64,000 bases of DNA from the NCBI RefSeq assembly GCF_015024225.1, contig NZ_JACJGM010000003.1, positions 124,001 through 188,000 of the forward strand, written 5' to 3'. The translations under genes and the position numbers were made by a program. The notes under the pieces are model-generated. The model made no database searches. It saw nothing but the letters and a program-made list of their open reading frames with translations, and had not been told where the DNA came from. Shown here in pieces: positions 1 to 64,000 of this stretch. Numbering within the stretch: position 1 is the first letter of the stretch; the number at the start of each line of letters is the position of its first letter. The DNA comes from Nocardioides lijunqiniae (lineage in GTDB: Bacteria > Actinomycetota > Actinomycetes > Propionibacteriales > Nocardioidaceae).

Positions 1-455
1 CGGACGCGGCGTCGTTCGCCGGCGCCGTGACGTCGGCCGTGCCGTCCGACTGGGGCGTGCTGCTGGTCCGCAAGGGGGGCTTCGCCGTGGCGCGGATGAC
101 GGGCGACACGTTCGCGGAGTCCAAGGTCGGTCAGCGACACGTCCAGGGCCGCACCAAGGCCGGGGGCCAGTCGCAGCAGCGCTTCGCCCGACGCCGGGGC
201 AACCAGGCGCGCCAGGCCTACGAGGCCGCCGCCGACCACGCGGCGCGCATCCTCGGCAGCGGCTCGCGCCTCGTCGTCGTCGGCGGTGACCACGCCGCCG
301 TGGAGGAGGTGCTGGGCGACCCTCGCCTGGGCGCCCTCTCCGTGGTGGATCCGTGGCTGCCGGTGCCCGACCCGCGGCGCGGGATCCTCGAGCAGGCCGC
401 GCGCGACGCCTGCGCTGCGCGGTTCGAGGTGCGCAACGCGGAGGAGGCGTCGTGA
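1..455 (+). CDS. acVLRF1-type peptidyl-tRNA hydrolase, 5' end cut by window edge
   Basis: The frame is open from base 3 to the stop at 453-455, so the GTG at 27 is probably internal and the real start lies before the window. The visible part contains TKAGGQSQQRFARRRGNQ, which resembles the Gly-x-x-Gln catalytic loop of the VLRF1 fold (Vms1/ANKZF1-like release factors), followed by an alpha/beta segment with VVVGGDHAAV. Family knowledge: these proteins act on stalled ribosomes and cleave peptidyl-tRNA without reading a stop codon; the actinobacterial branch is called acVLRF1. The stop overlaps the GTG of the next gene (GTGA), which suggests coupled translation. The family call rests on the loop; the role is inferred from the family. 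Confidence 0.7.
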   Translation, partial: DAASFAGAVTSAVPSDWGVLLVRKGGFAVARMTGDTFAESKVGQRHVQGRTKAGGQSQQRFARRRGNQARQAYEAAADHAARILGSGSRLVVVGGDHAAVEEVLGDPRLGALSVVDPWLPVPDPRRGILEQAARDACAARFEVRNAEEAS

Positions 456-958
456 CCCGGCTGCTGCTCCTCGCCGACACCCACCTCCCCAAGCGGGCAC
501 GCGACCTGCCCGAGCAGGTGTGGGCCGAGGTCGACGCCGCGGGCGTCGTCGTCCACGCGGGCGACTGGGTCGAGCCGTCGCTCCTCGACGCGCTGGAGGC
601 CCGGTCAGCCGCCCTGCTGGCCTGCTACGGCAACAACGACGGCGCCGAGCTGCGCCGGCGCCTCCCCGAGGTGGCACGGGCCGTCGTCGGCGGCGTGCGG
701 ATCGCGGTGGTGCACGAGACGGGCGACGCGAAGGGCCGTGAGACGCGCTGCGCGGCGACGTACCCCGACGACGACGTGCTGGTCTTCGGCCACAGCCACA
801 TCCCGTGGGACACCACGACCGCGACGGGTCTGCGGCTGCTGAACCCCGGCTCGCCGACCGACCGCAGGCGCCAGCCGCACTGCACGTACATGACCGCGGT
901 CGCGACCGGCGGTCGCCTCGAGGACGTCACGCTGCACCGGCTGCCGCCCCGACGCTGA
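452..958 (+). CDS. YfcE/MJ0936-type metallophosphoesterase
   Basis: A 168-residue protein starting at the GTG that overlaps the preceding stop. It carries the calcineurin-like phosphoesterase motifs in order: D9-x-H11 (ADTH), G37-D38 (HAGDW), G60-N-N-D63, an isolated VVHETGD histidine and a C-terminal GHSH followed by LNPGSP. These residues normally bind two divalent metals and hydrolyse phosphomonoesters or phosphodiesters in the cytoplasm; the physiological substrate of this subfamily is not settled. The length is typical. An earlier in-frame ATG at 353 would add an arginine-rich tail inside the upstream gene and is rejected. Coupling to the acVLRF1 gene suggests co-expression, not necessarily a shared pathway. 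Confidence 0.85.
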   Translation: MTRLLLLADTHLPKRARDLPEQVWAEVDAAGVVVHAGDWVEPSLLDALEARSAALLACYGNNDGAELRRRLPEVARAVVGGVRIAVVHETGDAKGRETRCAATYPDDDVLVFGHSHIPWDTTTATGLRLLNPGSPTDRRRQPHCTYMTAVATGGRLEDVTLHRLPPRR

Positions 959-1002
959 CGGCGTTCGAGGCCTGGTTGCGCGGCGATCGGGTCGGGATCG
1001 GC

Positions 1003-1008
1003 TAGCGT
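1003..1008 (+). promoter_or_regulatory. -10 hexamer TAGCGT, leaderless start
   Basis: TAGCGT lies 7 bases before the ATG at 1016. Transcription would begin at or next to the start codon, and no ribosome binding site is present. No convincing -35 element is seen. Confidence 0.55.
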
Positions 1009-1015
1009 CCGAGGC

Positions 1016-1921
1016 ATGTGGCAGCCCGAGCCCGGGTGGCATCCGCTCCCCGGCGGCACCGGCACGTCCACCGTCGGCGTGTGGCGCACCTCGCTCAGCG
1101 GCCGCCCGATGGTCGTCAAACGGCTCGCCCGACCAGTGCCCGGGGACCCGTCCGAGCTCTCGGACCCGCGGCACTTCGCGTACTGGCGGCGCGAGGCCGA
1201 CGTCCTCGACTGCAGCCTCACCGCCACCACGCCCGGCCTCCGAGCCGCCCCAGCGGGCGTCGAGGAGGACGGCGAGGGCATCACCGTCACGCGCGAGTGG
1301 GTCGAGGACGCCGCGGTGAGCGGCCTGTTCGCGGCGGTGTCGCTCGGCCGCTTCGCCGGGGCCGCGCTGCCGTCGCTGACCTGGCTGTCGCAGGACCAGC
1401 TGCGCGCACGCGTGCAGCGGCTGGAGACCCGCGGGGGGTGGCGCACCCTGGCGCGGACGACGGTCGCCGACATCGCCGACCACCTCTGGACCCGTCGCGC
1501 CACCATGCTGGAGCTCAGCGAGTCGCTGCCGCAGGTCGCGCAGCACGGGGACCCGGCGCTGGCCAACTTCCCCGGCCGACACGGCGACGACCTCGTGGCC
1601 ATCGACTGGGCGACGCTCGGCACCGGGCCGGTGGGCGCCGACCTCGGGCTGCTCTCGCTGGCCACGCGCGAGGAGTTCGAGCCGTTGCTCGACGCCTACC
1701 TGCTGGGTCTGCCCCCGGACATCGCGACGTCCGAGGAGGTGCTCACCGGAGCGCGGATCACCGGCGTCTTCACCGCCCTCACCCGCGCGGAGTGGGCCCT
1801 GTCGCGGGTCGCCGGGGGAGAGGGCGCCCTCGCCGGCAAGTACCGGCACCCCGCCGTCGCTCCCCACCTGCGCGCGCTGCAGCGCCAGTTCCCCGCGATC
1901 GAGGCGCTGCTCGGCTGGTGA
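1016..1921 (+). CDS. phosphotransferase (APH/choline-kinase fold) family protein
   Basis: This 301-residue protein has the C-terminal signature of aminoglycoside-phosphotransferase-like kinases: a catalytic-loop segment QHGDPALANF (consensus HGDxxxxN) and a metal-binding segment AIDWATLGTGPVGADLG (consensus IDWExxxxGpxxxDL). An N-terminal VVKRL may supply the nucleotide-binding lysine. Members phosphorylate small hydroxylated molecules; nothing here identifies the substrate, and resistance should not be assumed. In the metal-binding loop Ala follows IDW where Glu is common, so activity is not certain. The gene stands alone between the phosphoesterase and an opposed zinc peptidase gene, behind a leaderless-type promoter. 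Confidence 0.75.
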   Translation: MWQPEPGWHPLPGGTGTSTVGVWRTSLSGRPMVVKRLARPVPGDPSELSDPRHFAYWRREADVLDCSLTATTPGLRAAPAGVEEDGEGITVTREWVEDAAVSGLFAAVSLGRFAGAALPSLTWLSQDQLRARVQRLETRGGWRTLARTTVADIADHLWTRRATMLELSESLPQVAQHGDPALANFPGRHGDDLVAIDWATLGTGPVGADLGLLSLATREEFEPLLDAYLLGLPPDIATSEEVLTGARITGVFTALTRAEWALSRVAGGEGALAGKYRHPAVAPHLRALQRQFPAIEALLGW

Positions 1922-1951
1922 GTCTCGCGGCACGCGGCGCGCGGCCCGCGG

Positions 1952-2896
1952 CTAGACCCGCCGCCCGTCGAAGGTGTCGCAGGCCTCGAGCGTGCCCTGG
2001 TCGAGGCCGACCTCGAACCAGCGCTGGCGCTGCTCGGCGGAGCCGTGGGTCCAGGACTCCTCGGTGACCTGGCCCTGGGTCTTGCGCTGGATGCGGTCGT
2101 CGCCGACGGTGGCCGCGGCCTCGAGGGCGAGGTCGATGTCCTGCTGGGTGAGCTCGGCGAAGAGCACGTTGCCGTCGGCGTCCTCGGTCTCGGTGGCGGC
2201 CTTGGTCCACATGCCGGCGTAGCAGTCGGCCTGGAGCTCGAGCTTGACCGCGTCGCTCTGGGGACCCTGCTGGGTGCGGACCTTGCTCATCGCGCCGAGC
2301 AGGTTCTGGATGTGGTGGCCGTACTCGTGGGCCAGCACGTAGGCCTCGACGAAGCCGCCGTCGGGACCGCCGAGCTGGTCCTCCAGCACCTGGTCGAAGA
2401 ACGTCGAGTCCAGGTAGATGGTCTGGTCGGGCGGGCAGTAGAACGGGCCGACGTCGGCGGTGGCGCCGCCGCAGCCGGTCTCGACCGAGCCCGAGAAGGT
2501 CACCAGGGCCTGCTGGGGCGTGAAGTCGTCACCGAGCTCGCCGCTCCAGTAGTCGAAGAGCGAGTTCTCGACGGCCACCCGCTGGCAGTCCTTGTCCTGG
2601 TTGGCGTCCTCGCCGTCCTGGCACTTGGCGTAGCGACCGGTGTCGGTGACCCGGCTGGTGTCGAAGGCTCCGCCGGCCGCTCCGCCGCCACCGCCACCCC
2701 CACCGCCGCCGGTGAGGTCGATGCCGGAGCACTGGGCGACGACGAACAGGACCACCAGCAGGATCACGCCGCCGATGCCACCCCCGCCGACGCCGCCCGG
2801 GATGGGCAGGCGCGAGCGCGAGCCGCCGCCACCGGCGCCGCGGCCCGCGTCACGGGTGCGGCCGGTGTCGAGACGGGCCTTGGGGTTGAAGCGCAT
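1952..2896 (-). CDS. YpfJ-type neutral zinc metallopeptidase, membrane anchored
   Basis: A 314-residue protein. An N-terminal basic and glycine-rich segment is followed by one membrane helix (about residues 41-56), a polyglycine run (about 63-74) and an extracytoplasmic domain. The zinc site is HEYGH at 190-194 with the downstream glutamate in LELQAD near 220. Six cysteines outside the membrane segment may form disulfides. This matches the neutral zinc metallopeptidase family (PF04228, YpfJ); the substrates are unknown. The start is the ATG at 2896, preceded by AGAGGAAG as ribosome binding site. It diverges from the ABC-F gene across 71 bases. Confidence 0.85.
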   Translation of the reverse strand: MRFNPKARLDTGRTRDAGRGAGGGGSRSRLPIPGGVGGGGIGGVILLVVLFVVAQCSGIDLTGGGGGGGGGGAAGGAFDTSRVTDTGRYAKCQDGEDANQDKDCQRVAVENSLFDYWSGELGDDFTPQQALVTFSGSVETGCGGATADVGPFYCPPDQTIYLDSTFFDQVLEDQLGGPDGGFVEAYVLAHEYGHHIQNLLGAMSKVRTQQGPQSDAVKLELQADCYAGMWTKAATETEDADGNVLFAELTQQDIDLALEAAATVGDDRIQRKTQGQVTEESWTHGSAEQRQRWFEVGLDQGTLEACDTFDGRRV

Positions 2897-2951
2897 CGGC
2901 TTCCTCTCGTCGTTCGGGCATACCGGCCCGCAGTACCCGAACCGGCGTACC

Positions 2952-2957
2952 TACACT
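2952..2957 (+). promoter_or_regulatory. -10 hexamer TACACT before the ABC-F gene
   Basis: TACACT lies 10 bases before the ATG at 2968. This spacing argues for that ATG and against the GTG at 2959, which would begin one base after the hexamer. Confidence 0.45.
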
Positions 2958-2967
2958 AGTGAGCCTC

Positions 2968-4566
<1,599 letters not shown>

Positions 4567-4605
4567 GCGCCGGTGCCCGCTCCTCGCACCGTCGGCGCCG
4601 GTTCC

Positions 4606-4611
4606 TAGACT
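4606..4611 (+). promoter_or_regulatory. -10 hexamer TAGACT, leaderless start
   Basis: TAGACT lies 6 bases before the ATG at 4618, in the 51-base gap after the ABC-F stop, so the next gene has its own promoter. Confidence 0.55.
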
Positions 4612-4617
4612 CCGAGC

Positions 4618-5406
4618 ATGTCTCCTGACGAGCTGTCCGCCGCCGGCCTCCGCCTCGACGTCGACCTCGCGGTCGCGACGATCACCCTCGACCGTCCCGA
4701 CGTGCGCAACGCCCAGACGCCGGCCATGTGGCGCGCGCTCGGCCGCATCGGGGAGGAGCTGCCCGACAGCGTGCGGGTCGTCGTGGTCCAGGGCGCCGGC
4801 TCCAGCTTCTCTGCAGGCCTGGACCGCACGCTCATGGACCCCCGCACCGCCCCCGAGGGCGTGGAGTCGGTGGGCGACCTGTTCGGGATGAGCGACGAGG
4901 AGATGGCCGAGACCATCGAGGTCTACCAGCGCGGCTTCACATTCCTGCGCGACCCGCGGTTCGTCTCGATCGCGGTCGTGCGCGGCCACGCCGTGGGCGC
5001 CGGCTTCCAGCTGGCGCTCTCCTGCGACCTGCGGGTGCTCGCGGACGACGCGCTGCTGTGCATGAAGGAGTCCGCGCTGGGCCTGGTCCCCGACCTGACG
5101 GGAACAAAACCGCTCGTGGAGTGTGTTGGCTATGCACGGGCACTCGAGATCTGCGCGACCGCGCGGACGGTGGGAGCGACCGAGGCCGTCGACATCGGCC
5201 TCGCCCTGACCGCCGTACCAGCCGAGCAGCTGGACGCGACCGTCGCGGATCTCGTCGTGGCCCTGACCGCGCCCCTCCCGGGAGCGGTGTCCGAGACCAA
5301 GGGTCTGCTCCTCGGAGCAGCCCAGCGCCCCCTCGAGGAGCAGCGCCGCCTGGAGCGTGAGGCCCAGGTACGCCGGTTCCGCGAGGTGGCACAGTTCCTG
5401 GGCTGA
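4618..5406 (+). CDS. enoyl-CoA hydratase/isomerase family protein with altered active site
   Basis: A 262-residue crotonase-fold protein. The oxyanion-hole segment is seen at GSSFSAGLD and at GHAVGAGFQLALSCDLR, and the second half has KESALGLVPDLTGT. In classic enoyl-CoA hydratases two glutamates act as acid and base. The second is present in KES, aligned with the usual PE, but the first (GGGxE) is glutamine here (GAGFQ). Hydration activity is therefore doubtful, and isomerase, hydrolase or another crotonase reaction is possible. No beta-oxidation partners adjoin it; the acyl-CoA dehydrogenases of this window are 57 kb away. Confidence 0.8.
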   Translation: MSPDELSAAGLRLDVDLAVATITLDRPDVRNAQTPAMWRALGRIGEELPDSVRVVVVQGAGSSFSAGLDRTLMDPRTAPEGVESVGDLFGMSDEEMAETIEVYQRGFTFLRDPRFVSIAVVRGHAVGAGFQLALSCDLRVLADDALLCMKESALGLVPDLTGTKPLVECVGYARALEICATARTVGATEAVDIGLALTAVPAEQLDATVADLVVALTAPLPGAVSETKGLLLGAAQRPLEEQRRLEREAQVRRFREVAQFLG

Positions 5407-5418
5407 CGTGACGTCAGC
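5402..5418. promoter_or_regulatory. perfect palindrome, candidate operator or stem
   Basis: GCTGACGTGACGTCAGC is a perfect inverted repeat with 8-base arms and a one-base centre. It covers the stop codon of the hydratase-like gene and sits 23 bases before the ABC exporter start. It could be an operator for the exporter or a short transcript stem; no run of T follows. Confidence 0.4.
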
Positions 5419-5441
5419 GCCGGGGGAGTAGGAGGGCCCGG

Positions 5442-7343
5442 ATGTCCGGAATGTCCCCCAACGGCGCCGCCTGGCGCAGCCTGCGCGCCGACCGGAGCGT
5501 GGTCAACAACCGCATCGAGGGCAAGACGGTGCGCCGCGTGCTGGGCTTCGCGCGGCCGCACCGCCGCCTGATCAGCGTGTTCCTCGGCCTCACCGTCGTC
5601 GACGCCGCGATGGTCGTCGTGATGCCGCTGCTGGTGCAGCGCATCGTCGACGACGGCATCCTCGCGGGCGACCGCGGCCTGGTCACCACCCTGGCGCTGG
5701 CGATGGCCGGCGTCGCCGTCTTCACGGCGGTGCTCGCGGTCATCGGCGGCTGGCTGTCCTCCCGCATCGGCGAGGGGCTCATCTACGACCTGCGCACCCA
5801 GGTCTTCTCCCACGTGCAGCGCCAGTCGCTGGCGTTCTTCACCCGCACCCAGACCGGCGCGCTCGTCAGCCGGCTCAACAACGACGTCATCGGGGCCCAG
5901 CGGGCGTTCACCTCGACGTTGTCGAGCACCGTCTCCAACAGCATCTCGGTCGTGGTCGTCGGCATCGCGATGCTGGCGCTCAGCTGGCAGGTGACGCTGC
6001 TCTGCCTGGTGATGTTCCCGATCCTGTTCTTCATCTCGCGCTGGGTCGGTGGTCGCCTCGCGGGGCTCACGCGCCGCCAGATGGACGGCAACGCCGACCT
6101 CGGCAACGTCATGACCGAGCGGTTCAACGTCGGCGGCGCGATGCTGCTCAAGCTCTTCGGCCGCCGCGCCGACGAGGACGTGCTGTTCCGCTCCAAGGCC
6201 GCCACCGTGCGCGACCTGGGCATCCGCATCTCGCTCATCACCCGGATCTTCGGCGCCTCCATGATGCTGGTCCCGGCCCTCGCCACCGCGCTCGTCTACG
6301 GCGTGGGCGGGCAGCTGGCCATCGACAAGACGCTGACCGTCGGCACGCTGCTGGCGCTCGCCACCCTGCTGCTGCGGCTCCTGGGCCCCCTGCAGGGGCT
6401 CTCCAACGTGCGCATCGACATCATGACCGCCCTCGTCAGCTTCGAGCGCGTCTTCGAGGTGCTCGACCTGCCCTCCTCGATCCGTCAGAAGCACGGCGCG
6501 ATCGCGCTGCCGCGCGACGCGGGTCGCCTGGAGTTCGAGCACGTGTCGTTCACCTACCCCAAGGCCGAGGACATCTCGCTCGGCTCCCTGGAGTCGGTCG
6601 CCCGCGTGGAGTCGCGCGACAACCAGCAGGTGCTCACCGACGTCGGCTTCGTGGCCGAGCCGGGTCAGATGGTGGCGCTCGTCGGCCCCTCGGGTGCCGG
6701 CAAGACGACCATGACGCACCTGGTCGCCCGCCTCTACGACGTCGCCTCCGGCGCCGTGCGGGTCGGCGGCCACGACGTCCGCGACGTCACGCTCGACTCG
6801 CTCGAGGACGTCGTCGGCTACGTCACCCAGGACGCCCACATGTTCCACGACACCATCCGGGCCAACCTCGTCTACGCGCGCCCCGGCGCCACCGACGACG
6901 AGATCTGGTCGGCCCTCGAGGCGGCGCAGATCGCCCACCTGGTGCGCTCGCTGCCCGACGGGCTCGACACGGTCGTCGGCGACCGTGGCTACCGGCTCTC
7001 CGGTGGCGAGCGGCAACGGCTCGCGATCGGCCGCCTGCTGCTCAAGTCGCCCTCGATCGTGGTGCTCGACGAGGCCACCGCCCACCTGGACAGCGAGTCG
7101 GAGGCCGCCGTCCAGCGCGCCCTCGACGCCGCCCTGGAGGGCCGCACCTCGCTGGTCATCGCCCACCGGCTCTCCACGGTGCGCAACGCCGACCAGATCC
7201 TCGTGCTCGACGACGGGCGGATCGTGGAGTTCGGCACCCACTCCCAGCTGCTGGCGCGGGGCGGGCTCTACGCCGACCTCTACCGCACCCAGTTCCACCA
7301 GGACGCGACCGAGCCGCTGCCGGTCCCGGCCGACCTCTCCTAG
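5442..7343 (+). CDS. ABC exporter half-transporter (membrane plus ATPase domains)
   Basis: A 633-residue fusion of a six-helix type I exporter domain (about residues 30-330) and an ATPase domain (about 350-610). The ATPase shows Walker A GPSGAGKT ending at K421-T422, signature LSGGERQRL at 519-527 and Walker B IVVLDEATAHLD. An insertion of about 20 residues separates the FTYP segment from the QQVLTDVGF strand, longer than in MsbA-like exporters. Half-transporters work as homo- or heterodimers; no second subunit is adjacent, so a homodimer is likely. The start is the ATG at 5442, with GGAGGG five bases before it. The cargo cannot be told from the sequence. Confidence 0.88.
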   Translation: MSGMSPNGAAWRSLRADRSVVNNRIEGKTVRRVLGFARPHRRLISVFLGLTVVDAAMVVVMPLLVQRIVDDGILAGDRGLVTTLALAMAGVAVFTAVLAVIGGWLSSRIGEGLIYDLRTQVFSHVQRQSLAFFTRTQTGALVSRLNNDVIGAQRAFTSTLSSTVSNSISVVVVGIAMLALSWQVTLLCLVMFPILFFISRWVGGRLAGLTRRQMDGNADLGNVMTERFNVGGAMLLKLFGRRADEDVLFRSKAATVRDLGIRISLITRIFGASMMLVPALATALVYGVGGQLAIDKTLTVGTLLALATLLLRLLGPLQGLSNVRIDIMTALVSFERVFEVLDLPSSIRQKHGAIALPRDAGRLEFEHVSFTYPKAEDISLGSLESVARVESRDNQQVLTDVGFVAEPGQMVALVGPSGAGKTTMTHLVARLYDVASGAVRVGGHDVRDVTLDSLEDVVGYVTQDAHMFHDTIRANLVYARPGATDDEIWSALEAAQIAHLVRSLPDGLDTVVGDRGYRLSGGERQRLAIGRLLLKSPSIVVLDEATAHLDSESEAAVQRALDAALEGRTSLVIAHRLSTVRNADQILVLDDGRIVEFGTHSQLLARGGLYADLYRTQFHQDATEPLPVPADLS

Positions 7344-7346
7344 GCT
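7341..7346 (+). promoter_or_regulatory. -10 hexamer TAGGCT sharing bases with the exporter stop codon
   Basis: The TAG stop of the exporter is the first half of TAGGCT, which lies 7 bases before the ATG at 7354. The downstream gene can therefore be transcribed separately although the genes are only 10 bases apart. Confidence 0.5.
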
Positions 7347-7353
7347 CGGGGGC

Positions 7354-8109
7354 ATGGACCTCGACCTCGCCGACCGCGTCTACGTCGTCACCGGAGGCGC
7401 CCGGGGGCTCGGCAGGGCCACGGCCGACTGCCTGGTCGCCGAGGGCGCCCGGGTGGTGCTCTCCGGACGCTCGGAGGAGTCGCTGCGCGAGGCGACCGCG
7501 GCCCTGGGCGAGCGGGCGCACGGCGTGGTGGCCGACAACGCCGACCCGGCCACGCCCGCGCGCCTGGTCGAGGCCGCCCGCGAGCGCTGGGGTCGACTCG
7601 ACGGGGCGCTGGTCAGCGTCGGAGGGCCGCCGAAGGGGCCGGTCACGAGCATCACCGACGAGCAGTGGACCACCGCGTTCGCCACGGTCTTCCTGGGGGC
7701 GGTGCGGCTGGCGCGGGAGATCGGGCAGCAGCTGCCCGAGGGCGGCTCGCTGGCGCTGGTGCTCTCCTCGAGCGTCAAGGCGCCGCTGGCGCAGATGGCG
7801 CTCTCCAACGGGCTGCGTCCGGGCCTCGCGATGGTCGCGAAGACCCTCGCCGACGAGCTGGGGCCCCGCGGGGTGCGGGTCAACGGCCTGTTGCCAGGGC
7901 GCGTGGCCACCGAGCGGGTCGCCGAGCTCGACGCCGGCACCGGGGACGCCGAGTCCGCCCGGCGCGCGGCCCTGGCCACGATCCCGCTGGGTCGCTACGG
8001 CGAGCCGGAGGAGTTCGGCCGCGCGGCGGCCTTCCTGCTCTCGCCGGCGGCGTCGTTCGTCTCCGGCGTGATGCTGCCCGTCGACGGAGGCATGCTGCGC
8101 TCGCTCTGA
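7354..8109 (+). CDS. atypical short-chain dehydrogenase/reductase lacking Tyr-Lys dyad
   Basis: A 251-residue Rossmann-fold SDR with the nucleotide-binding motif TGGARGLG near residue 13 and the usual C-terminal VDGG. Instead of the canonical YxxxK after the catalytic serine segment (LSSS), the sequence reads MALSNGLRPG, so neither the Tyr nor the Lys of the normal dyad is present. A related SDR subgroup with Asn and Arg in this place exists, but its reactions are poorly known. The protein may have altered chemistry or be a binding protein. Its last 115 bases overlap the opposed SURF1 gene. The start is the ATG at 7354, set by the leaderless promoter. Confidence 0.75.
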   Translation: MDLDLADRVYVVTGGARGLGRATADCLVAEGARVVLSGRSEESLREATAALGERAHGVVADNADPATPARLVEAARERWGRLDGALVSVGGPPKGPVTSITDEQWTTAFATVFLGAVRLAREIGQQLPEGGSLALVLSSSVKAPLAQMALSNGLRPGLAMVAKTLADELGPRGVRVNGLLPGRVATERVAELDAGTGDAESARRAALATIPLGRYGEPEEFGRAAAFLLSPAASFVSGVMLPVDGGMLRSL

Positions 8110-8996
8110 GCCACCCGGGCCCGATCCTCGGCCTCGCGCGCCTCGGCCTCGCGCCGGGCCCGCACGTAGGGGTGGTTGCTCTGCCGCTCCTTCTTGACCT
8201 TGGGCGGCCGAGGTCCGGGCGTGCGCGGTCCGGGCTTGCGGGACCCGCGCTCCGGCCGGCCCCCGCGGCGCGCGGTGCGCCACTCGTCGTACATCAGGTA
8301 GAAGAAGCCGAAGACCGCCAGCACGCCGAAGAACCACCACTGCAGGCCGTAGAAGAAGTGCGGGCCGTTGTCGAGCTCGGGGAGCTCGACCTGCTCGAGG
8401 GTGTCGCCGGGCGGCGGGTCCTCGGAGCGGAGCTCGACGAATCCGCCGTAGACCTCGCGGTCCACCGCCGCGCCGATCGCGGCGCTGTTGATCGCCCTGG
8501 TGGAGCCGTCGTGCACCTCGGTCGAGCTGCCGGTGCCGTTGGCACGCAGCCACCCGGTGACGGTGACCTCGCCCGAGGGCGGAGCCGGCACGTCGTCGAG
8601 GGCCGCGTCGCCCTGGTTCTCCGTGGGCATCCAGCCGCGGTCGACCAGCAGCGACGTGCCGGAGGAGGTGACCAGCGGCACCACCACGTCGATGCCGGAC
8701 ACGCCGTCGCGGGTGCGGTAGCGCACGATCACGGTGTCGTCGGGGTCGTAGGCGCCGGTGGCGGTCACGATCAGCCACTCGTCGTCCTCGGCGACTCCGC
8801 CGCCGTCGCCCAGGACCGCCCCGATCGGGGTGGGGGCGCCGTCCTCGTTGGCTCGGACGACCTCGTTGCGCTCCTTGCGGTCGGCGAGCCGGTCGAACTG
8901 CCACTGGCCCAGCCACCACGTCGCGCAGGCGACCACCACGATGGCCAGCGCGAACAGCGCCCAGCGCCTGCTCAGGAGGAACCGGAAGCCGCGCAC
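7995..8996 (-). CDS. SURF1 family protein (cytochrome oxidase assembly)
   Basis: A 333-residue membrane protein with the SURF1/Shy1 layout. The first helix is at about residues 12-30 with TWWLGQWQFDRL after it. A large extracytoplasmic domain contains the VDRGWMP segment, and the second helix comes after NGPHFFYGLQWWFFG near residue 215. A long charged and proline-rich cytoplasmic tail follows. Family knowledge: SURF1 helps insert haem a into cytochrome c oxidase. The GTG at 8996 lies 6 bases after TAATCT, so it is leaderless. The tail runs 115 bases into the convergent SDR gene without a stop, so the last 38 codons are of uncertain importance. No cox genes are near. Confidence 0.85.
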   Translation of the reverse strand: MRGFRFLLSRRWALFALAIVVVACATWWLGQWQFDRLADRKERNEVVRANEDGAPTPIGAVLGDGGGVAEDDEWLIVTATGAYDPDDTVIVRYRTRDGVSGIDVVVPLVTSSGTSLLVDRGWMPTENQGDAALDDVPAPPSGEVTVTGWLRANGTGSSTEVHDGSTRAINSAAIGAAVDREVYGGFVELRSEDPPPGDTLEQVELPELDNGPHFFYGLQWWFFGVLAVFGFFYLMYDEWRTARRGGRPERGSRKPGPRTPGPRPPKVKKERQSNHPYVRARREAEAREAEDRARVAQSERSMPPSTGSITPETNDAAGESRKAAARPNSSGSP

Positions 8997-9002
8997 CCCC
9001 CG

Positions 9003-9008
9003 AGATTA
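9003..9008 (-). promoter_or_regulatory. -10 hexamer TAATCT (minus strand), leaderless SURF1 start
   Basis: Read on the minus strand, TAATCT lies 6 bases before the GTG at 8996. It is back to back with the moaA hexamer 11 bases away. Confidence 0.55.
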
Positions 9009-9019
9009 TCCGCGCCGCC

Positions 9020-9025
9020 TAGACT
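9020..9025 (+). promoter_or_regulatory. -10 hexamer TAGACT, leaderless moaA start
   Basis: TAGACT lies 6 bases before the moaA ATG at 9032. The 35-base gap to the SURF1 start holds both divergent hexamers. Confidence 0.55.
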
Positions 9026-9031
9026 CGTGTC

Positions 9032-10030
9032 ATGGAGGTCTTGAAGCTCGGGGACAGGTTCGGTCGTGTGGCCACGGACCTGCGTGTCTCGCTGACCGAC
9101 AAGTGCAACCTGCGGTGCACCTACTGCATGCCGGCGGAGGGCCTCGACTGGATGCCCGCCGAGAAGCAGCTCACCGACGACGAGCTCGTGCGGCTGATCC
9201 GGGTGGGCGTCGAACGCCTCGGCATCGAGGAGATCCGCTTCACCGGAGGCGAGCCGCTGGTGCGGCGCGGCATCGTCGACATCATCGGCCGGGTGCGCGA
9301 GATCTCCCCGCACGTCGACCTCTCCATGACGACGAACGCGCTGGGCCTGGCGCGCTCGGCCCAGGCGCTGGCCGACGCCGGTCTCAACCGGGTCAACGTC
9401 AGCCTCGACACCGTGCGCGCCGACACGTTCAAGACCATCACCCGGCGCGACCGTGTCGACGACGTCATCGCCGGACTGGCGGCGGCCGAGGCCGCCGGCA
9501 TGGGACCGGTGAAGGTGAACGCCGTGCTGATGCGCGGCGTCAACGACGACCAGGCGCCCGAGCTGCTGCGCTGGTGCCTCGACCGCGGCTACGAGCTGCG
9601 CTTCATCGAGCAGATGCCGCTCGACGCCCAGCACGGCTGGCAGCGCGACGGCATGATCACCGCCGACGAGATCTTCGCCCAGCTGGCGACGGTCTTCGAG
9701 CTCACGCCGGGGGAGGAGCCGCGCGGCAGCGCCCCGGCCGAGCTGTTCCTGGTCGACGGGGGCCCCGGCACGGTCGGCGTCATCGCCTCTGTGACGCGGC
9801 CCTTCTGCGGCGACTGCGACCGGGTCCGGCTCACCGCCGACGGGCAGGTGCGCAACTGTCTCTTCGCCCGTGACGAGTCCGACCTGCGCCTGGCCATGCG
9901 CAGCGGCGCCACCGACGAGGAGATCGCCCAGCGCTGGGTCACCGCGGTCGTCGGGAAGCTGCCGGGCCACGGCATCGACGACCCGGGCTTCCTGCAGCCC
10001 GACCGGCCGATGTCCGCCATCGGCGGGTGA
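9032..10030 (+). CDS. moaA: GTP 3',8-cyclase MoaA
   Basis: A 332-residue radical SAM enzyme for the first step of molybdenum cofactor synthesis, converting GTP to 3',8-cyclo-7,8-dihydro-GTP. The SAM cluster motif is C25-x3-C29-x2-C32 (DKCNLRCTYCMP). The second, substrate-binding iron-sulfur cluster uses C259, C262 and C276 (FCGDCDRVRL ... NC). FTGGEPLVRR is the GGE motif, and the chain ends in the conserved Gly-Gly. The length is typical. No other moa, moe or mog gene is in the window, so its partner MoaC must be elsewhere. A hairpin directly after the stop probably ends the transcript. Confidence 0.95.
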   Translation: MEVLKLGDRFGRVATDLRVSLTDKCNLRCTYCMPAEGLDWMPAEKQLTDDELVRLIRVGVERLGIEEIRFTGGEPLVRRGIVDIIGRVREISPHVDLSMTTNALGLARSAQALADAGLNRVNVSLDTVRADTFKTITRRDRVDDVIAGLAAAEAAGMGPVKVNAVLMRGVNDDQAPELLRWCLDRGYELRFIEQMPLDAQHGWQRDGMITADEIFAQLATVFELTPGEEPRGSAPAELFLVDGGPGTVGVIASVTRPFCGDCDRVRLTADGQVRNCLFARDESDLRLAMRSGATDEEIAQRWVTAVVGKLPGHGIDDPGFLQPDRPMSAIGG

Positions 10031-10056
10031 TTCACGACCGCGTCAGCGGGCGTGAA
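10031..10056 (+). terminator. hairpin after moaA
   Basis: Starting at the first base after the moaA stop, TTCACG-a-CCGC pairs with GCGG-g-CGTGAA across a four-base loop, ten base pairs with one mismatch. It has no strong T tail, which is common in actinobacterial terminators. Confidence 0.5.
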
Positions 10057-10060
10057 TGTC

Positions 10061-10123
10061 GGTGGTCGAGCAGCGACCGCGAGCGAGCCTGCGAGCTCGC
10101 GACGGAGCGTGTCGAGACCCGGT
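10061..10123. repeat. imperfectly palindromic dispersed repeat
   Basis: This element runs from GGTGGTCGAGCAGCG to GTGTCGAGACCCGGTG. Its left arm resembles the reverse complement of its right arm (GGTCTCGACACGCTCCGTCG), with many CGAGC steps between. A diverged copy in the opposite orientation lies at 31426-31486. From memory this type of sequence is frequent in Nocardioides genomes. Confidence 0.5.
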
Positions 10124-10152
10124 GAGACGACCGCCGACAGCGACCCAGGCAC

Positions 10153-10341
10153 CTACTCGTGCGGCTGCACGTCCTTGAGGAACTGACGCGCCGTGAGGAA
10201 GTCCGAGAGCGACTCCCGGTGGACGTCGCACGCGAGCCAGATCTTGCGGCGCTCGGGGGTGTGCAGCTTGGGGTTGTTCCACAGCAGCTGCCACGTGGCG
10301 GGCGCCTGGCAGCCCTTGGCGGAGCACAGGTCGGGGTCCAT
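10153..10341 (-). CDS. small conserved zinc-binding-type protein, 62 residues
   Basis: A 62-residue protein starting at the ATG at 10341. It contains C6-x4-C11 near the N-terminus and C38-x2-H41 (LACDVH), a spacing suited to one structural zinc, with WNNPKLHTPERRKIWLAC between them. Very similar short proteins occur in many actinobacteria, to my knowledge without an established function; an 'acetone carboxylase' label sometimes seen on them is not supported by this sequence. No upstream -10 of the leaderless type is obvious. It lies between the moaA terminator and a DUF3099 gene on the same strand. Confidence 0.7.
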   Translation of the reverse strand: MDPDLCSAKGCQAPATWQLLWNNPKLHTPERRKIWLACDVHRESLSDFLTARQFLKDVQPHE

Positions 10342-10370
10342 CCCCCCAGTCTCGTCGCCGGTGCCCACGC

Positions 10371-10691
10371 TCAGTCGCGGGGGGCCGCCGCGGCCGGGAG
10401 CTCCGGGCGCGACCCGGGTGCGCCGCGCAGCTCGAACGAGTCGCTGCGCATGGTCGTGGCGTTGGCGAGCACGACCGCGATGTAGGGGAGGATGATCGCG
10501 CCCGCGATCAGGAACGGCCAGAGCCAGTCGAGCCCAGCGAGGGCCGCGACCACGGCTCCGACGAAGCACGCCGAGCGCAGGCTCATGCTGAGCAGGTAGC
10601 GCTTCTGACGTGCGGCGATGTCGTCGCTCCGGTTGGCTGCCGCGGTGGTGATGCGCACCGCGTCGCCGTCCGTCCTGCGTCCCCGAGCCAT
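10371..10691 (-). CDS. DUF3099-type small membrane protein
   Basis: A 106-residue protein with a basic N-terminus, the segment DDIAARQKRYLLSMSLRSACF and two membrane helices (about residues 37-53 and 57-75), then an Ala/Pro-rich tail. This is the layout of the actinobacterial DUF3099 family, whose function is unknown. The ATG at 10691 follows TACGAT by 6 bases. It diverges from the dodecin gene. Confidence 0.75.
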   Translation of the reverse strand: MARGRRTDGDAVRITTAAANRSDDIAARQKRYLLSMSLRSACFVGAVVAALAGLDWLWPFLIAGAIILPYIAVVLANATTMRSDSFELRGAPGSRPELPAAAAPRD

Positions 10692-10697
10692 GCTTCG

Positions 10698-10703
10698 ATC
10701 GTA
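10698..10703 (-). promoter_or_regulatory. -10 hexamer TACGAT (minus strand), leaderless start
   Basis: On the minus strand TACGAT lies 6 bases before the ATG at 10691. It is 12 bases from the divergent TAGCCT of the dodecin gene. Confidence 0.5.
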
Positions 10704-10715
10704 CGTCGGTACCGG

Positions 10716-10721
10716 TAGCCT
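10716..10721 (+). promoter_or_regulatory. -10 hexamer TAGCCT for dodecin
   Basis: TAGCCT lies 37 bases before the ATG at 10759, predicting a leader of about 30 bases. The leader contains GAGAGG, 6 bases before the start. This is one of the few leadered promoters in this part of the window. Confidence 0.4.
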
Positions 10722-10758
10722 CCTGAGTCCGCAGTGCACCGTCGTCGAGAGGCTCCCC

Positions 10759-10971
10759 ATGACCAACCGCACCTACCGCGTCACCGAGATCGTCGGCACC
10801 TCGCCGGAGGGCATCGACGCCGCCATCCGCAACGGGGTCGAGCGGGCCGCCAAGACGCTGCGCCACCTCGACTGGTTCGAGGTCACCCAGGTCCGCGGGC
10901 AGGTCAAGGACGGGGCGGTCGAGCACTTCCAGGTCGGCATCAAGGTCGGCTTCCGCCTCGAGGACGACTGA
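10759..10971 (+). CDS. dodecin family flavin-binding protein
   Basis: A 70-residue protein with the complete dodecin pattern: VTEIVGTSPEGIDAAIRNGVE, then TLRHLDWFEVTQVRGQV with the flavin-stacking tryptophan, and VEHFQVGIKVGFRLED at the end. Dodecins assemble into hollow 12-mers in the cytoplasm that store or buffer flavins, and in some species coenzyme A. The ATG at 10759 fits the family length exactly; the longer frame from 10618 would add a tail from the promoter region and is rejected. Confidence 0.92.
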   Translation: MTNRTYRVTEIVGTSPEGIDAAIRNGVERAAKTLRHLDWFEVTQVRGQVKDGAVEHFQVGIKVGFRLEDD

Positions 10972-11009
10972 GCGGCCCGGGGCGGTTAGGGCTACCTCCC
11001 GGTAATCGC

Positions 11010-11015
11010 TAGCGT
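11010..11015 (+). promoter_or_regulatory. -10 hexamer TAGCGT, leaderless fabG start
   Basis: TAGCGT lies 8 bases before the GTG at 11024 and should drive the fabG-fabI operon. Confidence 0.55.
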
Positions 11016-11023
11016 CGAACAGC

Positions 11024-11749
11024 GTGAGCAACGACACCCAGCACGAGCCTCGATCGGTCCTGGTCACCGGCGGCAACCGCGGCATCGGCCGCGCGATCGC
11101 CGAGGCCTTCCTCGCCCAGGGCGACAAGGTCGCCGTGACCACGCGCAGCGGGGGAGCGCCCGACGGCGCCCTCGACGTGCGCTGCGACGTGACCGACCCG
11201 GCCGCCGTCGAGGCGGCGTTCGCGACCGTCGAGGCCGAGCACGGACCGGTGGAGGTCCTCGTGGCCAACGCGGGGATCACCGACGACACGCTGGTGCTGC
11301 GGATGTCGGAGGAGCAGTGGTCCTCGGTCATCGACACCAACCTGACCGGCTCCTTCCGGCTCGCCAAGCGCGCCGCCAAGGGCATGCTGCGCCAGCGCAA
11401 GGGCCGGCTGATCTTCATCAGCTCGGTCGTCGGGCTCCTCGGCTCACCCGGCCAGGTCAACTACGCCGCGTCCAAGGCCGGCCTCGTCGGCATGGCGCGC
11501 TCCCTGGCCCGCGAGCTCGGCTCGCGCTCGATCACGGCCAACGTCGTGGCGCCGGGGTTCGTGGAGACCGACATGACGGGCGTGCTCACCGACGAGCAGC
11601 GCGCGGGCATCAAGAGCCAGGTGCCGCTGGGCCGGTACGCCGCGCCCGAGGAGGTCGCCGCCGCGGTGACCTGGCTGGCCGGCGACGGTGGCGCCTACGT
11701 CACCGGAGCGGTCATCCCGGTGGACGGCGGACTAGGAATGGGGCACTGA
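11024..11749 (+). CDS. fabG: 3-oxoacyl-ACP reductase (FabG/MabA type)
   Basis: A 241-residue SDR reducing 3-oxoacyl-ACP with NADPH in type II fatty acid synthesis. It has TGGNRGIG near residue 15, NAG at 82-84, the catalytic Ser134 in FISSVVG, Tyr147-x3-Lys151 (YAASK) and PVDGG at the C-terminus. The gene is followed after one base by an InhA-type enoyl reductase, the same order as mabA-inhA in mycobacteria, which supports a biosynthetic role. The GTG start is set by TAGCGT 8 bases upstream. Confidence 0.92.
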   Translation: MSNDTQHEPRSVLVTGGNRGIGRAIAEAFLAQGDKVAVTTRSGGAPDGALDVRCDVTDPAAVEAAFATVEAEHGPVEVLVANAGITDDTLVLRMSEEQWSSVIDTNLTGSFRLAKRAAKGMLRQRKGRLIFISSVVGLLGSPGQVNYAASKAGLVGMARSLARELGSRSITANVVAPGFVETDMTGVLTDEQRAGIKSQVPLGRYAAPEEVAAAVTWLAGDGGAYVTGAVIPVDGGLGMGH

Positions 11750-11750
11750 C

Positions 11751-12551
11751 ATGAGCGACGAGACCACCCAGATCAACCCGAACGGCATCCTGGCGGGCAA
11801 GCGGATCCTGGTCGCGGGCGTGACGATGGACAGCTCCATCGGCTTCGCCGCCGCCAAGGTCGCCCAGGAGCAGGGCGCCACGGTGCTCATCTCGAACTTC
11901 GGCCGCGCCCTGGGCATCACCCGGCGCATCGCCAAGCGGCTCCCCGTGACGCCGCCCGTCATCGAGCTGGACGTCACCGACGAGGAGCACCTCGCGGCCC
12001 TGCCCGACGCCGTGCGCGAGCACGTCGACGGCCTCGACGGCGTCGTGCACTCCATCGCCTACGGCAACCCCGCGACGCTGCTCGGTGGCAACTTCCTCGA
12101 GGGGCCCTGGGACGACGTGGCCCAGGCGATGCAGGTGTCGGCGTACTCCCTGAAGGCGCTGACGCAGGCGTCCCGGCCGCTGATGACGTCGGGCGGGTCG
12201 GTCGTCGGCCTCACCTTCGACGCCACGGTGGCCTGGCCGGCCTACGACTGGATGGGCGTGGCCAAGGCCGCGCTCGAGTCGACGTCGCGCTACCTCGCCC
12301 GCGACCTCGGCGCCGAGGGCATCCGGGTCAACCTGGTGGCGGCCGGTCCGCTGCGCACGCTGGCGGCCAAGGCGATCCCCGGGTTCAGCGACCTCGAGGA
12401 CATGTGGGGCACCCGCGCGCCGCTCGGCTGGGACAACACCGACCAGGAGCCCACGGCCAAGGCCGTGTGCGCCCTGCTGTCGGACTTCTTCCCGGCCACG
12501 ACCGGCGAGATCGTGCATGTCGACGGCGGCTTCCACGCGATGGGCGCCTGA
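11751..12551 (+). CDS. fabI: enoyl-ACP reductase (FabI/InhA type)
   Basis: A 266-residue NADH-dependent enoyl-ACP reductase, the last reductive step of the elongation cycle. The InhA-like nucleotide motif GVTMDSSIGFAAAKVAQEQG is near residues 23-42. The catalytic pair is Tyr165-x6-Lys172 (YDWMGVAK), with SIAYG at 101-105 and VDGGFHAMG at the end. It begins one base after the fabG stop and is surely co-transcribed with it. The closeness to InhA suggests sensitivity to the same inhibitor class, but that is inference only. Confidence 0.92.
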   Translation: MSDETTQINPNGILAGKRILVAGVTMDSSIGFAAAKVAQEQGATVLISNFGRALGITRRIAKRLPVTPPVIELDVTDEEHLAALPDAVREHVDGLDGVVHSIAYGNPATLLGGNFLEGPWDDVAQAMQVSAYSLKALTQASRPLMTSGGSVVGLTFDATVAWPAYDWMGVAKAALESTSRYLARDLGAEGIRVNLVAAGPLRTLAAKAIPGFSDLEDMWGTRAPLGWDNTDQEPTAKAVCALLSDFFPATTGEIVHVDGGFHAMGA

Positions 12552-12555
12552 CCGA

Positions 12556-12561
12556 TAGCGT
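12556..12561 (+). promoter_or_regulatory. -10 hexamer TAGCGT before the CphA-like ligase
   Basis: TAGCGT begins 5 bases after the fabI stop and ends 7 bases before the GTG at 12569. It supports that start over the GTG at 12560, which lies inside the hexamer. Confidence 0.5.
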
Positions 12562-12568
12562 GCGGGCG

Positions 12569-14260
12569 GTGACGTCCTCCCTCATCGAGATCCGGGTCCT
12601 CGAGGGCCCCAACCTGTACTTCCCGCGGGCCGCCATCAAGCTGACGCTCGACATCAGCGCGCTGGCCGCAACCTCGGAGGAGACGGCGCTGCGGTTCGCC
12701 AGCCGGATCGGGCTCAAGAACGCCCGCCCGGGCGCACCGGAGTCGGGCTTCCGCCAGCGGTTCGCGCTGCGTGCCGTCGGACGCCTGGTGCGCGCCGTCG
12801 CCCAGGAGTCGGGCACGTCGCGGCTCGGCGTGCGCGTGCGGCCCACGAGCGACCAGCACCAGATCGTGGTCGCCTTCCCGTGGTCGCACCGGGAGCGGGC
12901 GCAGGAGATGGGCCGGGCGATCGGCGACGTGCTCGACGCGCTGCTGAGCAAGGACATCGACGCGGCCGTCAGCGCCGCCGCGGAGCGGGTCTCGACGAGC
13001 GAGCCGGGCGAGCGGCCGCGCACCCTGACGCCGTCGGTGCCGGTCGTCGCGGTCACCGGCACCAACGGCAAGACCACGACGTCGCGGATGATCGCGCACA
13101 TCGGCCGCACCGACGGCCGGCTGGTGGGCTGGTCCAACACCGACGGCATCTACATCGACGGCGAGCTCGTGGAGGGCGGCGACTACTCCGGTCCCAGCGG
13201 GGCCGGGCGCGTGCTGGCGCACCCCGAGGTCGAGCTCGCCGTGACCGAGACGGCCCGGGGCGGGATCCTGCTGAAGGGGATCGGGCTGACCCGCAACGAC
13301 GTCTCGGTCGTCACCAACGTCTCCGCCGACCACCTCGGCCAGCAGGGCATCGACACCGTCGACCAGCTCGCGGAGGTCAAGGCGGTGGTGCCGCGGATCA
13401 CGCGCAAGAGCGGCTGGGCGGTGCTCAACGCCGACGACCCCCGCGTCTACGACATGCGCAACGTCGTGCGCGCGAAGCCGTGGGTGTTCAGCCGCGACCC
13501 CGACTCGCCGGCCATCCGCGAGACGCTCAACGCCGGCGGGCGTGCGACCACGGTCATCGACGGCTGGGTCTCGGTGCTCACGCCCAAGGCCGACCCGGAC
13601 CCGCTCGTCGAGCTGGTCGACGTGCCGATGACGCTGGCCGGTCTCTCGCGCTTCAACGTCGAGAACACCCTCGCCGCCACCTCGGCGTCGCTAGCGATCG
13701 GCATCGCGCGCGAGGTGGTCGTCGAGGGGCTGCGGACCTTCCTGCCCGACGCCGAGCACAACCCCGGCCGGATGAACTTCTTCTCGCTCGGCGAGGTCTC
13801 GGTGGTCATGGACCTGGCCCACAACGAGGCGGGGCTCGAGGCGCTGATGGAGATCATGAACGGCGTGCGCCGTCCGGGGGCGCGGCTGCTGCTGGGCCTC
13901 GGCGTCGTGGGCGACCGCCAGGACGACCTGATCGAGAAGCTCGGCGAGATCGCGGCCCGCGACAGCGACGTGGTGGCGATCGGCCACAAGGAGAAGTACC
14001 TGCGCGGGCGCAGTCCCGAGGAGCTCGAGGCCCTCATGCGCGCCGGCGCCGAGCGGGTGGGCGTCACGGGCGTGCCGGCGTACCCGACGGAGGTGGCGGT
14101 GCTGGCCGCGCTGGTCGGCCAGGCCCTGCCGGGCGACGTCGTCGGGCTGATGTGCCACGCGGAGCGCGAGGAGTGCTACGCGTGGATCGCCGAGCACGAC
14201 GGGTCCCCTGACTCCAGCTCGGCGCTCGCCGCCAAGGTGCGCGCCGCGGCCGCAGGATGA
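12569..14260 (+). CDS. CphA-like Mur ligase lacking the ATP-grasp domain
   Basis: A 563-residue protein. Residues 1-130 resemble the N-terminal domain of cyanophycin synthetase: IEIRVLEGPNLYFPRAAIKL here against ETRVYRGANIWSYDKAIHL in the cphA gene of this window. Residues 155-520 form a Mur ligase with P-loop VTGTNGKTTTSRMI (164-170 core), ETARGGIL, NADDP, GRMNF and DLAHNEAG. The ATP-grasp domain that lies between these parts in CphA is missing, so the step that adds aspartate to the backbone cannot occur here. Mur ligases join an amino acid or amine to a carboxylate with ATP; the substrate is unknown. The last four bases overlap the serine hydrolase start. It faces the cphB-cphA operon, which suggests a linked role. 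Confidence 0.8.
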   Translation: MTSSLIEIRVLEGPNLYFPRAAIKLTLDISALAATSEETALRFASRIGLKNARPGAPESGFRQRFALRAVGRLVRAVAQESGTSRLGVRVRPTSDQHQIVVAFPWSHRERAQEMGRAIGDVLDALLSKDIDAAVSAAAERVSTSEPGERPRTLTPSVPVVAVTGTNGKTTTSRMIAHIGRTDGRLVGWSNTDGIYIDGELVEGGDYSGPSGAGRVLAHPEVELAVTETARGGILLKGIGLTRNDVSVVTNVSADHLGQQGIDTVDQLAEVKAVVPRITRKSGWAVLNADDPRVYDMRNVVRAKPWVFSRDPDSPAIRETLNAGGRATTVIDGWVSVLTPKADPDPLVELVDVPMTLAGLSRFNVENTLAATSASLAIGIAREVVVEGLRTFLPDAEHNPGRMNFFSLGEVSVVMDLAHNEAGLEALMEIMNGVRRPGARLLLGLGVVGDRQDDLIEKLGEIAARDSDVVAIGHKEKYLRGRSPEELEALMRAGAERVGVTGVPAYPTEVAVLAALVGQALPGDVVGLMCHAEREECYAWIAEHDGSPDSSSALAAKVRAAAAG

Positions 14261-15156
14261 GGGTCGAGCCGGCCTCGGGGCTGCTCGTCGAGGACCGCGA
14301 GGTCGTCTCCGGCGCCCCCTCCTCGGGGATCTACCAGATCGGCTCCATCACCAAGGTGTTCACCGCACTCGTGCTGGCGCGCGAGGTGGTCGGGGGAAGG
14401 CTGGCGCTCGAGCAGCAGCTGCAGGACCTCCTGCCGAGGCTCGCCGACCGCCCGGTCGGGTCGGTGACGCTGCGCGAGCTCGTCACGCACACCAGCGGGC
14501 TGCCCCGACTGCCGCCCGGCATGTGGCGCAAGAGCGTCGGGAAGGAGCGGCGGGACCCCTACGCCGACATCGACGAGTCCTCGCTGCTGTCCTCCGTGGC
14601 GGACCTGGCGCCACGCCACCCGAGCCGTCCCGGCTACTCCAACCTCGGCTTCGGGCTCCTCGGGCACGCCCTGACACGTCATCTCGGGACGTCCTACGAC
14701 GAGGCCGTGCGCGCGGCGGTCACCGCGCCGCTGGGCATGCACGACACCGGGTGCGCTCCGGACCCGGAGCGCCTCGTGGTCGGACGCTCGCGTCGAGGCC
14801 GGCCCCACGACGTGGCCTGGACGTTCCAGGCGATGGCGGGCGCAGGGGCCCTGTGGTCCACCGTCGACGACATGCTGCTCTTCCTGCGTGCCCAGCTCGA
14901 CCCGCCCGGCGGTCCGCTCGGGGAGGCGATCGCGCTCTCGCAGGAGCCTCTGGCCGGATCGGGGAGGATGCGTCGCGCGATGGCCTGGCTCCAGGTGGGC
15001 GGCAAGGACGGAACGCTGCTCTTCCACAACGGCGGCACGGCCGGCTACCGCAGCTTCACCGCCGTCGACGCGAGTCGGCGCCGCGCCGCGGTGGTGCTCG
15101 GCGCCAGCGACCGCAGCGTCGACCGGGCCGGGATGCACCTCGTGCGCTCAGGATGA
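14257..15156 (+). CDS. beta-lactamase-fold serine hydrolase, coupled to the CphA-like ligase
   Basis: A 299-residue class C beta-lactamase/DD-peptidase-like protein. The nucleophile motif is SITK (near residue 30), the second motif is YSNLGFGLL, and a C-terminal HNGGTAGYRS replaces the usual KTG triad (HNG variant common in hydrolases and esterases). No signal peptide is visible, so it is probably cytoplasmic, unlike true penicillin-binding proteins. It starts at the ATG within ATGA, sharing bases with the ligase stop. The target may be an amide or ester, perhaps made by the ligase; that is inference. The end overlaps the opposed membrane gene by nine bases. Confidence 0.78.
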   Translation: MRVEPASGLLVEDREVVSGAPSSGIYQIGSITKVFTALVLAREVVGGRLALEQQLQDLLPRLADRPVGSVTLRELVTHTSGLPRLPPGMWRKSVGKERRDPYADIDESSLLSSVADLAPRHPSRPGYSNLGFGLLGHALTRHLGTSYDEAVRAAVTAPLGMHDTGCAPDPERLVVGRSRRGRPHDVAWTFQAMAGAGALWSTVDDMLLFLRAQLDPPGGPLGEAIALSQEPLAGSGRMRRAMAWLQVGGKDGTLLFHNGGTAGYRSFTAVDASRRRAAVVLGASDRSVDRAGMHLVRSG

Positions 15157-15837
15157 GGCCGCGGACGCGGCCCGGCGCTCGCGTCGCCCCCACGGCCAGG
15201 TCATCGCGGCCCACACCACGATGACGATCCCGATCTCGGCGAGCACGTAGACCGGCCACGGGCCGAGCAGGTCCAGGACGGAGTCGCCTCCGGGCTTGCG
15301 CTGGAGGTAGCCGTAGTTGGTGCCGGCGAGCTCGTTGAAGGTGTAGGCGCAGACCGCCCAGGCGAACGTCGCGGCGACGGTGAACCGGTAGTCGCGCCAT
15401 CCCGGTGGGAGCCCGCGGCCCCAGACCAGGAAGACCGCCGCCCAGACGACCAGCAGGTGGATGAACCAGTAGGCGAAGTAGCGCAGGTCGGGGAAGTCCT
15501 CACCCAGCGACGGCGTCACGATGGCCTGCGTGGTGAGGACGAGGCCCCAGAAGTAGGTCAGGGCGACGGCGTAGCGGTGGTGGGTCCACAGCGCGACGGC
15601 GGCCGCGACCCAGGCGAGGTCGCTGAGGTGGAAGGGCAGGGAGACGCCCAGCTCGAAGCGCGTCGCGATGTCGTAGACCTGGGTCGGGACGTGGACCAGC
15701 GGGATGGCCACGGCGGCCCCGCGGCTCACCAGGCGGCTGCCGGTGCGTCGCTCCCAGCGTCCGAGCAGGACGGCCAGGGGCAGGCCGGCGACGAAGACGA
15801 CCAGCATCACCACGTGCGAGCTGCTGTAGGCGTCCAT
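15148..15837 (-). CDS. YwaF/TIGR02206-type multi-pass membrane protein
   Basis: A 229-residue protein with about six or seven hydrophobic helices and conserved-looking polar turns LPFHLSDLAW, FPDLRYFAYWFIH and NELAGTNYGYLQRKP. This matches the YwaF (TIGR02206) family of integral membrane proteins of unknown function. It is the last gene of the operon cphB-cphA-cupin-ywaF, nine bases after the cupin stop with GAGGAG as ribosome binding site. A transport or sensing role near cyanophycin genes is possible but not shown. Confidence 0.75.
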   Translation of the reverse strand: MDAYSSSHVVMLVVFVAGLPLAVLLGRWERRTGSRLVSRGAAVAIPLVHVPTQVYDIATRFELGVSLPFHLSDLAWVAAAVALWTHHRYAVALTYFWGLVLTTQAIVTPSLGEDFPDLRYFAYWFIHLLVVWAAVFLVWGRGLPPGWRDYRFTVAATFAWAVCAYTFNELAGTNYGYLQRKPGGDSVLDLLGPWPVYVLAEIGIVIVVWAAMTWPWGRRERRAASAASS

Positions 15838-15846
15838 CGCTTCTCC

Positions 15847-16221
15847 TCAGACGTCGCCCGGGTCGACGTGGTGGCCCGGCGTCCCGACCTCGACCTCGCC
15901 CTCGAGGACGAGGGCGACCAGGCCGTCGACGGTGCGGGTCTCGTGCGGCTCGTAGGGCTCCCAGACCACGGCGTGGCCCGGGCCGACCGTCACGGCCTCG
16001 CCGGTCCCGTCGGAGCCTCCCGAGACGACGGCCTCGCCGTCGAGCACCACGAGGAGCTGCCGCGCGGCCGCGGGGTGCCGGCCGATCACGCCGCCGGGCG
16101 CGAGGGTGACGGTGACCAGGTGGGCCTCGGCCGTGAGCCCGAAGGCCGCCACGGAGAAGCCCTTGCTGCCGTGGGCGTCGATGCGGCGGCCGCCGAGGGC
16201 GGTGAGGTCCAGGACGCGCAT
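15847..16221 (-). CDS. cupin-domain protein in the cph operon
   Basis: A 124-residue single-domain cupin. VTVTLAPGGVIGRHPAAARQLLVVLDGEAVV covers cupin motif 1, with histidine in GRHP but fewer metal ligands than usual, and GPGHAVVWEPYEPHETRT covers motif 2. Its ATG shares one base with the cphA stop (TGATG), so translation is coupled. Cupins may be enzymes, sugar or metal binders, or sensors; the weak motif 1 makes an enzyme less certain. Nothing in cyanophycin metabolism as I know it requires a cupin, so its presence here is notable. Confidence 0.75.
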   Translation of the reverse strand: MRVLDLTALGGRRIDAHGSKGFSVAAFGLTAEAHLVTVTLAPGGVIGRHPAAARQLLVVLDGEAVVSGGSDGTGEAVTVGPGHAVVWEPYEPHETRTVDGLVALVLEGEVEVGTPGHHVDPGDV

Positions 16222-18995
16222 CAGGCCTCGGTCGGCGCCGCGACGTAGTCGGGGTCGGCCGCCGGGGCGTCCGAGGTGACGCCCGCGCCCGCCTGGGCCT
16301 GCGAGGACCAGCTCTCGAGCTCGGTCATCACCGACGCGTGCTTGTCGACGCAGATGACCACGAGGTCGCCGCGGTTGGCCCGGGCCATCGCGTGGCGCAC
16401 GGCCTCGATCTCCTCGTGCACCTCCTCGACCTGCTTGCACCGGGCGCCGGCCTCCATGGCGGTCCGGACGCCCTCGGCGACCAGCCCGGCGACGTACCCT
16501 CGCTCGCGGCCGCGGAGCTGGACGTCCTCGCGGACGATGACGACGTCGAAGTGCTGGGCGGCGATCTCGCCCAGCTCGCGCATGTCCTGGTCGCGGCGGT
16601 CACCGGCGGTGGCGATGACGCCGATGCGCGACGGCCGGGCGAGGTCGTGCGAGGACGCCAGGGTCTCGCCCACCCGGTCGACGAAGTCGCCCAGCATGCG
16701 CATGCCGGGCGCGTTGTGGCAGTAGTCGACGATGACGTTGACGCCGTTGACCTCGACCTCGTTGAGGCGACCGGGGGAGAGGTAGTAGCTGGTGGAGAAC
16801 GTGCGCAGCCCCTGGCGGATGTCGTGGAGCGGGGCGCCGGCCGCGAAGGCCGCGGCGGCGGCGCCGAGCGCGTTCTGGACGTTCATGCGGGCGCGACCGC
16901 CGAACGTCGCGGGCAGCAGGTGCGTCCACGCCAGCTGCATCTCGCGCGGACCGTGCTTGACGACGATCATCTCGCCACGCTCGGAGGGGTTGAGCACCAG
17001 CGCCTTGCCGCCGCGGCGGCAGTGGGCGTCGATCATGTCGCGCGTCTCCGAGCCCGGCTCCTCCATCGAGAACCACACGACCTGGCCCGAGCAGCGCCGG
17101 CGCATCTCGCGCACCAGCGGGTCGTCGGCGTTGAGCACGGCGTGGCCGTCGCGGGGGACCGCCTCGACCAGCACGGCCTTGACATCGGCGAGCTGCTCCA
17201 CGGTGTCGATGCCGCGCAGGCCCAGGTGGTCGGGCTGCACGTTGAGGACGACGGCGACGTCGTTGCGCTCGTAGCCGAGACCCTCGCGCAGGATGCCCCC
17301 GCGCGCGACCTCGAAGACCGCGAAGTCGACGCGGGGGTTCTGCAGGACCATGCGCGCCGAGCGCGGCCCGGACGCGTCCGAGCGGATCAGGAGCCGCTCG
17401 TCGATGACGACGCCGTCGGTGGAGGTCATGCCGACCTTGCGGCCCATGCCCTTGAAGATGTGGCTGATCATCCGCGACGTGGTGGTCTTGCCGTTGGTGC
17501 CGGTCACGGCGACGATCGGGATCCGGCTGGTGGCGCCCGGCGGGAACAGCATGTCGACGACCGGCTTGGCGATGAACTGCGGCTCGCCGATCGTCGGGTG
17601 CGTGTGCATCCGGAAGCCCGGCGCGGCGTTGATCTCGCAGATCGCGCCGCCCGTCTCGCGCACCGGCTCGGTGATGTCGGGGCAGATGAAGTCGATGCCG
17701 GCGATGTCGAGGCCGACCATGCGGGCGGCCTCCTCGGCGATCTCGACGTTCTCGGGGTGCGCCTCGAAGGTGCGGTCGATGGAGATGCCGCCGGTGGACA
17801 TGTTGCCGGTGAGGGCGAGCTTGACGACCTGGCCGTCGGGAGGCACGTCGGTCATGGCGAAGCCCTGCTCGCGGACCAGCTCGACGGCGGCGTCGTCGAC
17901 CTTGATCCGGGTCAGGACCTTCTCGTGCCCGACGCCGCGGCGCGGGTCGGCGTTGGCGGTGTCGACGAGCTGCTCGACGGTGCTGGTGCCGTCACCGGTG
18001 ACGGAGGCCGGCACCCGCTCGGCGATGGCGGCGACGCGGCCGTCGATGATCAGGCAGCGGTAGTCCTTGCCGAGGATCAGCGACTCGACCACGACGACGC
18101 CGCGACGCGACTGCTCCTTGGCGATGGGGAACGCCTCGCGCACGTCGTCGGCGTCCTGCAGGTCCAGGCAGACGCCGCGTCCGTGGTTGCCGTCGAGCGG
18201 CTTGACCACGACGGGGTAGCCGATGCGGTCGGCCGCGCGGACCGCCTGGTCCTCGGTGCGGACGGTGTCCTGCTTGGGGACCGGGAGTCCCGCGGCGCCG
18301 AGGAGCCGGGTCGTCAGGTCCTTGTCGGAGGCGATGTCCACGGCGATCGCCGAGGTGTTGGACGTCATCGTGGCGCGGATGCGCTTGGCGTGGACGCCCT
18401 GCCCGAGCTGGACCAGGGAGTGCTGGTTGAGCCGGATCCAGGGGATGTCGCGCGACACGGCCTCGTCGAGGATGGCCTGCGTGGACGGGCCGAACGCCGT
18501 GCGCTCGGCGCGCAGGATGAACGACTCGAGCTCGTCGTCCCAGTCGAGCTCCGGGTCGGCCTGCACGAGGTGGTTGACCAGGCGGACGGCCAGGCGCGCG
18601 GCGGCGAGGCCGACCTGCTCGTCGGCGTACCCGAAGATGACGTTGTAAACGCCCTTCTTGCCGCGGACCTGGCGGGTCTTGCCGCGGCGGATGTCGTGGC
18701 CGACGACCTGCTGCAGCGCCAGCGCGGTGTGCTCCGCGACGTGGCCCAGCCAGGTGCCCTCGTTGAGGCGCTCGACGAAGCCGCCGCGCTTGCCACGCGA
18801 GCAGGAGTGCTCGCGCAGGCCGGGCAGCATCTGCAGGAGGTTGTCGGTGAAGCCGGGGATGGTGTTGGTCGGGAAGTCCTCGAGGGAGCCGAGGTCCACG
18901 ACGAGGTGGATGGCCTTGTCGTAGGACCAGATGTTGGCTCCGCGGTAGACCCGCGTCTCGATGATGTCGAGGTCGGGGGTGGGGCGTTCGCTCAT
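16221..18995 (-). CDS. cphA: cyanophycin synthetase
   Basis: A 924-residue enzyme that polymerises aspartate and arginine into multi-L-arginyl-poly-L-aspartate with ATP. The domains are all present. The N-terminal domain spans about residues 1-160. The ATP-grasp domain is at about 215-485, with PVVVKPLDGNHGRGV at 261-275 and the metal-binding EINAAPG at 454-460. The Mur-ligase-like domain is at about 490-880, with P-loop VTGTNGKTTT (497-506), NADDP and DYCHNAPG. Both catalytic halves look intact, unlike CphA2 types. The length is at the upper end of the family through a C-terminal Ala-rich tail. It overlaps the cphB stop by four bases, so the polymerase and its hydrolase are made from one transcript. 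Confidence 0.93.
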   Translation of the reverse strand: MSERPTPDLDIIETRVYRGANIWSYDKAIHLVVDLGSLEDFPTNTIPGFTDNLLQMLPGLREHSCSRGKRGGFVERLNEGTWLGHVAEHTALALQQVVGHDIRRGKTRQVRGKKGVYNVIFGYADEQVGLAAARLAVRLVNHLVQADPELDWDDELESFILRAERTAFGPSTQAILDEAVSRDIPWIRLNQHSLVQLGQGVHAKRIRATMTSNTSAIAVDIASDKDLTTRLLGAAGLPVPKQDTVRTEDQAVRAADRIGYPVVVKPLDGNHGRGVCLDLQDADDVREAFPIAKEQSRRGVVVVESLILGKDYRCLIIDGRVAAIAERVPASVTGDGTSTVEQLVDTANADPRRGVGHEKVLTRIKVDDAAVELVREQGFAMTDVPPDGQVVKLALTGNMSTGGISIDRTFEAHPENVEIAEEAARMVGLDIAGIDFICPDITEPVRETGGAICEINAAPGFRMHTHPTIGEPQFIAKPVVDMLFPPGATSRIPIVAVTGTNGKTTTSRMISHIFKGMGRKVGMTSTDGVVIDERLLIRSDASGPRSARMVLQNPRVDFAVFEVARGGILREGLGYERNDVAVVLNVQPDHLGLRGIDTVEQLADVKAVLVEAVPRDGHAVLNADDPLVREMRRRCSGQVVWFSMEEPGSETRDMIDAHCRRGGKALVLNPSERGEMIVVKHGPREMQLAWTHLLPATFGGRARMNVQNALGAAAAAFAAGAPLHDIRQGLRTFSTSYYLSPGRLNEVEVNGVNVIVDYCHNAPGMRMLGDFVDRVGETLASSHDLARPSRIGVIATAGDRRDQDMRELGEIAAQHFDVVIVREDVQLRGRERGYVAGLVAEGVRTAMEAGARCKQVEEVHEEIEAVRHAMARANRGDLVVICVDKHASVMTELESWSSQAQAGAGVTSDAPAADPDYVAAPTEA

Positions 18996-19984
18996 GAGGT
19001 GACTCCGTCCGGTCCGTGGGTGGGCGGTGTGCTCTGGCGCCGGGCCCGCGCGAGGCGTCGACGGAGGGCGGTGGGCGAGGCGTCGGCGGCGGCGATGTCG
19101 CGCGCCATCTGGCGCAGGTCGTGGCTGGCCTCCGCGATCTCGGCGGCCTCCTCGAGGTCGACGCGCTGGTCGGGCGCCACGAGGGTGCGGGTGGTGAGGT
19201 CGAAGGTGGCGCCCGCCGGGAGCGCGTGGAGGACCACCCCGCTGGCGAGGATCGGCGCGGAGCGCTTGGCCTCGAACGCGTCCGTGGTGATGCGGGCGGG
19301 GTCGAAGATCGTGACCGCGCCGCGGCCCACCACGCGGAGCACCTCGTGCTCCTCGCCGTCGACGTCACGGCGCTCGACGACCGCGGCGGTGTCCTCGTCG
19401 ACGCCGAGGCCCAGCAGCTGGGGTGACTGGGCGACGATCATCAGCAGCCGACCGTAGCGGTTGCGCTGGTCGAAGTGCTGGTCGATGACCGACGACTGGA
19501 GCAGGCCGAGCCCGGCGGCGACCTGGGTCATCCGCTGCTTGGCCGTCGCGCCCGGGCCGCCGAACGCGACCATGTGGCTGGACTGGATGCTGGCGCCCGC
19601 CGACGTACCGGCCACGACCACGCCGCGCTCGTGGGCGGCGATGATCGCCTCGCCCAGCGGGGTGCCGCCGATGATCGCGGACAGCTTGAGCTGGTTGCCG
19701 CCGGTCATGAAGATGCCGGTGGCATCGGCGAGGGTCTTGACCAGCGCCTCGTCGTGGGCGTCCTCGCGACTCTCGGGGCGGATGGCGATCACGTCCGCGG
19801 CGCCCTCGCGCCGGAACAGGGCGTCGTAGACCTGCACGACCTCGATCCCGAGGGACGAGGCGGTCGGGATGACCGCGATGCGTGCGTCAGCCCCACCCGC
19901 TGCTGCGACGAACTCCTTGAGGATGCTGCGCCGGCGGAGCTTGTCCTCGGCGCCGCCGATGATCATGAGGGGTCCCTTGGGCAT
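18992..19984 (-). CDS. cphB: cyanophycinase
   Basis: A 330-residue S51-family serine peptidase homologue. The nucleophile is Ser128 in VVVAGTSAGASI, with MTGGNQLKLS before it and IDQHFDQRNRYGRL after it, all typical of cyanophycinase, which cuts the polymer to beta-Asp-Arg dipeptides. The charged C-terminal tail (about 60 residues) is longer than usual. The ATG at 19984 is preferred over the GTG at 19993 because TAGGGT lies 7 bases before the ATG. It leads the operon with cphA, a cupin and a membrane protein. No isoaspartyl dipeptidase gene is recognised nearby. Confidence 0.9.
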   Translation of the reverse strand: MPKGPLMIIGGAEDKLRRRSILKEFVAAAGGADARIAVIPTASSLGIEVVQVYDALFRREGAADVIAIRPESREDAHDEALVKTLADATGIFMTGGNQLKLSAIIGGTPLGEAIIAAHERGVVVAGTSAGASIQSSHMVAFGGPGATAKQRMTQVAAGLGLLQSSVIDQHFDQRNRYGRLLMIVAQSPQLLGLGVDEDTAAVVERRDVDGEEHEVLRVVGRGAVTIFDPARITTDAFEAKRSAPILASGVVLHALPAGATFDLTTRTLVAPDQRVDLEEAAEIAEASHDLRQMARDIAAADASPTALRRRLARARRQSTPPTHGPDGVTS

Positions 19985-19991
19985 GCGAGTC

Positions 19992-19997
19992 ACCCTA
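19992..19997 (-). promoter_or_regulatory. -10 hexamer TAGGGT (minus strand) for the cph operon
   Basis: TAGGGT lies 7 bases before the cphB ATG. Its first two bases are shared with the plus-strand hexamer TATGGT, so the two divergent promoters cannot easily be occupied at once. Confidence 0.55.
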
Positions 19998-20001
19998 TGG
20001 T
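19996..20001 (+). promoter_or_regulatory. -10 hexamer TATGGT for the sixA-like gene
   Basis: TATGGT lies 6 bases before the ATG at 20008 and overlaps the cph hexamer on the other strand. Confidence 0.5.
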
Positions 20002-20007
20002 GTGCAG

Positions 20008-20523
20008 ATGCCCGCAGCTCACCGCACCATCGTGGTCATGCGTCACGCCAAGGCCGAGCAGGTCGGCGACACCGACCAGCAGCGGGCGCTGGCCGCCTGC
20101 GGTCACGACGACGCCGCCGCCGCCGGCGCGTGGCTCGCCGCGCGCGACGTCCGCCCCGACGTGGCGCTGGTCTCCGCCGCCACCCGCACCCAGCAGACCT
20201 GGGCCGCCCTGGCCACCGGCGCGTCGTGGGACCTCGAGCCGTCGCTGGACGAGGGCCTCTACGCCGCCGGCCCCGACACCGTCCTGGACCTCCTGCGCGC
20301 GCTGCCCGACTCCGCGTCGAGCGTCGTGGTCGTCGGCCACAACCCCACCATGGCCTACGTCGCCACCACCCTCGACGACGGCGACGGCGACCCCACCGCC
20401 GCCACCGAGCTCGCCGCCGGCTTCCCCACCTGCTCCCTCGCCGTCTTCTCCTACACCGGCCCCTGGTCCGACCTCGACCTCGGCTCCGCCCGGCTTGACG
20501 CGTTCCACGTCGCTCGCGGGTAG
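20008..20523 (+). CDS. SixA-type phosphohistidine phosphatase family protein
   Basis: A 171-residue histidine phosphatase with the RHG-type motif VVMRHAKAEQ at the N-terminus and the second catalytic histidine in VVVGHNPTM. The short length and MRHAKAE are typical of the SixA group, which removes phosphate from histidine phosphotransfer domains; other substrates are possible. The ATG at 20008 is preferred to the GTG at 20002 because of the hexamer. A palindrome beginning 10 bases after the stop may end transcription. Confidence 0.85.
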   Translation: MPAAHRTIVVMRHAKAEQVGDTDQQRALAACGHDDAAAAGAWLAARDVRPDVALVSAATRTQQTWAALATGASWDLEPSLDEGLYAAGPDTVLDLLRALPDSASSVVVVGHNPTMAYVATTLDDGDGDPTAATELAAGFPTCSLAVFSYTGPWSDLDLGSARLDAFHVARG

Positions 20524-20532
20524 CGGGGTCAG

Positions 20533-20613
20533 CAGGTTTTTCAGCAGATGCGGAAAAACCTGAGGTTCTGGGCCGAAGTTCTGGCCCAGAAGCGTGCCTC
20601 AAGGCCCAGAAGC
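20533..20613. repeat. left palindromic boundary of the single-gene cassette
   Basis: Two hairpins lie here. The first (20533-20562) has arms CAGGTTTTTC and GAAAAACCTG. The second (20566-20591) has arms TTCTGGGCC and GGCCCAGAA around an eight-base loop, with a further GGCCCAGAAGC at 20603-20613. The 30-base first hairpin matches 21748-21777 at 29 of 30 positions. The rest of the gap to 20723 shows no gene. Confidence 0.75.
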
Positions 20614-20723
20614 TCTCGCTCGTCGGGCCGGTCGTTGTCCCGGGGAGTGGTTGAACCAGTGACCATCCACAGGCTGGCCCCCGCCGCCCGGCGGGTACGT
20701 CGCTCCTGGCCGAGCGTGGGCGC

Positions 20724-21689
20724 ATGCTGCTTCCGACGACGACGCGTCCTGCCGACGACCCGCGCAACGGCTCCTTGATCTTCCGGCGCGACCTCCTCGC
20801 CCGGGGATACGACGACCGCGCGATCGCACGGCTCGTGCGCCGGGAGGGGCTCGTCAAGATCCGAGCCGGCGCCTACGTGCCGTCACAGGTGTGGAGTGCG
20901 AGCGACGCTCAGGCCCGCTTCGTGCTGCGCGGCCGGGCCGTCCTCGGCGCGTCCCGGACTCCCGTCGTCCTGTCGCACACGTCGGCGCTGGCCGAGTGGG
21001 ACGTACCGCTGTGGGGCTTCGACCTCTCCACGGTCCACACCACTCGGACCGACGAGCTGTCCGGCAGGCACGGCCGCGACATCCACCAGCATGAGGGGCG
21101 TATGTGGCCAGGAGATCTGGCCGTGGTCAACGGCGTTCCTGTCATGACTCCGGCGCGTGCCTGTCTGGAGGCGGTCACGGTGGGCTCCACTGAGTCGGCG
21201 CTGTGTGCCACCAACGACGTCCTGCACCGCCGACTGGCCACGCCCGCGCGCCTTCACGGCCAGTACGTCGGCATGGAGAACTGGCCGAACACCCTGGAGG
21301 TGGAGCTCCTCCTGAGACTGTGCGACCGGAGGATCGAGTCGGTGGGGGAGAGCCGGTTCTTCTGGTGCTGCTTCCAGCAGGGGTTGCCTCGTCCCACGGT
21401 GCAGTACGTCGTCAGGGACGCCTCGGGGCGGGTGGTGGCGCGTCTCGACTTCGCATGGCCGCGGCACCGGGTCTGGCTCGAGTTCGACGGGAAGGTGAAG
21501 TACGAGGGACTCCTCGGGCCCGGTGAACGGGCCAGCGACGTGGTCCTGCGGGAGCGCGACCGAGAGCGGATGGTCGCCCGGTTGACCGGGTGGCGTTGCA
21601 TCAGGATCACGTGGTCCGACCTGGCCGACCCCATCAGGCTCGCCGCGAGCGTCCGTGCCGAGCTGCAGCAGGCCGCGATCGCGTCCTGA
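20724..21689 (+). CDS. AbiEi-like N-terminal domain plus DUF559-like endonuclease-fold protein
   Basis: A 321-residue protein. The N-terminal 65 residues (FRRDLLARGYDDRAIARLVR ... VKIRAGAYVP) form a winged-helix-like domain seen in type IV antitoxins such as AbiEi. The C-terminal part (about 225-315), with ARLDFAWP, VWLEFDGKVKYE and RERDRERMVARLTGWRCIRITW, fits a Vsr/DUF559 PD-(D/E)xK nuclease-like fold, with D, E and K in suitable places. No cognate AbiEii toxin is adjacent, so a classical toxin pair is not supported. Base composition looks less GC-rich than the neighbours, and near-identical palindromes bound the gene, both signs of transfer. The ATG at 20724 has no clear leader signals. 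Confidence 0.7.
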   Translation: MLLPTTTRPADDPRNGSLIFRRDLLARGYDDRAIARLVRREGLVKIRAGAYVPSQVWSASDAQARFVLRGRAVLGASRTPVVLSHTSALAEWDVPLWGFDLSTVHTTRTDELSGRHGRDIHQHEGRMWPGDLAVVNGVPVMTPARACLEAVTVGSTESALCATNDVLHRRLATPARLHGQYVGMENWPNTLEVELLLRLCDRRIESVGESRFFWCCFQQGLPRPTVQYVVRDASGRVVARLDFAWPRHRVWLEFDGKVKYEGLLGPGERASDVVLRERDRERMVARLTGWRCIRITWSDLADPIRLAASVRAELQQAAIAS

Positions 21690-21693
21690 AGCG

Positions 21694-21777
21694 AGCGCTT
21701 CTGGGCATTCCCAAGCGCTTCTGGGCCGAAGTTTCGCCCCGGAAGCGCAGGTTTTTCAGCAGATGCTGAAAAACCTG
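21694..21777. repeat. right palindromic boundary of the single-gene cassette
   Basis: AGCGCTTCTGGGC occurs directly at 21694 and 21714. The second copy begins a hairpin that closes with GGAAGCG near 21747. At 21748-21777 a perfect 14-base-arm hairpin follows: CAGGTTTTTCAGCA, two bases, TGCTGAAAAACCTG. It ends one base before the serB stop, so it could also serve as a two-way terminator. Confidence 0.75.
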
Positions 21778-21778
21778 C

Positions 21779-22999
21779 TCAGGACACCGGCGGCGAGGGG
21801 GTGACGATGCCGGCCTCGGCGTCGGCCATCTCGATCTCCTCACGGGAGATGCCGAGGAGGTAGACGATGGCGTCGAGGTAGGGGACGTTGACGGAGGTGT
21901 CGGCCGCCTGCTGGACGATGGGGCGGGCGTTGTAGGCGATGCCGAGGCCGGCGGCGTTGAGCATGTCGAGGTCGTTGGCGCCGTCGCCGATGGCGATGAC
22001 GGCGGCCTCGGGGACGCCGACCTTCTCCGCGAACTCGCGCAGCGCGCGGGCCTTGCCGGCGCGGTCGACGACGTCGCCCACGATCTCGCCGGTGATGACG
22101 CCGTCGACGATCTCGAGCTCGTTGGCGCGGGCGTAGTGGATGCCGAGGTCCTGGGCGAGGCGGTCGGTAATCTGGCTGAACCCGCCGGAGACGATCGCGA
22201 AGCGGTAGCCCAGGCGTCGCAGGGTGCGCACCATCGTGCGGGCGCCCGGGGTCACGACGATCTCGTCGTAGACCTCGTCGAGGGCGGAGGCGTCCAGGCC
22301 GGCGAGCAGGCGCACCCGGGCGCGCAGCGAGGCCTCGAAGTCGAGCTCGCCGCGCATCGCCGACTCCGTGATCCGGGCGACCTCCGCCTCGTGGCCGGCG
22401 TGGGCGGCAAGCATCTCGATGACCTCGCCCTGGATCAGGGTGGAGTCGACGTCGAGGACGATCAGGCGCATGCCGCGGCGCAGGAGGTTGGCGGGCTGGA
22501 CGGCAACGTCGACCGACTGGGCGGCGGCCTCGGCGGCGAGCAGGGCGCGCAGCCGCTCCGGGTCGGCGCCGGAGACGTGCAGGTCGATCGCGGTGACGGG
22601 GTAGCGGGCCATCCGCTCGATCCGGTCGATGTTGCCGCCGCAGTCGGCGATCCGGCCGGCGATCGCGGACATCGCGCCGGCCTTGAGCGGCGAGCCGATG
22701 ATCGTGACGTGCGAGCGGCCGTCGCGGCGCGGCTTGTTGTCGCCCGAGCCACGGTCGACCTCGACGACCATGCCGAGCGCCGCGGCGGTCTCCTCGACGG
22801 CGGCCTTGAGCCTGCGCCAGTCGCGCGGCGCGGTCACCAGGACGCCCAGGATGAGGCGGCGCCGGAGCAGGATCTGCTCGATGTCGAGCACCTCGACCCC
22901 GGCCTGCGCGAGCGCGGCGAAGACCGAGGAGGTCACGCCGGGGCGGTCCTTGCCGGTGAGGGTGATCAGGAGCGTCTCGGGCTTCGACGTGGGGCTCAT
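21779..22999 (-). CDS. serB: phosphoserine phosphatase with N-terminal ACT domains
   Basis: A 406-residue enzyme for the last step of serine synthesis. Residues 8-85 and 95-170 are two ACT-like regulatory domains (LLITLTGKDRPGVTSSVF and VTIIGSPLKAGAMSAIAGRI), the arrangement found in mycobacterial SerB2. The HAD domain follows with DVDST at 183-187 (nucleophile D183, acid D185), VSGGF at 270-274 and GDGANDLDM at 338-346. The start is the ATG at 22999, 10 bases after TAGCCT; the longer frame would run through the neighbouring promoter. The ACT domains suggest amino-acid feedback, as in SerB2. Confidence 0.93.
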   Translation of the reverse strand: MSPTSKPETLLITLTGKDRPGVTSSVFAALAQAGVEVLDIEQILLRRRLILGVLVTAPRDWRRLKAAVEETAAALGMVVEVDRGSGDNKPRRDGRSHVTIIGSPLKAGAMSAIAGRIADCGGNIDRIERMARYPVTAIDLHVSGADPERLRALLAAEAAAQSVDVAVQPANLLRRGMRLIVLDVDSTLIQGEVIEMLAAHAGHEAEVARITESAMRGELDFEASLRARVRLLAGLDASALDEVYDEIVVTPGARTMVRTLRRLGYRFAIVSGGFSQITDRLAQDLGIHYARANELEIVDGVITGEIVGDVVDRAGKARALREFAEKVGVPEAAVIAIGDGANDLDMLNAAGLGIAYNARPIVQQAADTSVNVPYLDAIVYLLGISREEIEMADAEAGIVTPSPPVS

Positions 23000-23009
23000 G
23001 ATGAGGGCG

Positions 23010-23015
23010 AGGCTA
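23010..23015 (-). promoter_or_regulatory. -10 hexamer TAGCCT (minus strand) for serB
   Basis: TAGCCT lies 10 bases before the serB ATG at 22999, leaving no room for a ribosome binding site. Confidence 0.45.
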
Positions 23016-23059
23016 TCGCCCGCCCGCGGGGTGTCGGTGGCCCCGTCCATGCTGGGGCC

Positions 23060-23428
23060 ATGTCCGACACCGACAGCACCGCCCGCCTGCTGGAGCGCTA
23101 CGGCGCCGCCGTCTCGGGCCGCGACTGGGTGGCCCTGGCCTCCCTGCTCGCGCCCTCCTTCAGCGCCACCCTGCTCCACACCGGGGAGCGCTTCGACCGC
23201 GACGGCTTCGTCGCGCTCAACGCCGACTACCTCGGCGACTGGGTCTTCCACGTCGACGAGGTCGTCGACGGCGGGGCGCGCTCGGTGCTCCGGTCGCACA
23301 CCGTCCTCGGCGAGGAGACCTACCACGCGGCGTCCTTCGCGGTCGCCGTCGACGGGCTCCTGACCGAGCTGGTCGAGGTCTGGACCGAGGCTGTCGCCGC
23401 CCACCCCACCCGAGGAGAGACCGCATGA
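23060..23428 (+). CDS. NTF2/SnoaL-like domain protein
   Basis: A 122-residue protein with the pattern of the NTF2-like alpha+beta barrel: an N-terminal helix RLLERYGAAVSGRDWVALASLL, then FSATLLHTGERFDRDGFVALNADY and beta strands ending WTEAV. Members include small isomerases, hydrolases and accessory domains. No catalytic set can be assigned. The ATG at 23060 is chosen because the frame upstream lies opposite serB. It overlaps the VOC gene by four bases (ATGA), so the two are probably co-translated. Confidence 0.65.
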   Translation: MSDTDSTARLLERYGAAVSGRDWVALASLLAPSFSATLLHTGERFDRDGFVALNADYLGDWVFHVDEVVDGGARSVLRSHTVLGEETYHAASFAVAVDGLLTELVEVWTEAVAAHPTRGETA

Positions 23429-23784
23429 CGCACACCCACCACGCGCTCGACTACGTCGAGCTCCAGGTCAGCGACCTGCCGACCGCGCGCACGTTCTACG
23501 AGCGCGCCTTCGGCTGGACGTTCAACGACTACGGCCCCGCCTACGCCGGCATCCGCTCCGCCGACGGCGAGGGCGAGGTCGGCGGGCTGAGCGCCGCCGG
23601 GGAGGCCCCGGTGCCCGGCGGTCCCCTGGTGCTGCTCTACTCCGGCGACCTCGACGGGTCCGTGCGGGCCGTCCAGGAGGCCGGGGGACGGGTCACCGAG
23701 GGTCCCTACGACTTCCCGGGCGGTCGCCGCTTCCACTTCGCCGACCCCAGCGGCAACGTGCTCGGGGTCTGGGCGGAGGGCTAG
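23425..23784 (+). CDS. VOC (glyoxalase/bleomycin-resistance fold) family protein
   Basis: A 119-residue single VOC module pair. The N-terminus DYVELQVSDLPTARTFYERAFGW and C-terminus FHFADPSGNVLGVW are the standard ends of this fold. Metal ligands are incomplete (glutamate in VELQ, none clear at the end), as in CFP-32-like proteins of actinobacteria, so lyase activity is unproven. It is coupled to the NTF2-like gene and ends three bases before the opposed unknown gene. Confidence 0.8.
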   Translation: MTHTHHALDYVELQVSDLPTARTFYERAFGWTFNDYGPAYAGIRSADGEGEVGGLSAAGEAPVPGGPLVLLYSGDLDGSVRAVQEAGGRVTEGPYDFPGGRRFHFADPSGNVLGVWAEG

Positions 23785-23787
23785 GAG

Positions 23788-24519
23788 CTACGACGGTGGC
23801 CAGACCTCGGGGGAGAAGGCAGCGACGAGGGCACGGCGCCCCGCGCGCTCCAACGGCGCCAGCGCGCCACGGCGGGCCGCGATCTCCGCCGCGCTGACCG
23901 CGCCACCGTCGTCCGCCAGGGCGAGGTCCACGATCCCGAGCGCCTGCATCGCGCGGGCCGCCAGGTCGACGCACCTCGACGGGACGCCCGGTGGTGCGTC
24001 GGGCACGGCGAGGTGGCGCAGGTTCAGCAGCTGGTCGGCCACCTCCGGGCGCCACCGCGCCACGTCGAGGGCCGCGAGGTCGCGTGCGCTCTCGAGCACC
24101 GTCGCGCGCAGGCCGCGGTCCGACTCGCCCACGTCGGGCAGCTGCCGGGGAGCGGCCGACTGCGCCTGCCACTCGTACGTCGGTCCAACGGCGCGCGGCA
24201 CCAGCCCGATGCCGGCGCCGATGGCGACGACCGCCTCGCCGACGTCGAGCGCGTCGGTGTTGAACGCGCGCGGCCCGCCCAGCCCCACCGGGTCGCCCTC
24301 GGCGGGGAACGCCGCCCCGAAGCCGGTGGCGCCCCGACTGCGCAGCCGCGCCAGGGCCGTGAGGAGGGGCTCGGTGCCGTCGTCGTCGAGACCGCCGACG
24401 ACGTGCGAGACGCTGTCGGTCAGCAGCGCGTCCAGGAGCTCGTCCGCGACGATGTGCCCGCGGAGCCAGGAGGTGCCCCACCACGCGACTCGGGCCGAGA
24501 TCGCCAGGGGGCTGCTCAC
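23788..24519 (-). CDS. conserved hypothetical protein, 243 residues
   Basis: I do not recognise a named domain. The N-terminus LAISARVAWWGTSWLRGHIVADELLDALL is well ordered and looks conserved among actinobacteria. The middle contains GLVPRAVGPTYEWQ and the end is a helical, leucine-rich region. No membrane helix or signal peptide is seen. The GTG at 24519 follows TACCAT by 8 bases. The gene converges with the VOC gene and diverges from an ABC ATPase. Codon use and composition match the neighbours. Confidence 0.6.
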   Translation of the reverse strand: MSSPLAISARVAWWGTSWLRGHIVADELLDALLTDSVSHVVGGLDDDGTEPLLTALARLRSRGATGFGAAFPAEGDPVGLGGPRAFNTDALDVGEAVVAIGAGIGLVPRAVGPTYEWQAQSAAPRQLPDVGESDRGLRATVLESARDLAALDVARWRPEVADQLLNLRHLAVPDAPPGVPSRCVDLAARAMQALGIVDLALADDGGAVSAAEIAARRGALAPLERAGRRALVAAFSPEVWPPS

Positions 24520-24527
24520 GACGGCCG

Positions 24528-24533
24528 ATGGTA
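24528..24533 (-). promoter_or_regulatory. -10 hexamer TACCAT (minus strand)
   Basis: TACCAT lies 8 bases before the GTG at 24519 on the minus strand, opposite the ABC ATPase promoter. Confidence 0.4.
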
Positions 24534-24560
24534 GTGGCCGGGCCCTAAGACCGCTCTGGA

Positions 24561-24566
24561 TAGGGT
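24561..24566 (+). promoter_or_regulatory. -10 hexamer TAGGGT, leaderless ABC ATPase start
   Basis: TAGGGT lies 6 bases before the ATG at 24573. Confidence 0.55.
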
Positions 24567-24572
24567 GCCCTC

Positions 24573-25367
24573 ATGGGAGCCGTGCTGGAGTTCGCCGACG
24601 TCACCGTCCGGCGTGGCCAGGCCACCCTGCTCGACGCCGTCTCCTGGACGGTCGAGGAGGACGAGCGCTGGGTCGTGCTCGGCCCCAACGGCGCCGGCAA
24701 GACGACGCTGCTGCAGGTCGCCTCCGCCCAGATGCACCCCACCAGCGGCGTCGTCGGGATCCTCGAGGAGGTCCTCGGCACGGTCGACGTCTTCGACCTG
24801 CGACCGCGCATCGGCCTGACCAGCGCCGCGATCGCCGAGCGCGTGCCGCGCGGCGAGGTCGTGCACGACGTCGTGGTCTCGGCCTCCTACGGCGTGGTCG
24901 GACGCTGGCGCGAGGCCTACGACGACCTCGACCACGAGCGGGCGTCCAGCCTGCTCGTCGAGATGGGCGTCAGCCACCTGGCCGACCGCACCTTCGGCAC
25001 CCTGAGCGAGGGCGAGCGCAAGCGGGTCCAGATCGCCCGCGCGCTGATGTCCGACCCCGAGCTGCTGCTGCTCGACGAGCCCGCCGCGGGACTCGACCTG
25101 GGCGGCCGCGAGGACCTCGTTTCCACCCTGTCGGTGCTCGCGCACGACCCCGACTCGCCGGCCACCGTGCTCGTGTCGCACCACGTGGAGGAGATCCCGC
25201 CGGGCTTCTCCCACGCGCTGCTGCTGCGCCAGGGAGCGGTCGTCGCCGCGGGGCTGCTGGACGACGTGCTGACTCCCGAGACGCTGTCGGCGACGTTCGG
25301 GATGCCGTTGGCGCTGCACCACGAGGACGGTCGCTGGGCGGCGCGTCGCCAGACGCGGCACCGATAG
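24573..25367 (+). CDS. ABC ATPase, ModF/YlmA-like
   Basis: A 264-residue single ABC domain. Walker A is GPNGAGKTTL, the signature is LSEGERKRVQIARAL, Walker B is LLLLDEPAAGLD, and the switch histidine is in VLVSHHVEEI. The AAGLDLGGRE segment and the insertion DLRPRIGLTSAAIAERVP are typical of ModF/YlmA-like ATPases. No permease is next to it, so it may not act in transport. Its stop TAG is also the start of the next promoter hexamer. Confidence 0.82.
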   Translation: MGAVLEFADVTVRRGQATLLDAVSWTVEEDERWVVLGPNGAGKTTLLQVASAQMHPTSGVVGILEEVLGTVDVFDLRPRIGLTSAAIAERVPRGEVVHDVVVSASYGVVGRWREAYDDLDHERASSLLVEMGVSHLADRTFGTLSEGERKRVQIARALMSDPELLLLDEPAAGLDLGGREDLVSTLSVLAHDPDSPATVLVSHHVEEIPPGFSHALLLRQGAVVAAGLLDDVLTPETLSATFGMPLALHHEDGRWAARRQTRHR

Positions 25368-25370
25368 GAT
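25365..25370 (+). promoter_or_regulatory. -10 hexamer TAGGAT sharing bases with the ATPase stop codon
   Basis: The TAG stop of the ABC ATPase is the first half of TAGGAT, which lies 6 bases before the nfeD ATG at 25377. Confidence 0.5.
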
Positions 25371-25376
25371 CACGAC

Positions 25377-25838
25377 ATGGACTGGCTCTCGGACAACCTG
25401 TGGCAGACCTGGCTGGGTCTTGCCATCGTCCTGGGCGTCGCCGAGATGTTCAGCCTCGACCTCGTCCTGATCATGGTGGCGGCCGGTGCCGTCGCCGGCA
25501 TGGTCGTGGCCCTGCTCGGTGCGCCGTTCGCCCTCCAGGCGCTCGTCGCGGCCGGCGCGTCCGTCGCCATGCTCGCGCTGGTGCGACCGCAGCTCGCCAA
25601 GCGCTTCCACGGCGGTCCCGAGCTCAGCCTCGGGCACGGCAAGCTGATCGGCCAGCGCGCCGTCGTCACCCAGGAGATCACCGGCCTCGAGGTCGGCCGG
25701 ATCCGGCTGGCGGGCGAGATCTGGTCCGCCGCGCCGTACGACGAGCACCTCACGATCACCCCGGGGCAGACCGTGGAGGTGCTCGAGATCCGGGGCGCCA
25801 CCGCCTACGTGCACCCGGTCGCCACCCTCGAGCCCTGA
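25377..25838 (+). CDS. NfeD family membrane protein
   Basis: A 153-residue protein. Two or three membrane helices occupy residues 15-70 (MVAAGAVAGMVVALLGAPFA in the middle), followed by a C-terminal OB-fold domain with LIGQRAVV, VGRIRLAGEIWSA and VEVLEIRGATAYVHP. This is the short NfeD form, whose soluble domain partners with an SPFH protein. That partner lies directly downstream (22-base gap), the classic nfeD-SPFH operon. Confidence 0.9.
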   Translation: MDWLSDNLWQTWLGLAIVLGVAEMFSLDLVLIMVAAGAVAGMVVALLGAPFALQALVAAGASVAMLALVRPQLAKRFHGGPELSLGHGKLIGQRAVVTQEITGLEVGRIRLAGEIWSAAPYDEHLTITPGQTVEVLEIRGATAYVHPVATLEP

Positions 25839-25859
25839 CGCTCCACTGAAGGAGAACCC

Positions 25860-27050
25860 GTGATCTACCTGATCCTGCTGGGTCTGCTGTTCCTGTTCGT
25901 GATCGTGCTGCTCGCGAAGACCGTGCGCATCGTGCCGCAGGCGCGCGCCGGCATCGTGGAGCGCTTCGGCAAGTACAAGCAGACGCTGAGCGCCGGACTC
26001 AACGTCGTGGTGCCCTTCGTCGACAAGGTCCGCTACCTCATCGACCTGCGCGAGCAGGTCGTGAGCTTCCCGCCGCAGCCCGTGATCACCCAGGACAACC
26101 TGGTGGTCTCGATCGACACCGTCATCTACTTCCAGGTCACCGACCCGATCGCGGCGACCTACGAGATCGCCAACTACATCCAGGCCGTCGAGCAGCTGAC
26201 GATGACCACGCTGCGCAACATCGTCGGTGGCATGGACCTCGAGGGCACGCTCACCAGCCGCGACGAGATCAACACCCGCCTGCGCGGGGTCCTCGACGAG
26301 GCCACCGGCAAGTGGGGCATCCGCGTCAACCGCGTCGAGCTCAAGGGCATCGACCCGCCGCCGTCCATCAAGGACTCGATGGAGAAGCAGATGCGCGCCG
26401 ACCGCGACAAGCGGGCGCAGATCCTCACCGCCGAGGGTGGTCGCCAGTCCGCGATCCTGACCGCCGAGGGTGAGAAGCAGGCCTCGATCCTGTCGGCCGA
26501 GGGTGACCGCGAGTCGCTGATCCTGCGCGCGCAGGCCGACCGCGAGTCCTCGATCCTGCGCGCCCAGGGTGAGGGCCAGGCCATCCAGACCGTCTTCCAG
26601 GCGATCCACGACGGCAACCCCGACCAGTCGCTGCTGGCCTACCAGTACCTCACGATGATGCCCAAGCTCGCCGAGGGCAGCTCCAACAAGCTCTGGATCG
26701 TGCCCAGCGAGATCGGCAAGGCCCTCGAGGGCCTGGGCTCCACCATGAGCGAGATGGCCGGCATCCCCAAGGAGAACGACGGTCCGCGCAACCGCATCGA
26801 CATGGGCAGCATGGACCCGGCGAAGCTCGCCGGCAGCGGCGCCCTCGCCGAGACCGAGCGGCGCACGAACAAGGCCGTCGAGGAGGCCATCGCCGAGGCC
26901 AAGGCGGCGGCCAACCCGGTCAAGCCGGCCGCGGCCGCCGTGCCGCCGCCGCCCCCGACCGACGTGGCCGACCAGGGTCCCACCGACGCCCTCGACGACA
27001 CCGCCGGCGACACCGACACCGCCCCGCCGCCCCCGCCGCCTGCCCAGTAG
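25860..27050 (+). CDS. SPFH/band-7 (stomatin-like, QmcA-type) protein
   Basis: A 396-residue protein with one N-terminal membrane helix (residues 2-20), an SPFH domain (IVPQARAGIVERFGKYKQTL to about 190) and a long coiled segment with repeated AEG-x-R/K-E/Q units (AEGGRQSAILTAEGEKQASI and following). A C-terminal Ala/Pro-rich tail follows. Such proteins form membrane scaffolds and quality-control platforms. The GTG at 25860 has a true ribosome binding site, AAGGAG, five bases upstream. The tail (about 50 residues of Pro, Ala and Asp) is longer than in QmcA. Confidence 0.92.
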   Translation: MIYLILLGLLFLFVIVLLAKTVRIVPQARAGIVERFGKYKQTLSAGLNVVVPFVDKVRYLIDLREQVVSFPPQPVITQDNLVVSIDTVIYFQVTDPIAATYEIANYIQAVEQLTMTTLRNIVGGMDLEGTLTSRDEINTRLRGVLDEATGKWGIRVNRVELKGIDPPPSIKDSMEKQMRADRDKRAQILTAEGGRQSAILTAEGEKQASILSAEGDRESLILRAQADRESSILRAQGEGQAIQTVFQAIHDGNPDQSLLAYQYLTMMPKLAEGSSNKLWIVPSEIGKALEGLGSTMSEMAGIPKENDGPRNRIDMGSMDPAKLAGSGALAETERRTNKAVEEAIAEAKAAANPVKPAAAAVPPPPPTDVADQGPTDALDDTAGDTDTAPPPPPPAQ

Positions 27051-27053
27051 TCC

Positions 27054-27818
27054 GTGTCGCTCCTCGAGGCCGCGGCGATCCTGCTCGCGGGCGTCGCTGC
27101 GGGCACCATCAACACGGTGGTCGGGTCCGGCACCCTGATCACGTTCCCCACGCTGCTGGCCTTCGGGGTCCCGCCGGTGACGGCCAACGTCTCCAACAAC
27201 ATCGGCCTCGTGCCGGGGTCGGTGACGGGCGCCATCGGCTACCGCCGCGAGCTCGTCGGGCAGCGCTCGCGGGTGCTGCGGCTGCTCTCGGCGTCGGTGC
27301 TCGGCGGCGCGATCGGCGCCGTCCTGCTGCTGGTGCTGCCCGAGGGCGCGTTCGCCGCGATCGTGCCGGTGCTGATCCTGCTCGGCGTGGTGCTGGTGAT
27401 CTTCCAGCCGCGGCTCTCGGCGTGGGTCGCGGCGCGCACCGAGGCCCGTGGCGACACCGGGCGTGACGGCGCCTGGTGGGTGTGGCCGGCGGTGCTGCTG
27501 ACCGGCGTGTACGGCGGGTACTTCGGCGCCGCCCAGGGCGTGCTGCTGATGGCGGTGCTCGGCATCGGGCTCTCCGACCACCTGCAGCGGCTCAACGCCG
27601 CCAAGAACGTGCTCGCCGCAGGCGTCAACGCCGTCGCGGGGCTGCTGTTCGTCTTCATCGCCGACGTCGACTGGCGCATCGCCGGCCTGATCGGCGCGGG
27701 CGCCGTCGTCGGCGGGATCATCGGGGCCGGCGTGGGACGACGGCTGCCGCCGCTGGTGCTGCGCGCGCTGATCGTCGTCGTCGGGCTGGTGGCCCTGGTG
27801 ACCCTGCTCCTGACCTGA
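27054..27818 (+). CDS. TauE/SafE-family membrane exporter
   Basis: A 254-residue protein with about eight membrane helices. It shows the family's two repeated Asn/Gly-rich motifs: AAGTINTVVGSGTLITFP near the start and LNAAKNVLAAGVNAVAGLL in the second half. Members export sulfite, sulfoacetate or related anions; the substrate is open. The GTG starts three bases after the SPFH stop, so it is probably read through from that operon. Confidence 0.88.
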   Translation: MSLLEAAAILLAGVAAGTINTVVGSGTLITFPTLLAFGVPPVTANVSNNIGLVPGSVTGAIGYRRELVGQRSRVLRLLSASVLGGAIGAVLLLVLPEGAFAAIVPVLILLGVVLVIFQPRLSAWVAARTEARGDTGRDGAWWVWPAVLLTGVYGGYFGAAQGVLLMAVLGIGLSDHLQRLNAAKNVLAAGVNAVAGLLFVFIADVDWRIAGLIGAGAVVGGIIGAGVGRRLPPLVLRALIVVVGLVALVTLLLT

Positions 27819-27842
27819 CCCCGGGCAGGGAGGCCGCGGCGG

Positions 27843-28208
27843 CTACTCCGCGGTGACGGTCGTGCGCCGCTTCACCCGCAGCCCGAGCAGGCCCGAGACG
27901 ACCGCGCCCGTCGCGACCGCCACCAGGCCGTAGCCGGCCTGCTTCGGAAGCGCCCCCGACTGCACGCCGGCGTAGGCCGTGGCGGCGTCGGCGCCGTCGA
28001 CGGCCATGCCCACCAGGACGAGGTTGCGTCGCGCGCCGCCGGAGGACACCAGCGTGAGAGCCCCGAGGGCGATCTCGCGGGAGCCGAACCACTGCGTGAG
28101 CAGCGGCGAGGAGGTCTGGCCCATCGTGGAGGCGACGAGGTCGGGCTTGGCGAGCGAGGCGACGCCGATGGCGATGCGGCCGAGGGCGACGCTGGTCACG
28201 GGGTTCAT
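27843..28208 (-). CDS. small membrane protein of unknown function
   Basis: A 121-residue protein with three or four hydrophobic stretches (GRIAIGVASLA, REIALGALTLV, LVLVGMAVDGADAATAYA and a C-terminal helix) and a basic end. The segment LTQWFGSREIALG is reminiscent of DUF4267-like membrane proteins, but the assignment is weak. The ATG at 28208 follows TAGGGT by 7 bases. It lies 10 bases after a secreted-protein gene on the same strand. Confidence 0.6.
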   Translation of the reverse strand: MNPVTSVALGRIAIGVASLAKPDLVASTMGQTSSPLLTQWFGSREIALGALTLVSSGGARRNLVLVGMAVDGADAATAYAGVQSGALPKQAGYGLVAVATGAVVSGLLGLRVKRRTTVTAE

Positions 28209-28215
28209 GGCGGTG

Positions 28216-28221
28216 ACCCTA
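28216..28221 (-). promoter_or_regulatory. -10 hexamer TAGGGT (minus strand) overlapping a stop codon
   Basis: TAGGGT lies 7 bases before the ATG at 28208. Its TAG is the stop codon of the upstream secreted-protein gene. Confidence 0.5.
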
Positions 28222-28890
28222 GCGGGGAGCGCGGACCCAGCGTCCGAAGGTCGGGACGCGCCAGTCGGTCTCGACGCCCGCGGGTGCCCAGGTGTCGCTG
28301 TACCAGCCGTCGCCCACCTGCCCGCCGGTGGTGGCCGCGACCCTCGCACGACGGGGCTGGCGCAGGCAGGCTCGCGGCACGCGGAAGTCGACACGGTCGA
28401 GGCCGGGTCGTGCCTTGCCGACGAGGCCGCGGCAGCCGAAGCCGATCGAGCCGTACGCGATGGATCCGCACTCGTCGGGCTCGGCGTCGGAGAGGTCGGG
28501 AGCCCCCGTCAGGTCGACGTGCGGCTTCTTGCCGTCCTCCCACCGGATCAGGCTCAGGGAGTAGTCGCGCTTCGGCGTGCGCAGCGTGACGGACACCTGG
28601 AGCTCCCCGGTCGCGCGGAGGTCGCGGTAGTGGATCCGGACCCGGACCTCCTTGCGCAGGTGGCGCAGCGACAGCCTCCTGATGTCGACCTGGGTGACCT
28701 CGCTGCCGTCCAGGTCGGTGTAGGTGCCGCACGGCGGCGGCTCGGGCACGTAGCTCCAGCCGGTGACGTCGCCCGTCGGGTCGGGTGCGGTCCAGCGGCC
28801 GGCCATCGCCGGCGACGCGGTCAGCAGCACGAGGCCGACGACGAGCAGAACGAGACGGGTGCGCGCGATCACCGGACCAGGATGGGGCAC
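28219..28890 (-). CDS. secreted protein of unknown function
   Basis: A 223-residue protein with a clear Sec signal peptide (basic start, LVLLVVGLVLLTASPAMA, cleavage near residue 30). The mature part begins GRWTAPDPTGDV and contains beta-strand-like segments (VRVRIHYRDLRATGELQVSVTL) and four cysteines that could pair. I recognise no named domain. The layout (a short beta-sandwich with Asp-rich start) is common in exported proteins of Nocardioides-like bacteria. No partner gene is evident. Confidence 0.65.
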   Translation of the reverse strand: MPHPGPVIARTRLVLLVVGLVLLTASPAMAGRWTAPDPTGDVTGWSYVPEPPPCGTYTDLDGSEVTQVDIRRLSLRHLRKEVRVRIHYRDLRATGELQVSVTLRTPKRDYSLSLIRWEDGKKPHVDLTGAPDLSDAEPDECGSIAYGSIGFGCRGLVGKARPGLDRVDFRVPRACLRQPRRARVAATTGGQVGDGWYSDTWAPAGVETDWRVPTFGRWVRAPR

Positions 28891-28915
28891 GCGAGCAGCG
28901 TCCGCAGGCGAACGA

Positions 28916-29890
28916 CTAGAGCAGCGAGCGCGACGGGGGAGCGACGTACGTGGTCAGCCAGCGCCCCAGCTCCTCGTAGACGCGGGCCCGGGGCTCGGGC
29001 CGCGACAGGACGACGTCGTGCAGCGCCCCCGGTACGGCGACGTAGGTGACGTGGGTGCCGATCGCGGTCGACCAGCGGCGGATCTGGCCCACGTCCAGGA
29101 CGATGTCGGTGCTCAGGACGTCCTCGCCCATCTCCCGCGGCTGGGAGGAGCGGTCGGAGGACAGCACCAGCACGGGGCAGCGCACGTCGAGGCCGCGCTG
29201 CAGGCGCTTGTGCCCCTCGCGGATCGCGCGCAGCCAGCCGGCGTAGACCGAGAACGACGTCATCGGCTTCCAGGCCAGGTCGAAGTCCCACTCACCCTCG
29301 TGCTGGGCGTGCAGGCTGCGGGCGTAGAGACCCGAGACGGTGCGCTTGATCTCGCGCATCGGCTGGCGTGCCCCGACCTGCTTGATGATCGGGGAGCCGA
29401 CCAGCCGCGCGGCGGTGCCGCCCTGCAGGTCCAGCCAGGGGGAGTTCAGCACCAGGGCGGCCAGCTCCCGCGGCCGTCGGCGGTCGAGCCACAGGGGCAG
29501 GATCAGCCCGCCGGTCGAGTGCGCGGAGGCGACGACCTGCGTGTGGCCGTCGCGGGCGGTGATCCGGTGCCAGGCCTCGGCCAGCTCGTCGTCGTAGTCA
29601 CGCAGGTCGCCGACGTAGTTGGGCGTCTGGTGCGGCAGGATCGAGCGGCCGTACTTGCGGAGGTCGAGGGCGTAGAAGTCGTAGCCACGGTCCAACCACC
29701 AGGCGGCGTACTCGGTCTGGAAGAAGTAGTCGGCGAAGCCGTGCACGTGCAGCACGGCGCCGCGGCCGGCGACCGGCGAGCGGCGGCTGACCAGCGTGGC
29801 CACGACCTCGCCCTCGTCGTCGGGTCGCAGCGCGAAGGTCTCGGCCACCCAGGGCTCGCCGAGGACGTCGGGGTCGGTCTCCAGCGTCAT
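28916..29890 (-). CDS. alpha/beta hydrolase (serine aminopeptidase/lysophospholipase type)
   Basis: A 324-residue alpha/beta hydrolase. The oxyanion segment is LHVHGFADY, the nucleophile elbow is SAHSTGG (A-H-S-T-G), a candidate acid lies near VLVLSSDRSS, and the catalytic histidine is in PGALHDVVLS. This resembles the S33/lysophospholipase (Hydrolase_4) group acting on esters or small peptides; the substrate is unknown. It begins 12 bases after the PuuD-like gene and may be the last gene of the amine operon, or simply its neighbour. Confidence 0.82.
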   Translation of the reverse strand: MTLETDPDVLGEPWVAETFALRPDDEGEVVATLVSRRSPVAGRGAVLHVHGFADYFFQTEYAAWWLDRGYDFYALDLRKYGRSILPHQTPNYVGDLRDYDDELAEAWHRITARDGHTQVVASAHSTGGLILPLWLDRRRPRELAALVLNSPWLDLQGGTAARLVGSPIIKQVGARQPMREIKRTVSGLYARSLHAQHEGEWDFDLAWKPMTSFSVYAGWLRAIREGHKRLQRGLDVRCPVLVLSSDRSSQPREMGEDVLSTDIVLDVGQIRRWSTAIGTHVTYVAVPGALHDVVLSRPEPRARVYEELGRWLTTYVAPPSRSLL

Positions 29891-29902
29891 GCCCGCAGTC
29901 TG

Positions 29903-30619
29903 TCAGGCCCGGTCGGCGGCGTACGACGAGGCCGCGCGCACCAGCCCGGCGAGGAGCCCGACGTCGGCGGCGGTCTCGGGGTGCCACTGCACGGCCAGGC
30001 AGAACCGCTCCCCGGGAGCCTCCATGGCCTCCAGGGTCCCGTCGTCGGCGTGCGCCACCCCGGTGTAGCCGGGGTGGTCGCGCACCGACTGGTGGTGGTG
30101 GCAGCGCACCTCGAGCACCTCCCCGACCAGGCCGGCCAGCCGGGAGCCCGACGCCGTGCGCACCGCGACGGCCCCGAAGGCGTCGCCGCCGGGGGAGTGC
30201 TCCTCGTGGCCGACCAGGTCGGGGGTGTGCTGGTCGAGTGCCCCGCCGGCGTGGACGGCCATCAGCTGCATGCCCCGGCACACCCCGAGGACCGGCAGCC
30301 CCACGGAGGCGGCGGCGTCCAGGAGCGCGGTCTCCCAGGCGTCGCGGTCGGGGCGCCAGCCGGCCGTGCGCGGGTGCGGCTCGGCGCCGTAGCGGGCCGG
30401 GTCGACGTCGGCGCCGCCGGTGACGACCAGCGCGTCGAGGCGCGCGACCACCTCGTCCGCGGCACCGACGCCGGTCACCGGCGGCAGCAGGACGGGCAGG
30501 CCGCCGGTGGCGGTCACGGCGTCGGCGTACTGGGTGGGCAGCAGGTCGGCCGGCTGCTGCCAGACGCCCCAGGCGGCCTGCTCGCGGTACGTCGACAGCC
30601 CGATGACGGGGGCGGCCAC
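29903..30619 (-). CDS. gamma-glutamyl-gamma-aminobutyrate hydrolase-like (PuuD, class I amidotransferase fold)
   Basis: A 238-residue class I glutamine-amidotransferase-fold hydrolase. The nucleophile is Cys114 in VLGVCRGMQLM, with His213 and Glu215 in VQWHPE; VTGGADVDPARY is the family marker. PuuD removes the gamma-glutamyl group at the end of glutamylated polyamine breakdown. It sits in a run with a glutamine-synthetase-like ligase and an aldehyde dehydrogenase, the pieces of a Puu-type route. The GTG start is one base after the SDR stop, so the genes are coupled. Confidence 0.88.
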   Translation of the reverse strand: MAAPVIGLSTYREQAAWGVWQQPADLLPTQYADAVTATGGLPVLLPPVTGVGAADEVVARLDALVVTGGADVDPARYGAEPHPRTAGWRPDRDAWETALLDAAASVGLPVLGVCRGMQLMAVHAGGALDQHTPDLVGHEEHSPGGDAFGAVAVRTASGSRLAGLVGEVLEVRCHHHQSVRDHPGYTGVAHADDGTLEAMEAPGERFCLAVQWHPETAADVGLLAGLVRAASSYAADRA

Positions 30620-30620
30620 G

Positions 30621-31400
30621 TCAGATCGGCGTGACGTAGGCGCCGGAGATGCCGCCGTCGACCAGGAACGTGCTCGCCGTCATGAACGACGCGTCGTCCG
30701 AGGCGAGGAACAGCACCGCCGAGGCCATCTCCGAGGGCTCGCCGAAGCGGCCCATGGGCACGTGCACCAGCCGGCGCGCGGCGCGCTCCGCGTCGGCGGC
30801 GAAGAGCTCCTGCAGCAGCGGCGTGTTGACCGGCCCCGGGCAGAGCGCGTTGACGCGCACCCCCTGGCGCGCGAACTGCACGCCCAGCTCACGGGTCATC
30901 GACAGCACCCCGCCCTTGGAGGCGGAGTAGGAGATCTGCGACGTCGCCGCACCCATGACCGCCACGAACGACGCGGTGTTGATGATGGAGCCGCGGCCCT
31001 GCTCGAGCATGTAGGGCAGCGCGGCCTTGCAGCAGAGGTAGACCGAGGTGAGGTTGACCTCCTGGACCTTGCGCCAGGCGTCGAGGTCGGTGTCGAGGAT
31101 CGAGTCGTCCTCGGGCGGCGAGATGCCGGCGTTGTTGAAGGCGATGTCGACGGCGCCGTAGGTCTCCTTGGCCGTGCGGAACAGCGCGTCGACCTGCTCC
31201 TTGTCGGTCACGTCGACGTGCACGTACGTGGCGAGGTCGGTGCCGCCGAGCTGCCCGACGAGCTCGTGGCCGCGCTGGTCGTCGATGTCGCCGATGACGA
31301 CCTTGGCGCCCTCCTCGACGAAGCGCTGCACGGTCGCCAGGCCGATGCCCGAGCAGCCGCCGGTGACGACCGCGACCCGGTCCTGGATGCGTCCTGCCAT
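30621..31400 (-). CDS. short-chain dehydrogenase/reductase of the amine operon
   Basis: A 259-residue classical SDR with TGGCSGIG, NNAG, INTASF and the full YSASKGG dyad, ending FLVDGGISGAYVTP. Databases often call such proteins FabG-like, but the operon points to catabolism, for example oxidation or reduction of an alcohol or hydroxyacid intermediate. The ATG at 31400 is preceded by AAAGGAA. A dispersed repeat fills the gap to the aldehyde dehydrogenase upstream. Confidence 0.85.
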   Translation of the reverse strand: MAGRIQDRVAVVTGGCSGIGLATVQRFVEEGAKVVIGDIDDQRGHELVGQLGGTDLATYVHVDVTDKEQVDALFRTAKETYGAVDIAFNNAGISPPEDDSILDTDLDAWRKVQEVNLTSVYLCCKAALPYMLEQGRGSIINTASFVAVMGAATSQISYSASKGGVLSMTRELGVQFARQGVRVNALCPGPVNTPLLQELFAADAERAARRLVHVPMGRFGEPSEMASAVLFLASDDASFMTASTFLVDGGISGAYVTPI

Positions 31401-31425
31401 GGTGGTGTGGTTCCTTTCGGGTTCC

Positions 31426-31486
31426 GGGGTCTCGACGGGTGCTCGGGCCTGGGAGGCCCCTCGCTGCTCGACCACCGGGGTGGGGA
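31426..31486. repeat. diverged copy of the dispersed palindromic repeat
   Basis: From GGGGTCTCGACGGGTGCTCG to CTCGCTGCTCGACCACCGG this matches the ends of the 10061-10123 element in reverse orientation, with a different centre (GGGCCTGGGAGGCCC, itself nearly palindromic). It separates the SDR start from the aldehyde dehydrogenase stop within one operon. Confidence 0.45.
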
Positions 31487-31492
31487 GGGGAG

Positions 31493-32851
31493 TCAGTGGG
31501 CGATGAAGACGTTCTTCTCCTCGGTGAACGCCGAGGTGGCGTCCGGACCGAGCTCGCGGCCGAGGCCGGACTGCTTGTAGCCGCCGAACGGGGTCCAGTA
31601 GCGGACCGCCGAGTGGGAGTTGACGCTGAGGTTGCCGCTCTCGACCGCGCGGGCCACGCGCAGCCCGCGTCCGAGGTCGCGGGTGAAGATCGAGCCGGAC
31701 AGGCCGTACTCGGTGTCGTTGGCCAGGGCCACGGCCTCGGCCTCGTCGTCGAACGGCATGACGGCGACGACCGGGCCGAAGACCTCCTCGCGCCAGATGC
31801 GCGCCTGGGGGTCCTCGGTCGTGACCACGCTCGGCGGCACCCAGAAGCCGGGACCGCCCGGGGTGGAGCCCTCGAAGGCGACGTCGGCCTCGTCGAGGTA
31901 GCCGCGCACGGTGCCGAGCTGCTGGGCCGAGATGAGCGGGCCCATCTCGCTGCTCTCGTCGGTCGGGTCGAGCACCCGCATCCCCGTGACGGCCGGCTCC
32001 AGCTTGGACAGGAACTCGTCGTAGGCCGAGCGCTGCACCAGGATCCGCGACCGGGCGCAGCAGTCCTGGCCGGCGTTGTCGAACACGGCGTACGGCGCGC
32101 TGGCGGCGGCCGCGTCGATGTCGGCGTCGGCGAACACGATGTTGGAGCTCTTGCCGCCCAGCTCGAGGGTGACCCGCTTCACCTGGTCGGCGCAGCCGGC
32201 CATGATCCGCTTGCCCACGGCGGTGGAGCCGGTGAAGACGATCTTGCGCACCAGCGGGTGCGTGACGAAGCGCTCGCCGACGACCGAGCCCTTGCCGGGG
32301 ATCACCGTGAGCACGTGCTCGGGCAGGCCCGCCTCCAGCGCGAGCTCACCCAGACGGATCGCGGTGAGGGGCGTGAGCTCGGCCGGCTTGAGGACCACGG
32401 TGTTGCCCGCCGCCAGCGCGGGCGCGAAGCCCCAACCCGCGATCGGCATCGGGAAGTTCCAGGGCACGATGACGCCCACGACGCCCAGGGGCTCGCGGAA
32501 GGTGACGTCGACCCCGCCGGGCACCGGGATCTGGCGGCCGAAGAGGCGCTCGGGGGCGGCGGAGTAGTAGTTGAGGCAGTCGCGGACGTTGCCGGCCTCC
32601 CAGCGGGCGTTGCCCCAGGTGTGACCGGCGTTGCGGACCTCGATCTCGGCGAGCTCCTCGACGTGGGCGTCGACGACGGAGGCGAAGCGGCGCAGCAGCG
32701 TCGCCCGTTCGCCGGGGGCGAGGTCGCGCCAGCCGCCGACGAACGCCGCGTGGGCGGCCTCGACGGCCGCGTCGGTCTCCTCGACGCTGGCCAGGTGGAC
32801 GTCGGTCACCGCCTCGGTCGTGGCGGGGTTGATGACGGTGTAGGAGGACAT
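31493..32851 (-). CDS. aldehyde dehydrogenase (PuuC/GabD-like) of the amine operon
   Basis: A 452-residue NAD(P)-dependent aldehyde dehydrogenase. It shows PWNFPMPI, the general base Glu230 in VTLELGGKSSNIV, the catalytic Cys264 in NAGQDCCARS (a second cysteine follows), and FGPVVAVMPF near the end. The length is slightly short of the usual 480. In a Puu-type route it would oxidise a gamma-glutamylated aminoaldehyde to the acid. Its ATG shares one base with the ligase stop (TGATG), so the two are translated together. Confidence 0.92.
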   Translation of the reverse strand: MSSYTVINPATTEAVTDVHLASVEETDAAVEAAHAAFVGGWRDLAPGERATLLRRFASVVDAHVEELAEIEVRNAGHTWGNARWEAGNVRDCLNYYSAAPERLFGRQIPVPGGVDVTFREPLGVVGVIVPWNFPMPIAGWGFAPALAAGNTVVLKPAELTPLTAIRLGELALEAGLPEHVLTVIPGKGSVVGERFVTHPLVRKIVFTGSTAVGKRIMAGCADQVKRVTLELGGKSSNIVFADADIDAAAASAPYAVFDNAGQDCCARSRILVQRSAYDEFLSKLEPAVTGMRVLDPTDESSEMGPLISAQQLGTVRGYLDEADVAFEGSTPGGPGFWVPPSVVTTEDPQARIWREEVFGPVVAVMPFDDEAEAVALANDTEYGLSGSIFTRDLGRGLRVARAVESGNLSVNSHSAVRYWTPFGGYKQSGLGRELGPDATSAFTEEKNVFIAH

Positions 32852-34227
32852 CAGAGCCTTTCGAAGCCGCGGCGCAGCTCCCAGTCGGTGACGGCGGCGT
32901 TGAAGGAGGCCAGCTCCACGTCGGCCATGTTGGTGTAGTGCTCGACGACCTCGTCGCCGAACGCCGCCCGCGCGATCGCGGACGAGGCGAAGGCCTCGCG
33001 GGCGGCGGCCATCGTCGCGGGCACCTTGGGGCGACCGGACGTGTAGGCGTTGCCGGTGAGCGGCTCCTCCAGCTCGAGCCCGTGCTCGATGCCGTGCAGG
33101 CCGCCGGCGATCATCGCAGCCAGGGCGAGGTAGGGGTTGGCGTCGGCGCCGGGCACGCGGTTCTCCATGCGGGCGCCGGCGCCCCGGCCCACCAGCCGCA
33201 GCGCGCAGGTGCGGTTGTCCAGGCCCCACGCGATCGTCGTCGGCGCGAACGAGCCGTCGGCGAAGCGCTTGTAGGAGTTGATGTTGGGCGCGAACAGCAG
33301 CGTGAAGTCGGCGACGGTCGCCAGCACGCCCGCCACGAAGTGGTCGTAGAGCCTGGTGCGCTCGCCGGCGTCCTCGTCCCAGAACACCAGCGACCCGTCG
33401 GTGCCGCGCAACGAGAGGTGGATGTGGCACGAGCTGCCCTCGCGGGCGTCGTACTTGGCCATGAACGTGATCGCCTTGCCCTGCTGAGCGGCGATCTCCT
33501 TGGCGGCGTTCTTGTAGACCGCGTGGTTGTCGGCGGTCGTCATCGCGTCGGCGTAGAGGAACCCGATCTCGTGCTGGCCGAAGTTGCACTCGCCCTTGGC
33601 GCCCTCGACGTCGAGGCCGGCGGCGTACATGTGGTTGCGGATGGAGCGCAGCAGCGGCTCGGCGCGGGTGGTGCCGAGGATGGAGTAGTCGACGTTGTAC
33701 TGGTTGACCGGCGTGAGGTCGCGGTAGCCGGAGTCCCAGGCCTGCTCGTAGGTCGTGTCGAACGCGATGAACTCCAGCTCGGTTCCGGCCAGCGCGGTCC
33801 AGCCCTGCTCGGCGCACCGGTCGAGCTGCTTGGCCAGGATCGTGCGCGGCGACTGCACGACGGGGGAGTGGTCGGGCCACACCAGGTCGCACTGCACCAT
33901 CGCGGTGCCCTCGAGGTGCGTGAGCAGCCGGATCGTCTGCTCGTCCAGCACGAACTCCATGTCGCCGTAGCCCTTGTCCCACGACGACATCGCGTAGCCG
34001 TCGACGGTGTTCATGTCGACGTCGACCGACAGCAGGTAGTTGCAGCCCTCGGTGCCGTGGCCGACGACGTGGTCGGCGAAGTAGTGGCCATGCAGGCGCT
34101 TGCCCTGCAGCCGCCCCTGCATGTCGGTGAACGCGACGATCACGGTGTCGACCGCGCCGTCGCGGATGCGGTCGAGCAGGTGCTGCATGCTCAGGTGACG
34201 CTCGTTGCGCAGTTCCTTGCCGGTCAT
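32851..34227 (-). CDS. glutamine-synthetase-like gamma-glutamyl-amine ligase (PuuA/GlnA4 type)
   Basis: A 458-residue GlnA-fold ligase. The catalytic signatures are present: ELEFIAF, the metal-binding GECNFGQHEIGF, SSCHIHLSL, APNINSYKRF and a phosphate-binding NRTCALRLVG ... MENRVPGADANPYLA. The tyrosine adenylylation loop of true GlnA is not seen. Homologues join glutamate to polyamines or ethanolamine instead of ammonia, and the neighbours (PuuD-like, aldehyde dehydrogenase, permease) favour such a role. Polyamine versus ethanolamine cannot be settled, though a choline/ethanolamine-kinase-like gene nearby hints at the latter. It starts seven bases after the regulator stop. Confidence 0.87.
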   Translation of the reverse strand: MTGKELRNERHLSMQHLLDRIRDGAVDTVIVAFTDMQGRLQGKRLHGHYFADHVVGHGTEGCNYLLSVDVDMNTVDGYAMSSWDKGYGDMEFVLDEQTIRLLTHLEGTAMVQCDLVWPDHSPVVQSPRTILAKQLDRCAEQGWTALAGTELEFIAFDTTYEQAWDSGYRDLTPVNQYNVDYSILGTTRAEPLLRSIRNHMYAAGLDVEGAKGECNFGQHEIGFLYADAMTTADNHAVYKNAAKEIAAQQGKAITFMAKYDAREGSSCHIHLSLRGTDGSLVFWDEDAGERTRLYDHFVAGVLATVADFTLLFAPNINSYKRFADGSFAPTTIAWGLDNRTCALRLVGRGAGARMENRVPGADANPYLALAAMIAGGLHGIEHGLELEEPLTGNAYTSGRPKVPATMAAAREAFASSAIARAAFGDEVVEHYTNMADVELASFNAAVTDWELRRGFERL

Positions 34228-34234
34228 GGGGCTC

Positions 34235-34969
34235 CTATCCCAGGAGGCCGCGCAGGAGCGCGGCCGTGTCGTCGCAGTGGTGCTCCATGGCCCTGCGGGC
34301 CCGGTCGGGGCTGCCGGCGAGGATCGCCCGCACGACGGTGGCGTGCTGCCGGTCGGAGTGGGCGATGTTGGGCTCCAGCACCGGGATCGCCAGCAGCATC
34401 TCGTGGAGCGTCCCCTGCACCGACGTCACGGCCTCGATCAGCCGGGGCGACTCGCTCAGGGCGGCGATGGTCAGGTGGAAGCGGCTGTCGGCCTGCCGGT
34501 GGGAGGCCGCCTTGTCGGCGCCGGCCACCTCGGCGTGCGCCTGCTCCAGCCGCTCCCGTCGTACGGCGGTCAGCTCGAGCTGGGCGGCCAGGGCGGCCGC
34601 GCCCGGCTCCACCACCCGGCGGTACTCCAGCGCGTCCAGCCAGTCGGCGCGCTTGGCCTGCGGCACCCGGGCCGCGGCCCGACCCGAGGGCGTGCGCGGC
34701 TTGAGGGTGACCACCGTGCCGCCGCCGCGACCGCGCCTGGTCTGGACCAGCCCGGCCTCCCGCAGGGCGGCCATCGCCTCGCGCAGCGTGGCCCGCGAGA
34801 CGTGCAGCCGCAGGGCCAGCTCGCGCTCGGGCGGCAGGGTCGAGCCGAGCGGGTAGACCCCGAGCCGGATGGCCGTCCCGAGCTGCTCCACGCACGCCTC
34901 GAAGGCGTGGTGGCCCCGCACCGGTCGGAGCACCGCCTCGGGCAGGTGCTGCGCGCGGGAGGCGGTCAT
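34235..34969 (-). CDS. GntR-family (FadR/FCD type) transcription regulator
   Basis: A 244-residue regulator with a winged helix at residues 20-90 (LPPERELALRLHVSRATLREAMAALREAGLV) and a helical FCD ligand domain to the end. The metal-ligand pattern is D/H-rich (DSRFHLTIA, DRQHATVVRAI, AMEHH). The ATG at 34969 has AAGGA 9 bases upstream and is preferred to the longer frame from 35035, which would cover the operator. It is the first gene of the minus-strand amine operon and diverges from the permease. A palindrome at 35023-35038 next to its -10 is a good site for self-control. Confidence 0.87.
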   Translation of the reverse strand: MTASRAQHLPEAVLRPVRGHHAFEACVEQLGTAIRLGVYPLGSTLPPERELALRLHVSRATLREAMAALREAGLVQTRRGRGGGTVVTLKPRTPSGRAAARVPQAKRADWLDALEYRRVVEPGAAALAAQLELTAVRRERLEQAHAEVAGADKAASHRQADSRFHLTIAALSESPRLIEAVTSVQGTLHEMLLAIPVLEPNIAHSDRQHATVVRAILAGSPDRARRAMEHHCDDTAALLRGLLG

Positions 34970-35015
34970 GGCGACATCCTTCGGTCGAGCGGCGGCGGGT
35001 GTCAATCGGAACACG

Positions 35016-35021
35016 AGCCTA
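35016..35021 (-). promoter_or_regulatory. -10 hexamer TAGGCT (minus strand) for the amine operon
   Basis: TAGGCT predicts transcription from about 35009 with a 40-base leader before the regulator ATG. The palindrome at 35023-35038 abuts it on the upstream side. Confidence 0.4.
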
Positions 35022-35022
35022 A

Positions 35023-35038
35023 GGTCTGAGTTCATACC
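35023..35038. promoter_or_regulatory. candidate GntR operator between divergent amine transcripts
   Basis: GGTCTGAGTTCATACC is an inverted repeat with arms GGTCTGA and TCATACC matching at 6 of 7 positions around two bases. It lies directly upstream of the regulator -10 and upstream of the permease -35. Its size suits FCD-type GntR dimers. Confidence 0.45.
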
Positions 35039-35055
35039 AATTTAACGAGGAACCA

Positions 35056-35085
35056 TTTACAGCCCGGAGCCCGCAGGTCTAGCGT
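35056..35085 (+). promoter_or_regulatory. promoter of the permease gene (-35 TTTACA, -10 TAGCGT)
   Basis: TTTACA at 35056-35061 and TAGCGT at 35080-35085 are separated by 18 bases, the best two-box promoter in the window. The start codon is 39 bases after the -10, so there is a leader, with CCGGAAGG before the ATG. The surrounding bases are unusually AT-rich. Confidence 0.55.
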
Positions 35086-35124
35086 CCCGTTCACGATCGC
35101 ACTAACCACTCCGGAAGGCGCTCC

Positions 35125-36696
35125 ATGTCTGACGACACCAAGCCGAAGAACGCTGACGAGGAGCTCCTCGCGAAGCTCGGGTACTCGCAGGAGCTGAACC
35201 GCAGCTGGTCCGGCTTCTCCAACTTCGCCATCTCGTTCTCGATCATCTCGATCCTGGCCGGGTGCTTCACCAACTACGCGGCCGGCTTCAACAACGGCGG
35301 CCCGATCTCGATCTCGTGGTCCTGGCCGATCCTCGGCATCCTGATCCTGATCATCGGGTTCACGATGTCCGAGCTGGTCTCGGCCTACCCGACGTCGGGT
35401 GGCATCTACTGGTGGGCGGCCAAGCTGGGCGGCGCCCGGGCCGGGTTCTTCACCGGCTGGCTGAACCTCATCGGGCTGATCGCCGTGACCGCGGGCGTCT
35501 CCTACGGCTGCGCGACGTTCATCGACCTGACCCTCGACACCGTCTCCGACGGATGGGCCGAGAGCTCCGGTCTCGGGACCATCTTCCTGATCTTCGTCGT
35601 CGTCCTGGTCCTGGCCTCGGTGCTCAACATCTTCAGCAGCCACCTGATGGCGGTGCTCAACAACATCTCGGTGTGGTGGCACGTCGCGGGCGCGCTGATC
35701 ATCGTCGCGATCCTGGTGATCGTGCCCGACTCGCACCAGAGCCCGAGCTACGTCTTCACCGAGACCTTCAACAACTCCGGCTGGTTCGAGGGCAGCACGA
35801 GCGCGTTCGGCTTCTTCGCCGTCGTCATCCCCTTCGGCTTCCTGCTGACGCAGTACACGATCACCGGCTTCGACGCCTCGGCCCACCTCTCCGAGGAGAC
35901 CGAGTCGGCGTCCAACGCCGCCGCCCGCGGCATCTGGCAGTCGATCCTCTACTCGGTGATCGGCGGCTACATCCTGCTGCTGGCCGTCACGTTCGCGATC
36001 CCCGACGGCGTCGACGGCAACCCCGCCAACGCGGAGGTCGGCCTGGGCGGCGTCGCCTACATCTTCAACACCGCGCTCGGCCAGAACTGGGCCGGACTGG
36101 TGCTGTTCATCTCCGCCGCCGCCCAGTTCTTCTGCGCCACCGCCTGCATGACGTCGGCGTCGCGGATGACGTTCGCCTTCGCCCGCGACAACGGCATCCC
36201 CGGGTCGAAGCGGTGGGCTGCCCTCAGCGCCAACAAGGTGCCGGCCAACGCGGTGATGTTCGTGGCGGTCACCGCCACGATCGTCACCCTGCCGGCGCTG
36301 AAGAGCATCAACGGCATCCCGACTGCATTCTTCGCCGTCACCTCGATCGCGGTCATCGGCCTCTACCTCGCCTTCGCGATCCCGATCTGGCTGCGCTGGC
36401 GCATCGGCGAGGACTTCGAGCTCGGCTCGTGGAACAACGGCGCCAAGTACAAGTGGATGAACATCCTGGCCGTGGTCGAGATCGTGGTGGTCTGCCTGTT
36501 CCTGATGCTGCCCACCGTCCCGGCGGGCGCGCCGTGGCGCGACGAGTTCACCTGGGCGAGCGTCAACTACGCCCCGATCGTCACCCTGGGCGCGCTCCTG
36601 GCCCTGGCGGTCTGGTGGAGCGTCTCGGCCAAGCACTGGTTCACCGGTCCGAAGATGACGATCGACAAGGCCGTCATCGAGGCCTTCGACGACTAG
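35125..36696 (+). CDS. APC-family amino acid/amine permease
   Basis: A 523-residue protein with about twelve membrane helices. The N-terminal GYSQELNRSWSGFSNFAISF and the following SAYPTSGGIYWWAAKLGG are typical of the amino acid-choline-type (ACT/GABA permease) branch of the APC superfamily. Substrates include GABA, choline, ethanolamine and amino acids. It is the first gene of the plus-strand arm of the amine locus, so it probably imports the substrate of the pathway. The stop overlaps the GTG of the next gene. Confidence 0.88.
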   Translation: MSDDTKPKNADEELLAKLGYSQELNRSWSGFSNFAISFSIISILAGCFTNYAAGFNNGGPISISWSWPILGILILIIGFTMSELVSAYPTSGGIYWWAAKLGGARAGFFTGWLNLIGLIAVTAGVSYGCATFIDLTLDTVSDGWAESSGLGTIFLIFVVVLVLASVLNIFSSHLMAVLNNISVWWHVAGALIIVAILVIVPDSHQSPSYVFTETFNNSGWFEGSTSAFGFFAVVIPFGFLLTQYTITGFDASAHLSEETESASNAAARGIWQSILYSVIGGYILLLAVTFAIPDGVDGNPANAEVGLGGVAYIFNTALGQNWAGLVLFISAAAQFFCATACMTSASRMTFAFARDNGIPGSKRWAALSANKVPANAVMFVAVTATIVTLPALKSINGIPTAFFAVTSIAVIGLYLAFAIPIWLRWRIGEDFELGSWNNGAKYKWMNILAVVEIVVVCLFLMLPTVPAGAPWRDEFTWASVNYAPIVTLGALLALAVWWSVSAKHWFTGPKMTIDKAVIEAFDD

Positions 36697-37607
36697 TGCC
36701 CCTGTCCCAGCTCGACAGCGACCTGGACCGCCTCGCCTGCCTGGCGGGGCGGTCCCGCCGTGTCACCGAGCTGCCTGGCGGGCTCACCAACCACAACGTG
36801 CGGGTGCGGACCGACGACGGCGGCGACTACGTCGTGCGGTGCTCGACCGAGGACGTGAGCCTGCTCGGCATCGACCGCGACGCGGAGCACCACAACACGC
36901 GACGGGCCGCGGAGGCCGGGGTGGGCGCCGGGGTCGTGGAGTACCGGCCGGACCTGCGGATGCTGGTCATCGAGCACCTTCCCGGCGACGTGCTCGACAA
37001 CGCGGCGCTCGCCGACCCGGCCGTGCTGGGGCGCGCCGCCGACGCGGTGCGACGGCTGCACGCCGGGCCGCGCTTCGACGGTGACTTCGACATGTTCGCC
37101 CGCCAGGCGACGTACCTCGCGACGGTGAAGTCCGAGGGCTTCGCGCTGCCGGACGGCTACGACGACCTCGCCGACGCCTGGCACGACGTACGGCGTGCGC
37201 TCGCGGCCGCGCCGCGGCCGACCGTCCCGTGCAACAACGACCTGCTGGCCGCCAACTTCATCGACGACGGCGAGCGGGTGTGGCTCATCGACTACGAGTA
37301 CTCCGGCAACAACGACGCCGCCTTCGAGCTGGGCAACACCGCCACCGAGTGCGACCTCACCCCGGAGCTCACCGAGGCGTGGACCGTGGCCTACTTCGGC
37401 GACCCGACCCCGGCCGACCTGGCGCGGGTGCGCGTCCAGGCGCTGTGCTCGGCCTACGGCTGGTCGCTGTGGGGCTTCATCCAGGCGGCGACCAGCACGC
37501 TCGACTTCGACTTCTACGCGTGGGGCGAGGAGCGGTTCGAGAGGGCCGCCGCCGGCCTGCGCGGACCCGACCTGTCCCGACTGCTCACGGAGACCACCGG
37601 TGGTTGA
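36696..37607 (+). CDS. choline/ethanolamine-kinase-like phosphotransferase
   Basis: A 303-residue protein kinase-fold phosphotransferase. LPGGLTNHNVRVRTDDGGDYVVRC is the N-terminal lobe with the lysine position taken by VVRC (Arg), and CNNDLLAANFID with WLIDYEYSGNNDAAFELGN forms the catalytic and metal loops, close to choline kinases (HNDxxxxN and IDxExxxxN). The usual catalytic loop histidine is Cys here (PCNND), an oddity also seen in some bacterial members. The GTG lies in TAGTG, overlapping the permease stop by one base. The likely substrate is an amino alcohol such as choline or ethanolamine. Confidence 0.78.
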   Translation: MPLSQLDSDLDRLACLAGRSRRVTELPGGLTNHNVRVRTDDGGDYVVRCSTEDVSLLGIDRDAEHHNTRRAAEAGVGAGVVEYRPDLRMLVIEHLPGDVLDNAALADPAVLGRAADAVRRLHAGPRFDGDFDMFARQATYLATVKSEGFALPDGYDDLADAWHDVRRALAAAPRPTVPCNNDLLAANFIDDGERVWLIDYEYSGNNDAAFELGNTATECDLTPELTEAWTVAYFGDPTPADLARVRVQALCSAYGWSLWGFIQAATSTLDFDFYAWGEERFERAAAGLRGPDLSRLLTETTGG

Positions 37608-40023
37608 CCTTCCCTCCCGCGCCCGCGTCGTCATCGTCGGGGGTGGCGTCATCGGCACCTCGGTGGCCTACCACCTGGCGAAGCTGGGCTGGACCGACGT
37701 GCTGCTGCTCGAGCAGGGGCACCTCTCGGGCGGCACGACGTGGCACGCGGCCGGCCTGGTCGGGCCGCTGCGGGCCTCGGAGAGCGGGACCCGGCTGGTG
37801 CAGTACTCCGCCGAGCTCTACGCCTCGCTCGAGGAGGAGACCGGCCTGGCCACGGGCTACCGCAACGTCGGCGGCGTCATCGTGGCGCGCACCGAGGACC
37901 GGATGACCCAGCTGCGGCGCACTGCGGCGAACGCCACGGCCTACGACATGGACTGCGAGCTGATCTCGCCCGAGCGCGCGCAGGAGCTGTGGCCGGCGAT
38001 GCGCGTCGACGACCTGCTCGGCGCGATCTGGCTGCCCGGCGACGGCAAGGTCAACCCCACCGACGTGACGCAGGCGCTGGCCAAGGGCGCCCGGCAGCGC
38101 GGGGTCCGCATCGCCGAGCGCGTGCGCGTCACCGGCTTCGACGTCGTGGACGGTCCGCGCCGGCCGCGGGTCACCGGCGTGCGCACCGACCACGGCGACG
38201 TCGAGGCCGAGGTGGTCGTCAACTGCGGCGGCCAGTGGGCCAAGGCGCTGGGCGACCTCGCCGGGGTGACCGTGCCGCTGCACTCCGCGGAGCACTTCTA
38301 CGTCGTGACCGAGGCGGTCGAGGGCTGTCACCCCGACCTGCCGATCATGCGCGACCCCGACGGCTGGACCTACTTCAAGGAGGAGGTCGGCGGGCTCGTG
38401 GTCGGCGGCTTCGAGCCGGAGGCCAAGCCGTGGCGGTCGCCGTCCGACCTGCCCTACCCCTTCGAGTTCCAGCTGCTGGAGGAGGACTGGGAGCACTTCT
38501 CGGTGCTGATGGACGAGGCGCTGGTGCGGGTGCCGGCGCTGGCCGACACCGGGATCCGCAAGTTCTACAACGGTCCGGAGTCGTTCACCCCCGACAACCA
38601 GTTCCTGCTGGGCGAGGCGCCCGAGGTCGCCGGGTTCTTCGTGGGCGCGGGCTTCAACTCGGTCGGCATCGCGTCGGCCGGCGGGGCCGGGCGGGCGCTG
38701 GCGGAGTGGATCGTCGAGGGCGAGCCGACCAGCGACCTGGTCGCGGTCGACGTACGCCGCTTCGCGCCGTTCCACGGCGACGAGGGCTGGCTGCGCTCGC
38801 GGGTCTCGGAGGTGCTCGGCCTGCACTACGCCGTGCCGTGGCCCAACCGCGAGCTCGAGTCGGGCCGCCCGCAGCGCACCTCGCCCCTGCACGACGTGCT
38901 GGCCGCGGCCGGGGCGGTCTTCGGGACCCGGATGGGCTGGGAGCGCCCGCTGGTCTTCGGCCCCCAGACGCTCGACTACGCGTGGGGCAGGCCGGACTGG
39001 CTCGACGCGTCGGCGGCCGAGCAGCGCGCGACGCGGACGTCGGTGGCGGTGTTCGACCAGACGTCGTTCAGCAAGTACGTCGTGGCGGGGCCGGGCGCGC
39101 TGGCCGCGCTGCAGTGGCTGTGCGCGGCCGACGTCGACGTGCCGGTGGGCGGCTGCGTCTACACGCCCCTGCTCAACCGGCGCGGGACCTACGAGGCCGA
39201 CCTCACCGTCACGCGCACCGGCGAGTCGGACTTCCTGCTCGTGTCGAGCTCGGCGACCACGGTGCGCGACCTCGACTGGCTCCGCCGCCAGGCGCCGGAC
39301 GGGCTGGAGGTGAGCGTCACCGACGTCACCGACGACCACGCCGTCCTGGGCGTCATGGGACCGTCCTCGCGCGACCTGCTCGCCGGCCTGTCGGAGGCGG
39401 ACCTCTCCGAGGAGGGCTTCGCGTTCGCGACCAGCCGCGAGATCGATGTCGCCGGGGTGAGCCTGCGCGCGACCCGGATGACCTACGTCGGCGAGCTCGG
39501 CTGGGAGCTGATGGTGCCGGTCGCCGACGCCGTGGCCGTGCACGCGGCGCTGCGCGACGGCGGGGCCCTCGACGCGGGCTACTACGCGATCGAGTCGCTG
39601 CGCCTCGAGAAGGGCTACCGCGCCTTCGGGCGCGAGCTCACGCCCGACCTCACGCCCGTCGAGGCAGGCCTGGTCTTCGCCACCGCGCTCAAGGGCGACA
39701 AGGACTTCCTCGGGCGCGCCGCCCTGGAGGCCCACCGCGAGGCGCTGGCCGCCGGCGGGCCGCGCCGACGGGTGGTGTCGCTCGTGGTGGCCGACCCTGC
39801 GCCGATGCTCTGGGGTGGGGAGCTGGTGCTGCGCGACGGCACGCCGGTCGGCCAGGTGACGAGTGCCGCGTGGGCGCAGACCGTCGGGTCGAGCGTCGGG
39901 CTGGCCCTGCTGCGCCACGACGGCCCGGTGACCTCGGACTGGCTGGGGTCGGGGGAGTGGCGCGTCGACGTGGGCGGAGAGCTGACCGCCGTACGGCTGT
40001 CGCTGGCGGCGCCGCTGCGCTGA
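37600..40023 (+). CDS. FAD-dependent oxidoreductase fused to a GcvT domain (dimethylglycine/sarcosine dehydrogenase type)
   Basis: An 807-residue two-part enzyme. Residues 5-410 form an amine oxidase (DAO-type) domain with the dinucleotide motif VVIVGGGVIGTSVAYHLAKL and GGTTWHAAGLVGPLR, the flavin-anchoring segment of dimethylglycine dehydrogenases. Residues from about 430 form a GcvT-like aminomethyltransferase domain (VFDQTSFSKYVV, GYYAIESLRLEKGYRAFGRELT, KDFLGRAAL). Such fusions demethylate N-methyl amines and pass the methyl carbon to tetrahydrofolate. The GTG start overlaps the kinase-like gene by eight bases. It suggests that the imported amine, or a product of it, is N-methylated. Confidence 0.88.
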   Translation: MVDLPSRARVVIVGGGVIGTSVAYHLAKLGWTDVLLLEQGHLSGGTTWHAAGLVGPLRASESGTRLVQYSAELYASLEEETGLATGYRNVGGVIVARTEDRMTQLRRTAANATAYDMDCELISPERAQELWPAMRVDDLLGAIWLPGDGKVNPTDVTQALAKGARQRGVRIAERVRVTGFDVVDGPRRPRVTGVRTDHGDVEAEVVVNCGGQWAKALGDLAGVTVPLHSAEHFYVVTEAVEGCHPDLPIMRDPDGWTYFKEEVGGLVVGGFEPEAKPWRSPSDLPYPFEFQLLEEDWEHFSVLMDEALVRVPALADTGIRKFYNGPESFTPDNQFLLGEAPEVAGFFVGAGFNSVGIASAGGAGRALAEWIVEGEPTSDLVAVDVRRFAPFHGDEGWLRSRVSEVLGLHYAVPWPNRELESGRPQRTSPLHDVLAAAGAVFGTRMGWERPLVFGPQTLDYAWGRPDWLDASAAEQRATRTSVAVFDQTSFSKYVVAGPGALAALQWLCAADVDVPVGGCVYTPLLNRRGTYEADLTVTRTGESDFLLVSSSATTVRDLDWLRRQAPDGLEVSVTDVTDDHAVLGVMGPSSRDLLAGLSEADLSEEGFAFATSREIDVAGVSLRATRMTYVGELGWELMVPVADAVAVHAALRDGGALDAGYYAIESLRLEKGYRAFGRELTPDLTPVEAGLVFATALKGDKDFLGRAALEAHREALAAGGPRRRVVSLVVADPAPMLWGGELVLRDGTPVGQVTSAAWAQTVGSSVGLALLRHDGPVTSDWLGSGEWRVDVGGELTAVRLSLAAPLR

Positions 40024-40092
40024 CGCCGGGCCGGTGCCGGATCGTTACCGGTGCTTTGCCGCGTTCGGGACCGGGCGACGTGCCGGGGCCAC

Positions 40093-40098
40093 TAGCCT
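40093..40098 (+). promoter_or_regulatory. -10 hexamer TAGCCT before the SpoIIE-type gene
   Basis: TAGCCT lies 48 bases before the GTG at 40147, and 6 bases before another GTG at 40105 that opens a seven-codon frame. Confidence 0.45.
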
Positions 40099-40104
40099 TC
40101 CGCT

Positions 40105-40128
40105 GTGGATCCGGACCGACGTGCGTGA
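40105..40128 (+). other. possible leaderless mini-ORF (seven codons)
   Basis: GTG at 40105, 6 bases after TAGCCT, reads V-D-P-D-R-R-A and stops at TGA 40126-40128, in frame with the main gene 18 bases further on. The spacing equals that of leaderless starts elsewhere in the window. It could be an upstream control peptide or chance. Confidence 0.25.
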
Positions 40129-40146
40129 CACGCCTGTGATGAGCCA

Positions 40147-41250
40147 GTGACGACCGCGGCCTCGCGCTACGTCCGCGAGCGCGTGCGCCGCTGGCGCAGC
40201 GGCTCGACGGAGGGACAGCGCGAGGTGCTGGCCGTCCTCATGGTCTGCGTCGTCGGGTCGTTCACGATCTCGGTCATCGACTACGACCTGGTGCCGTTCA
40301 CGGCGTTCTTCGTCTGGCTCATCGTCGGGATGCTGCTCTTGCGCTTCTGGTTCCTGGCCGTGATGACGGGCTGGACGGCACTGGCCGCGGTGTCGGCGAT
40401 GCTCATCGACGGACCCGTCACCGGGCCGCGAGGCGCTGCGCTGCTCACGCTGGGCGTCGCGGTGTCGCTGATCCTGTACCAGTCGAGCCGCCAACGCAGC
40501 GGGCTGCCGTCGCCGCTGAGCGAGGCCCTGCTGTCCGAGCTCAAGGAGCGGCTGCAGTCGCAGGGGGCGCTGCCCGCGCTGCCGCCGGGCTGGCACGCCG
40601 AGACCGCGATGATCGCCTCCGACGGGGTGGGCTACGCCGGCGACTTCCTGGTGGCCGACCTGGCCGACGGGGGGCGTCACTTCGAGCTGGTGCTCGTCGA
40701 CGTGTGCGGCAAGGGGCTGGGCGCCGGCCCCCAGGCGCTGCAGTTCGCCGGGGCCCTGGGCGGGCTCATCGGGTCGCTGCCGCCGGCCGAGCTCATGCAG
40801 GCAGCCAACCGCTTCCTGCTGCGCCGCCATCTCGACGACTCCTTCGCCACGGCCGTCCACGTGGCCGTCGACCTCGACGAGGGCCGCTACTCCATCACCA
40901 GCGCCGGTCACCCGCCGGCGCTGCGCTGGGAGGCGGCCGCCGACGTGTGGCACATCGACAACGCGCGGGGCATGGCGATCGGCATCGAGCCCGACCCCGA
41001 GCTGACGGTCAGCGAGGGCGTCCTGGCCCCCGGCGACGCGCTGCTCTTCTACACCGACGGCGTGATCGAGACGCCCACGAGCGACCTGGACTCCGGCATC
41101 GACTGGCTGCGCGACATCGCCCGCGAGGCGATCCACCAGGGCCCCGTCGGCTCCGCGCACCGGATGGTCGCGCGCGTGGAGCGCGGCGACGACGACCGCG
41201 CGGTGCTCCTGCTCAGCCGGACCGGGGGCGCGAGTACAGCTCCCGGATGA
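40147..41250 (+). CDS. membrane-linked PP2C-type (SpoIIE domain) phosphatase
   Basis: A 367-residue protein with three or four membrane helices in residues 28-115 and a SpoIIE/PP2C-like phosphatase domain from about 145. The metal motifs are GYAGDFLV, VLVDVCGKGLGAG, SAGHPPAL and LFYTDGVIE. Such proteins remove phosphate from anti-sigma-factor antagonists in partner-switching systems; no anti-sigma or STAS gene is adjacent. The start is the first usable GTG after an in-frame stop at 40126. Its last 38 bases overlap the opposed ABC gene. Confidence 0.85.
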   Translation: MTTAASRYVRERVRRWRSGSTEGQREVLAVLMVCVVGSFTISVIDYDLVPFTAFFVWLIVGMLLLRFWFLAVMTGWTALAAVSAMLIDGPVTGPRGAALLTLGVAVSLILYQSSRQRSGLPSPLSEALLSELKERLQSQGALPALPPGWHAETAMIASDGVGYAGDFLVADLADGGRHFELVLVDVCGKGLGAGPQALQFAGALGGLIGSLPPAELMQAANRFLLRRHLDDSFATAVHVAVDLDEGRYSITSAGHPPALRWEAAADVWHIDNARGMAIGIEPDPELTVSEGVLAPGDALLFYTDGVIETPTSDLDSGIDWLRDIAREAIHQGPVGSAHRMVARVERGDDDRAVLLLSRTGGASTAPG

Positions 41251-42175
41251 CCTCCTCGATGTCCGGCTCCTGGATGGACAGGTCCGCGACGTCGTACGAC
41301 GAGGCGAGGGCCGCCACGATCGGGGCCGCGCTCGCGTCGGTGGGGAAGCTCAGCCACTGGCGGGGCCCCTCGACCCGCCGCGTCACCGCGCCGGGCACCT
41401 CGATCGGCGGCGCCTCGTCGACGAGGTCGACCACGACCGTGCGGTGCGAGCCGCCCTGCTCGTGCAGGCCGGCCAGCGTGCCGTCGTAGACCTGGGTGCC
41501 GTGGTCGATCACGATCACCCGGTCGCAGAGAGCCTCGATGTCCTGCAGGTCGTGGGTCGTGAGCATCAGCGTCGTCCCGCGGTCGCGGTTGAGCGCACGC
41601 AGGAACTCCCGCAGCCGCCCCTTGCTCACCACGTCCAGGCCGATGGTCGGCTCGTCGAGGTAGAGGATCTCGGGGTCGTGGAGCAGCGCGGCCACGATGT
41701 CGCCGCGCATCCGCTGGCCCAGGCTGAGCTGGCGCACCGGGGTGTCCAGGAGCGAGCCGAGGTCGAGCAGCTCGACGAACTCCGCGAGGTTGGCGCGGTG
41801 CCGCGCCGGGTCGGTGCGGTAGATCTTCTGCAGCAGGTCGAAGGAGTCGTGCAGGGGCAGGTCCCACCACAGGGAGGTGCGCTGACCGAAGACCACGCCG
41901 ATGCGCCGGGCCAGGGCGGTGCGGTGGCGGCTCGGGTCGACCCCGGCCACCGAGATCCGCCCGCTGGTGGGCACCAGGATGCCGGTCAGCATCTTGACCG
42001 TCGTGGACTTCCCGGCGCCGTTGGGCCCGATGTAGCCCACCATCTCGCCCGCGTCGATGGCGAAGGTCAGGTCGCGCACGGCCTCGACCTCGGTGCGCTG
42101 CTTGCGGCGCTCGCCCTCGACGCGGCGGCGCACCGTGAAGGTACGGCGCAGGTCGGCGACCTCGATCAGCGACAT
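41213..42175 (-). CDS. ABC-2 exporter ATPase
   Basis: A 320-residue ATPase. Walker A is GPNGAGKSTT near residue 52, the signature is LSLGQRMRGDIVAALL, Walker B is ILYLDEPTIGLD, and MLTTHDLQDIEAL holds the switch histidine. A C-terminal regulatory strand region follows. The sequence IRRTFTVRRRVEGERRKQ before the core is typical of the ATPase paired with two different six-helix permeases (COG4586 with COG4587/COG3694). Both permease genes lie just upstream in the same operon. The cargo is unknown; export is likely. Confidence 0.88.
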   Translation of the reverse strand: MSLIEVADLRRTFTVRRRVEGERRKQRTEVEAVRDLTFAIDAGEMVGYIGPNGAGKSTTVKMLTGILVPTSGRISVAGVDPSRHRTALARRIGVVFGQRTSLWWDLPLHDSFDLLQKIYRTDPARHRANLAEFVELLDLGSLLDTPVRQLSLGQRMRGDIVAALLHDPEILYLDEPTIGLDVVSKGRLREFLRALNRDRGTTLMLTTHDLQDIEALCDRVIVIDHGTQVYDGTLAGLHEQGGSHRTVVVDLVDEAPPIEVPGAVTRRVEGPRQWLSFPTDASAAPIVAALASSYDVADLSIQEPDIEEVIRELYSRPRSG

Positions 42176-42176
42176 G

Positions 42177-42974
42177 TCAGCTCCCGGTCGATCGGTAGTG
42201 GCGGACGCCGACGCGCCAGGCGAGGGCCCCGGCGGCGGCGAAGAGGAGGGCGGCGACGGGCGAGGCCAGCTGCAGCCAGTCGGGCAGGCCGAAGGGATCC
42301 TCGCGGCCCAGGATGTAGAGGCTGGGGTACCAGTTGACGAAGGCGATCGGCAGGACGAACGTCAGCGCCTTGACGACCTCCGCGGGGAACACCGACATCG
42401 GGAACTGCGTGACCTGGTTGCCGCCGTAGGTGAAGGCGTTGGCGAACTCCGTGGAGTCGGCGGTCCAGAACTGCACGCAGGCCAGCCCCACGAAGAGGCT
42501 GAAGAAGATCACCGAGCCGCTGGCGACCATCTCGACCGCGACCAGCGCCCGGGGCAGCGTCCAGTCGACGTACGCCGCCGCCCAGGCGAACACCAGCCCC
42601 GACTGCAGCACCCGGGCGAACCGGCGCGGGGCGAACTCGTCGGCGCAGACCTGCACCAGCAGCGGCACCGGCTTGGTCATCATGGTGTCCAGGCGGCCCA
42701 TCCGGATCATCTGCCCGAGTCGCTCGACCCGCCCGACCAGCAGGTCCGCGAAGGCGATGCCGAGCCCGGTGGCGCCGTACAGGAAGCCGATCTCGGTGAG
42801 GCTGAAGCCGCCGAGGTCGTCGACGTTGCTCATCAGCACCCAGATGCCGACGAAGTCCAGCCCGGTCATCAGGAAGCTGCCGACCGCCATCATCCAGAAC
42901 GACGCGGGGTAGGCCATCGAGGCGCGCACCCACAGCCCCGCGATGCGGCAGTAGTCGACGACGGCGTCAGCCAC
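42177..42974 (-). CDS. ABC-2 exporter permease 2
   Basis: A 265-residue six-helix membrane protein starting at a GTG that overlaps the previous gene by eight bases. Segments ASMAYPASFWMMAVGSFLMTGLDF, GRLDTMMTKPVPLLVQV and YPSLYILGREDPFGLP match the COG3694-type permeases. It ends one base before the ATPase ATG. The longer frame upstream lies inside the neighbouring permease gene and is rejected. Confidence 0.85.
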   Translation of the reverse strand: MADAVVDYCRIAGLWVRASMAYPASFWMMAVGSFLMTGLDFVGIWVLMSNVDDLGGFSLTEIGFLYGATGLGIAFADLLVGRVERLGQMIRMGRLDTMMTKPVPLLVQVCADEFAPRRFARVLQSGLVFAWAAAYVDWTLPRALVAVEMVASGSVIFFSLFVGLACVQFWTADSTEFANAFTYGGNQVTQFPMSVFPAEVVKALTFVLPIAFVNWYPSLYILGREDPFGLPDWLQLASPVAALLFAAAGALAWRVGVRHYRSTGS

Positions 42975-43767
42975 CCTGGACCACCACCCGGCGCTCGGCG
43001 CGGTGCAGGACGTAGGCGCAGGTGGCCAGCAGGACGATCGCCCAGCCGGCCATGAAGGCCAGGCCGCCGACAACCTCGAGGCCGGTGCGCTTGCCGAGCC
43101 AGATGTCGGCCGGCACCTGCAGGAAGGTCGCCCAGGGCAGCGCCATGGCCAGCTCGCGCAGGCCGTCGGGCAGGATCACCAGCGGCACGGTGAGCCCGCT
43201 GAAGAAGAGCGCCGCGAAGCCCAGCAGCATCCGGGGCCCGACGTCGTCGAGCAGCCAGAACGCCGCCAGCGACGCCAGCATCCGCAGCGCGAAGCTCACC
43301 GTCACCGCGATCGGGATCGCGGCCAGGAAGACCAGCCAGGTGAGCGCGTCGGCGGGGTAGTGCAGGTCGAAGAGCAGCCCGCCGACGAGCGTGGGGGCCA
43401 GGCCGCGGGTGAGCAGGTGGTACGCCGCGCGGCCGAGGTCGGCGGCGAGGTACCAGCCGAGGATCCCGACGGGCCGGTAGAGGTCGATCACCACGTCGCC
43501 CGTCCGGATCCGCTCCGCCAGGTCGTCGGGGGACCCGCCGCCCCACACCGCGACGGTCATGATCATCGCCTGGCCGAGCCAGACGTAGGTGACGGCGTCG
43601 CCGGCGTCGTACCCGCCGGCGTCGGGGTTGGCGCCCCACACCTCCAGGTAGACGAAGCACATGATCACGCCGAAGACGCAGTTGGTGAAGATGCCCGCGA
43701 GGGTGGCCCCGACGTAGGTGGAGTACCTCTTGAAGGCGCGCGTCGCGACGGCGACGTGCAGGGGCAT
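42967..43767 (-). CDS. ABC-2 exporter permease 1
   Basis: A 266-residue six-helix protein of the COG4587 type (AFKRYSTYVGATLAGIFTN, GDVVIDLYRPVGILGWYLA, FFSGLTVPLVILPDGL). It heads the exporter operon, with the ATG at 43767. The two permeases would form a heterodimer with two copies of the ATPase. No accessory or resistance gene is attached. Confidence 0.85.
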   Translation of the reverse strand: MPLHVAVATRAFKRYSTYVGATLAGIFTNCVFGVIMCFVYLEVWGANPDAGGYDAGDAVTYVWLGQAMIMTVAVWGGGSPDDLAERIRTGDVVIDLYRPVGILGWYLAADLGRAAYHLLTRGLAPTLVGGLLFDLHYPADALTWLVFLAAIPIAVTVSFALRMLASLAAFWLLDDVGPRMLLGFAALFFSGLTVPLVILPDGLRELAMALPWATFLQVPADIWLGKRTGLEVVGGLAFMAGWAIVLLATCAYVLHRAERRVVVQGG

Positions 43768-43879
43768 GGGGGGAGTGTCCCACGCCGGCCGCCGTGGGGC
43801 GGGAGGCGGAATAGGGCGTGCCAGGATGTCGTTGGAGCAGGTGATGGATCGTTCAACTACCTCTGAGGAGATGGGCAGC

Positions 43880-45004
43880 ATGCAGTTCGGCATCTTCACC
43901 GTCGGCGACGTCACCACCGACCCGACGACCGGGCGGACGCCGAGCGAGCACGAGCGGATCAAGGCCCAGGTCGAGATCGCGAAGAAGGCCGAGGAGGTCG
44001 GGCTCGACGTCGTCGCCGTCGGCCAGCACCACAACCCGCCGTTCGTGGCGTCGTCCCCGACGACGACCATGGCCTACATCGCCGCGCAGACCCAGCGGAT
44101 CCTGCTGTCGACCTCGACGACGCTGATCACGACCACCGACCCGGTGCGCATCGCCGAGGACTACGGCACGCTGCAGCACCTCGCCGACGGCCGCATGGAC
44201 CTGATGATGGGCCGTGGCAACACCGGCCCGGTCTACCCGTGGTTCGGCAAGGACATCCGCGAGGGCATCAACCTGGCGATCGAGAACTACGCGCTGCTGC
44301 ACCGCCTGTGGCGCGAGGACGTCGTCGACTGGGAGGGCAGGTTCCGCACGCCGCTGCAGGGCTTCACCGCCACGCCGCGACCGCTCGACGGCGTACCGCC
44401 GTTCGTGTGGCACGGCTCGATCCGCAGCCCCGAGATCGCCGAGCAGGCGGCCTACTACGGTGACGGCTTCTTCCACAACCACATCTTCTGGCCGAGCTCC
44501 CACACGCGCCAGATGGTCGCGCTCTACCGGCGCCGCTTCGAGCACTACGGCCACGGCCGGGCCGACCAGGCGATCGTCGGGCTGGGCGGGCAGTTCTTCA
44601 TGCGTCGCAACAGCCAGGACGCCGTGCGCGAGTTCCGTCCGTACTTCGACAACGCGCCGGTCTACGGCCACGGGCCCTCCCTTGAGGACTTCACCTCGCA
44701 GACGCCGCTGACCGTGGGCTCGCCGCAGGAGGTGCTGGAGCGCACGCTCGGCTTCCGCGAGTACGTCGGCGACTACCAGCGCCAGCTCTTCCTGGTCGAC
44801 CACGCCGGGCTGCCGGTCAAGACCGTGCTGGAGCAGCTCGACCTGCTCGGCGAGATCCTGCCCGACCTGCGCGCGGGGATGGCCGAGGGCCGTCCCGCGC
44901 ACGTGCCCGACGGCCCGACGCACGCCGGCCTGGTGGCCGCGCGCGACGCCGCCGTGGCCGCCGGGTCCGCCGTCCCCGAGACCGTCGAGGAGGTCTCGGC
45001 GTGA
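43880..45004 (+). CDS. LLM-class flavin-dependent monooxygenase (CE1758 type)
   Basis: A 374-residue luciferase-like barrel enzyme: MQFGIFTVGDVTTDP start, VAVGQHHNPPFVASSP, LSTSTTLITTTDPVRIAEDYGTLQ, GRMDLMMGRGNTG and PFVWHGSIRSPEIAEQAA. Such enzymes use reduced FMN and O2. The next gene is an NADPH:FMN reductase overlapping by four bases, the known two-component pair in actinobacteria. The start at ATG 43880 is set by GAGGAG 9 bases upstream; the ATG at 43871 abuts that site. The substrate is unknown. Confidence 0.9.
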   Translation: MQFGIFTVGDVTTDPTTGRTPSEHERIKAQVEIAKKAEEVGLDVVAVGQHHNPPFVASSPTTTMAYIAAQTQRILLSTSTTLITTTDPVRIAEDYGTLQHLADGRMDLMMGRGNTGPVYPWFGKDIREGINLAIENYALLHRLWREDVVDWEGRFRTPLQGFTATPRPLDGVPPFVWHGSIRSPEIAEQAAYYGDGFFHNHIFWPSSHTRQMVALYRRRFEHYGHGRADQAIVGLGGQFFMRRNSQDAVREFRPYFDNAPVYGHGPSLEDFTSQTPLTVGSPQEVLERTLGFREYVGDYQRQLFLVDHAGLPVKTVLEQLDLLGEILPDLRAGMAEGRPAHVPDGPTHAGLVAARDAAVAAGSAVPETVEEVSA

Positions 45005-45597
45005 CCCGGGTGCTCGCCGTCTCCGCCGGGCTGTCCGTGCCGTCCTCGACGCGGCTGCTCACCGAGCGGCTGGCCGACGCCGTGCGCGCCGACCTCGGCC
45101 CCGACGCCGAGGTGGAGCTCGTCGAGCTGCGCCCGCTGGCGCACGCGCTGGCCGACCACCTGCTGACGGGCTTCCCCGACGCCGAGCTCGAGGAGGTGCT
45201 GGAGAAGGTGCGGCTCGCCGACGGGCTGATCATGGTCACGCCGGTGTTCAGCGCGTCCTTCAGCGGCCTGTTCAAGACGTTCACCGACGTGATGGAGCCG
45301 GGGCTGCTGATCGGCAAGCCGGTCCTCATCGGCGCCACGGCCGGCACGTCGCGACACTCGCTGGTCCTCGACCACGCGCTGCGTCCGCTGTTCGCCTACC
45401 TGCGGGCCGTCGTCGTCCCGACCGGCGTCTTCGCCGCCACCGAGGACTTCGGCGACCACGGCCTGGAGCAGCGCGTCGAGCGCGCCGCCGGCGAGCTGGC
45501 CGCCCTGGTGGGCGGACGCCGCCCGCTCCACGTCGTACGCGACGAGTTCGCCGACCCCACCCCGTTCGCCGACCGGCTGCGCGGCCTCAGCACCTGA
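45001..45597 (+). CDS. NAD(P)H-dependent FMN reductase (CE1759 type)
   Basis: A 198-residue flavodoxin-fold reductase. VLAVSAGLSVPSSTRLLTERL is the phosphate-binding loop and LIMVTPVFSASFSGLFKTF the flavin-ring loop typical of the FMN_red family. It supplies reduced FMN to the monooxygenase, with which it overlaps at GTGA. A paired-hairpin repeat follows after 11 bases and may end the transcript. Confidence 0.9.
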   Translation: MTRVLAVSAGLSVPSSTRLLTERLADAVRADLGPDAEVELVELRPLAHALADHLLTGFPDAELEEVLEKVRLADGLIMVTPVFSASFSGLFKTFTDVMEPGLLIGKPVLIGATAGTSRHSLVLDHALRPLFAYLRAVVVPTGVFAATEDFGDHGLEQRVERAAGELAALVGGRRPLHVVRDEFADPTPFADRLRGLST

Positions 45598-45608
45598 GGC
45601 CCCTCCCA

Positions 45609-45675
45609 CGTGCGGTTTGGTCACAGACCGCACGTCTGAGGGCTCCGGACCTGCGGTTTGGCACCAAACCGCAGG
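45609..45675. repeat. paired-hairpin repeat, copy 1
   Basis: Hairpin A (45609-45634) has arms CGTGCGGT and ACCGCACG. Hairpin B (45650-45675) is a perfect repeat of CCTGCGGTTTGG and CCAAACCGCAGG around two bases. The 15-base spacer is GC-rich. It lies between the ends of convergent genes and may act as a two-way terminator. Confidence 0.8.
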
Positions 45676-45699
45676 GTCGAGGAGCCGCAGCCCCGGCGC

Positions 45700-46221
45700 T
45701 CAGTGCTGGTAGGTGCCGTGCAGGATCGCCCGGCCGGCGGTCTTGAAGGCGAGGTTGAACGACACCACGGCCGGGGAGGCGTCGGCGTCGGCGCCGAGCT
45801 GCTCCTCCTTGACCGCGTGCACGACGAAGAAGTAGCGGTGCACCTGGTCGCCCTGTGGCGGTGCCGCGCCCATGAAGCCGGCCTCGCCGCCGTCGTTGCG
45901 CACGTGGAAGGCGCCGCCGGGCAGCTCGTCCGCGGCCGCACCGGTGTCCAGCGACGTCACGTCGGCCGGCAGGTCCACCAGCACCCAGTGCCAGAAGCCG
46001 CTCGGGGTGGGCGCGTCGGGGTCGAAGCAGGTGACCGTGAAGCTCTTCGTGCCCTCCGGAGCGCCCTCCCACGACAGCTGCGGCGAGGTGTTGCCGAGGT
46101 CGGCGACCTGGTCGTCCTTCAGCGGCTGGCCGTCGGTGACGTCGGTGCTCGTCACCGAGAACGACGCAACGGTCGGGAGGAGGTCGTAGGGGTTCGGGCT
46201 GACGGGGCGCTCGAGGCTCAT
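45700..46221 (-). CDS. YbhB/YbcL (Raf kinase inhibitor-like) protein
   Basis: A 173-residue PEBP-fold protein with the family's ligand-pocket segments [25 protein letters not shown] and [17 protein letters not shown]. Bacterial members are small soluble proteins of unknown role that bind phospholipid-like or phosphate ligands. No signal peptide is present. The ATG at 46221 lies 6 bases after TACGTT. Confidence 0.9.
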
Positions 46222-46227
46222 GCGTCA

Positions 46228-46233
46228 AACGTA
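46228..46233 (-). promoter_or_regulatory. -10 hexamer TACGTT (minus strand), leaderless start
   Basis: TACGTT lies 6 bases before the ATG of the YbhB-like gene at 46221. Confidence 0.45.
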
Positions 46234-46290
46234 GTCCGCGCCCTGAACCCTGGCCATCAGCCCGGAGCCGAGACCCGCGATGATGGTGGG

Positions 46291-47511
46291 ATGGACGAGA
46301 TCGCGACGTACCCCGTTGGCCTGCGCCTGACCGGCCGACGCGTCGTGGTCGTCGGGGGAGGCCATGTCGCGCAGCGTCGGGTGCCCCAGCTGCTGGCAGC
46401 CGGCGCCGACGTCCACGTCGTCTCCCCGGACGTGACGCCCGCCATCGAGGGCCTGGTCGGAGCCGGTGAGGCCACCTGGCACCGACGTGGGTTCGAGGAG
46501 TCCGACCTCGAGGACACCTGGTACGCGCTGGCTGTCACCGACGTCACCGAGGTCAACGAGCGGGTCTCCGCCGAGGCCGAGCGACGGCGGGTCTTCTGCG
46601 TGCGCGCCGACGACGCCACCGACGCCACCGCCTGGACCCCCGCCGTCGGCCGGGCCGCCGGCCTCACCGTCGCCGTGCTCGGCAACCGCGAGCCCCGGCT
46701 CTCGGCCTCGGTGCGCGACGAGATCCTGGTCGGGCTGCGGGAGGGCACGCTGGGCCGCCACCAGCGCGCCCATACGGCCGGCGTCACCCTGGTCGGCGGG
46801 GGCCCCGGTGACCCCGACCTGATCTCGGTTGCGGGACGCAAGGCCCTGATGGAGGCCGACGTCGTCGTCGCCGACCGGCTCGCCCCGCGCGAGCTGCTGG
46901 GGCAGCTGCCCGCCGACGTCGAGCTCGTGGACGTCGCCAAGCTGCCGCGCGGACGCTCCGCGCAGCAGGAGGAGATCAACCGCGTCATCGTCGAGCGCGC
47001 GCTCGAGGGCAGGCGGGTCGTGCGCTTCAAGGGCGGCGACAACTTCGTCTTCGGCCGCGGCTACGAGGAGGTCCTCGCGTGTCGCGAGGCCGGCGTGCCC
47101 GTCACGGTGATCCCCGGGCTCACGAGTCCCGTCGCCGTGCCCGCCGTCGCCGGCATCCCCGTGACCCACCGTGGGGTCGCGCACGAGTTCACCGTCATCT
47201 CCGGCCACCTGCCGCCGGGACACCCGGAGTCCCTCACCAACTGGGACGCGGTCTCCGCGCTGCGAGGCACCCTGGTGCTGATGATGGCCGTGGAGAACGC
47301 GCCGGTCATCGCCGACGTGCTCGTGGCGGGCGGGCGCGGCCCCGAGACCCCGGTCGCGGTGCTCTGCGACGGGACGATGCCGGGGGAGCGCACCGTGCTG
47401 GCCACGCTCGGCACCCTGCAGGCCGAGCTGGTCGCCCATGCGGTGCTCCCGCCCGCGATCATCGTGGTCGGCGACGTCGTCGCGGTGGCGCACCCCGAGC
47501 GCTTCGCGTGA
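46291..47511 (+). CDS. cysG: siroheme synthase: precorrin-2 dehydrogenase plus uroporphyrinogen-III C-methyltransferase
   Basis: A 406-residue fusion. Residues 10-160 form a SirC/CysG-N Rossmann domain (RRVVVVGGGHVAQRRVPQLL). Residues 167-400 form the SAM-dependent methyltransferase (VTLVGGGPGDPDLISVAGRKAL, FKGGDNFVFGRGYEE, VTVIPGLTSPVAVPAVAGIP). It makes precorrin-2 and sirohydrochlorin for siroheme, the cofactor of sulfite and nitrite reductases, and precorrin-2 also feeds cobalamin. The N-terminal part is shorter than in enterobacterial CysG, so iron insertion may need another protein. The ATG at 46291 has no ribosome binding site. The next gene follows after 10 bases. Confidence 0.93.
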   Translation: MDEIATYPVGLRLTGRRVVVVGGGHVAQRRVPQLLAAGADVHVVSPDVTPAIEGLVGAGEATWHRRGFEESDLEDTWYALAVTDVTEVNERVSAEAERRRVFCVRADDATDATAWTPAVGRAAGLTVAVLGNREPRLSASVRDEILVGLREGTLGRHQRAHTAGVTLVGGGPGDPDLISVAGRKALMEADVVVADRLAPRELLGQLPADVELVDVAKLPRGRSAQQEEINRVIVERALEGRRVVRFKGGDNFVFGRGYEEVLACREAGVPVTVIPGLTSPVAVPAVAGIPVTHRGVAHEFTVISGHLPPGHPESLTNWDAVSALRGTLVLMMAVENAPVIADVLVAGGRGPETPVAVLCDGTMPGERTVLATLGTLQAELVAHAVLPPAIIVVGDVVAVAHPERFA

Positions 47512-47521
47512 GCGACGCCTG

Positions 47522-48325
47522 ATGGCGGTCCTGGTCCCGATCGAGGACCCCGCCGACCCGCGCCTGGCCGACTACCGCGACCTGCGCGACGTCGAGCTGC
47601 GCAAGCACCTCGAGGGCGAGCACGGGCTCTTCCTCGCCGAGGGCGAGAAGGTCGTACGCCGCGCGGTCGAGGCCGGCCACGCGCCCCGCTCGTTCCTGAT
47701 GGCGCCACGCTGGCTCGACGGCCTGGCCGACGTGCTCGACCGCTCCGACGCGCCCTGCTACGTCCTGGAGGAGCGGCTGGCCGAGCAGGTCACCGGCTTC
47801 CACGTCCACCGCGGCGCGCTCGCCTCGCTCCACCGACCGCCGCTGCGCTCGCTCGACGAGGTCCTCGACGGTGCCCGCTCCGTGCTGGTGCTGGAGGACC
47901 TCGTCGACCACACCAACGTCGGCGCGGTCTTCCGCAGCGGCGCCGCCCTGGGCTTCGACGCCGTGCTCCTCGCGCCCCGCTGCGCCGACCCGCTCTACCG
48001 GCGCTCGATCAAGGTCGGCATGGGGGCGGTGTTCACCATGGCGTGGACCCGCCTGCCCGACTGGCACGACGCGCTCCCGGACCTCTCGTCCCGCGGCTTC
48101 ACCACGGTCGCCCTGACGCTGGCCGACGACGCGGTCGGCATCGAGGAGGCCGTCGCCGGGCTCGACCGGGTGGCGCTCGTCCTGGGCTCGGAGGGCCACG
48201 GGCTCTCCTCGCGCTGGGAGCAGTCGGCCGACCGGCGGGCGATCATCCCGATGGCCGAGGGCATCGACTCGCTCAACGTCGCCGCTGCGTCCGCCGTCGC
48301 CTGCTGGGTGACCGCGCGGCGCTGA
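47522..48325 (+). CDS. TrmH/SpoU-family RNA 2'-O-methyltransferase
   Basis: A 267-residue SPOUT methyltransferase. An N-terminal RNA-binding part (LFLAEGEKVVRRAVEAGHAP) precedes the knot domain with LVLEDLVDHTNVGAVFRSGAALGFDAVLL, LVLGSEGHGLS and IPMAEGIDSLNVAAASAVACW. These methylate a ribose in rRNA or tRNA; the exact site is not evident. It is probably co-transcribed with the siroheme synthase. A paired-hairpin repeat begins two bases after the stop. Confidence 0.9.
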   Translation: MAVLVPIEDPADPRLADYRDLRDVELRKHLEGEHGLFLAEGEKVVRRAVEAGHAPRSFLMAPRWLDGLADVLDRSDAPCYVLEERLAEQVTGFHVHRGALASLHRPPLRSLDEVLDGARSVLVLEDLVDHTNVGAVFRSGAALGFDAVLLAPRCADPLYRRSIKVGMGAVFTMAWTRLPDWHDALPDLSSRGFTTVALTLADDAVGIEEAVAGLDRVALVLGSEGHGLSSRWEQSADRRAIIPMAEGIDSLNVAAASAVACWVTARR

Positions 48326-48672
48326 CCCCTGCGGTTTGGTCACAAACCGCAGGTTTCGACCGCCCGGACGTGCGGTTGGTGACCAAACGGCAGGGATCGG
48401 CCACCCGGGGCGGGAGGAGACCACCCCGGGCCCGCCTCGGACCGTCGGACGTGGCCGTCGCCGACCCACGCGGCCGGATCCGGACGCCTCTGACCTGCGG
48501 GTTGTGACCAAACCGCGAGCTCGGCGACCTCCGGTGGTGACCGGTTCCGGACGCCGGCGGGAGGGGGTGGGCTACGTCACGTCAGGCGCGTGGCACCGAT
48601 CCTCCGGTTCGACTGCGCGGTTCCCGGCGGCCCGCTTAAGGTCGCGCAGAACCTGGGATCAAGGAGCACTGC
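48326..48672. other. 347-base gap before the giant gene
   Basis: No gene is seen here. The gap holds paired-hairpin copy 2 (48328-48394), a single-hairpin remnant near 48494-48519 (CCTGCGGGTTG and GACCAAACCGCGAG), a GC-rich inverted stretch near 48410-48440 and the leader of the giant gene with AAGGAG at 48661-48666. No convincing two-box promoter is seen; TTAAGG near 48637 is the only AT-rich spot. Confidence 0.7.
48328..48394. repeat. paired-hairpin repeat, copy 2
   Basis: Hairpin A (48328-48353) pairs CCTGCGGTTT with AAACCGCAGG around GGTCAC. Hairpin B (48370-48394) is a weaker match, GTGCGGTTGGTGACC with AAACGGCAGG. It begins two bases after the RNA methyltransferase stop. Confidence 0.8.
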
Positions 48673-51600
48673 GTGCGTCGTCGGACGGGTCGCCGTCCAG
48701 GCGCCATGGTTGTACTCTCGCTCGTTCTCGGGCTCGTCGCCGTCACGGCGCCCGTGGACGCCGCTCCCGCGCCGTCGGCCCTCGCCGACGAGGTGGCCGC
48801 GGCCGGCCCCAGCGCGACCAGCACAGCGGGAGCGACCGCGTCGACGACTCCGACCGCCGACGACGAGGACGACGAGAACGGCGGGTCCGGCACCGTCCCC
48901 GACGTCGACGCCAACTACGGCGACACCAGCGTCGACCTGCCGCGCCCCGTCCACGGCGCGACGGCCATCCGGCTGCTGGGCGAGCAGGTCGACGAGGCCG
49001 CCGCGCTCAACGACCTGGAGACCGACGAGCTGGTCGACCTCCTGCGCACGGACCCCACCGCCTGGCTGGACGCCGAGGGACTGGTGTTCTTCAAGGACGT
49101 CGCCGTCGACCCGCAGCGCGACCTGCCGGTGCCGGCCGCCGCCGCGCCGCTGGACCAGACCTTCCTGCTGCACAGCCGGCCCGGCGCGAAGCGCACGATC
49201 TTCCTCGACTTCGACGGCGGCAACGTCAGCGGCACCGGCTGGCACGCCCAGAAGCCGGGCCTCCCCACCACCCAGCCGGCCTGGCGTCCCTCCGGGGCCA
49301 CCTCCGGCTCGTTCAACAGCACCGACCTCGCCGCCTTCCAGGCCGTCTACGAGGGCGTGGCCGAGGACTACGCGGCGTTCGACGTGGACGTGACCACCGC
49401 GGACCCGGGAGCCGCGGCCATCCTGCGCAGCAGCCTGAGCGACGATGTCTACGGCTCGCACGTGCTGATCACGCCCGACGCGGTCTCTCACGACATGATC
49501 TGCGGCAAGGTGTCGGAGGGCTTCGGCTGCGGCGGCGTCGCCTACCTCGGTGTCTTCGACGAGGCCCGGGGCCCGGGCGGCGACGGCTACGGCTACGCCC
49601 AGCCGGCCTGGGTGTTCCCCCAGAGTGCGGCGGCCTCCGTCAAGGGTGTCACCGAGGCCGCCAGCCACGAGGCCGGCCACCAGCTCAGCCTCTCCCACGA
49701 CGGCAACCAGGCGGGCGTCGACAACTACGACACGGGTCACGGTGCGTGGGCCCCGATCATGGGCGCCGGCTACAGCCACCCGATCACGCAGTGGTCGAAG
49801 GGTGACTACGCCTCGGCCAACAACCGCGAGGACGACGTCGCGATCCTCGGCGCCAAGCTGGGCGTGCGGGTCGACGAGGCCCCCTCGGTCATCGTCGGCG
49901 CCCCGGTGAAGCCGGCCGGGCCGGCCTACATCAGCAGCCGCACCGACGTCGACACCTATCTGCTCGGCACCTGCTCGGGGGCGGTGTCGATCGCGGCGAA
50001 CCCGCTGTCGGCGATGCCGGACCTCGACATCAAGCTGACCCTGCTCAACGCCGCCGGCAGCGTCGTGGCCACCGCCGACCCCGCCTCCGGCCAGACGAGC
50101 GTGAGCGTGGCCACCGGGATGGCCGCCTCGATCAACCAGACGCTCGGCTCCGCCACCTACTACCTGCAGGTCGACGGGGTCGGGTTCGGCACCTGGGCCA
50201 ACGGGTACGACGACTACGGCTCCCTCGGCGCCTACACCGTCAGCACCAACGGCTGCGACGGCGCAGCCCCCACGGGCACCCCGACGGCCCCGGTCTCGGT
50301 GACGGGCACGCCGCACGCCTCGGACTCGACGGTCAACCTCAGCTGGGCCGCCCCGGCCAGCGACGGCGGCAGCCCGGTCACCGGCTACGTCGTGACCCGC
50401 GTCGGCGACCCGACGGTCGTCCAGCTCGGCCCGGGCGCCACCAGCTACTCCTGGACCGGCCTGTCGGTGTCGACGACCTACACGTTCAAGGTCACCGCGC
50501 TCAACGCACGGGGGCCGGGTCCGACCGTCAGCGTCAACGCGACCACCACCAACGGGACGATCAAGCCGGGGGCCCCGCAGGCCGTCAGCGCGCGCTGGCT
50601 CAGCGTCGCCGGCGCCGCTCAGATCTCGTACTCGGACCCGGCGAGCACCGGCACCCACGCCGTGCAGCAGTACGACGTCTTCGTCGACGGCGTCTTCGTG
50701 GTCAGCGGCGGCAGCGCCCGGCGCTCGGTCGACGTCCTCAGCAGCCTCCTCACCCCCGGCACGCACACGCTCGGCGTCGCCGCCACCAGCTTCGCCGGCC
50801 AAGGCCCGGTCACCACCGTCTCCGTCGAGGTCCCGGCGCGCCCGGCCAACGACGCCTTCGCGCAACGCACGACCCTCTCGGGCATCTCCGGGACCGTCAC
50901 CGGCGACAACCTCGAGTCGTCGGCCGAGGTCGGGGACCCCCGGCCCCCCACGACCCGGATCGTCGCCGGCCGCGCCTCGCTCTGGTACTCCTGGACGGCG
51001 CCCCAGTCGGGACTCCTGCAGCTCTCGACGGGCTCGAGCGTCGCCGACCGCGACACGACCCTCGGGGTCTACGTCGGGACGGCTCTCGGCTCCCTGACGG
51101 AGTGGACCGGCAACGACGACGCCACGGGCAAGCTCTCCTCCGTGCAGCTCCTGGTCACGGCCGGCACCACCTACTCGATCGCCGTCGACGGGTTCCGCGA
51201 CATCGCGACCGGGGTCGGGCCGTTCACCCTGTCGTGGAACTTCATCGACGACGGCCCGAAGGCGACCACGACCTCCCTGGCGGTGGCCTCCAGCGGGACC
51301 ACCGTGACCCTGTCGGGCAGCGTCAGCGCCACCTACGGCGCCCCCGTCGGCTACCTGGAGTACCGGCGCGGCAGCGCGGTCATCGGCTACGGCGACGTCA
51401 ACACCCTGACGACCGCCTCCACGCTCACCGTCGACCGGCAGCCCCGGGGCGAGCAGACCTACACCGCGCGCTTCGTGCCCGACAACCCCAGCAGGTTCGT
51501 CCCCTCCTCCACGAGCCAGGTCCACACGGTCGTCGGGACTCCCACGACCACGGGGCTGCAGGCCACGGTGGACGCGCGCAGCGTGACGCTCGCCGTGACC

Positions 51601-54600
51601 GTCTCGCCGGCGTCGGCCACGGGCTACGTGGAGCTCTACGACGGCAACGTCCAGGTCGGCTCGGGCCAGGTCACGACCGGCGCGCTGGCGGTGACCCTCA
51701 CCTCCGTCACCTCCGGGGAGCACAGCTACACCGCGGTCTTCTCACCCACCGAGTCCCAGCTCTACGACGGCTCGACCTCCGCTGCCCGTAGCGTCACCGT
51801 CGAGGGGCCGCCGGGCACCAAGCCCACCACCACCAGCCTGACCGGATCCCTGGACGGGCGCACCGCCACGGTCACCGCGACCGTGCGCTCCGGCTCGGGC
51901 ACCCCCTCGGGCAGCGTCCAGCTCACCGACGCCGGCGTCGTCGTCGCGACCGCGCCACTGACCGACGGCACGGCGACGCTCACGGCCGGCGACCTCACCA
52001 AGGGCAGCCACACGTTCCGTGCGACCTTCGTCCCGGAGGACCCCGCGGTCTACGCGGCCTCCCAGTCGTCCAACGTCGTCCTGTTCGCGCAGGCCACCGT
52101 CACCACCACCGAGCTGACGGCCAGCGTCAGCGGACGCACCGCGACCCTGCGGGCCACGGTCTCCCCGACCGCCGCGGCCGCAGGCGGCCACGTCCGGTTC
52201 ATGGAGGGCGGCACGCTCGCCGCGTGGGCCTACGTCACCGACGGCGTCGCGCAGGTCTCGGTGTCCGGGCTGGCGACGGGGGAGCACACCTACGTCGCGC
52301 AGTTCTACCCGATCGACCCCACCCGCAACGACTACTCGAGCTCCCCGGCGCGCACCGCGACCGTCCTGGCGAACCCGACCACGACGGTCCTGGGCTCCGC
52401 GGTCGTCGACCGTCAGGTCACCCTGTCCGCCACCGTGACCACCAACCTGGGCAGCCCGGCCGGTGCGGTGCAGTTCCACGAGGACGGCACGCTGGTCGGG
52501 ACCGGCACGGTCTCCGGCGGCAAGGCCTCCGTCGTCCTCGACGGCGTCACCCGGGGCGACCACGTCTACGTCGCGACGTTCGTCCCCACCAACCCGGCGG
52601 ACTTCGCCGGCTCCGTCTCGGCCGCCCACACCGCCGTCGTCACCGCCCCTCGCACCACCACGGACCTGACCGTGGCGGTCGACGGGCGCACCGTGACCCT
52701 GACCAGCAGCGTGAGCGCCACCGAGGGCACCCTCGACGGCACCGTGGAGTTCCGGGAGGGCGGCACGCTCCTCGGCACCCGGCCGCTGGCCTCCGGCGCA
52801 GCGGAGCTGGTGCTGAGCGACGTCGGCCCCGGCCCGCACTCCTACACCGCGACGTTCGTCCCCAGCAGCGCGAGCCATGTCGGCTCGACGTCGCCGACGC
52901 GCACCGCGACGGTCTTCGTCGCCACCGCGACCGCCCTGACCGCGACCCTCGACGCCCGGCGGATCACGCTGGCCGCCGAGGTCACCGGCCCCGGCAGCCC
53001 CAGCGGCGTCGTGCGGTTCCGTGACGGCGGCGTCCTGGTCGGCACGGTCCCGCTGTCCGGCGGGGCCGCCACGCTGACCCTGGAGGCGGTCGTCCCGGGC
53101 GAGCACACCTACACCGCGACGTTCGAGGCGACGAACCCCGAGGCCTACGGCTCCTCGACGTCGGCGCCCCGTGCAGTCGTCGTGGACCGGGTCGCCACCA
53201 CCACCACGCTCCAGGCCACGGCGACCGGCCGCACCGTCACGCTCGTGGCGAGCGTCACCGCCTCCTCCGGCGCCCCCACCGGCACCGTCGAGCTCCGCGA
53301 AGGCGCGAGCGTCGTCGCCACCGTCACCCTGAGCAACGGCACCGCCACGCGGACCCTCAACGGCGTCGCGTTCGGCCCGCACTCCTACACCGCGACGTTC
53401 GTGCCCACGGGCACGGTCCACCTCGGCTCGGCGTCCGCGAGCCAGGCGACGACCGTCCTGGGCTCCACCACGACCACGCTGGACGGCAGCGTCAGCGGCC
53501 GCACCGTGACGCTGACCGCCTCCGTGGCCAGCGACGGCACCCCCGCCGTCGGCCGGGTGACGTTCTACCGCGGCACCGGACCCTTCTTCGCAGCCGACGT
53601 CGTCGCCGGCACGGTGGTGACGACGCAGACCAACGTCGTGCCCGGCGACTACACCTACACGGAGAAGTTCGTCCCCACCAACAGCGCCAACCACAACGCC
53701 TCCGAGTCACCGGCGACGCCGGTGACGGTCGCGAAGGCCGTCTCCGCCACCACGCTCGAGGCGGCCGTCAGCAACCGCACGGTCACCCTCGACGCCGCCG
53801 TCACCGTGCCGAGCGGTGCGGCCGCCGGCCAGGTGCGCTTCCGCGAGGGCGAGACCGTCGTCGGGACCGTCACCCTCTCCTCGGGTGCCGCCCGGCTGAC
53901 GCTGGGCACCGTGGCCCCCGGGGCGCACACCTACACCGCCACCTTCGTGCCCAGCGACTCGGTGACGTACGCCGGGTCGGTGTCCGCCGAGCGCAGCGTC
54001 GAGGTCGCACGCATCGCCACGACCACCGGCCTCGCGGCGGTCGTCGACGGCCGCACGGTGACGCTGACGGCGGTCCCGGCGACCACGTCCGGCACGCTCA
54101 CCGGCGCCGTGGAGCTCCGCGAGGGCGACGCCCTCCTCGACACCGTGCCGCTCACCGGCGGCAGCTCGGTGCTCGCGCTGACCGGCGTCACGCCGGGTCA
54201 GCACTCCTACACCGCGACGTTCGTGCCCACCGGGACCACGCACGCCGGCTCCACCTCGCCCACCCGCACCGTGACCGTGGCAGCGGTGGCGACCGTCACC
54301 GGCCTGAGTGTGCAGGTGTCCGGACGAACCGTCACCCTGGACGCGAACGTCACGTCCGCGCTGGGCACCCCCGCCGGCGACCTCGTCCTGCGCGACGGCA
54401 CCACCGTCGTCGGCACGGTCGCGCTGGTGGACGGCGCGGCGACGCTCGAGCTCTCGTCGGTCGTGCCCGGGGCGCACAGCTACACCGCGACCTTCGCCCC
54501 CTCCGACACCGTCAGGCACGGCGCCTCCCAGTCCCCGGCGCGGGTCGTCACGGTCGACCCGATCGCGACCACGACCTCGCTCACGGCGACGTACGCCGGC

Positions 54601-57600
54601 GGCCGCTCGCTCACGCTGGAGGCCCAGGTCGCCGGCGACAGCGGCACGCCCGCGGGCCGTGTCGTCTTCCGCGACGGCACCACCGTCGTGGGCACCGTCG
54701 ACGTCGAGGACGGCGTCGCGTCGCGGACGCTGCAGGTCAGCCCGGGCGAGCACCGCTACGTGGCCACGTTCGTCCCGACCGACCCGGTGACCTACGGCGG
54801 CTCCGCCTCGGCGCCCCGCACGGTCGAGGCCGACCCCTACGTCACCAGCACCTCGCTGTCGGCCGTCGCCACCGGCGGGACCGTCGCCCTCGAGGCGCGC
54901 ACCACGGCGGGCGCCGCCGGTGAGGTCGTCTTCCGCGAGGGCGGCGACGTCGTCGCCACGGTCGCGGTCACCGGCGCGGCCGCATCGGCCACGCTCGAGG
55001 ACGTCGCCCCGGGGGAGCACACCTACGCCGCGACCTTCGTGCCGGCCGACCCCGCGACGTACGCCGGCTCGGTCTCGCCCGAGCGCACCGTCAGGGTCAA
55101 GAGCCCCAGCGCCACGGCGCTCTCCGCGAAGGTCGCCGGCCGGACGGTCACGCTGACCGCCGACGTCACCACGGACGGCTCGGCCGCCGGCGAGGTGGTG
55201 TTCCGCGAGGGCGACACCGTGCTGGGCGCCGTCCCCGTGGCCGATGCTGCGGCGTCGCTGGCCGTGGAGGACGTGACGCCGGGCGAGCACCGCTACCGGG
55301 CGACGTTCGTGCCGGCCTCGGCCGACGCCGTGTCGGGCTCGGTCTCGCCGGTCGCCTCGGCGACCGTCGACCCGTTCGCGACCAGCACCGCGCTCGGCGC
55401 GAGCGCCGAGGGCCGCACGGTCACGCTCGACGTCGAGGTCACCAGCCCCGACGGCACCCCGACCGGAGCCGTCGAGCTCCGCGAGGGCGACACCCTGCTG
55501 GACACCGTCACGCTGGCCGACGGCGGCGCGACCCTCGACGTCACGGACGTCGCGCCGGGCCAGCACGCCTACACCGCGACGTACGTCCCCGCCGACGCCG
55601 TGGCCTTCGCCGGCTCGACCTCCGCCGAGCGCACCGTCACGGTGGCGCCCGTGGCGACCCGGACCGCGCTGACCGCGTCGGCCGAGGGCCGCACGGTCAC
55701 GCTCGGCGCCGAGGTCACGTCCGGCTACGGGACTCCCGCGGGTGAGGTTGTGCTCCGCGAGGGCTCGACCGTGCTGGGCACCGTCGAGCTCGAGGACGGC
55801 GAGGCCGCCCTGGAGCTGACCGACGTCGATCCGGGGGAGCACACCTACACCGCGACGTTCGCGCCGTCGGCGCCGGCGACCCACGCGGTGTCGACCTCGT
55901 CGGCGCAGACGGTGGCGGTCGGCGCCATCGCGACGGAGACGTCGCTGAGCGCCGCCGCCGAGGTCCGCACGGTCACGCTGTCCGCGGAGGTGACCGCCAC
56001 CGGCGGCAGCCCCGCCGGAGACGTGATCTTCCGCGAGGGTGACCAGGTCGTCGGCCAGGACGATGTCGAGGACGGCGTCGCCTCCCTCCAGCTGACCGAT
56101 GTCGAGCCGGGGGCACACGCCTACACGGCGACGTTCGTGCCCTCCGACGACGTCCGCCACGGCGGGTCCGTCTCCGCGGAGCGACGCGTCGTCGTCGACC
56201 CGATCGCGACGCAGACGGCGCTGAGCGCCGCCGCGGACGCCCGCACGGTCTCGCTGTCGGCCGAGGTGACCGCCGCCGGCGGTGCCGCGGCCGGTGACGT
56301 GGTCTTCCGTGAGGGCGACGAGGTCGTGGGCCGGGCGGCCCTCGAGGCCGGCGCCGCCTCCCTGGAGCTGACCGACGTCGCACCGGGGGCGCACTCCTAC
56401 ACCGCGACGTTCGTGCCCGCCGACGACGTCCGCCACGGCGGGTCCGTCTCCGCGGAGCGACGCGTCGTCGTCGACCCGATCGCGACGCAGACGGCGCTGA
56501 GCGCCGCCGCCGATGCCCGCACCGTCACGCTCTCGGCCGAGGTCTCTTCCGCCGGTGGGAGCCCGGCGGGTGACGTGGTGTTCCGTGAGGGCGACGAGGT
56601 CGTGGGCCGGGCGGCCCTGGAGGAGGGGACCGCCTCGCTGGAGCTGACCGGCGTCGCGCTGGGGGAGCACGTCTACACCGCGACGTTCGTCCCCACCGAC
56701 GAGGTGCGCCACGGCGGTTCGGTCTCGGCCGAGCGCCGCGTCGTCGTCGAGCTGATCGTCACCACGACGACGCTGGACGCCGGCGTCGACGTGCGCCGGG
56801 TCGTCCTGAGCGCCCGCGTGGACGGCGCCAGCGGCACGCCCGCGGGAGACGTGGTCTTCCGCGAGGGTGACCAGGTGGTGGGCACGAGCGCCGTCGAGGA
56901 CGGCGCGGCCTCCGTCGAGCTGACCGCGGCCACGCCGGGCCAGCACGCCTACACCGCCACGTTCGTGCCGGCCGACGAGACCCGGTTCGCCGGGTCCGTC
57001 TCGGCCGAGCGCTCCGTGGTGGTCGAGCCGATCGTGACCACGACCGAGCTGAGCCTCACCGCACGCGCGCAGACGGTCACCCTCGACGTCCGGGTCACCG
57101 GCGCGTCGGGCACCCCGTCCGGAGACGTCGTGCTGCGTCAGGGGGACACCGTCCTCGCGACGCTGCCGCTCACCGCGGGCGGGGTCACCTTCGACCGGAC
57201 CGACCTGGACCCGGGCGAGCACCTGTTCACCGCGACGTTCGAGCCGAGCGACCCGGCGACGTACGCCGCGTCGTCCTCGGGCGACCAGAGCATCACCCTC
57301 GGCGCCGTCGCGACCACGACGGGCCTGACGGCGGTCGTGGACGAGCGCACCGTCACCCTGACCGCGACCGTCTCCGCCCAGCGGGGCACCCCCCAGGGCT
57401 GGGTCGTCTTCGTCCAGGACGGGCAGGAGGTCGCCTACGAGCAGCTCACAGGCGACGGCACCGCCTCCACGACGCGGCTCGACGTCCCGCCCGGCGAGCA
57501 CGTCTACACGGCGCGGTTCACCTTCGTCGAGACGATGCACGCGGAGTCGACGTCGCCGGAGCGCACCGTCACGGTGTCCGACGCCGCGGTCCGCACCACG

Positions 57601-59538
57601 ACCAGGCTCGAGGCCTCGGTCTCGGGTCACACGGTCTCGCTGACGGCGCAGGTCGACGCGTCCGTCGGCCTGCCCGAGGGCTCCGTGGAGCTCCGCGCCG
57701 ACGGCGTCCTGGTCGAGACGGTCACCGCCTCCTACGGCTTCGCCAGCATCCAGCTCCTGGACGTCCCCACCGGCACGCACCGCTACGTCGCCACGTTCGT
57801 CCCGGCCGACGCCCGGCAGTACGCGGGCTCGTCGTCCACCGCGCAGGTGGTCGAGGTGGCGGGCACGCCGACCACCACGTACCTGAGCGGCTGGGCGACC
57901 GGCAGCACGGTCTCGTTGTACGCCAACGTCTACCCCGACACCGGCACCAGCGCACCTGGCGGCACCGTGGAGTTCCGCGAGGGCGACCGGCTGCTCCGGG
58001 CCGTCCCGGTCACCGGCGGTGTGGCCCAGCTGAAGGTCCCCGACGTGCTCGGCGGCACGCACACCTACACCGCCACCTACGTGCCGAGCGACGGGATTCA
58101 CGGGGGCTCCGAGGCGTCGGCTCCGACCGTGGTCGCCCCCACGTCGACCACGACCGGCCTGACGGCCTCGGCCGACGGCCGCACCGTCACCCTGGCCGCC
58201 GACGTCGACGCCGCGCTCGGCACCCCGACCGGTCGGATCCAGTTCGTGGAGGACTCGGTCGTCCAGGGCACCGTCCCGGTGAATGCCGGCAGGGCCACGC
58301 TGTCCCTCGACGCGGTGCGGGCAGGCCAGCACCGCTACGCCGCCTACTTCGTCGCGGACGACGAGTCGGTGCACGCCGGCTCCGTCTCGCCGACGAGCAC
58401 GCTCACCGTGGGAAGGAGCGACACCGCGAGTGCCCTCACGGTGACGGTCGCGGACAGCACGGTCACCGCCCAAGTCGCCGTGACGAGTCCCTACGAGGTC
58501 CCCGAGGGCGTCGTCGTCCTGCGCGAGGGCGGGCTCGACGTCGGCAGCGGCACGGTGGAGTCCGGCGCCGGCACGGTGACGCTGACCGACGTCCCGCGCG
58601 GCAGGCACACCTACGTCGCGCACTTCTTCGCCGCGGCCGGGACGTCCTACCGCGACTCGGTCTCGGCGTCGCGGGTCGCCCAGGTCGGGGAGCCCGACCC
58701 CGAGGCGGCCGCCACCGCGACCGCCCTCGACGTGGTCGTCACCGGCCGCTCGGTGGCGCTGAGCGCCGTGGTGACCGCCGGCCAGGTGAAGCCCGCCGGC
58801 CAGGTGGTCTTCGCCGAGGACGGCGTCGACCTCGGGGTCCCGGTGGCCGCCACCGGTGGCGTGTTCCGCCTGCCCGCCAGGCTCGCCACCGCCGGCCAGC
58901 ACACCTACACGGCGCGCTTCGTCCCGGCCGACGCGGCGGCGTACGGCTCGTCGGTGTCGACGGGTCGCACCGTGACCGTCTCGCCGGCGGCGACCTCGAC
59001 GTCGCTGACCGGCTCGGTCAGCGGCACCACGATGACGCTGAACGCCAGGGTCGCCGTGGCGGGGGAGCCGGTCGTCGGTGGACAGGTGCAGTTCCTCGAG
59101 GGCACCAGGTCGGTCGGCGTGGCGAACCTCGTCGGCGAGCGGGCGACCGTGCTGGTGACCGGGGTGAGCGTCGGCCGGCACAGCTACACGGCGCGCTACC
59201 TGCCGCCTACCGGTGACCACCTGTCGTCGAGCTCGACGGCGGTGTCCCTGACGGTGGCCCCGGCGGTGTCCCGCACGACGGTCACCGCGCCGAAGAAGGC
59301 CAAGCCGGGCGCCCGCCCGGTGGTGACGGTCAAGGTCCTGCGCGGTGCCGCCGCGGCGGCCGGCCAGGTCGTCCTGCGCTACGGCACGAAGTCGGTGACG
59401 CTCACGCTCCGCAACGGCGCCGCCACCTTCAAGCTCCCCCAGCTGCGCGCCGGCAAGCTCAAGCTCACCGCCACCTACCGCGGCAACGCCACCACCAAGA
59501 CCTCGGTCGGCGTCTTCACGGTCACCGTGAAGCGCTGA
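48673..59538 (+). CDS. giant secreted metzincin-like protease with 30 Ig-like repeats
   Basis: A 3621-residue protein. A signal peptide (residues 1-30) comes first. A protease domain at about 120-400 has IFLDFDGGN (176-184), a zinc motif HEAGHQLSLSHD (H332, H336, H342) and a Met-turn at M363 (PIMGAGY). Two fibronectin-III-like domains (about 535-725) and a pre-peptidase-C-like domain (about 725-860) follow. Thirty Ig-like repeats of about 92 residues fill 863-3621, each with a core such as GRTVTLTAxV, REGDTVxGT and HxYTATFVP. Gly at the metzincin HExxHxxGxxH position is Ser here. The protein is released or surface-bound; no LPxTG anchor is present. The GTG start has AAGGAG 6 bases before it. 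Targets are unknown; adhesion plus proteolysis is the natural guess. Confidence 0.9.
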   Translation: MRRRTGRRPGAMVVLSLVLGLVAVTAPVDAAPAPSALADEVAAAGPSATSTAGATASTTPTADDEDDENGGSGTVPDVDANYGDTSVDLPRPVHGATAIRLLGEQVDEAAALNDLETDELVDLLRTDPTAWLDAEGLVFFKDVAVDPQRDLPVPAAAAPLDQTFLLHSRPGAKRTIFLDFDGGNVSGTGWHAQKPGLPTTQPAWRPSGATSGSFNSTDLAAFQAVYEGVAEDYAAFDVDVTTADPGAAAILRSSLSDDVYGSHVLITPDAVSHDMICGKVSEGFGCGGVAYLGVFDEARGPGGDGYGYAQPAWVFPQSAAASVKGVTEAASHEAGHQLSLSHDGNQAGVDNYDTGHGAWAPIMGAGYSHPITQWSKGDYASANNREDDVAILGAKLGVRVDEAPSVIVGAPVKPAGPAYISSRTDVDTYLLGTCSGAVSIAANPLSAMPDLDIKLTLLNAAGSVVATADPASGQTSVSVATGMAASINQTLGSATYYLQVDGVGFGTWANGYDDYGSLGAYTVSTNGCDGAAPTGTPTAPVSVTGTPHASDSTVNLSWAAPASDGGSPVTGYVVTRVGDPTVVQLGPGATSYSWTGLSVSTTYTFKVTALNARGPGPTVSVNATTTNGTIKPGAPQAVSARWLSVAGAAQISYSDPASTGTHAVQQYDVFVDGVFVVSGGSARRSVDVLSSLLTPGTHTLGVAATSFAGQGPVTTVSVEVPARPANDAFAQRTTLSGISGTVTGDNLESSAEVGDPRPPTTRIVAGRASLWYSWTAPQSGLLQLSTGSSVADRDTTLGVYVGTALGSLTEWTGNDDATGKLSSVQLLVTAGTTYSIAVDGFRDIATGVGPFTLSWNFIDDGPKATTTSLAVASSGTTVTLSGSVSATYGAPVGYLEYRRGSAVIGYGDVNTLTTASTLTVDRQPRGEQTYTARFVPDNPSRFVPSSTSQVHTVVGTPTTTGLQATVDARSVTLAVTVSPASATGYVELYDGNVQVGSGQVTTGALAVTLTSVTSGEHSYTAVFSPTESQLYDGSTSAARSVTVEGPPGTKPTTTSLTGSLDGRTATVTATVRSGSGTPSGSVQLTDAGVVVATAPLTDGTATLTAGDLTKGSHTFRATFVPEDPAVYAASQSSNVVLFAQATVTTTELTASVSGRTATLRATVSPTAAAAGGHVRFMEGGTLAAWAYVTDGVAQVSVSGLATGEHTYVAQFYPIDPTRNDYSSSPARTATVLANPTTTVLGSAVVDRQVTLSATVTTNLGSPAGAVQFHEDGTLVGTGTVSGGKASVVLDGVTRGDHVYVATFVPTNPADFAGSVSAAHTAVVTAPRTTTDLTVAVDGRTVTLTSSVSATEGTLDGTVEFREGGTLLGTRPLASGAAELVLSDVGPGPHSYTATFVPSSASHVGSTSPTRTATVFVATATALTATLDARRITLAAEVTGPGSPSGVVRFRDGGVLVGTVPLSGGAATLTLEAVVPGEHTYTATFEATNPEAYGSSTSAPRAVVVDRVATTTTLQATATGRTVTLVASVTASSGAPTGTVELREGASVVATVTLSNGTATRTLNGVAFGPHSYTATFVPTGTVHLGSASASQATTVLGSTTTTLDGSVSGRTVTLTASVASDGTPAVGRVTFYRGTGPFFAADVVAGTVVTTQTNVVPGDYTYTEKFVPTNSANHNASESPATPVTVAKAVSATTLEAAVSNRTVTLDAAVTVPSGAAAGQVRFREGETVVGTVTLSSGAARLTLGTVAPGAHTYTATFVPSDSVTYAGSVSAERSVEVARIATTTGLAAVVDGRTVTLTAVPATTSGTLTGAVELREGDALLDTVPLTGGSSVLALTGVTPGQHSYTATFVPTGTTHAGSTSPTRTVTVAAVATVTGLSVQVSGRTVTLDANVTSALGTPAGDLVLRDGTTVVGTVALVDGAATLELSSVVPGAHSYTATFAPSDTVRHGASQSPARVVTVDPIATTTSLTATYAGGRSLTLEAQVAGDSGTPAGRVVFRDGTTVVGTVDVEDGVASRTLQVSPGEHRYVATFVPTDPVTYGGSASAPRTVEADPYVTSTSLSAVATGGTVALEARTTAGAAGEVVFREGGDVVATVAVTGAAASATLEDVAPGEHTYAATFVPADPATYAGSVSPERTVRVKSPSATALSAKVAGRTVTLTADVTTDGSAAGEVVFREGDTVLGAVPVADAAASLAVEDVTPGEHRYRATFVPASADAVSGSVSPVASATVDPFATSTALGASAEGRTVTLDVEVTSPDGTPTGAVELREGDTLLDTVTLADGGATLDVTDVAPGQHAYTATYVPADAVAFAGSTSAERTVTVAPVATRTALTASAEGRTVTLGAEVTSGYGTPAGEVVLREGSTVLGTVELEDGEAALELTDVDPGEHTYTATFAPSAPATHAVSTSSAQTVAVGAIATETSLSAAAEVRTVTLSAEVTATGGSPAGDVIFREGDQVVGQDDVEDGVASLQLTDVEPGAHAYTATFVPSDDVRHGGSVSAERRVVVDPIATQTALSAAADARTVSLSAEVTAAGGAAAGDVVFREGDEVVGRAALEAGAASLELTDVAPGAHSYTATFVPADDVRHGGSVSAERRVVVDPIATQTALSAAADARTVTLSAEVSSAGGSPAGDVVFREGDEVVGRAALEEGTASLELTGVALGEHVYTATFVPTDEVRHGGSVSAERRVVVELIVTTTTLDAGVDVRRVVLSARVDGASGTPAGDVVFREGDQVVGTSAVEDGAASVELTAATPGQHAYTATFVPADETRFAGSVSAERSVVVEPIVTTTELSLTARAQTVTLDVRVTGASGTPSGDVVLRQGDTVLATLPLTAGGVTFDRTDLDPGEHLFTATFEPSDPATYAASSSGDQSITLGAVATTTGLTAVVDERTVTLTATVSAQRGTPQGWVVFVQDGQEVAYEQLTGDGTASTTRLDVPPGEHVYTARFTFVETMHAESTSPERTVTVSDAAVRTTTRLEASVSGHTVSLTAQVDASVGLPEGSVELRADGVLVETVTASYGFASIQLLDVPTGTHRYVATFVPADARQYAGSSSTAQVVEVAGTPTTTYLSGWATGSTVSLYANVYPDTGTSAPGGTVEFREGDRLLRAVPVTGGVAQLKVPDVLGGTHTYTATYVPSDGIHGGSEASAPTVVAPTSTTTGLTASADGRTVTLAADVDAALGTPTGRIQFVEDSVVQGTVPVNAGRATLSLDAVRAGQHRYAAYFVADDESVHAGSVSPTSTLTVGRSDTASALTVTVADSTVTAQVAVTSPYEVPEGVVVLREGGLDVGSGTVESGAGTVTLTDVPRGRHTYVAHFFAAAGTSYRDSVSASRVAQVGEPDPEAAATATALDVVVTGRSVALSAVVTAGQVKPAGQVVFAEDGVDLGVPVAATGGVFRLPARLATAGQHTYTARFVPADAAAYGSSVSTGRTVTVSPAATSTSLTGSVSGTTMTLNARVAVAGEPVVGGQVQFLEGTRSVGVANLVGERATVLVTGVSVGRHSYTARYLPPTGDHLSSSSTAVSLTVAPAVSRTTVTAPKKAKPGARPVVTVKVLRGAAAAAGQVVLRYGTKSVTLTLRNGAATFKLPQLRAGKLKLTATYRGNATTKTSVGVFTVTVKR
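51259..59538 (+). repeat. 30 tandem Ig-like repeats within the giant gene
   Basis: The protein repeats are 87 to 98 residues (average 92). Most begin with a TTTxL strand and end with a SPERTVTV-like strand. Repeats 18-20 are the most alike; repeats 1-5 and 25-30 have diverged most, and repeat 30 is a capping variant rich in lysine. The gradient suggests growth from the middle by tandem duplication. Confidence 0.85.
56145..56510 (+). repeat. 90-base perfect direct duplication, period 276
   Basis: Bases 56145-56234 and 56421-56510 are identical over 90 positions, 276 bases (92 codons) apart, covering the junctions of repeats 18/19 and 19/20. The preceding repeat cores (56297 and 56573 regions) are also nearly the same. 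This marks a recent duplication or conversion. Confidence 0.85.
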
Positions 59539-59542
59539 CCCT

Positions 59543-59607
59543 TGCGGTTTGGTCACAGACCGCACGTTTCGGGCCCCGAGACCTGCGGTTGGTGACCAAA
59601 CCGCAGG
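59543..59607. repeat. paired-hairpin repeat, copy 3
   Basis: Hairpin A (59543-59564) pairs TGCGGT with ACCGCA. Hairpin B (59582-59607) pairs CCTGCGGTT with AACCGCAGG. It starts four bases after the giant gene stop and probably ends its transcript. Confidence 0.8.
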
Positions 59608-59675
59608 GTCCGCGAGCCGCGGACCCGGGTCGAGGATGGCCAGCGTCCGTGCGGTCGCTGTCGGGGGCTGACCCC

Positions 59676-59740
59676 TGTGGTTTGGTCACAGACCGCACGT
59701 TCTGGGGCTCGAGACCTGCGGTTGGTGACCAAACCGCAGG
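59676..59740. repeat. paired-hairpin repeat, copy 4
   Basis: Hairpin A at 59676-59697 (TGTGGTTTGGTCACAGACCGCA, one changed base) and hairpin B at 59715-59740, with the spacer TTCTGGGGCTCGAGA like that of copies 3 and 5. It lies 133 bases after copy 3 in the same orientation, between the giant gene and the opposed sulfotransferase gene. Confidence 0.8.
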
Positions 59741-59782
59741 GTCCACCGGCGCGGCGCAGGGGTGGGCGACGAGCGACCGGCG

Positions 59783-60424
59783 CTAGGAGGACGAGCCGGG
59801 GAGCGGGTAGCCGAGCTCCTGGTAGTCGCGCGCGTAGAACTCCGTCAGCCGGTCGACCAGCGACGGCGACAGCTCGACGGCCGAGCTGGAGACGCCGGCC
59901 CGCTTGGAGCTGTGCATGGTGTGGGGGATCTTGGGGTCGAGGTCCAGCTGCAGGCGGGTGTTGAGGTCCTCCATGACCGCCTCCATGCCGTCCTCGAGCC
60001 GGTGCACGGTCACCCCGTCGAGGTGGAACTCGTGCTGCGGTCGCAGGTGGTTGTCGAAGACGTAGGGGTTCGTGCGGTAGCGCGTGAACGCCCGGTCGGC
60101 CCACGCCTCGACCGAGGCGGCGTCGGTGCGCGGGTCCTTGGTGTTGCGCATCAGGTACTCCGAGCGGAAGCGCGCCACCGGGTCGCGCACGATCATGAAC
60201 CGCACGTCGAAGCGCGAGACGTCGATCAGCTCTCGCAGCAGCTCGGCCTGGTAGTGCTGAGGCGAGCAACGGCGCAGGGGGAACAGGTCCGCCCCGGTCG
60301 CGCGGGTCTCCAGGAAGTACGTCGTCCAGCCCGACCGCTTGAAGATCCGCTCGATCGTGCTGCCCCCGGTCTTGGGGACGTGGACGAAGAGGAGGTTGCG
60401 TCCCTCGCGGCTGAAGATCGGCAT
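59783..60424 (-). CDS. sulfotransferase family 2-type protein
   Basis: A 213-residue protein with the PAPS-binding features of the Sulfotransfer_2 family: the 5'-phosphosulfate loop FVHVPKTGGSTIE (P17-K18-T19-G20) and the 3'-phosphate segment MIVRDPVARFRSEY. It would move sulfate from PAPS to a hydroxyl, often on a carbohydrate or cell-surface glycan. No PAPS synthesis or glycan genes are next to it. The ATG at 60424 has no clear promoter hexamer. The gene lies between hairpin copies 4 and 5, and the 259-base gap upstream holds only copy 5. Confidence 0.83.
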   Translation of the reverse strand: MPIFSREGRNLLFVHVPKTGGSTIERIFKRSGWTTYFLETRATGADLFPLRRCSPQHYQAELLRELIDVSRFDVRFMIVRDPVARFRSEYLMRNTKDPRTDAASVEAWADRAFTRYRTNPYVFDNHLRPQHEFHLDGVTVHRLEDGMEAVMEDLNTRLQLDLDPKIPHTMHSSKRAGVSSSAVELSPSLVDRLTEFYARDYQELGYPLPGSSS

Positions 60425-60599
60425 CGGTCAGGCCGTCCAGGTCGGGAGCGGGAGGGCCGGGTGCAGCGGTGACAAGGTGGTCCTCTCGGGGCGACGTGCT
60501 CGCGGACTCGCGTGGCGCCAGAGCCTACAACGCGCCCGCGGGCGCCCCGCAGCCGCCCGGCAGCCCGTAGCTGCGGCGTCCCGGCTGGTTCGCACTCCC

Positions 60600-60664
60600 T
60601 GCGGTGTGGTCACAAACCGCATGTTCCGGGGCCCGAGACCTGCGGTTGGTGACCAAACCGCAGG
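60600..60664. repeat. paired-hairpin repeat, copy 5
   Basis: Hairpin A (60600-60621) is TGCGGTGTGGTCACAAACCGCA, and hairpin B (60639-60664) pairs CCTGCGGTT with AACCGCAGG. It lies 19 bases after the end of the deformylase gene, before the sulfotransferase start. Confidence 0.8.
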
Positions 60665-60683
60665 GGTCAGGGACCCGGCGGCC

Positions 60684-61277
60684 TCAGGCCGGCCAGTCGG
60701 GCGGGTACTCGTCGACGAGCTTGTCGTGCTGCTTCTGCAGGCGCTTGCGCATCTTAGTGGGGAGACGGTCGCCGAAGACGGTGCCGAGGGTGTGGTCGGT
60801 CTCGTGCTGGAGGCAGCGGGCGAGCATGCCGTCGCCGGAGAAGGTCACGGGGGAGCCGTCGAGCCCGGTGCCGGTCACGGTGGCGGTGTCGGGGCGGGCG
60901 AGCTCGACGAACGCGCCCGGGAAGGACAGACATCCCTCCTCCGCCTCGTCGAGCACCCGGTCGCGTCCCTCGGGGAGCGTCAGCACGGGGTTGCAGACGA
61001 GCCCGACCGTGCGCTGCCCCGACTCGTCGGGGCAGTCGAAGACGAACATCGCCACGTCCTCGCCGATCTGGCACGCCGCGAGGCCGACGCCGTCGGCGGC
61101 GTACATCGTCGCCACCATGTCGGCGGCGAGCGAGGCCAGGGCCTCGTCGTACGACGTCACGAGCGTCTGCGGGCGGTGCATCACCGGGGTGCCCCAGCGG
61201 GTCATCGGCCGGACGCTGCCGCCGGTGGGCAGCGGACCGTGGGGAGCGAGGGGCGCGGGGGAGGACTGGTCGGGCAC
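60684..61277 (-). CDS. def: peptide deformylase
   Basis: A 197-residue metal hydrolase that removes formyl from new N-terminal methionines. Motif 1 is GVGLAACQIG (the usual GVGLAAPQIG has Pro for Cys), motif 2 is EEGCLSFPG with the metal cysteine, and motif 3 is QHETDHTLG with both histidines and the catalytic glutamate. It has a 30-residue N-terminal extension and a basic C-terminal tail, as in actinobacterial type I enzymes. The GTG at 61277 follows TAGGAT by 6 bases. It stands alone, without fmt, so a second copy elsewhere is possible. Confidence 0.93.
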   Translation of the reverse strand: MPDQSSPAPLAPHGPLPTGGSVRPMTRWGTPVMHRPQTLVTSYDEALASLAADMVATMYAADGVGLAACQIGEDVAMFVFDCPDESGQRTVGLVCNPVLTLPEGRDRVLDEAEEGCLSFPGAFVELARPDTATVTGTGLDGSPVTFSGDGMLARCLQHETDHTLGTVFGDRLPTKMRKRLQKQHDKLVDEYPPDWPA

Positions 61278-61283
61278 GCAGCG

Positions 61284-61289
61284 ATCCTA
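61284..61289 (-). promoter_or_regulatory. -10 hexamer TAGGAT (minus strand), leaderless def start
   Basis: TAGGAT lies 6 bases before the GTG of def at 61277. Confidence 0.55.
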
Positions 61290-61359
61290 GGACCGGAGCC
61301 GACGCGGACCGCGGCGGCCCGACGTGACCGGCCCCACGCGGGCCGGTGTAGCCCGGCGT

Positions 61360-61374
61360 GTAACTCCGAGTTAC
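61360..61374. promoter_or_regulatory. perfect palindrome, candidate operator of the acyl-CoA dehydrogenase operon
   Basis: GTAACTCCGAGTTAC is a perfect inverted repeat (7-base arms, one-base centre). Its right arm overlaps the -10 hexamer TACATT at 61372-61377. A bound TetR-type repressor would block transcription. No regulator gene is in view. Confidence 0.65.
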
Positions 61375-61377
61375 ATT
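61372..61377 (+). promoter_or_regulatory. -10 hexamer TACATT, leaderless acyl-CoA dehydrogenase start
   Basis: TACATT lies 6 bases before the ATG at 61384 and is partly inside the palindrome. Confidence 0.5.
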
Positions 61378-61383
61378 ATCTCT

Positions 61384-62748
61384 ATGTCCCTCCTCACCAG
61401 CCTCCGTCCCGGCGGTCGGCACGGCGTCCCGAGCACGGAGTCGCGCGACCCGATCGGCTACCTCGTCGCCGGCCTCAACCGGCTCGCGCAGAGCGACCTC
61501 CTCGACCGCGTCGGCCTGCGCCGACCCGCCGAGCAGGCGGTCTTCTCGGTCACCCGCAGTGGGTTCACGACGATCACCGCGGCGAGCCGCGGCTTCTCGT
61601 CCGCAGGGAAGAAGGGCCAGCCGGGCGTGCGCGTCGCCCCGGCGCCGGCCAAGGGGGTCTTCGACCTCACGCCCACCGAGGACGAGCAGATGCTCGTCGA
61701 CGTGGTCCGCGAGCTGGCCCAGGAGGCGTTCCGGCCGGCCGCGGCCGACGCCGACGAGGCCTGCGCCGCCCCCGACGACGTGCTGGCCGCCAGCCTCGAG
61801 GTGGGCCTGCCTATGCTCGGTGTGCCGGAGGCGCTCGGCGGGATCTCCGAGGAGCGCTCGGCGATGGCCGGCACGCTCGTCGCCGAGGCCCTGGCCCACG
61901 GCGACATGGGGCTTGCGGTCGCCGCGCTGGCGCCCGGATCGGTCGCCACCGCGCTCGGCCTGTGGGGCACCGACGCCCAGCAGCAGACCTACCTGCCGGC
62001 CTTCGCCGGCTCCGACGTGCCGGCCGCGGCGCTGGCCCTCAACGAGCCCACCGTCCTCTTCGACGTGCTGGAGCCCGCGACCACCGCGACCCGCACCGCG
62101 GACGGCTACGTCCTGAACGGCGTCAAGAGCCTGGTGCCGCGTGGCGCCCAGGCCGAGCTCTTCGTCGTCGGCGCCTCGCTCGACGGGCGACCCGTGCTCT
62201 TCCTGGTCGAGTCGTCCACCCCCGGCCTGGCGGTCGAGGGTGACCCCGCCATGGGCGTGCGCGCCGCCTCGCTCACGAGGCTGACGCTCACCGACGCCGC
62301 CGTCCCGGCCGACGCCGTGCTCGGCGACACCGAGGGCGAGGCCTACCTCGAGTGCGTGCGGCTGTCCCGCCTGGCGTGGTGCGCGCTCGCTGTCGGCACC
62401 GGCCAGGCCGTGCTCGACTACGTCACGCCCTACGTCAAGGAGCGTCACGCCTTCGGCGAGCCCATCGCCCACCGGCAGTCGGTGGCGTTCATGGTCGCCA
62501 ACCTCGCCATCGAGCTGCAGGCCATGCGCCTGGTGACCTACAAGGCGGCCTCCCGCGCGGCTGCCGGCAAGGACTTCGCCCGCGAGGTCGCGCTGGCGCG
62601 CAAGCTGTGCGCCGACAAGGGCATGCAGATCGGCCTCGACGGCGTCCAGCTGCTCGGCGGCCACGGCTTCGTCAAGGAACACCCGGTCGAGCGCTGGTAC
62701 CGCGACCTCCGCGCGGTCGGCGTCATGGAAGGAAGCGTGCTGGTCTGA
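61384..62748 (+). CDS. acyl-CoA dehydrogenase-like subunit, degenerate flavin site
   Basis: A 454-residue acyl-CoA dehydrogenase-fold protein. The helical N-terminus from about residue 98 (LTPTEDEQMLVDVVRELAQ) and the C-terminal VQLLGGHGFVKEHPVERWYRDLRAVGVMEG fit the family. However, the central flavin segment that normally reads TEPxAGSD is LNEPTVLFDV, and the chain ends a few residues after MEGS, without the usual EGTxxIQ tail. An extra N-terminal segment of about 95 residues is also present. It overlaps the next dehydrogenase by one base. It is probably the subunit without its own flavin in a heteromeric enzyme. Confidence 0.85.
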   Translation: MSLLTSLRPGGRHGVPSTESRDPIGYLVAGLNRLAQSDLLDRVGLRRPAEQAVFSVTRSGFTTITAASRGFSSAGKKGQPGVRVAPAPAKGVFDLTPTEDEQMLVDVVRELAQEAFRPAAADADEACAAPDDVLAASLEVGLPMLGVPEALGGISEERSAMAGTLVAEALAHGDMGLAVAALAPGSVATALGLWGTDAQQQTYLPAFAGSDVPAAALALNEPTVLFDVLEPATTATRTADGYVLNGVKSLVPRGAQAELFVVGASLDGRPVLFLVESSTPGLAVEGDPAMGVRAASLTRLTLTDAAVPADAVLGDTEGEAYLECVRLSRLAWCALAVGTGQAVLDYVTPYVKERHAFGEPIAHRQSVAFMVANLAIELQAMRLVTYKAASRAAAGKDFAREVALARKLCADKGMQIGLDGVQLLGGHGFVKEHPVERWYRDLRAVGVMEGSVLV

Positions 62749-63962
62749 TGCCCATCAACCTCGACGACCCGAAGAAGTTCCGTCCGCTGGTGGGCCAGGC
62801 CCACCAGGTGGCGATGAACATGCTGCGCCCGATCTCGCGCAAGTACGACCGCGCCGAGCACGAGTACCCGCAGGAGCTCGACATGCTGGCCGCGATGATC
62901 GACGGCCTGGCCGAGTCAGGGGCCAGCGAGGGCGCCGGAGCCGCCGGCGTACGCCGTGAGGACGCCGACGCCGACTCCTCGGTCAAGAACGGCGCCAACC
63001 TCGCCTCGGTGATGTCCATCGCCGAGATGTGCTGGGGCGACGTGGGGCTGCTGCTCTCGATGCCGCGTCAGGGCCTGGGCAACTCCGCCATCGCGTCGGT
63101 GGCCGACGAGGAGCAGCAGGAGCGCTTCGCCGGCGTCTGGGCCGGCATGGCCATCACCGAGCCCGGGGTGGGGTCCGACTCCGCCAACATCAGGACGACC
63201 GCCACGCTGGACGGTGATCACTACGTCCTGAACGGCGAGAAGATCTACGTCACCTCCGGCGACCGCGCCGACCACATCGTCGTGTGGGCCACCCTCGACA
63301 GGAGCCTGGGACGCGCGGCGATCAAGTCCTTCGTGGTGCCCAAGGGCACGCCCGGCATGCGCGTCGACCGGCTCGAGCACAAGCTCGGCATCCGGGCCTC
63401 CGACACCGCGACGATCATCTTCGAGGACTGTCGGGTGCCCGCCGAGAACCTCCTCGGCTCGCCCGAGGTGGACACCAAGCAGGGCTTCGCCGGCGCCATG
63501 GCGACCTTCGACAACACCCGCCCGCTCGTGGCCGCGATGGCCGTGGGCTGTGCGCGCGCAGCGCTCGACCTCACACGCGACCTGCTGGCCCAGGCCGGGG
63601 TGAGCGTCGACTACGACCGTCCCGCCCAGACCCAGTCGGCGGCGGCCGCGCGCCTGCTGCAGATGGAGGCCGACTGGGAGGCCGCCCACCTCCTGATGCT
63701 CCAAGCCGCCTGGATGGCCGACAACCGCCAGCCCAACTCGCTGGAGGCCTCCATGGCCAAGGCGAAGGCCGGACGCGTCGGCTCCGACATCACCCTGGGC
63801 TGCGTGGAGCTGACCGGGTCGCTGGGCTACAGCGAGGCCGAGCTGCTCGAGAAGTGGGCCCGCGACTCCAAGATCCTCGACATCTTCGAGGGCACCCAGC
63901 AGATCCAGCAGCTGATCGTGGCGCGCCGGGTCCTGGGGCTCTCGAGCGCCGAGCTGAAGTAG
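62748..63962 (+). CDS. acyl-CoA dehydrogenase subunit, complete flavin motifs
   Basis: A 404-residue acyl-CoA dehydrogenase with AITEPGVGSDSANIRTTA (flavin and substrate binding), NGEKIYVTSG, the middle beta domain, and the C-terminal KWARDSKILDIFEGTQQIQQ segment. Its ATG shares one base with the upstream stop (TGATG). Together the two should make a heterotetramer, as in the FadE pairs of mycobacteria. Function: first oxidation of an acyl-CoA chain, chain type unknown. The last 38 bases of the window after its stop show nothing notable. Confidence 0.92.
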   Translation: MPINLDDPKKFRPLVGQAHQVAMNMLRPISRKYDRAEHEYPQELDMLAAMIDGLAESGASEGAGAAGVRREDADADSSVKNGANLASVMSIAEMCWGDVGLLLSMPRQGLGNSAIASVADEEQQERFAGVWAGMAITEPGVGSDSANIRTTATLDGDHYVLNGEKIYVTSGDRADHIVVWATLDRSLGRAAIKSFVVPKGTPGMRVDRLEHKLGIRASDTATIIFEDCRVPAENLLGSPEVDTKQGFAGAMATFDNTRPLVAAMAVGCARAALDLTRDLLAQAGVSVDYDRPAQTQSAAAARLLQMEADWEAAHLLMLQAAWMADNRQPNSLEASMAKAKAGRVGSDITLGCVELTGSLGYSEAELLEKWARDSKILDIFEGTQQIQQLIVARRVLGLSSAELK

Positions 63963-64000
63963 CGCTCCACCCACGAACGACGAACGGCGGCGGACCCTGG

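Follow-up and report, generated by a model that had tools for sequence, protein, structure and literature searches.

A CphA-like ligase without an ATP-grasp domain is paired with cyanophycin synthetase across Actinomycetota

Cyanophycin is a bacterial nitrogen-storage polymer whose synthesis has been ascribed to a single enzyme. In CphA2, a relative of the cyanophycin synthetase CphA, the active site is that of the ATP-grasp domain and the Mur domain is inactive. One report describes CphA2 as repolymerising dipeptides through one active site (PMC10206079). Here, we analysed a CphA-like ligase without an ATP-grasp domain, referred to as S, which is encoded in the window (the whole stretch of DNA under analysis, 64,000 nucleotides; Table 1). 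A search of open papers found no description of S.

Table 1. Features of the cyanophycin locus in the window, in order of position.
Feature	Position	Strand	Basis
fabI (inhA-like), directly upstream of S; context, outside the module	11751..12551	+	Pfam, NCBIfam, locus comparison
S, CphA-like ligase without ATP-grasp domain, 563 aa	12569..14260	+	ORF, Pfam, NCBIfam, pairwise alignment, AlphaFold model
N domain of S, about residues 1-152, CphA N-domain kin, zinc motif absent	12569..13024	+	motif scan, profile-profile comparison, model
Mur-ligase domain of S, from about residue 153	13025..14260	+	Pfam, NCBIfam, alignment
P-loop TGTNGKTTT of S, residues 163-171	13055..13081	+	alignment
Asp254-His255 of S (SuCphA1 Asp585-His586)	13328..13333	+	alignment
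Lid loop HKEKYLRGR of S, residues 473-481 (REDxxLRGR in CphA)	13985..14011	+	alignment
YwaF/TMEM164-type membrane protein; accessory, 10/120 loci	15148..15837	-	Pfam, NCBIfam, locus comparison
Cupin gene, start uncertain; accessory, 43/120 loci	15847..16257	-	Pfam, locus comparison
cphA, cyanophycin synthetase, 924 aa, complete, Cx19HxxEH present	16221..18995	-	Pfam, NCBIfam, motif scan
Glu823-Asp824 of CphA (Asp824 = SuCphA1 Asp801)	16524..16529	-	alignment
cphB, cyanophycinase	18992..19993	-	Pfam, NCBIfam

The first-pass annotation had proposed a 563-residue gene that keeps the N domain and the Mur half of CphA and lacks the ATP-grasp half, and both the open reading frame and this domain content were confirmed. 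The frame opens with GTG, and a second GTG in the same frame precedes it by three codons, at 12560. Pfam matched Mur_ligase_M (PF08245, 65.6 bits, residues 162-372, cut-off 24) and Mur_ligase_C (PF02875, 42.2 bits, residues 400-528, cut-off 28.4); S passes the curated cut-offs of both domains and thus belongs to the Mur ligase superfamily. An ATP-grasp family was found by Pfam scan in none of 56 members of the S family. Compared with the CphA of the same window, S showed 39% identity over residues 150-529, and the ATP-grasp part of CphA remained unaligned.

When S was searched against cyanophycin synthetases and other Mur ligases, the top NCBIfam model was cyanophycin synthetase (TIGR02068), with 388.5 bits over profile positions 476-854 only, which lies under the whole-protein cut-off of 850. 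MurE (93 bits), MurT (46 bits) and FolC (41 bits) came next. A place among the folylpolyglutamate or MurT-like ligases, which the first-pass annotation had named as a possible objection, is therefore disfavoured by the profile scores and by the structure ranking, both of which point to cyanophycin synthetases; our trees contain neither of these two groups.

The Pfam model of the CphA N domain (PF18921) gave no match in S. However, profile-profile comparison (hhalign) aligned the N domains of S and CphA over 158 columns (probability 95.2%, P 7e-9; P 0.63 for the control, one column-shuffled profile). Residues 1-150 are thus related to the CphA N domain, and the concern that residues 1-130 might be unrelated to CphA can be set aside. 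The zinc peptidase motif Cx19HxxEH, whose loss was missed in the first pass, occurs at 0 of 116 S loci (112 distinct) versus 96 of 96 actinobacterial CphA loci (93 distinct). The median net charge of the N domain is also reversed in sign, +7 in S against -4 in CphA.

The AlphaFold model of S superposes on CphA1 as a single body over 522-525 residues, with the ATP-grasp domain passed over. Z scores were 46.7-49.4 for four entries and 35.5 for 7txv, and the alignment starts at residue 3. In the model, the N domain packs on the Mur domain as it does in CphA1, which is the arrangement that the earlier reading had asked about. Its phrase "the reverse of CphA2" gives a fair description of the architecture, since S has no ATP-grasp domain and its Mur residues are intact. 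Addition of aspartate to the backbone by S, which has no G domain, is unlikely.

We aligned 112 S sequences together with that of the window and reduced them to 58 representatives, excluding four of odd length (L110, L114, L152, L153). Among 92 columns that are invariant in 51 CphA Mur halves, 63 were equally invariant in S. These include Lys499, Thr500, Glu558, Asp585, His586, Arg731, His748, Arg777 and Arg805 (SuCphA1 numbers), and equivalents of the first seven were present in all 58 representatives. The pattern GTNGKTT was found in 88 of 96 CphAs. Judged by sequence, S is a conserved family and not a decayed gene; descent as a decayed copy of the adjoining cphA was rejected because S forms its own clade (support 100/99) with invariant catalytic residues.

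In the lid, S has lost Arg778, Asp781 and Asp801. None of the 58 S, the 4 alphaproteobacterial-type relatives or the 2 Deinococcus forms keeps Asp801, which is present in 49 of 50 CphAs. The idea that loss of Asp801 strictly identifies second ligases was rejected, because the single-copy CphA of a Sphingobium plasmid cluster is without this residue and an ATP-grasp-less relative from Legionella retains it. The equivalent loop of MurE touches the incoming amino acid, according to PMC3829189, and by homology with MurE Asp801 would contact arginine. Because S lacks the acidic lid residues expected to read the guanidinium group of arginine, it probably uses an amino acid other than arginine. The lid loop is variable among S proteins, and thus a single fixed substrate is not obvious. 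At the acceptor site, S has Gly in place of Ser542, Tyr537, Arg, Gln or Lys in place of Glu607, and a motif, GDYSGPxG, unlike that of CphA; since these residues differ, S may use an acceptor other than cyanophycin. The residue pattern favours an altered amino-acid specificity of S.

We investigated the co-occurrence of S and CphA in four overlapping draws of genomes, all from Actinomycetota. S was present in 25 of 25 genomes with native-type CphA in the relatives draw (58 genomes, the remaining 33 having neither gene) and in 24 of 24 in the phylum draw (396 genomes, the other 372 having neither). In the class draw (394 genomes) it was found in 30 of 33 CphA genomes. In the order draw (293 genomes), where S was called at E 1e-100, it was found in 97 of 99 CphA genomes and in none of the 194 others; G815 had no match and G998, an assembly of 480 contigs, a weaker second match only. 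Across the phylum, the association of S with cphA and cphB, proposed as a check in the first pass, is therefore confirmed and tight. The genes are mostly adjacent, so linkage alone could account for much of this co-inheritance. In genome G996 they lie on separate large contigs and both are retained.

The locus was compared at 120 sites. At three of them (L159, L172, L173) CphA is represented by its Mur half alone, and at L174 S is incomplete, which leaves 116 S and 96 full CphAs. Thirteen stretches are without CphA; at L059 and L067 it lies farther off or on another contig, and several others are short contigs. S and cphA were convergent at all 106 co-located loci (103 distinct), across which S identity drops to 47%; the only same-strand row (L159) was excluded from this count as it holds the CphA Mur half only. 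Among 22 diverse loci, the only widely shared genes were CphA (22), S (22) and CphB (17).

The cphB-cphA-cupin-ywaF operon described as facing S is present with all four genes, but the cupin and YwaF-type genes are not conserved parts of the module. Together with a beta-lactamase-fold gene, they were rejected as working parts, being found at only 43, 10 and 8 of 120 loci, respectively. S follows fabG-fabI at 95-96 of 120 loci, but at no locus from another class of the phylum. Because the loci of these other classes place S beside cphA without fabI, membership of a fabG-fabI operon was rejected as the main link.

The three exceptions of the class draw belong to one family (f86) and one genus, and thus count as one event. 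They have no S and two full CphAs each. When the second CphA was compared over 241 invariant columns, just two positions were altered in all three genomes, Ile726 (to Val) and Asp824 (equivalent to Asp801; to Arg, Leu or Ser), and the Asp801 equivalent is the only invariant residue radically altered in all of them.

Relatives outside the S family were placed in a tree of 52 Mur-domain rows, with the MurF row excluded. S and the third gene of alphaproteobacterial cphB-cphA clusters formed one clade apart from CphA (support 98/91), in which the third-gene side consists of four rows on a long branch. This third gene, annotated "Mur ligase family protein" in Shinella, Ruegeria and "Roseateles XES5" (a strain filed as Roseateles), shares with S Tyr537, Gly542, Asn728, Tyr803 and the loss of Asp801. 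Unlike S, it encodes 578-601 residues and lies on the same strand as cphA. Its N-terminal part could not be aligned with the N domain of CphA (P 0.92), and its similarity to that of S was weak (P 0.005). CphA relatives from Deinococcus and Legionella adelaidensis resemble S in having N and Mur domains with the ATP-grasp part missing or reduced, but they group with CphAs and retain Ser542, Arg778 and Asp781. On sequence grounds, the origin of these ATP-grasp-less forms is separate from that of S. Neither they nor the alphaproteobacterial third genes figured in the first-pass annotation.

S may act in the cyanophycin pathway as a second side-chain ligase, stand-alone and catalytically competent, with a specificity other than arginine; we favour this reading tentatively, and it falls just short of probable. 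S would activate a carboxylate with ATP and then join an amino acid to it, like the M domain of CphA. The acceptor would most likely be the elongating cyanophycin polymer or a fragment of it, through a free aspartate side chain or another chain carboxylate, held by the N domain of changed charge. In this scheme, CphA would make the backbone and attach its arginines, while residues of another kind would be added by S, yielding a modified polymer.

It could also be that S acts on degradation products, adding an amino acid to the beta-Asp-Arg dipeptides or the short chains that CphB releases, to make a small molecule or a capped chain. CphB belongs to the conserved set, the acceptor motif differs from that of CphA, and an M20 glutamate-carboxypeptidase-like gene lies near S at 8 of 120 loci, which is too weak to serve as a pointer to glutamate. 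Four plasmid clusters with cphB, cphA and a Mur gene showed no iaaA nearby, and four alphaproteobacterial ones with iaaA showed no Mur gene. However, this pattern comes from 15 of 42 matched records of a plasmid collection, which covers plasmid-borne cphA only and has incomplete gene tables, and S retains the N domain, which binds the chain in CphA. We consider such a role unlikely.

The shared fold and catalytic residues, the N domain still docked and the tight pairing would also suit a helper that repeats the M-domain reaction in trans with arginine, raising its rate or finishing unarginylated aspartates. The actinobacterial CphAs retain the invariant Mur residues, and thus leave no gap for S to fill; compensation for a defective CphA Mur domain was rejected on the same ground. 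In addition, neither S nor the second CphA of f86 has kept the acidic lid residues, and a helper of this kind is quite improbable.

The changed acceptor motif and lid and the reversed N-domain charge could instead indicate an unrelated acceptor and amino acid, with a link to cphA only through shared nitrogen or aspartate metabolism. This is very doubtful given that S is absent from the CphA-less genomes of three sampled searches (0/33, 0/372, 0/194) and that the pairing spans classes, with cphB as the sole other widely shared gene. A regulatory or structural subunit in mixed oligomers with CphA would agree with the CphA-like domains and the strict pairing, but the catalytic equivalents kept in every representative make it highly improbable that ligase activity is irrelevant.

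Returning to a second side-chain ligase, a wider proposal is that actinobacterial cyanophycin carries two kinds of side chain, with S as the obligate partner of CphA and the duplicated CphA of f86 having taken over its task. We regard this as possible but rather doubtful. If it is true, the lid loop of Asp801 would be a natural specificity switch of cyanophycin-type ligases. A second ligase alongside CphA through a phylum would imply either actinobacterial cyanophycin of different composition or an unrecognised pathway step, and the lid loops of CphA, S and the second CphA of f86 offer an engineering lead for polymer side chains.

Among described enzymes, CphA1 shares with S the fold and arrangement of the N and M domains, the ATP/Mg and catalytic residues, and a cyanophycinase nearby. 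It differs in having the G domain, Arg778, Asp781, Asp801, Ser542 and Glu607, an acidic N domain where that of S is basic, and the Cx19HxxEH motif, which occurs in most but not all CphA1. MurE, folylpolyglutamate synthase and other Mur ligases have the Mur middle and C-terminal domains in common with S, but the profile score of MurE is far lower than that of cyanophycin synthetase. CphA2, as described in PMC9262961 and PMC10206079, is like S a CphA relative that has lost one synthetic activity and has no zinc motif in its N domain. However, CphA2 is cyanobacterial, and S retains the opposite part, the Mur domain.

For the Mur half of S, the 563-residue CphA-like ligase of the window (source genome 4.81 Mb, 75 contigs), cyanophycin synthetase was the top-scoring model (388.5 bits over profile positions 476-854 of 862), with MurE ranked next at 93 bits. 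Against solved CphA1 chains, the sequence match reached E = 2e-77. No ATP-grasp match was found in any of the 56 S family members scanned, in line with the first-pass annotation of a ligase lacking that half. The gene for a beta-lactamase-fold serine hydrolase begins at the stop codon of S, and this ATGA overlap suggests that the two genes may be translationally coupled in the window; a beta-lactamase-fold gene stands near S in only 8 of 120 loci.

Features discussed, with positions in the window or in the named stretch
Feature	Stretch	Position	Strand	Remarks
S	window	12569-14260	+	ORF, 563 residues
Serine hydrolase gene	window	14257-15156	+	beta-lactamase fold
cphA	window	16221-18995	-	convergent to S; 924 aa; TIGR02068 1171.6 bits
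cphB	window	18992-19993	-	convergent to S; TIGR02069 234.6 bits
Cupin gene and YwaF/TMEM164-type gene	window			behind cphA
Deinococcus plasmid CphA relative	L148	6023-8197		ATP-grasp part missing or reduced
Deinococcus plasmid CphA relative	L194	3699-6215		ATP-grasp part missing or reduced
Deinococcus plasmid CphA relative	L151	5705-8204		ATP-grasp part missing or reduced
Legionella adelaidensis plasmid CphA relative	L150	6392-9122		no ATP-grasp domain; HxxEH motif
Paracoccus sp. MC1862 plasmid	L193	6061-6818		two short fragments of CphA-type Mur ligase
Sphingobium plasmid CphA	L198	3471-6251		loop FREAPDGRGR, without Asp801
Divergent CphA, other Actinomycetes	L226	8406-11234		without HxxEH motif
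Divergent CphA, other Actinomycetes	L227	7739-10693
Divergent CphA, other Actinomycetes	L228	7602-10838
First CphAs of family f86	L222, L223, L232			full-length
Second CphAs of family f86	L221, L224, L231			full-length

The Pfam model of the CphA N domain did not match S. However, a profile-profile comparison of 58 S and 50 CphA N domains related the two (probability 95.2%, P = 7e-9, 158 columns), against P = 0.63 with shuffled columns (one shuffle), which bears out the kinship first proposed. Cx19HxxEH, a zinc motif responsible for primer production in many CphA1 (PMC9262961), was present in 96/96 actinobacterial CphA loci (93 distinct) and in 0/116 S loci (112 distinct). The N domain is basic in S (median net charge +7 over 130 residues) and acidic in CphA (-4 over 152 residues).

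An AlphaFold2 model of S built with 56 aligned sequences had a mean pLDDT of 88.6 and a pTM of 0.84. Foldseek ranked CphA1 first (E = 3.7e-40), and VIA-align superposed 522-525 of the 563 residues on CphA1 chains end to end, skipping the CphA1 ATP-grasp domain (Z = 49.4, 47.1, 46.7 and 46.7, rmsd 3.8-4.1; Z = 35.5 for 7txv). Thus, the N domain is modelled as docked on the Mur domain in the CphA1 manner, a point that the first reading had proposed to check.

A pairing of S with cphA across actinobacteria was found in all four draws. Among 58 relatives, S occurred in 25 genomes, CphA in the same 25 (25/25), and neither in 33. The phylum draw of 396 genomes gave 24 with matches, several being incomplete assemblies and some matches fragments: S was matched in all 24 and CphA in 23 rows, while the 24th, G291, carries the tail of a CphA cut by a contig edge (24/24). 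In the class draw, searched with CphA, 33 of 394 genomes had CphA of the native actinobacterial kind, accompanied by S in 30; in the order draw (293 genomes), CphA was found in 99 and S, at E 1e-100, in 97, all within the 99. Because the draws overlap and hold related species, they are not independent.

Of the two order-draw exceptions, G815 yielded no S, but its assembly is in 350 contigs and its CphA stops 2 kb short of a contig end; G998 is a 480-contig assembly with a weaker second match. Four genomes (G695, G564, G711, G789) had a divergent CphA (40-43% identical) and no S was found in them, which argues that S goes with native actinobacterial CphA. Divergent CphAs about 42% identical to that of the window, likewise without S, were seen in L226, L227 and L228, and were possibly acquired from elsewhere.

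Gene order was compared in 120 loci, a few genomes being counted twice. CphA was found on the same stretch in 107, convergent with S in 106, the remaining one being a contig with CphA only; the median gap between matches was 1.1 kb (3 bp to 7.7 kb). Across 22 loci from beyond the window's genus and genus g3, just three families were common to most, CphA (22), S (22) and CphB (17), followed by an M20 carboxypeptidase (8). In genome G996 the two genes are separated yet both retained: S sits 128.6 kb into a contig of 2.16 Mb, and cphA 418 kb into another of 526 kb. S very probably belongs to the cyanophycin module, and this point is far more certain than the identity of the residue it would add or of the acceptor. 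An M20 metallopeptidase gene lies divergently within about 3 kb of S in L155, L156, L157, L161, L165, L169, L171 and L174, and resembles glutamate carboxypeptidase (NF004788, 300 bits, below the 349 cut-off).

In a maximum-likelihood tree of 52 Mur halves with a MurE outgroup, S formed a single clade (support 100/99), as it did in a quick tree with 8 added CphAs. With support 98/91, and away from the CphAs, it joined the gene that stands third in four cphB-cphA-Mur clusters (Shinella, two Ruegeria and a strain filed as Roseateles XES5). MurE is a very distant outgroup, which leaves the deepest forks uncertain. In profile comparisons, the N-terminal part of this alphaproteobacterial type showed no connection to the N domain of CphA (P = 0.92), and its match to S was weak (P = 0.005). 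The ATP-grasp-less forms arose separately from S: those of Deinococcus fell among CphAs from Deinococcus and Sphingobium, and the Legionella adelaidensis form grouped, on a long branch, with a CphA from Chryseobacterium.

Several plasmid clusters were also noted. The cphB-cphA-Mur clusters (L147, L149, L192, L201) have no iaaA nearby, and four alphaproteobacterial plasmid clusters (L195, L196, L198, L200) read cphA-iaaA-cphB without a Mur gene, so that iaaA and the Mur gene seem to alternate. In Deinococcus strain KNUC1210, the CphA-relative gene is split over two overlapping reading frames. The Legionella gene adjoins cyanophycinase and isoaspartyl peptidase, and its plasmid yielded no second CphA-type place; the Paracoccus stretch shown has no cphA.

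At a threshold of 95% invariance, 51 CphA Mur halves share 92 conserved columns, of which 63 pass the same threshold in 58 S. S retains the P-loop, Glu558, Arg731 and His748, the ATP- and Mg-binding elements of TeCphA1 (PMC9427784), and Asp585-His586, whose mutation inactivates the SuCphA1 M domain (PMC9262961). Arg777 and Arg805 are kept in 58/58 S and Arg807 in 57/58. Ser542 is Gly in 58/58 S and in 4/4 alphaproteobacterial-type proteins, which also share Tyr537, Asn728 and Tyr803 with S. Glu607, a polymer contact in SuCphA1 (PMC9262961), is replaced by Arg, Gln, Lys and others, and Arg778, Asp781 and Asp801 occur in 0/58 S.

The three examined species of family f86 (G460, G480, G495), which are the exceptions of the class draw, carry two full CphAs each, the second 62-63% identical to that of the window, and no S was found in them. 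Across 50 CphAs, 241 columns are at least 96% invariant. Just two of them are altered in every one of the three second copies: Ile726, changed to Val, and Asp824 (Asp801 in SuCphA1), changed to Arg, Leu or Ser; seven more differ in one or two copies. The loop VVREDR or alike becomes VVPSRI, VVPSLV or VIPSSL, and the first copies retain the Asp801 loop. The three species belong to one genus, so this is one event. Asp801 is thus lost in S and its alphaproteobacterial kin, the Deinococcus forms and the f86 duplicate. However, the Legionella form keeps it, and a single Sphingobium CphA, apparently the sole ligase of its cluster, lacks it.

Our best reading, although a tentative one, is that the cyanophycin pathway has in S a second ligase acting on side chains, one specific for something other than arginine. 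Cyanophycin made in foreign hosts has been reported to have lysine, ornithine, citrulline and glutamate as alternative constituents (PMC8050183), and none of these is favoured here. A survey of cyanophycin gene clusters lists 35 Actinomycetota genomes with CphA1, and the portion of it covered here makes no mention of an S-like protein (PMC10206079); in a phylogenetic study of Mur-domain proteins, CphA is described as an ATP-grasp fusion (PMC11915815). A search limited to open-access papers on cyanophycin, its synthetase and Mur ligases found no description of a protein like S.

The Asp801 loop aligns with the DNPR/DNPA loop of MurE. In S. aureus MurE, Asp406 of this loop touches the lysine side chain, and in E. 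coli the equivalent loop serves diaminopimelate binding (PMC3829189). By analogy with these enzymes, Asp801 may be the residue that reads arginine in CphA.
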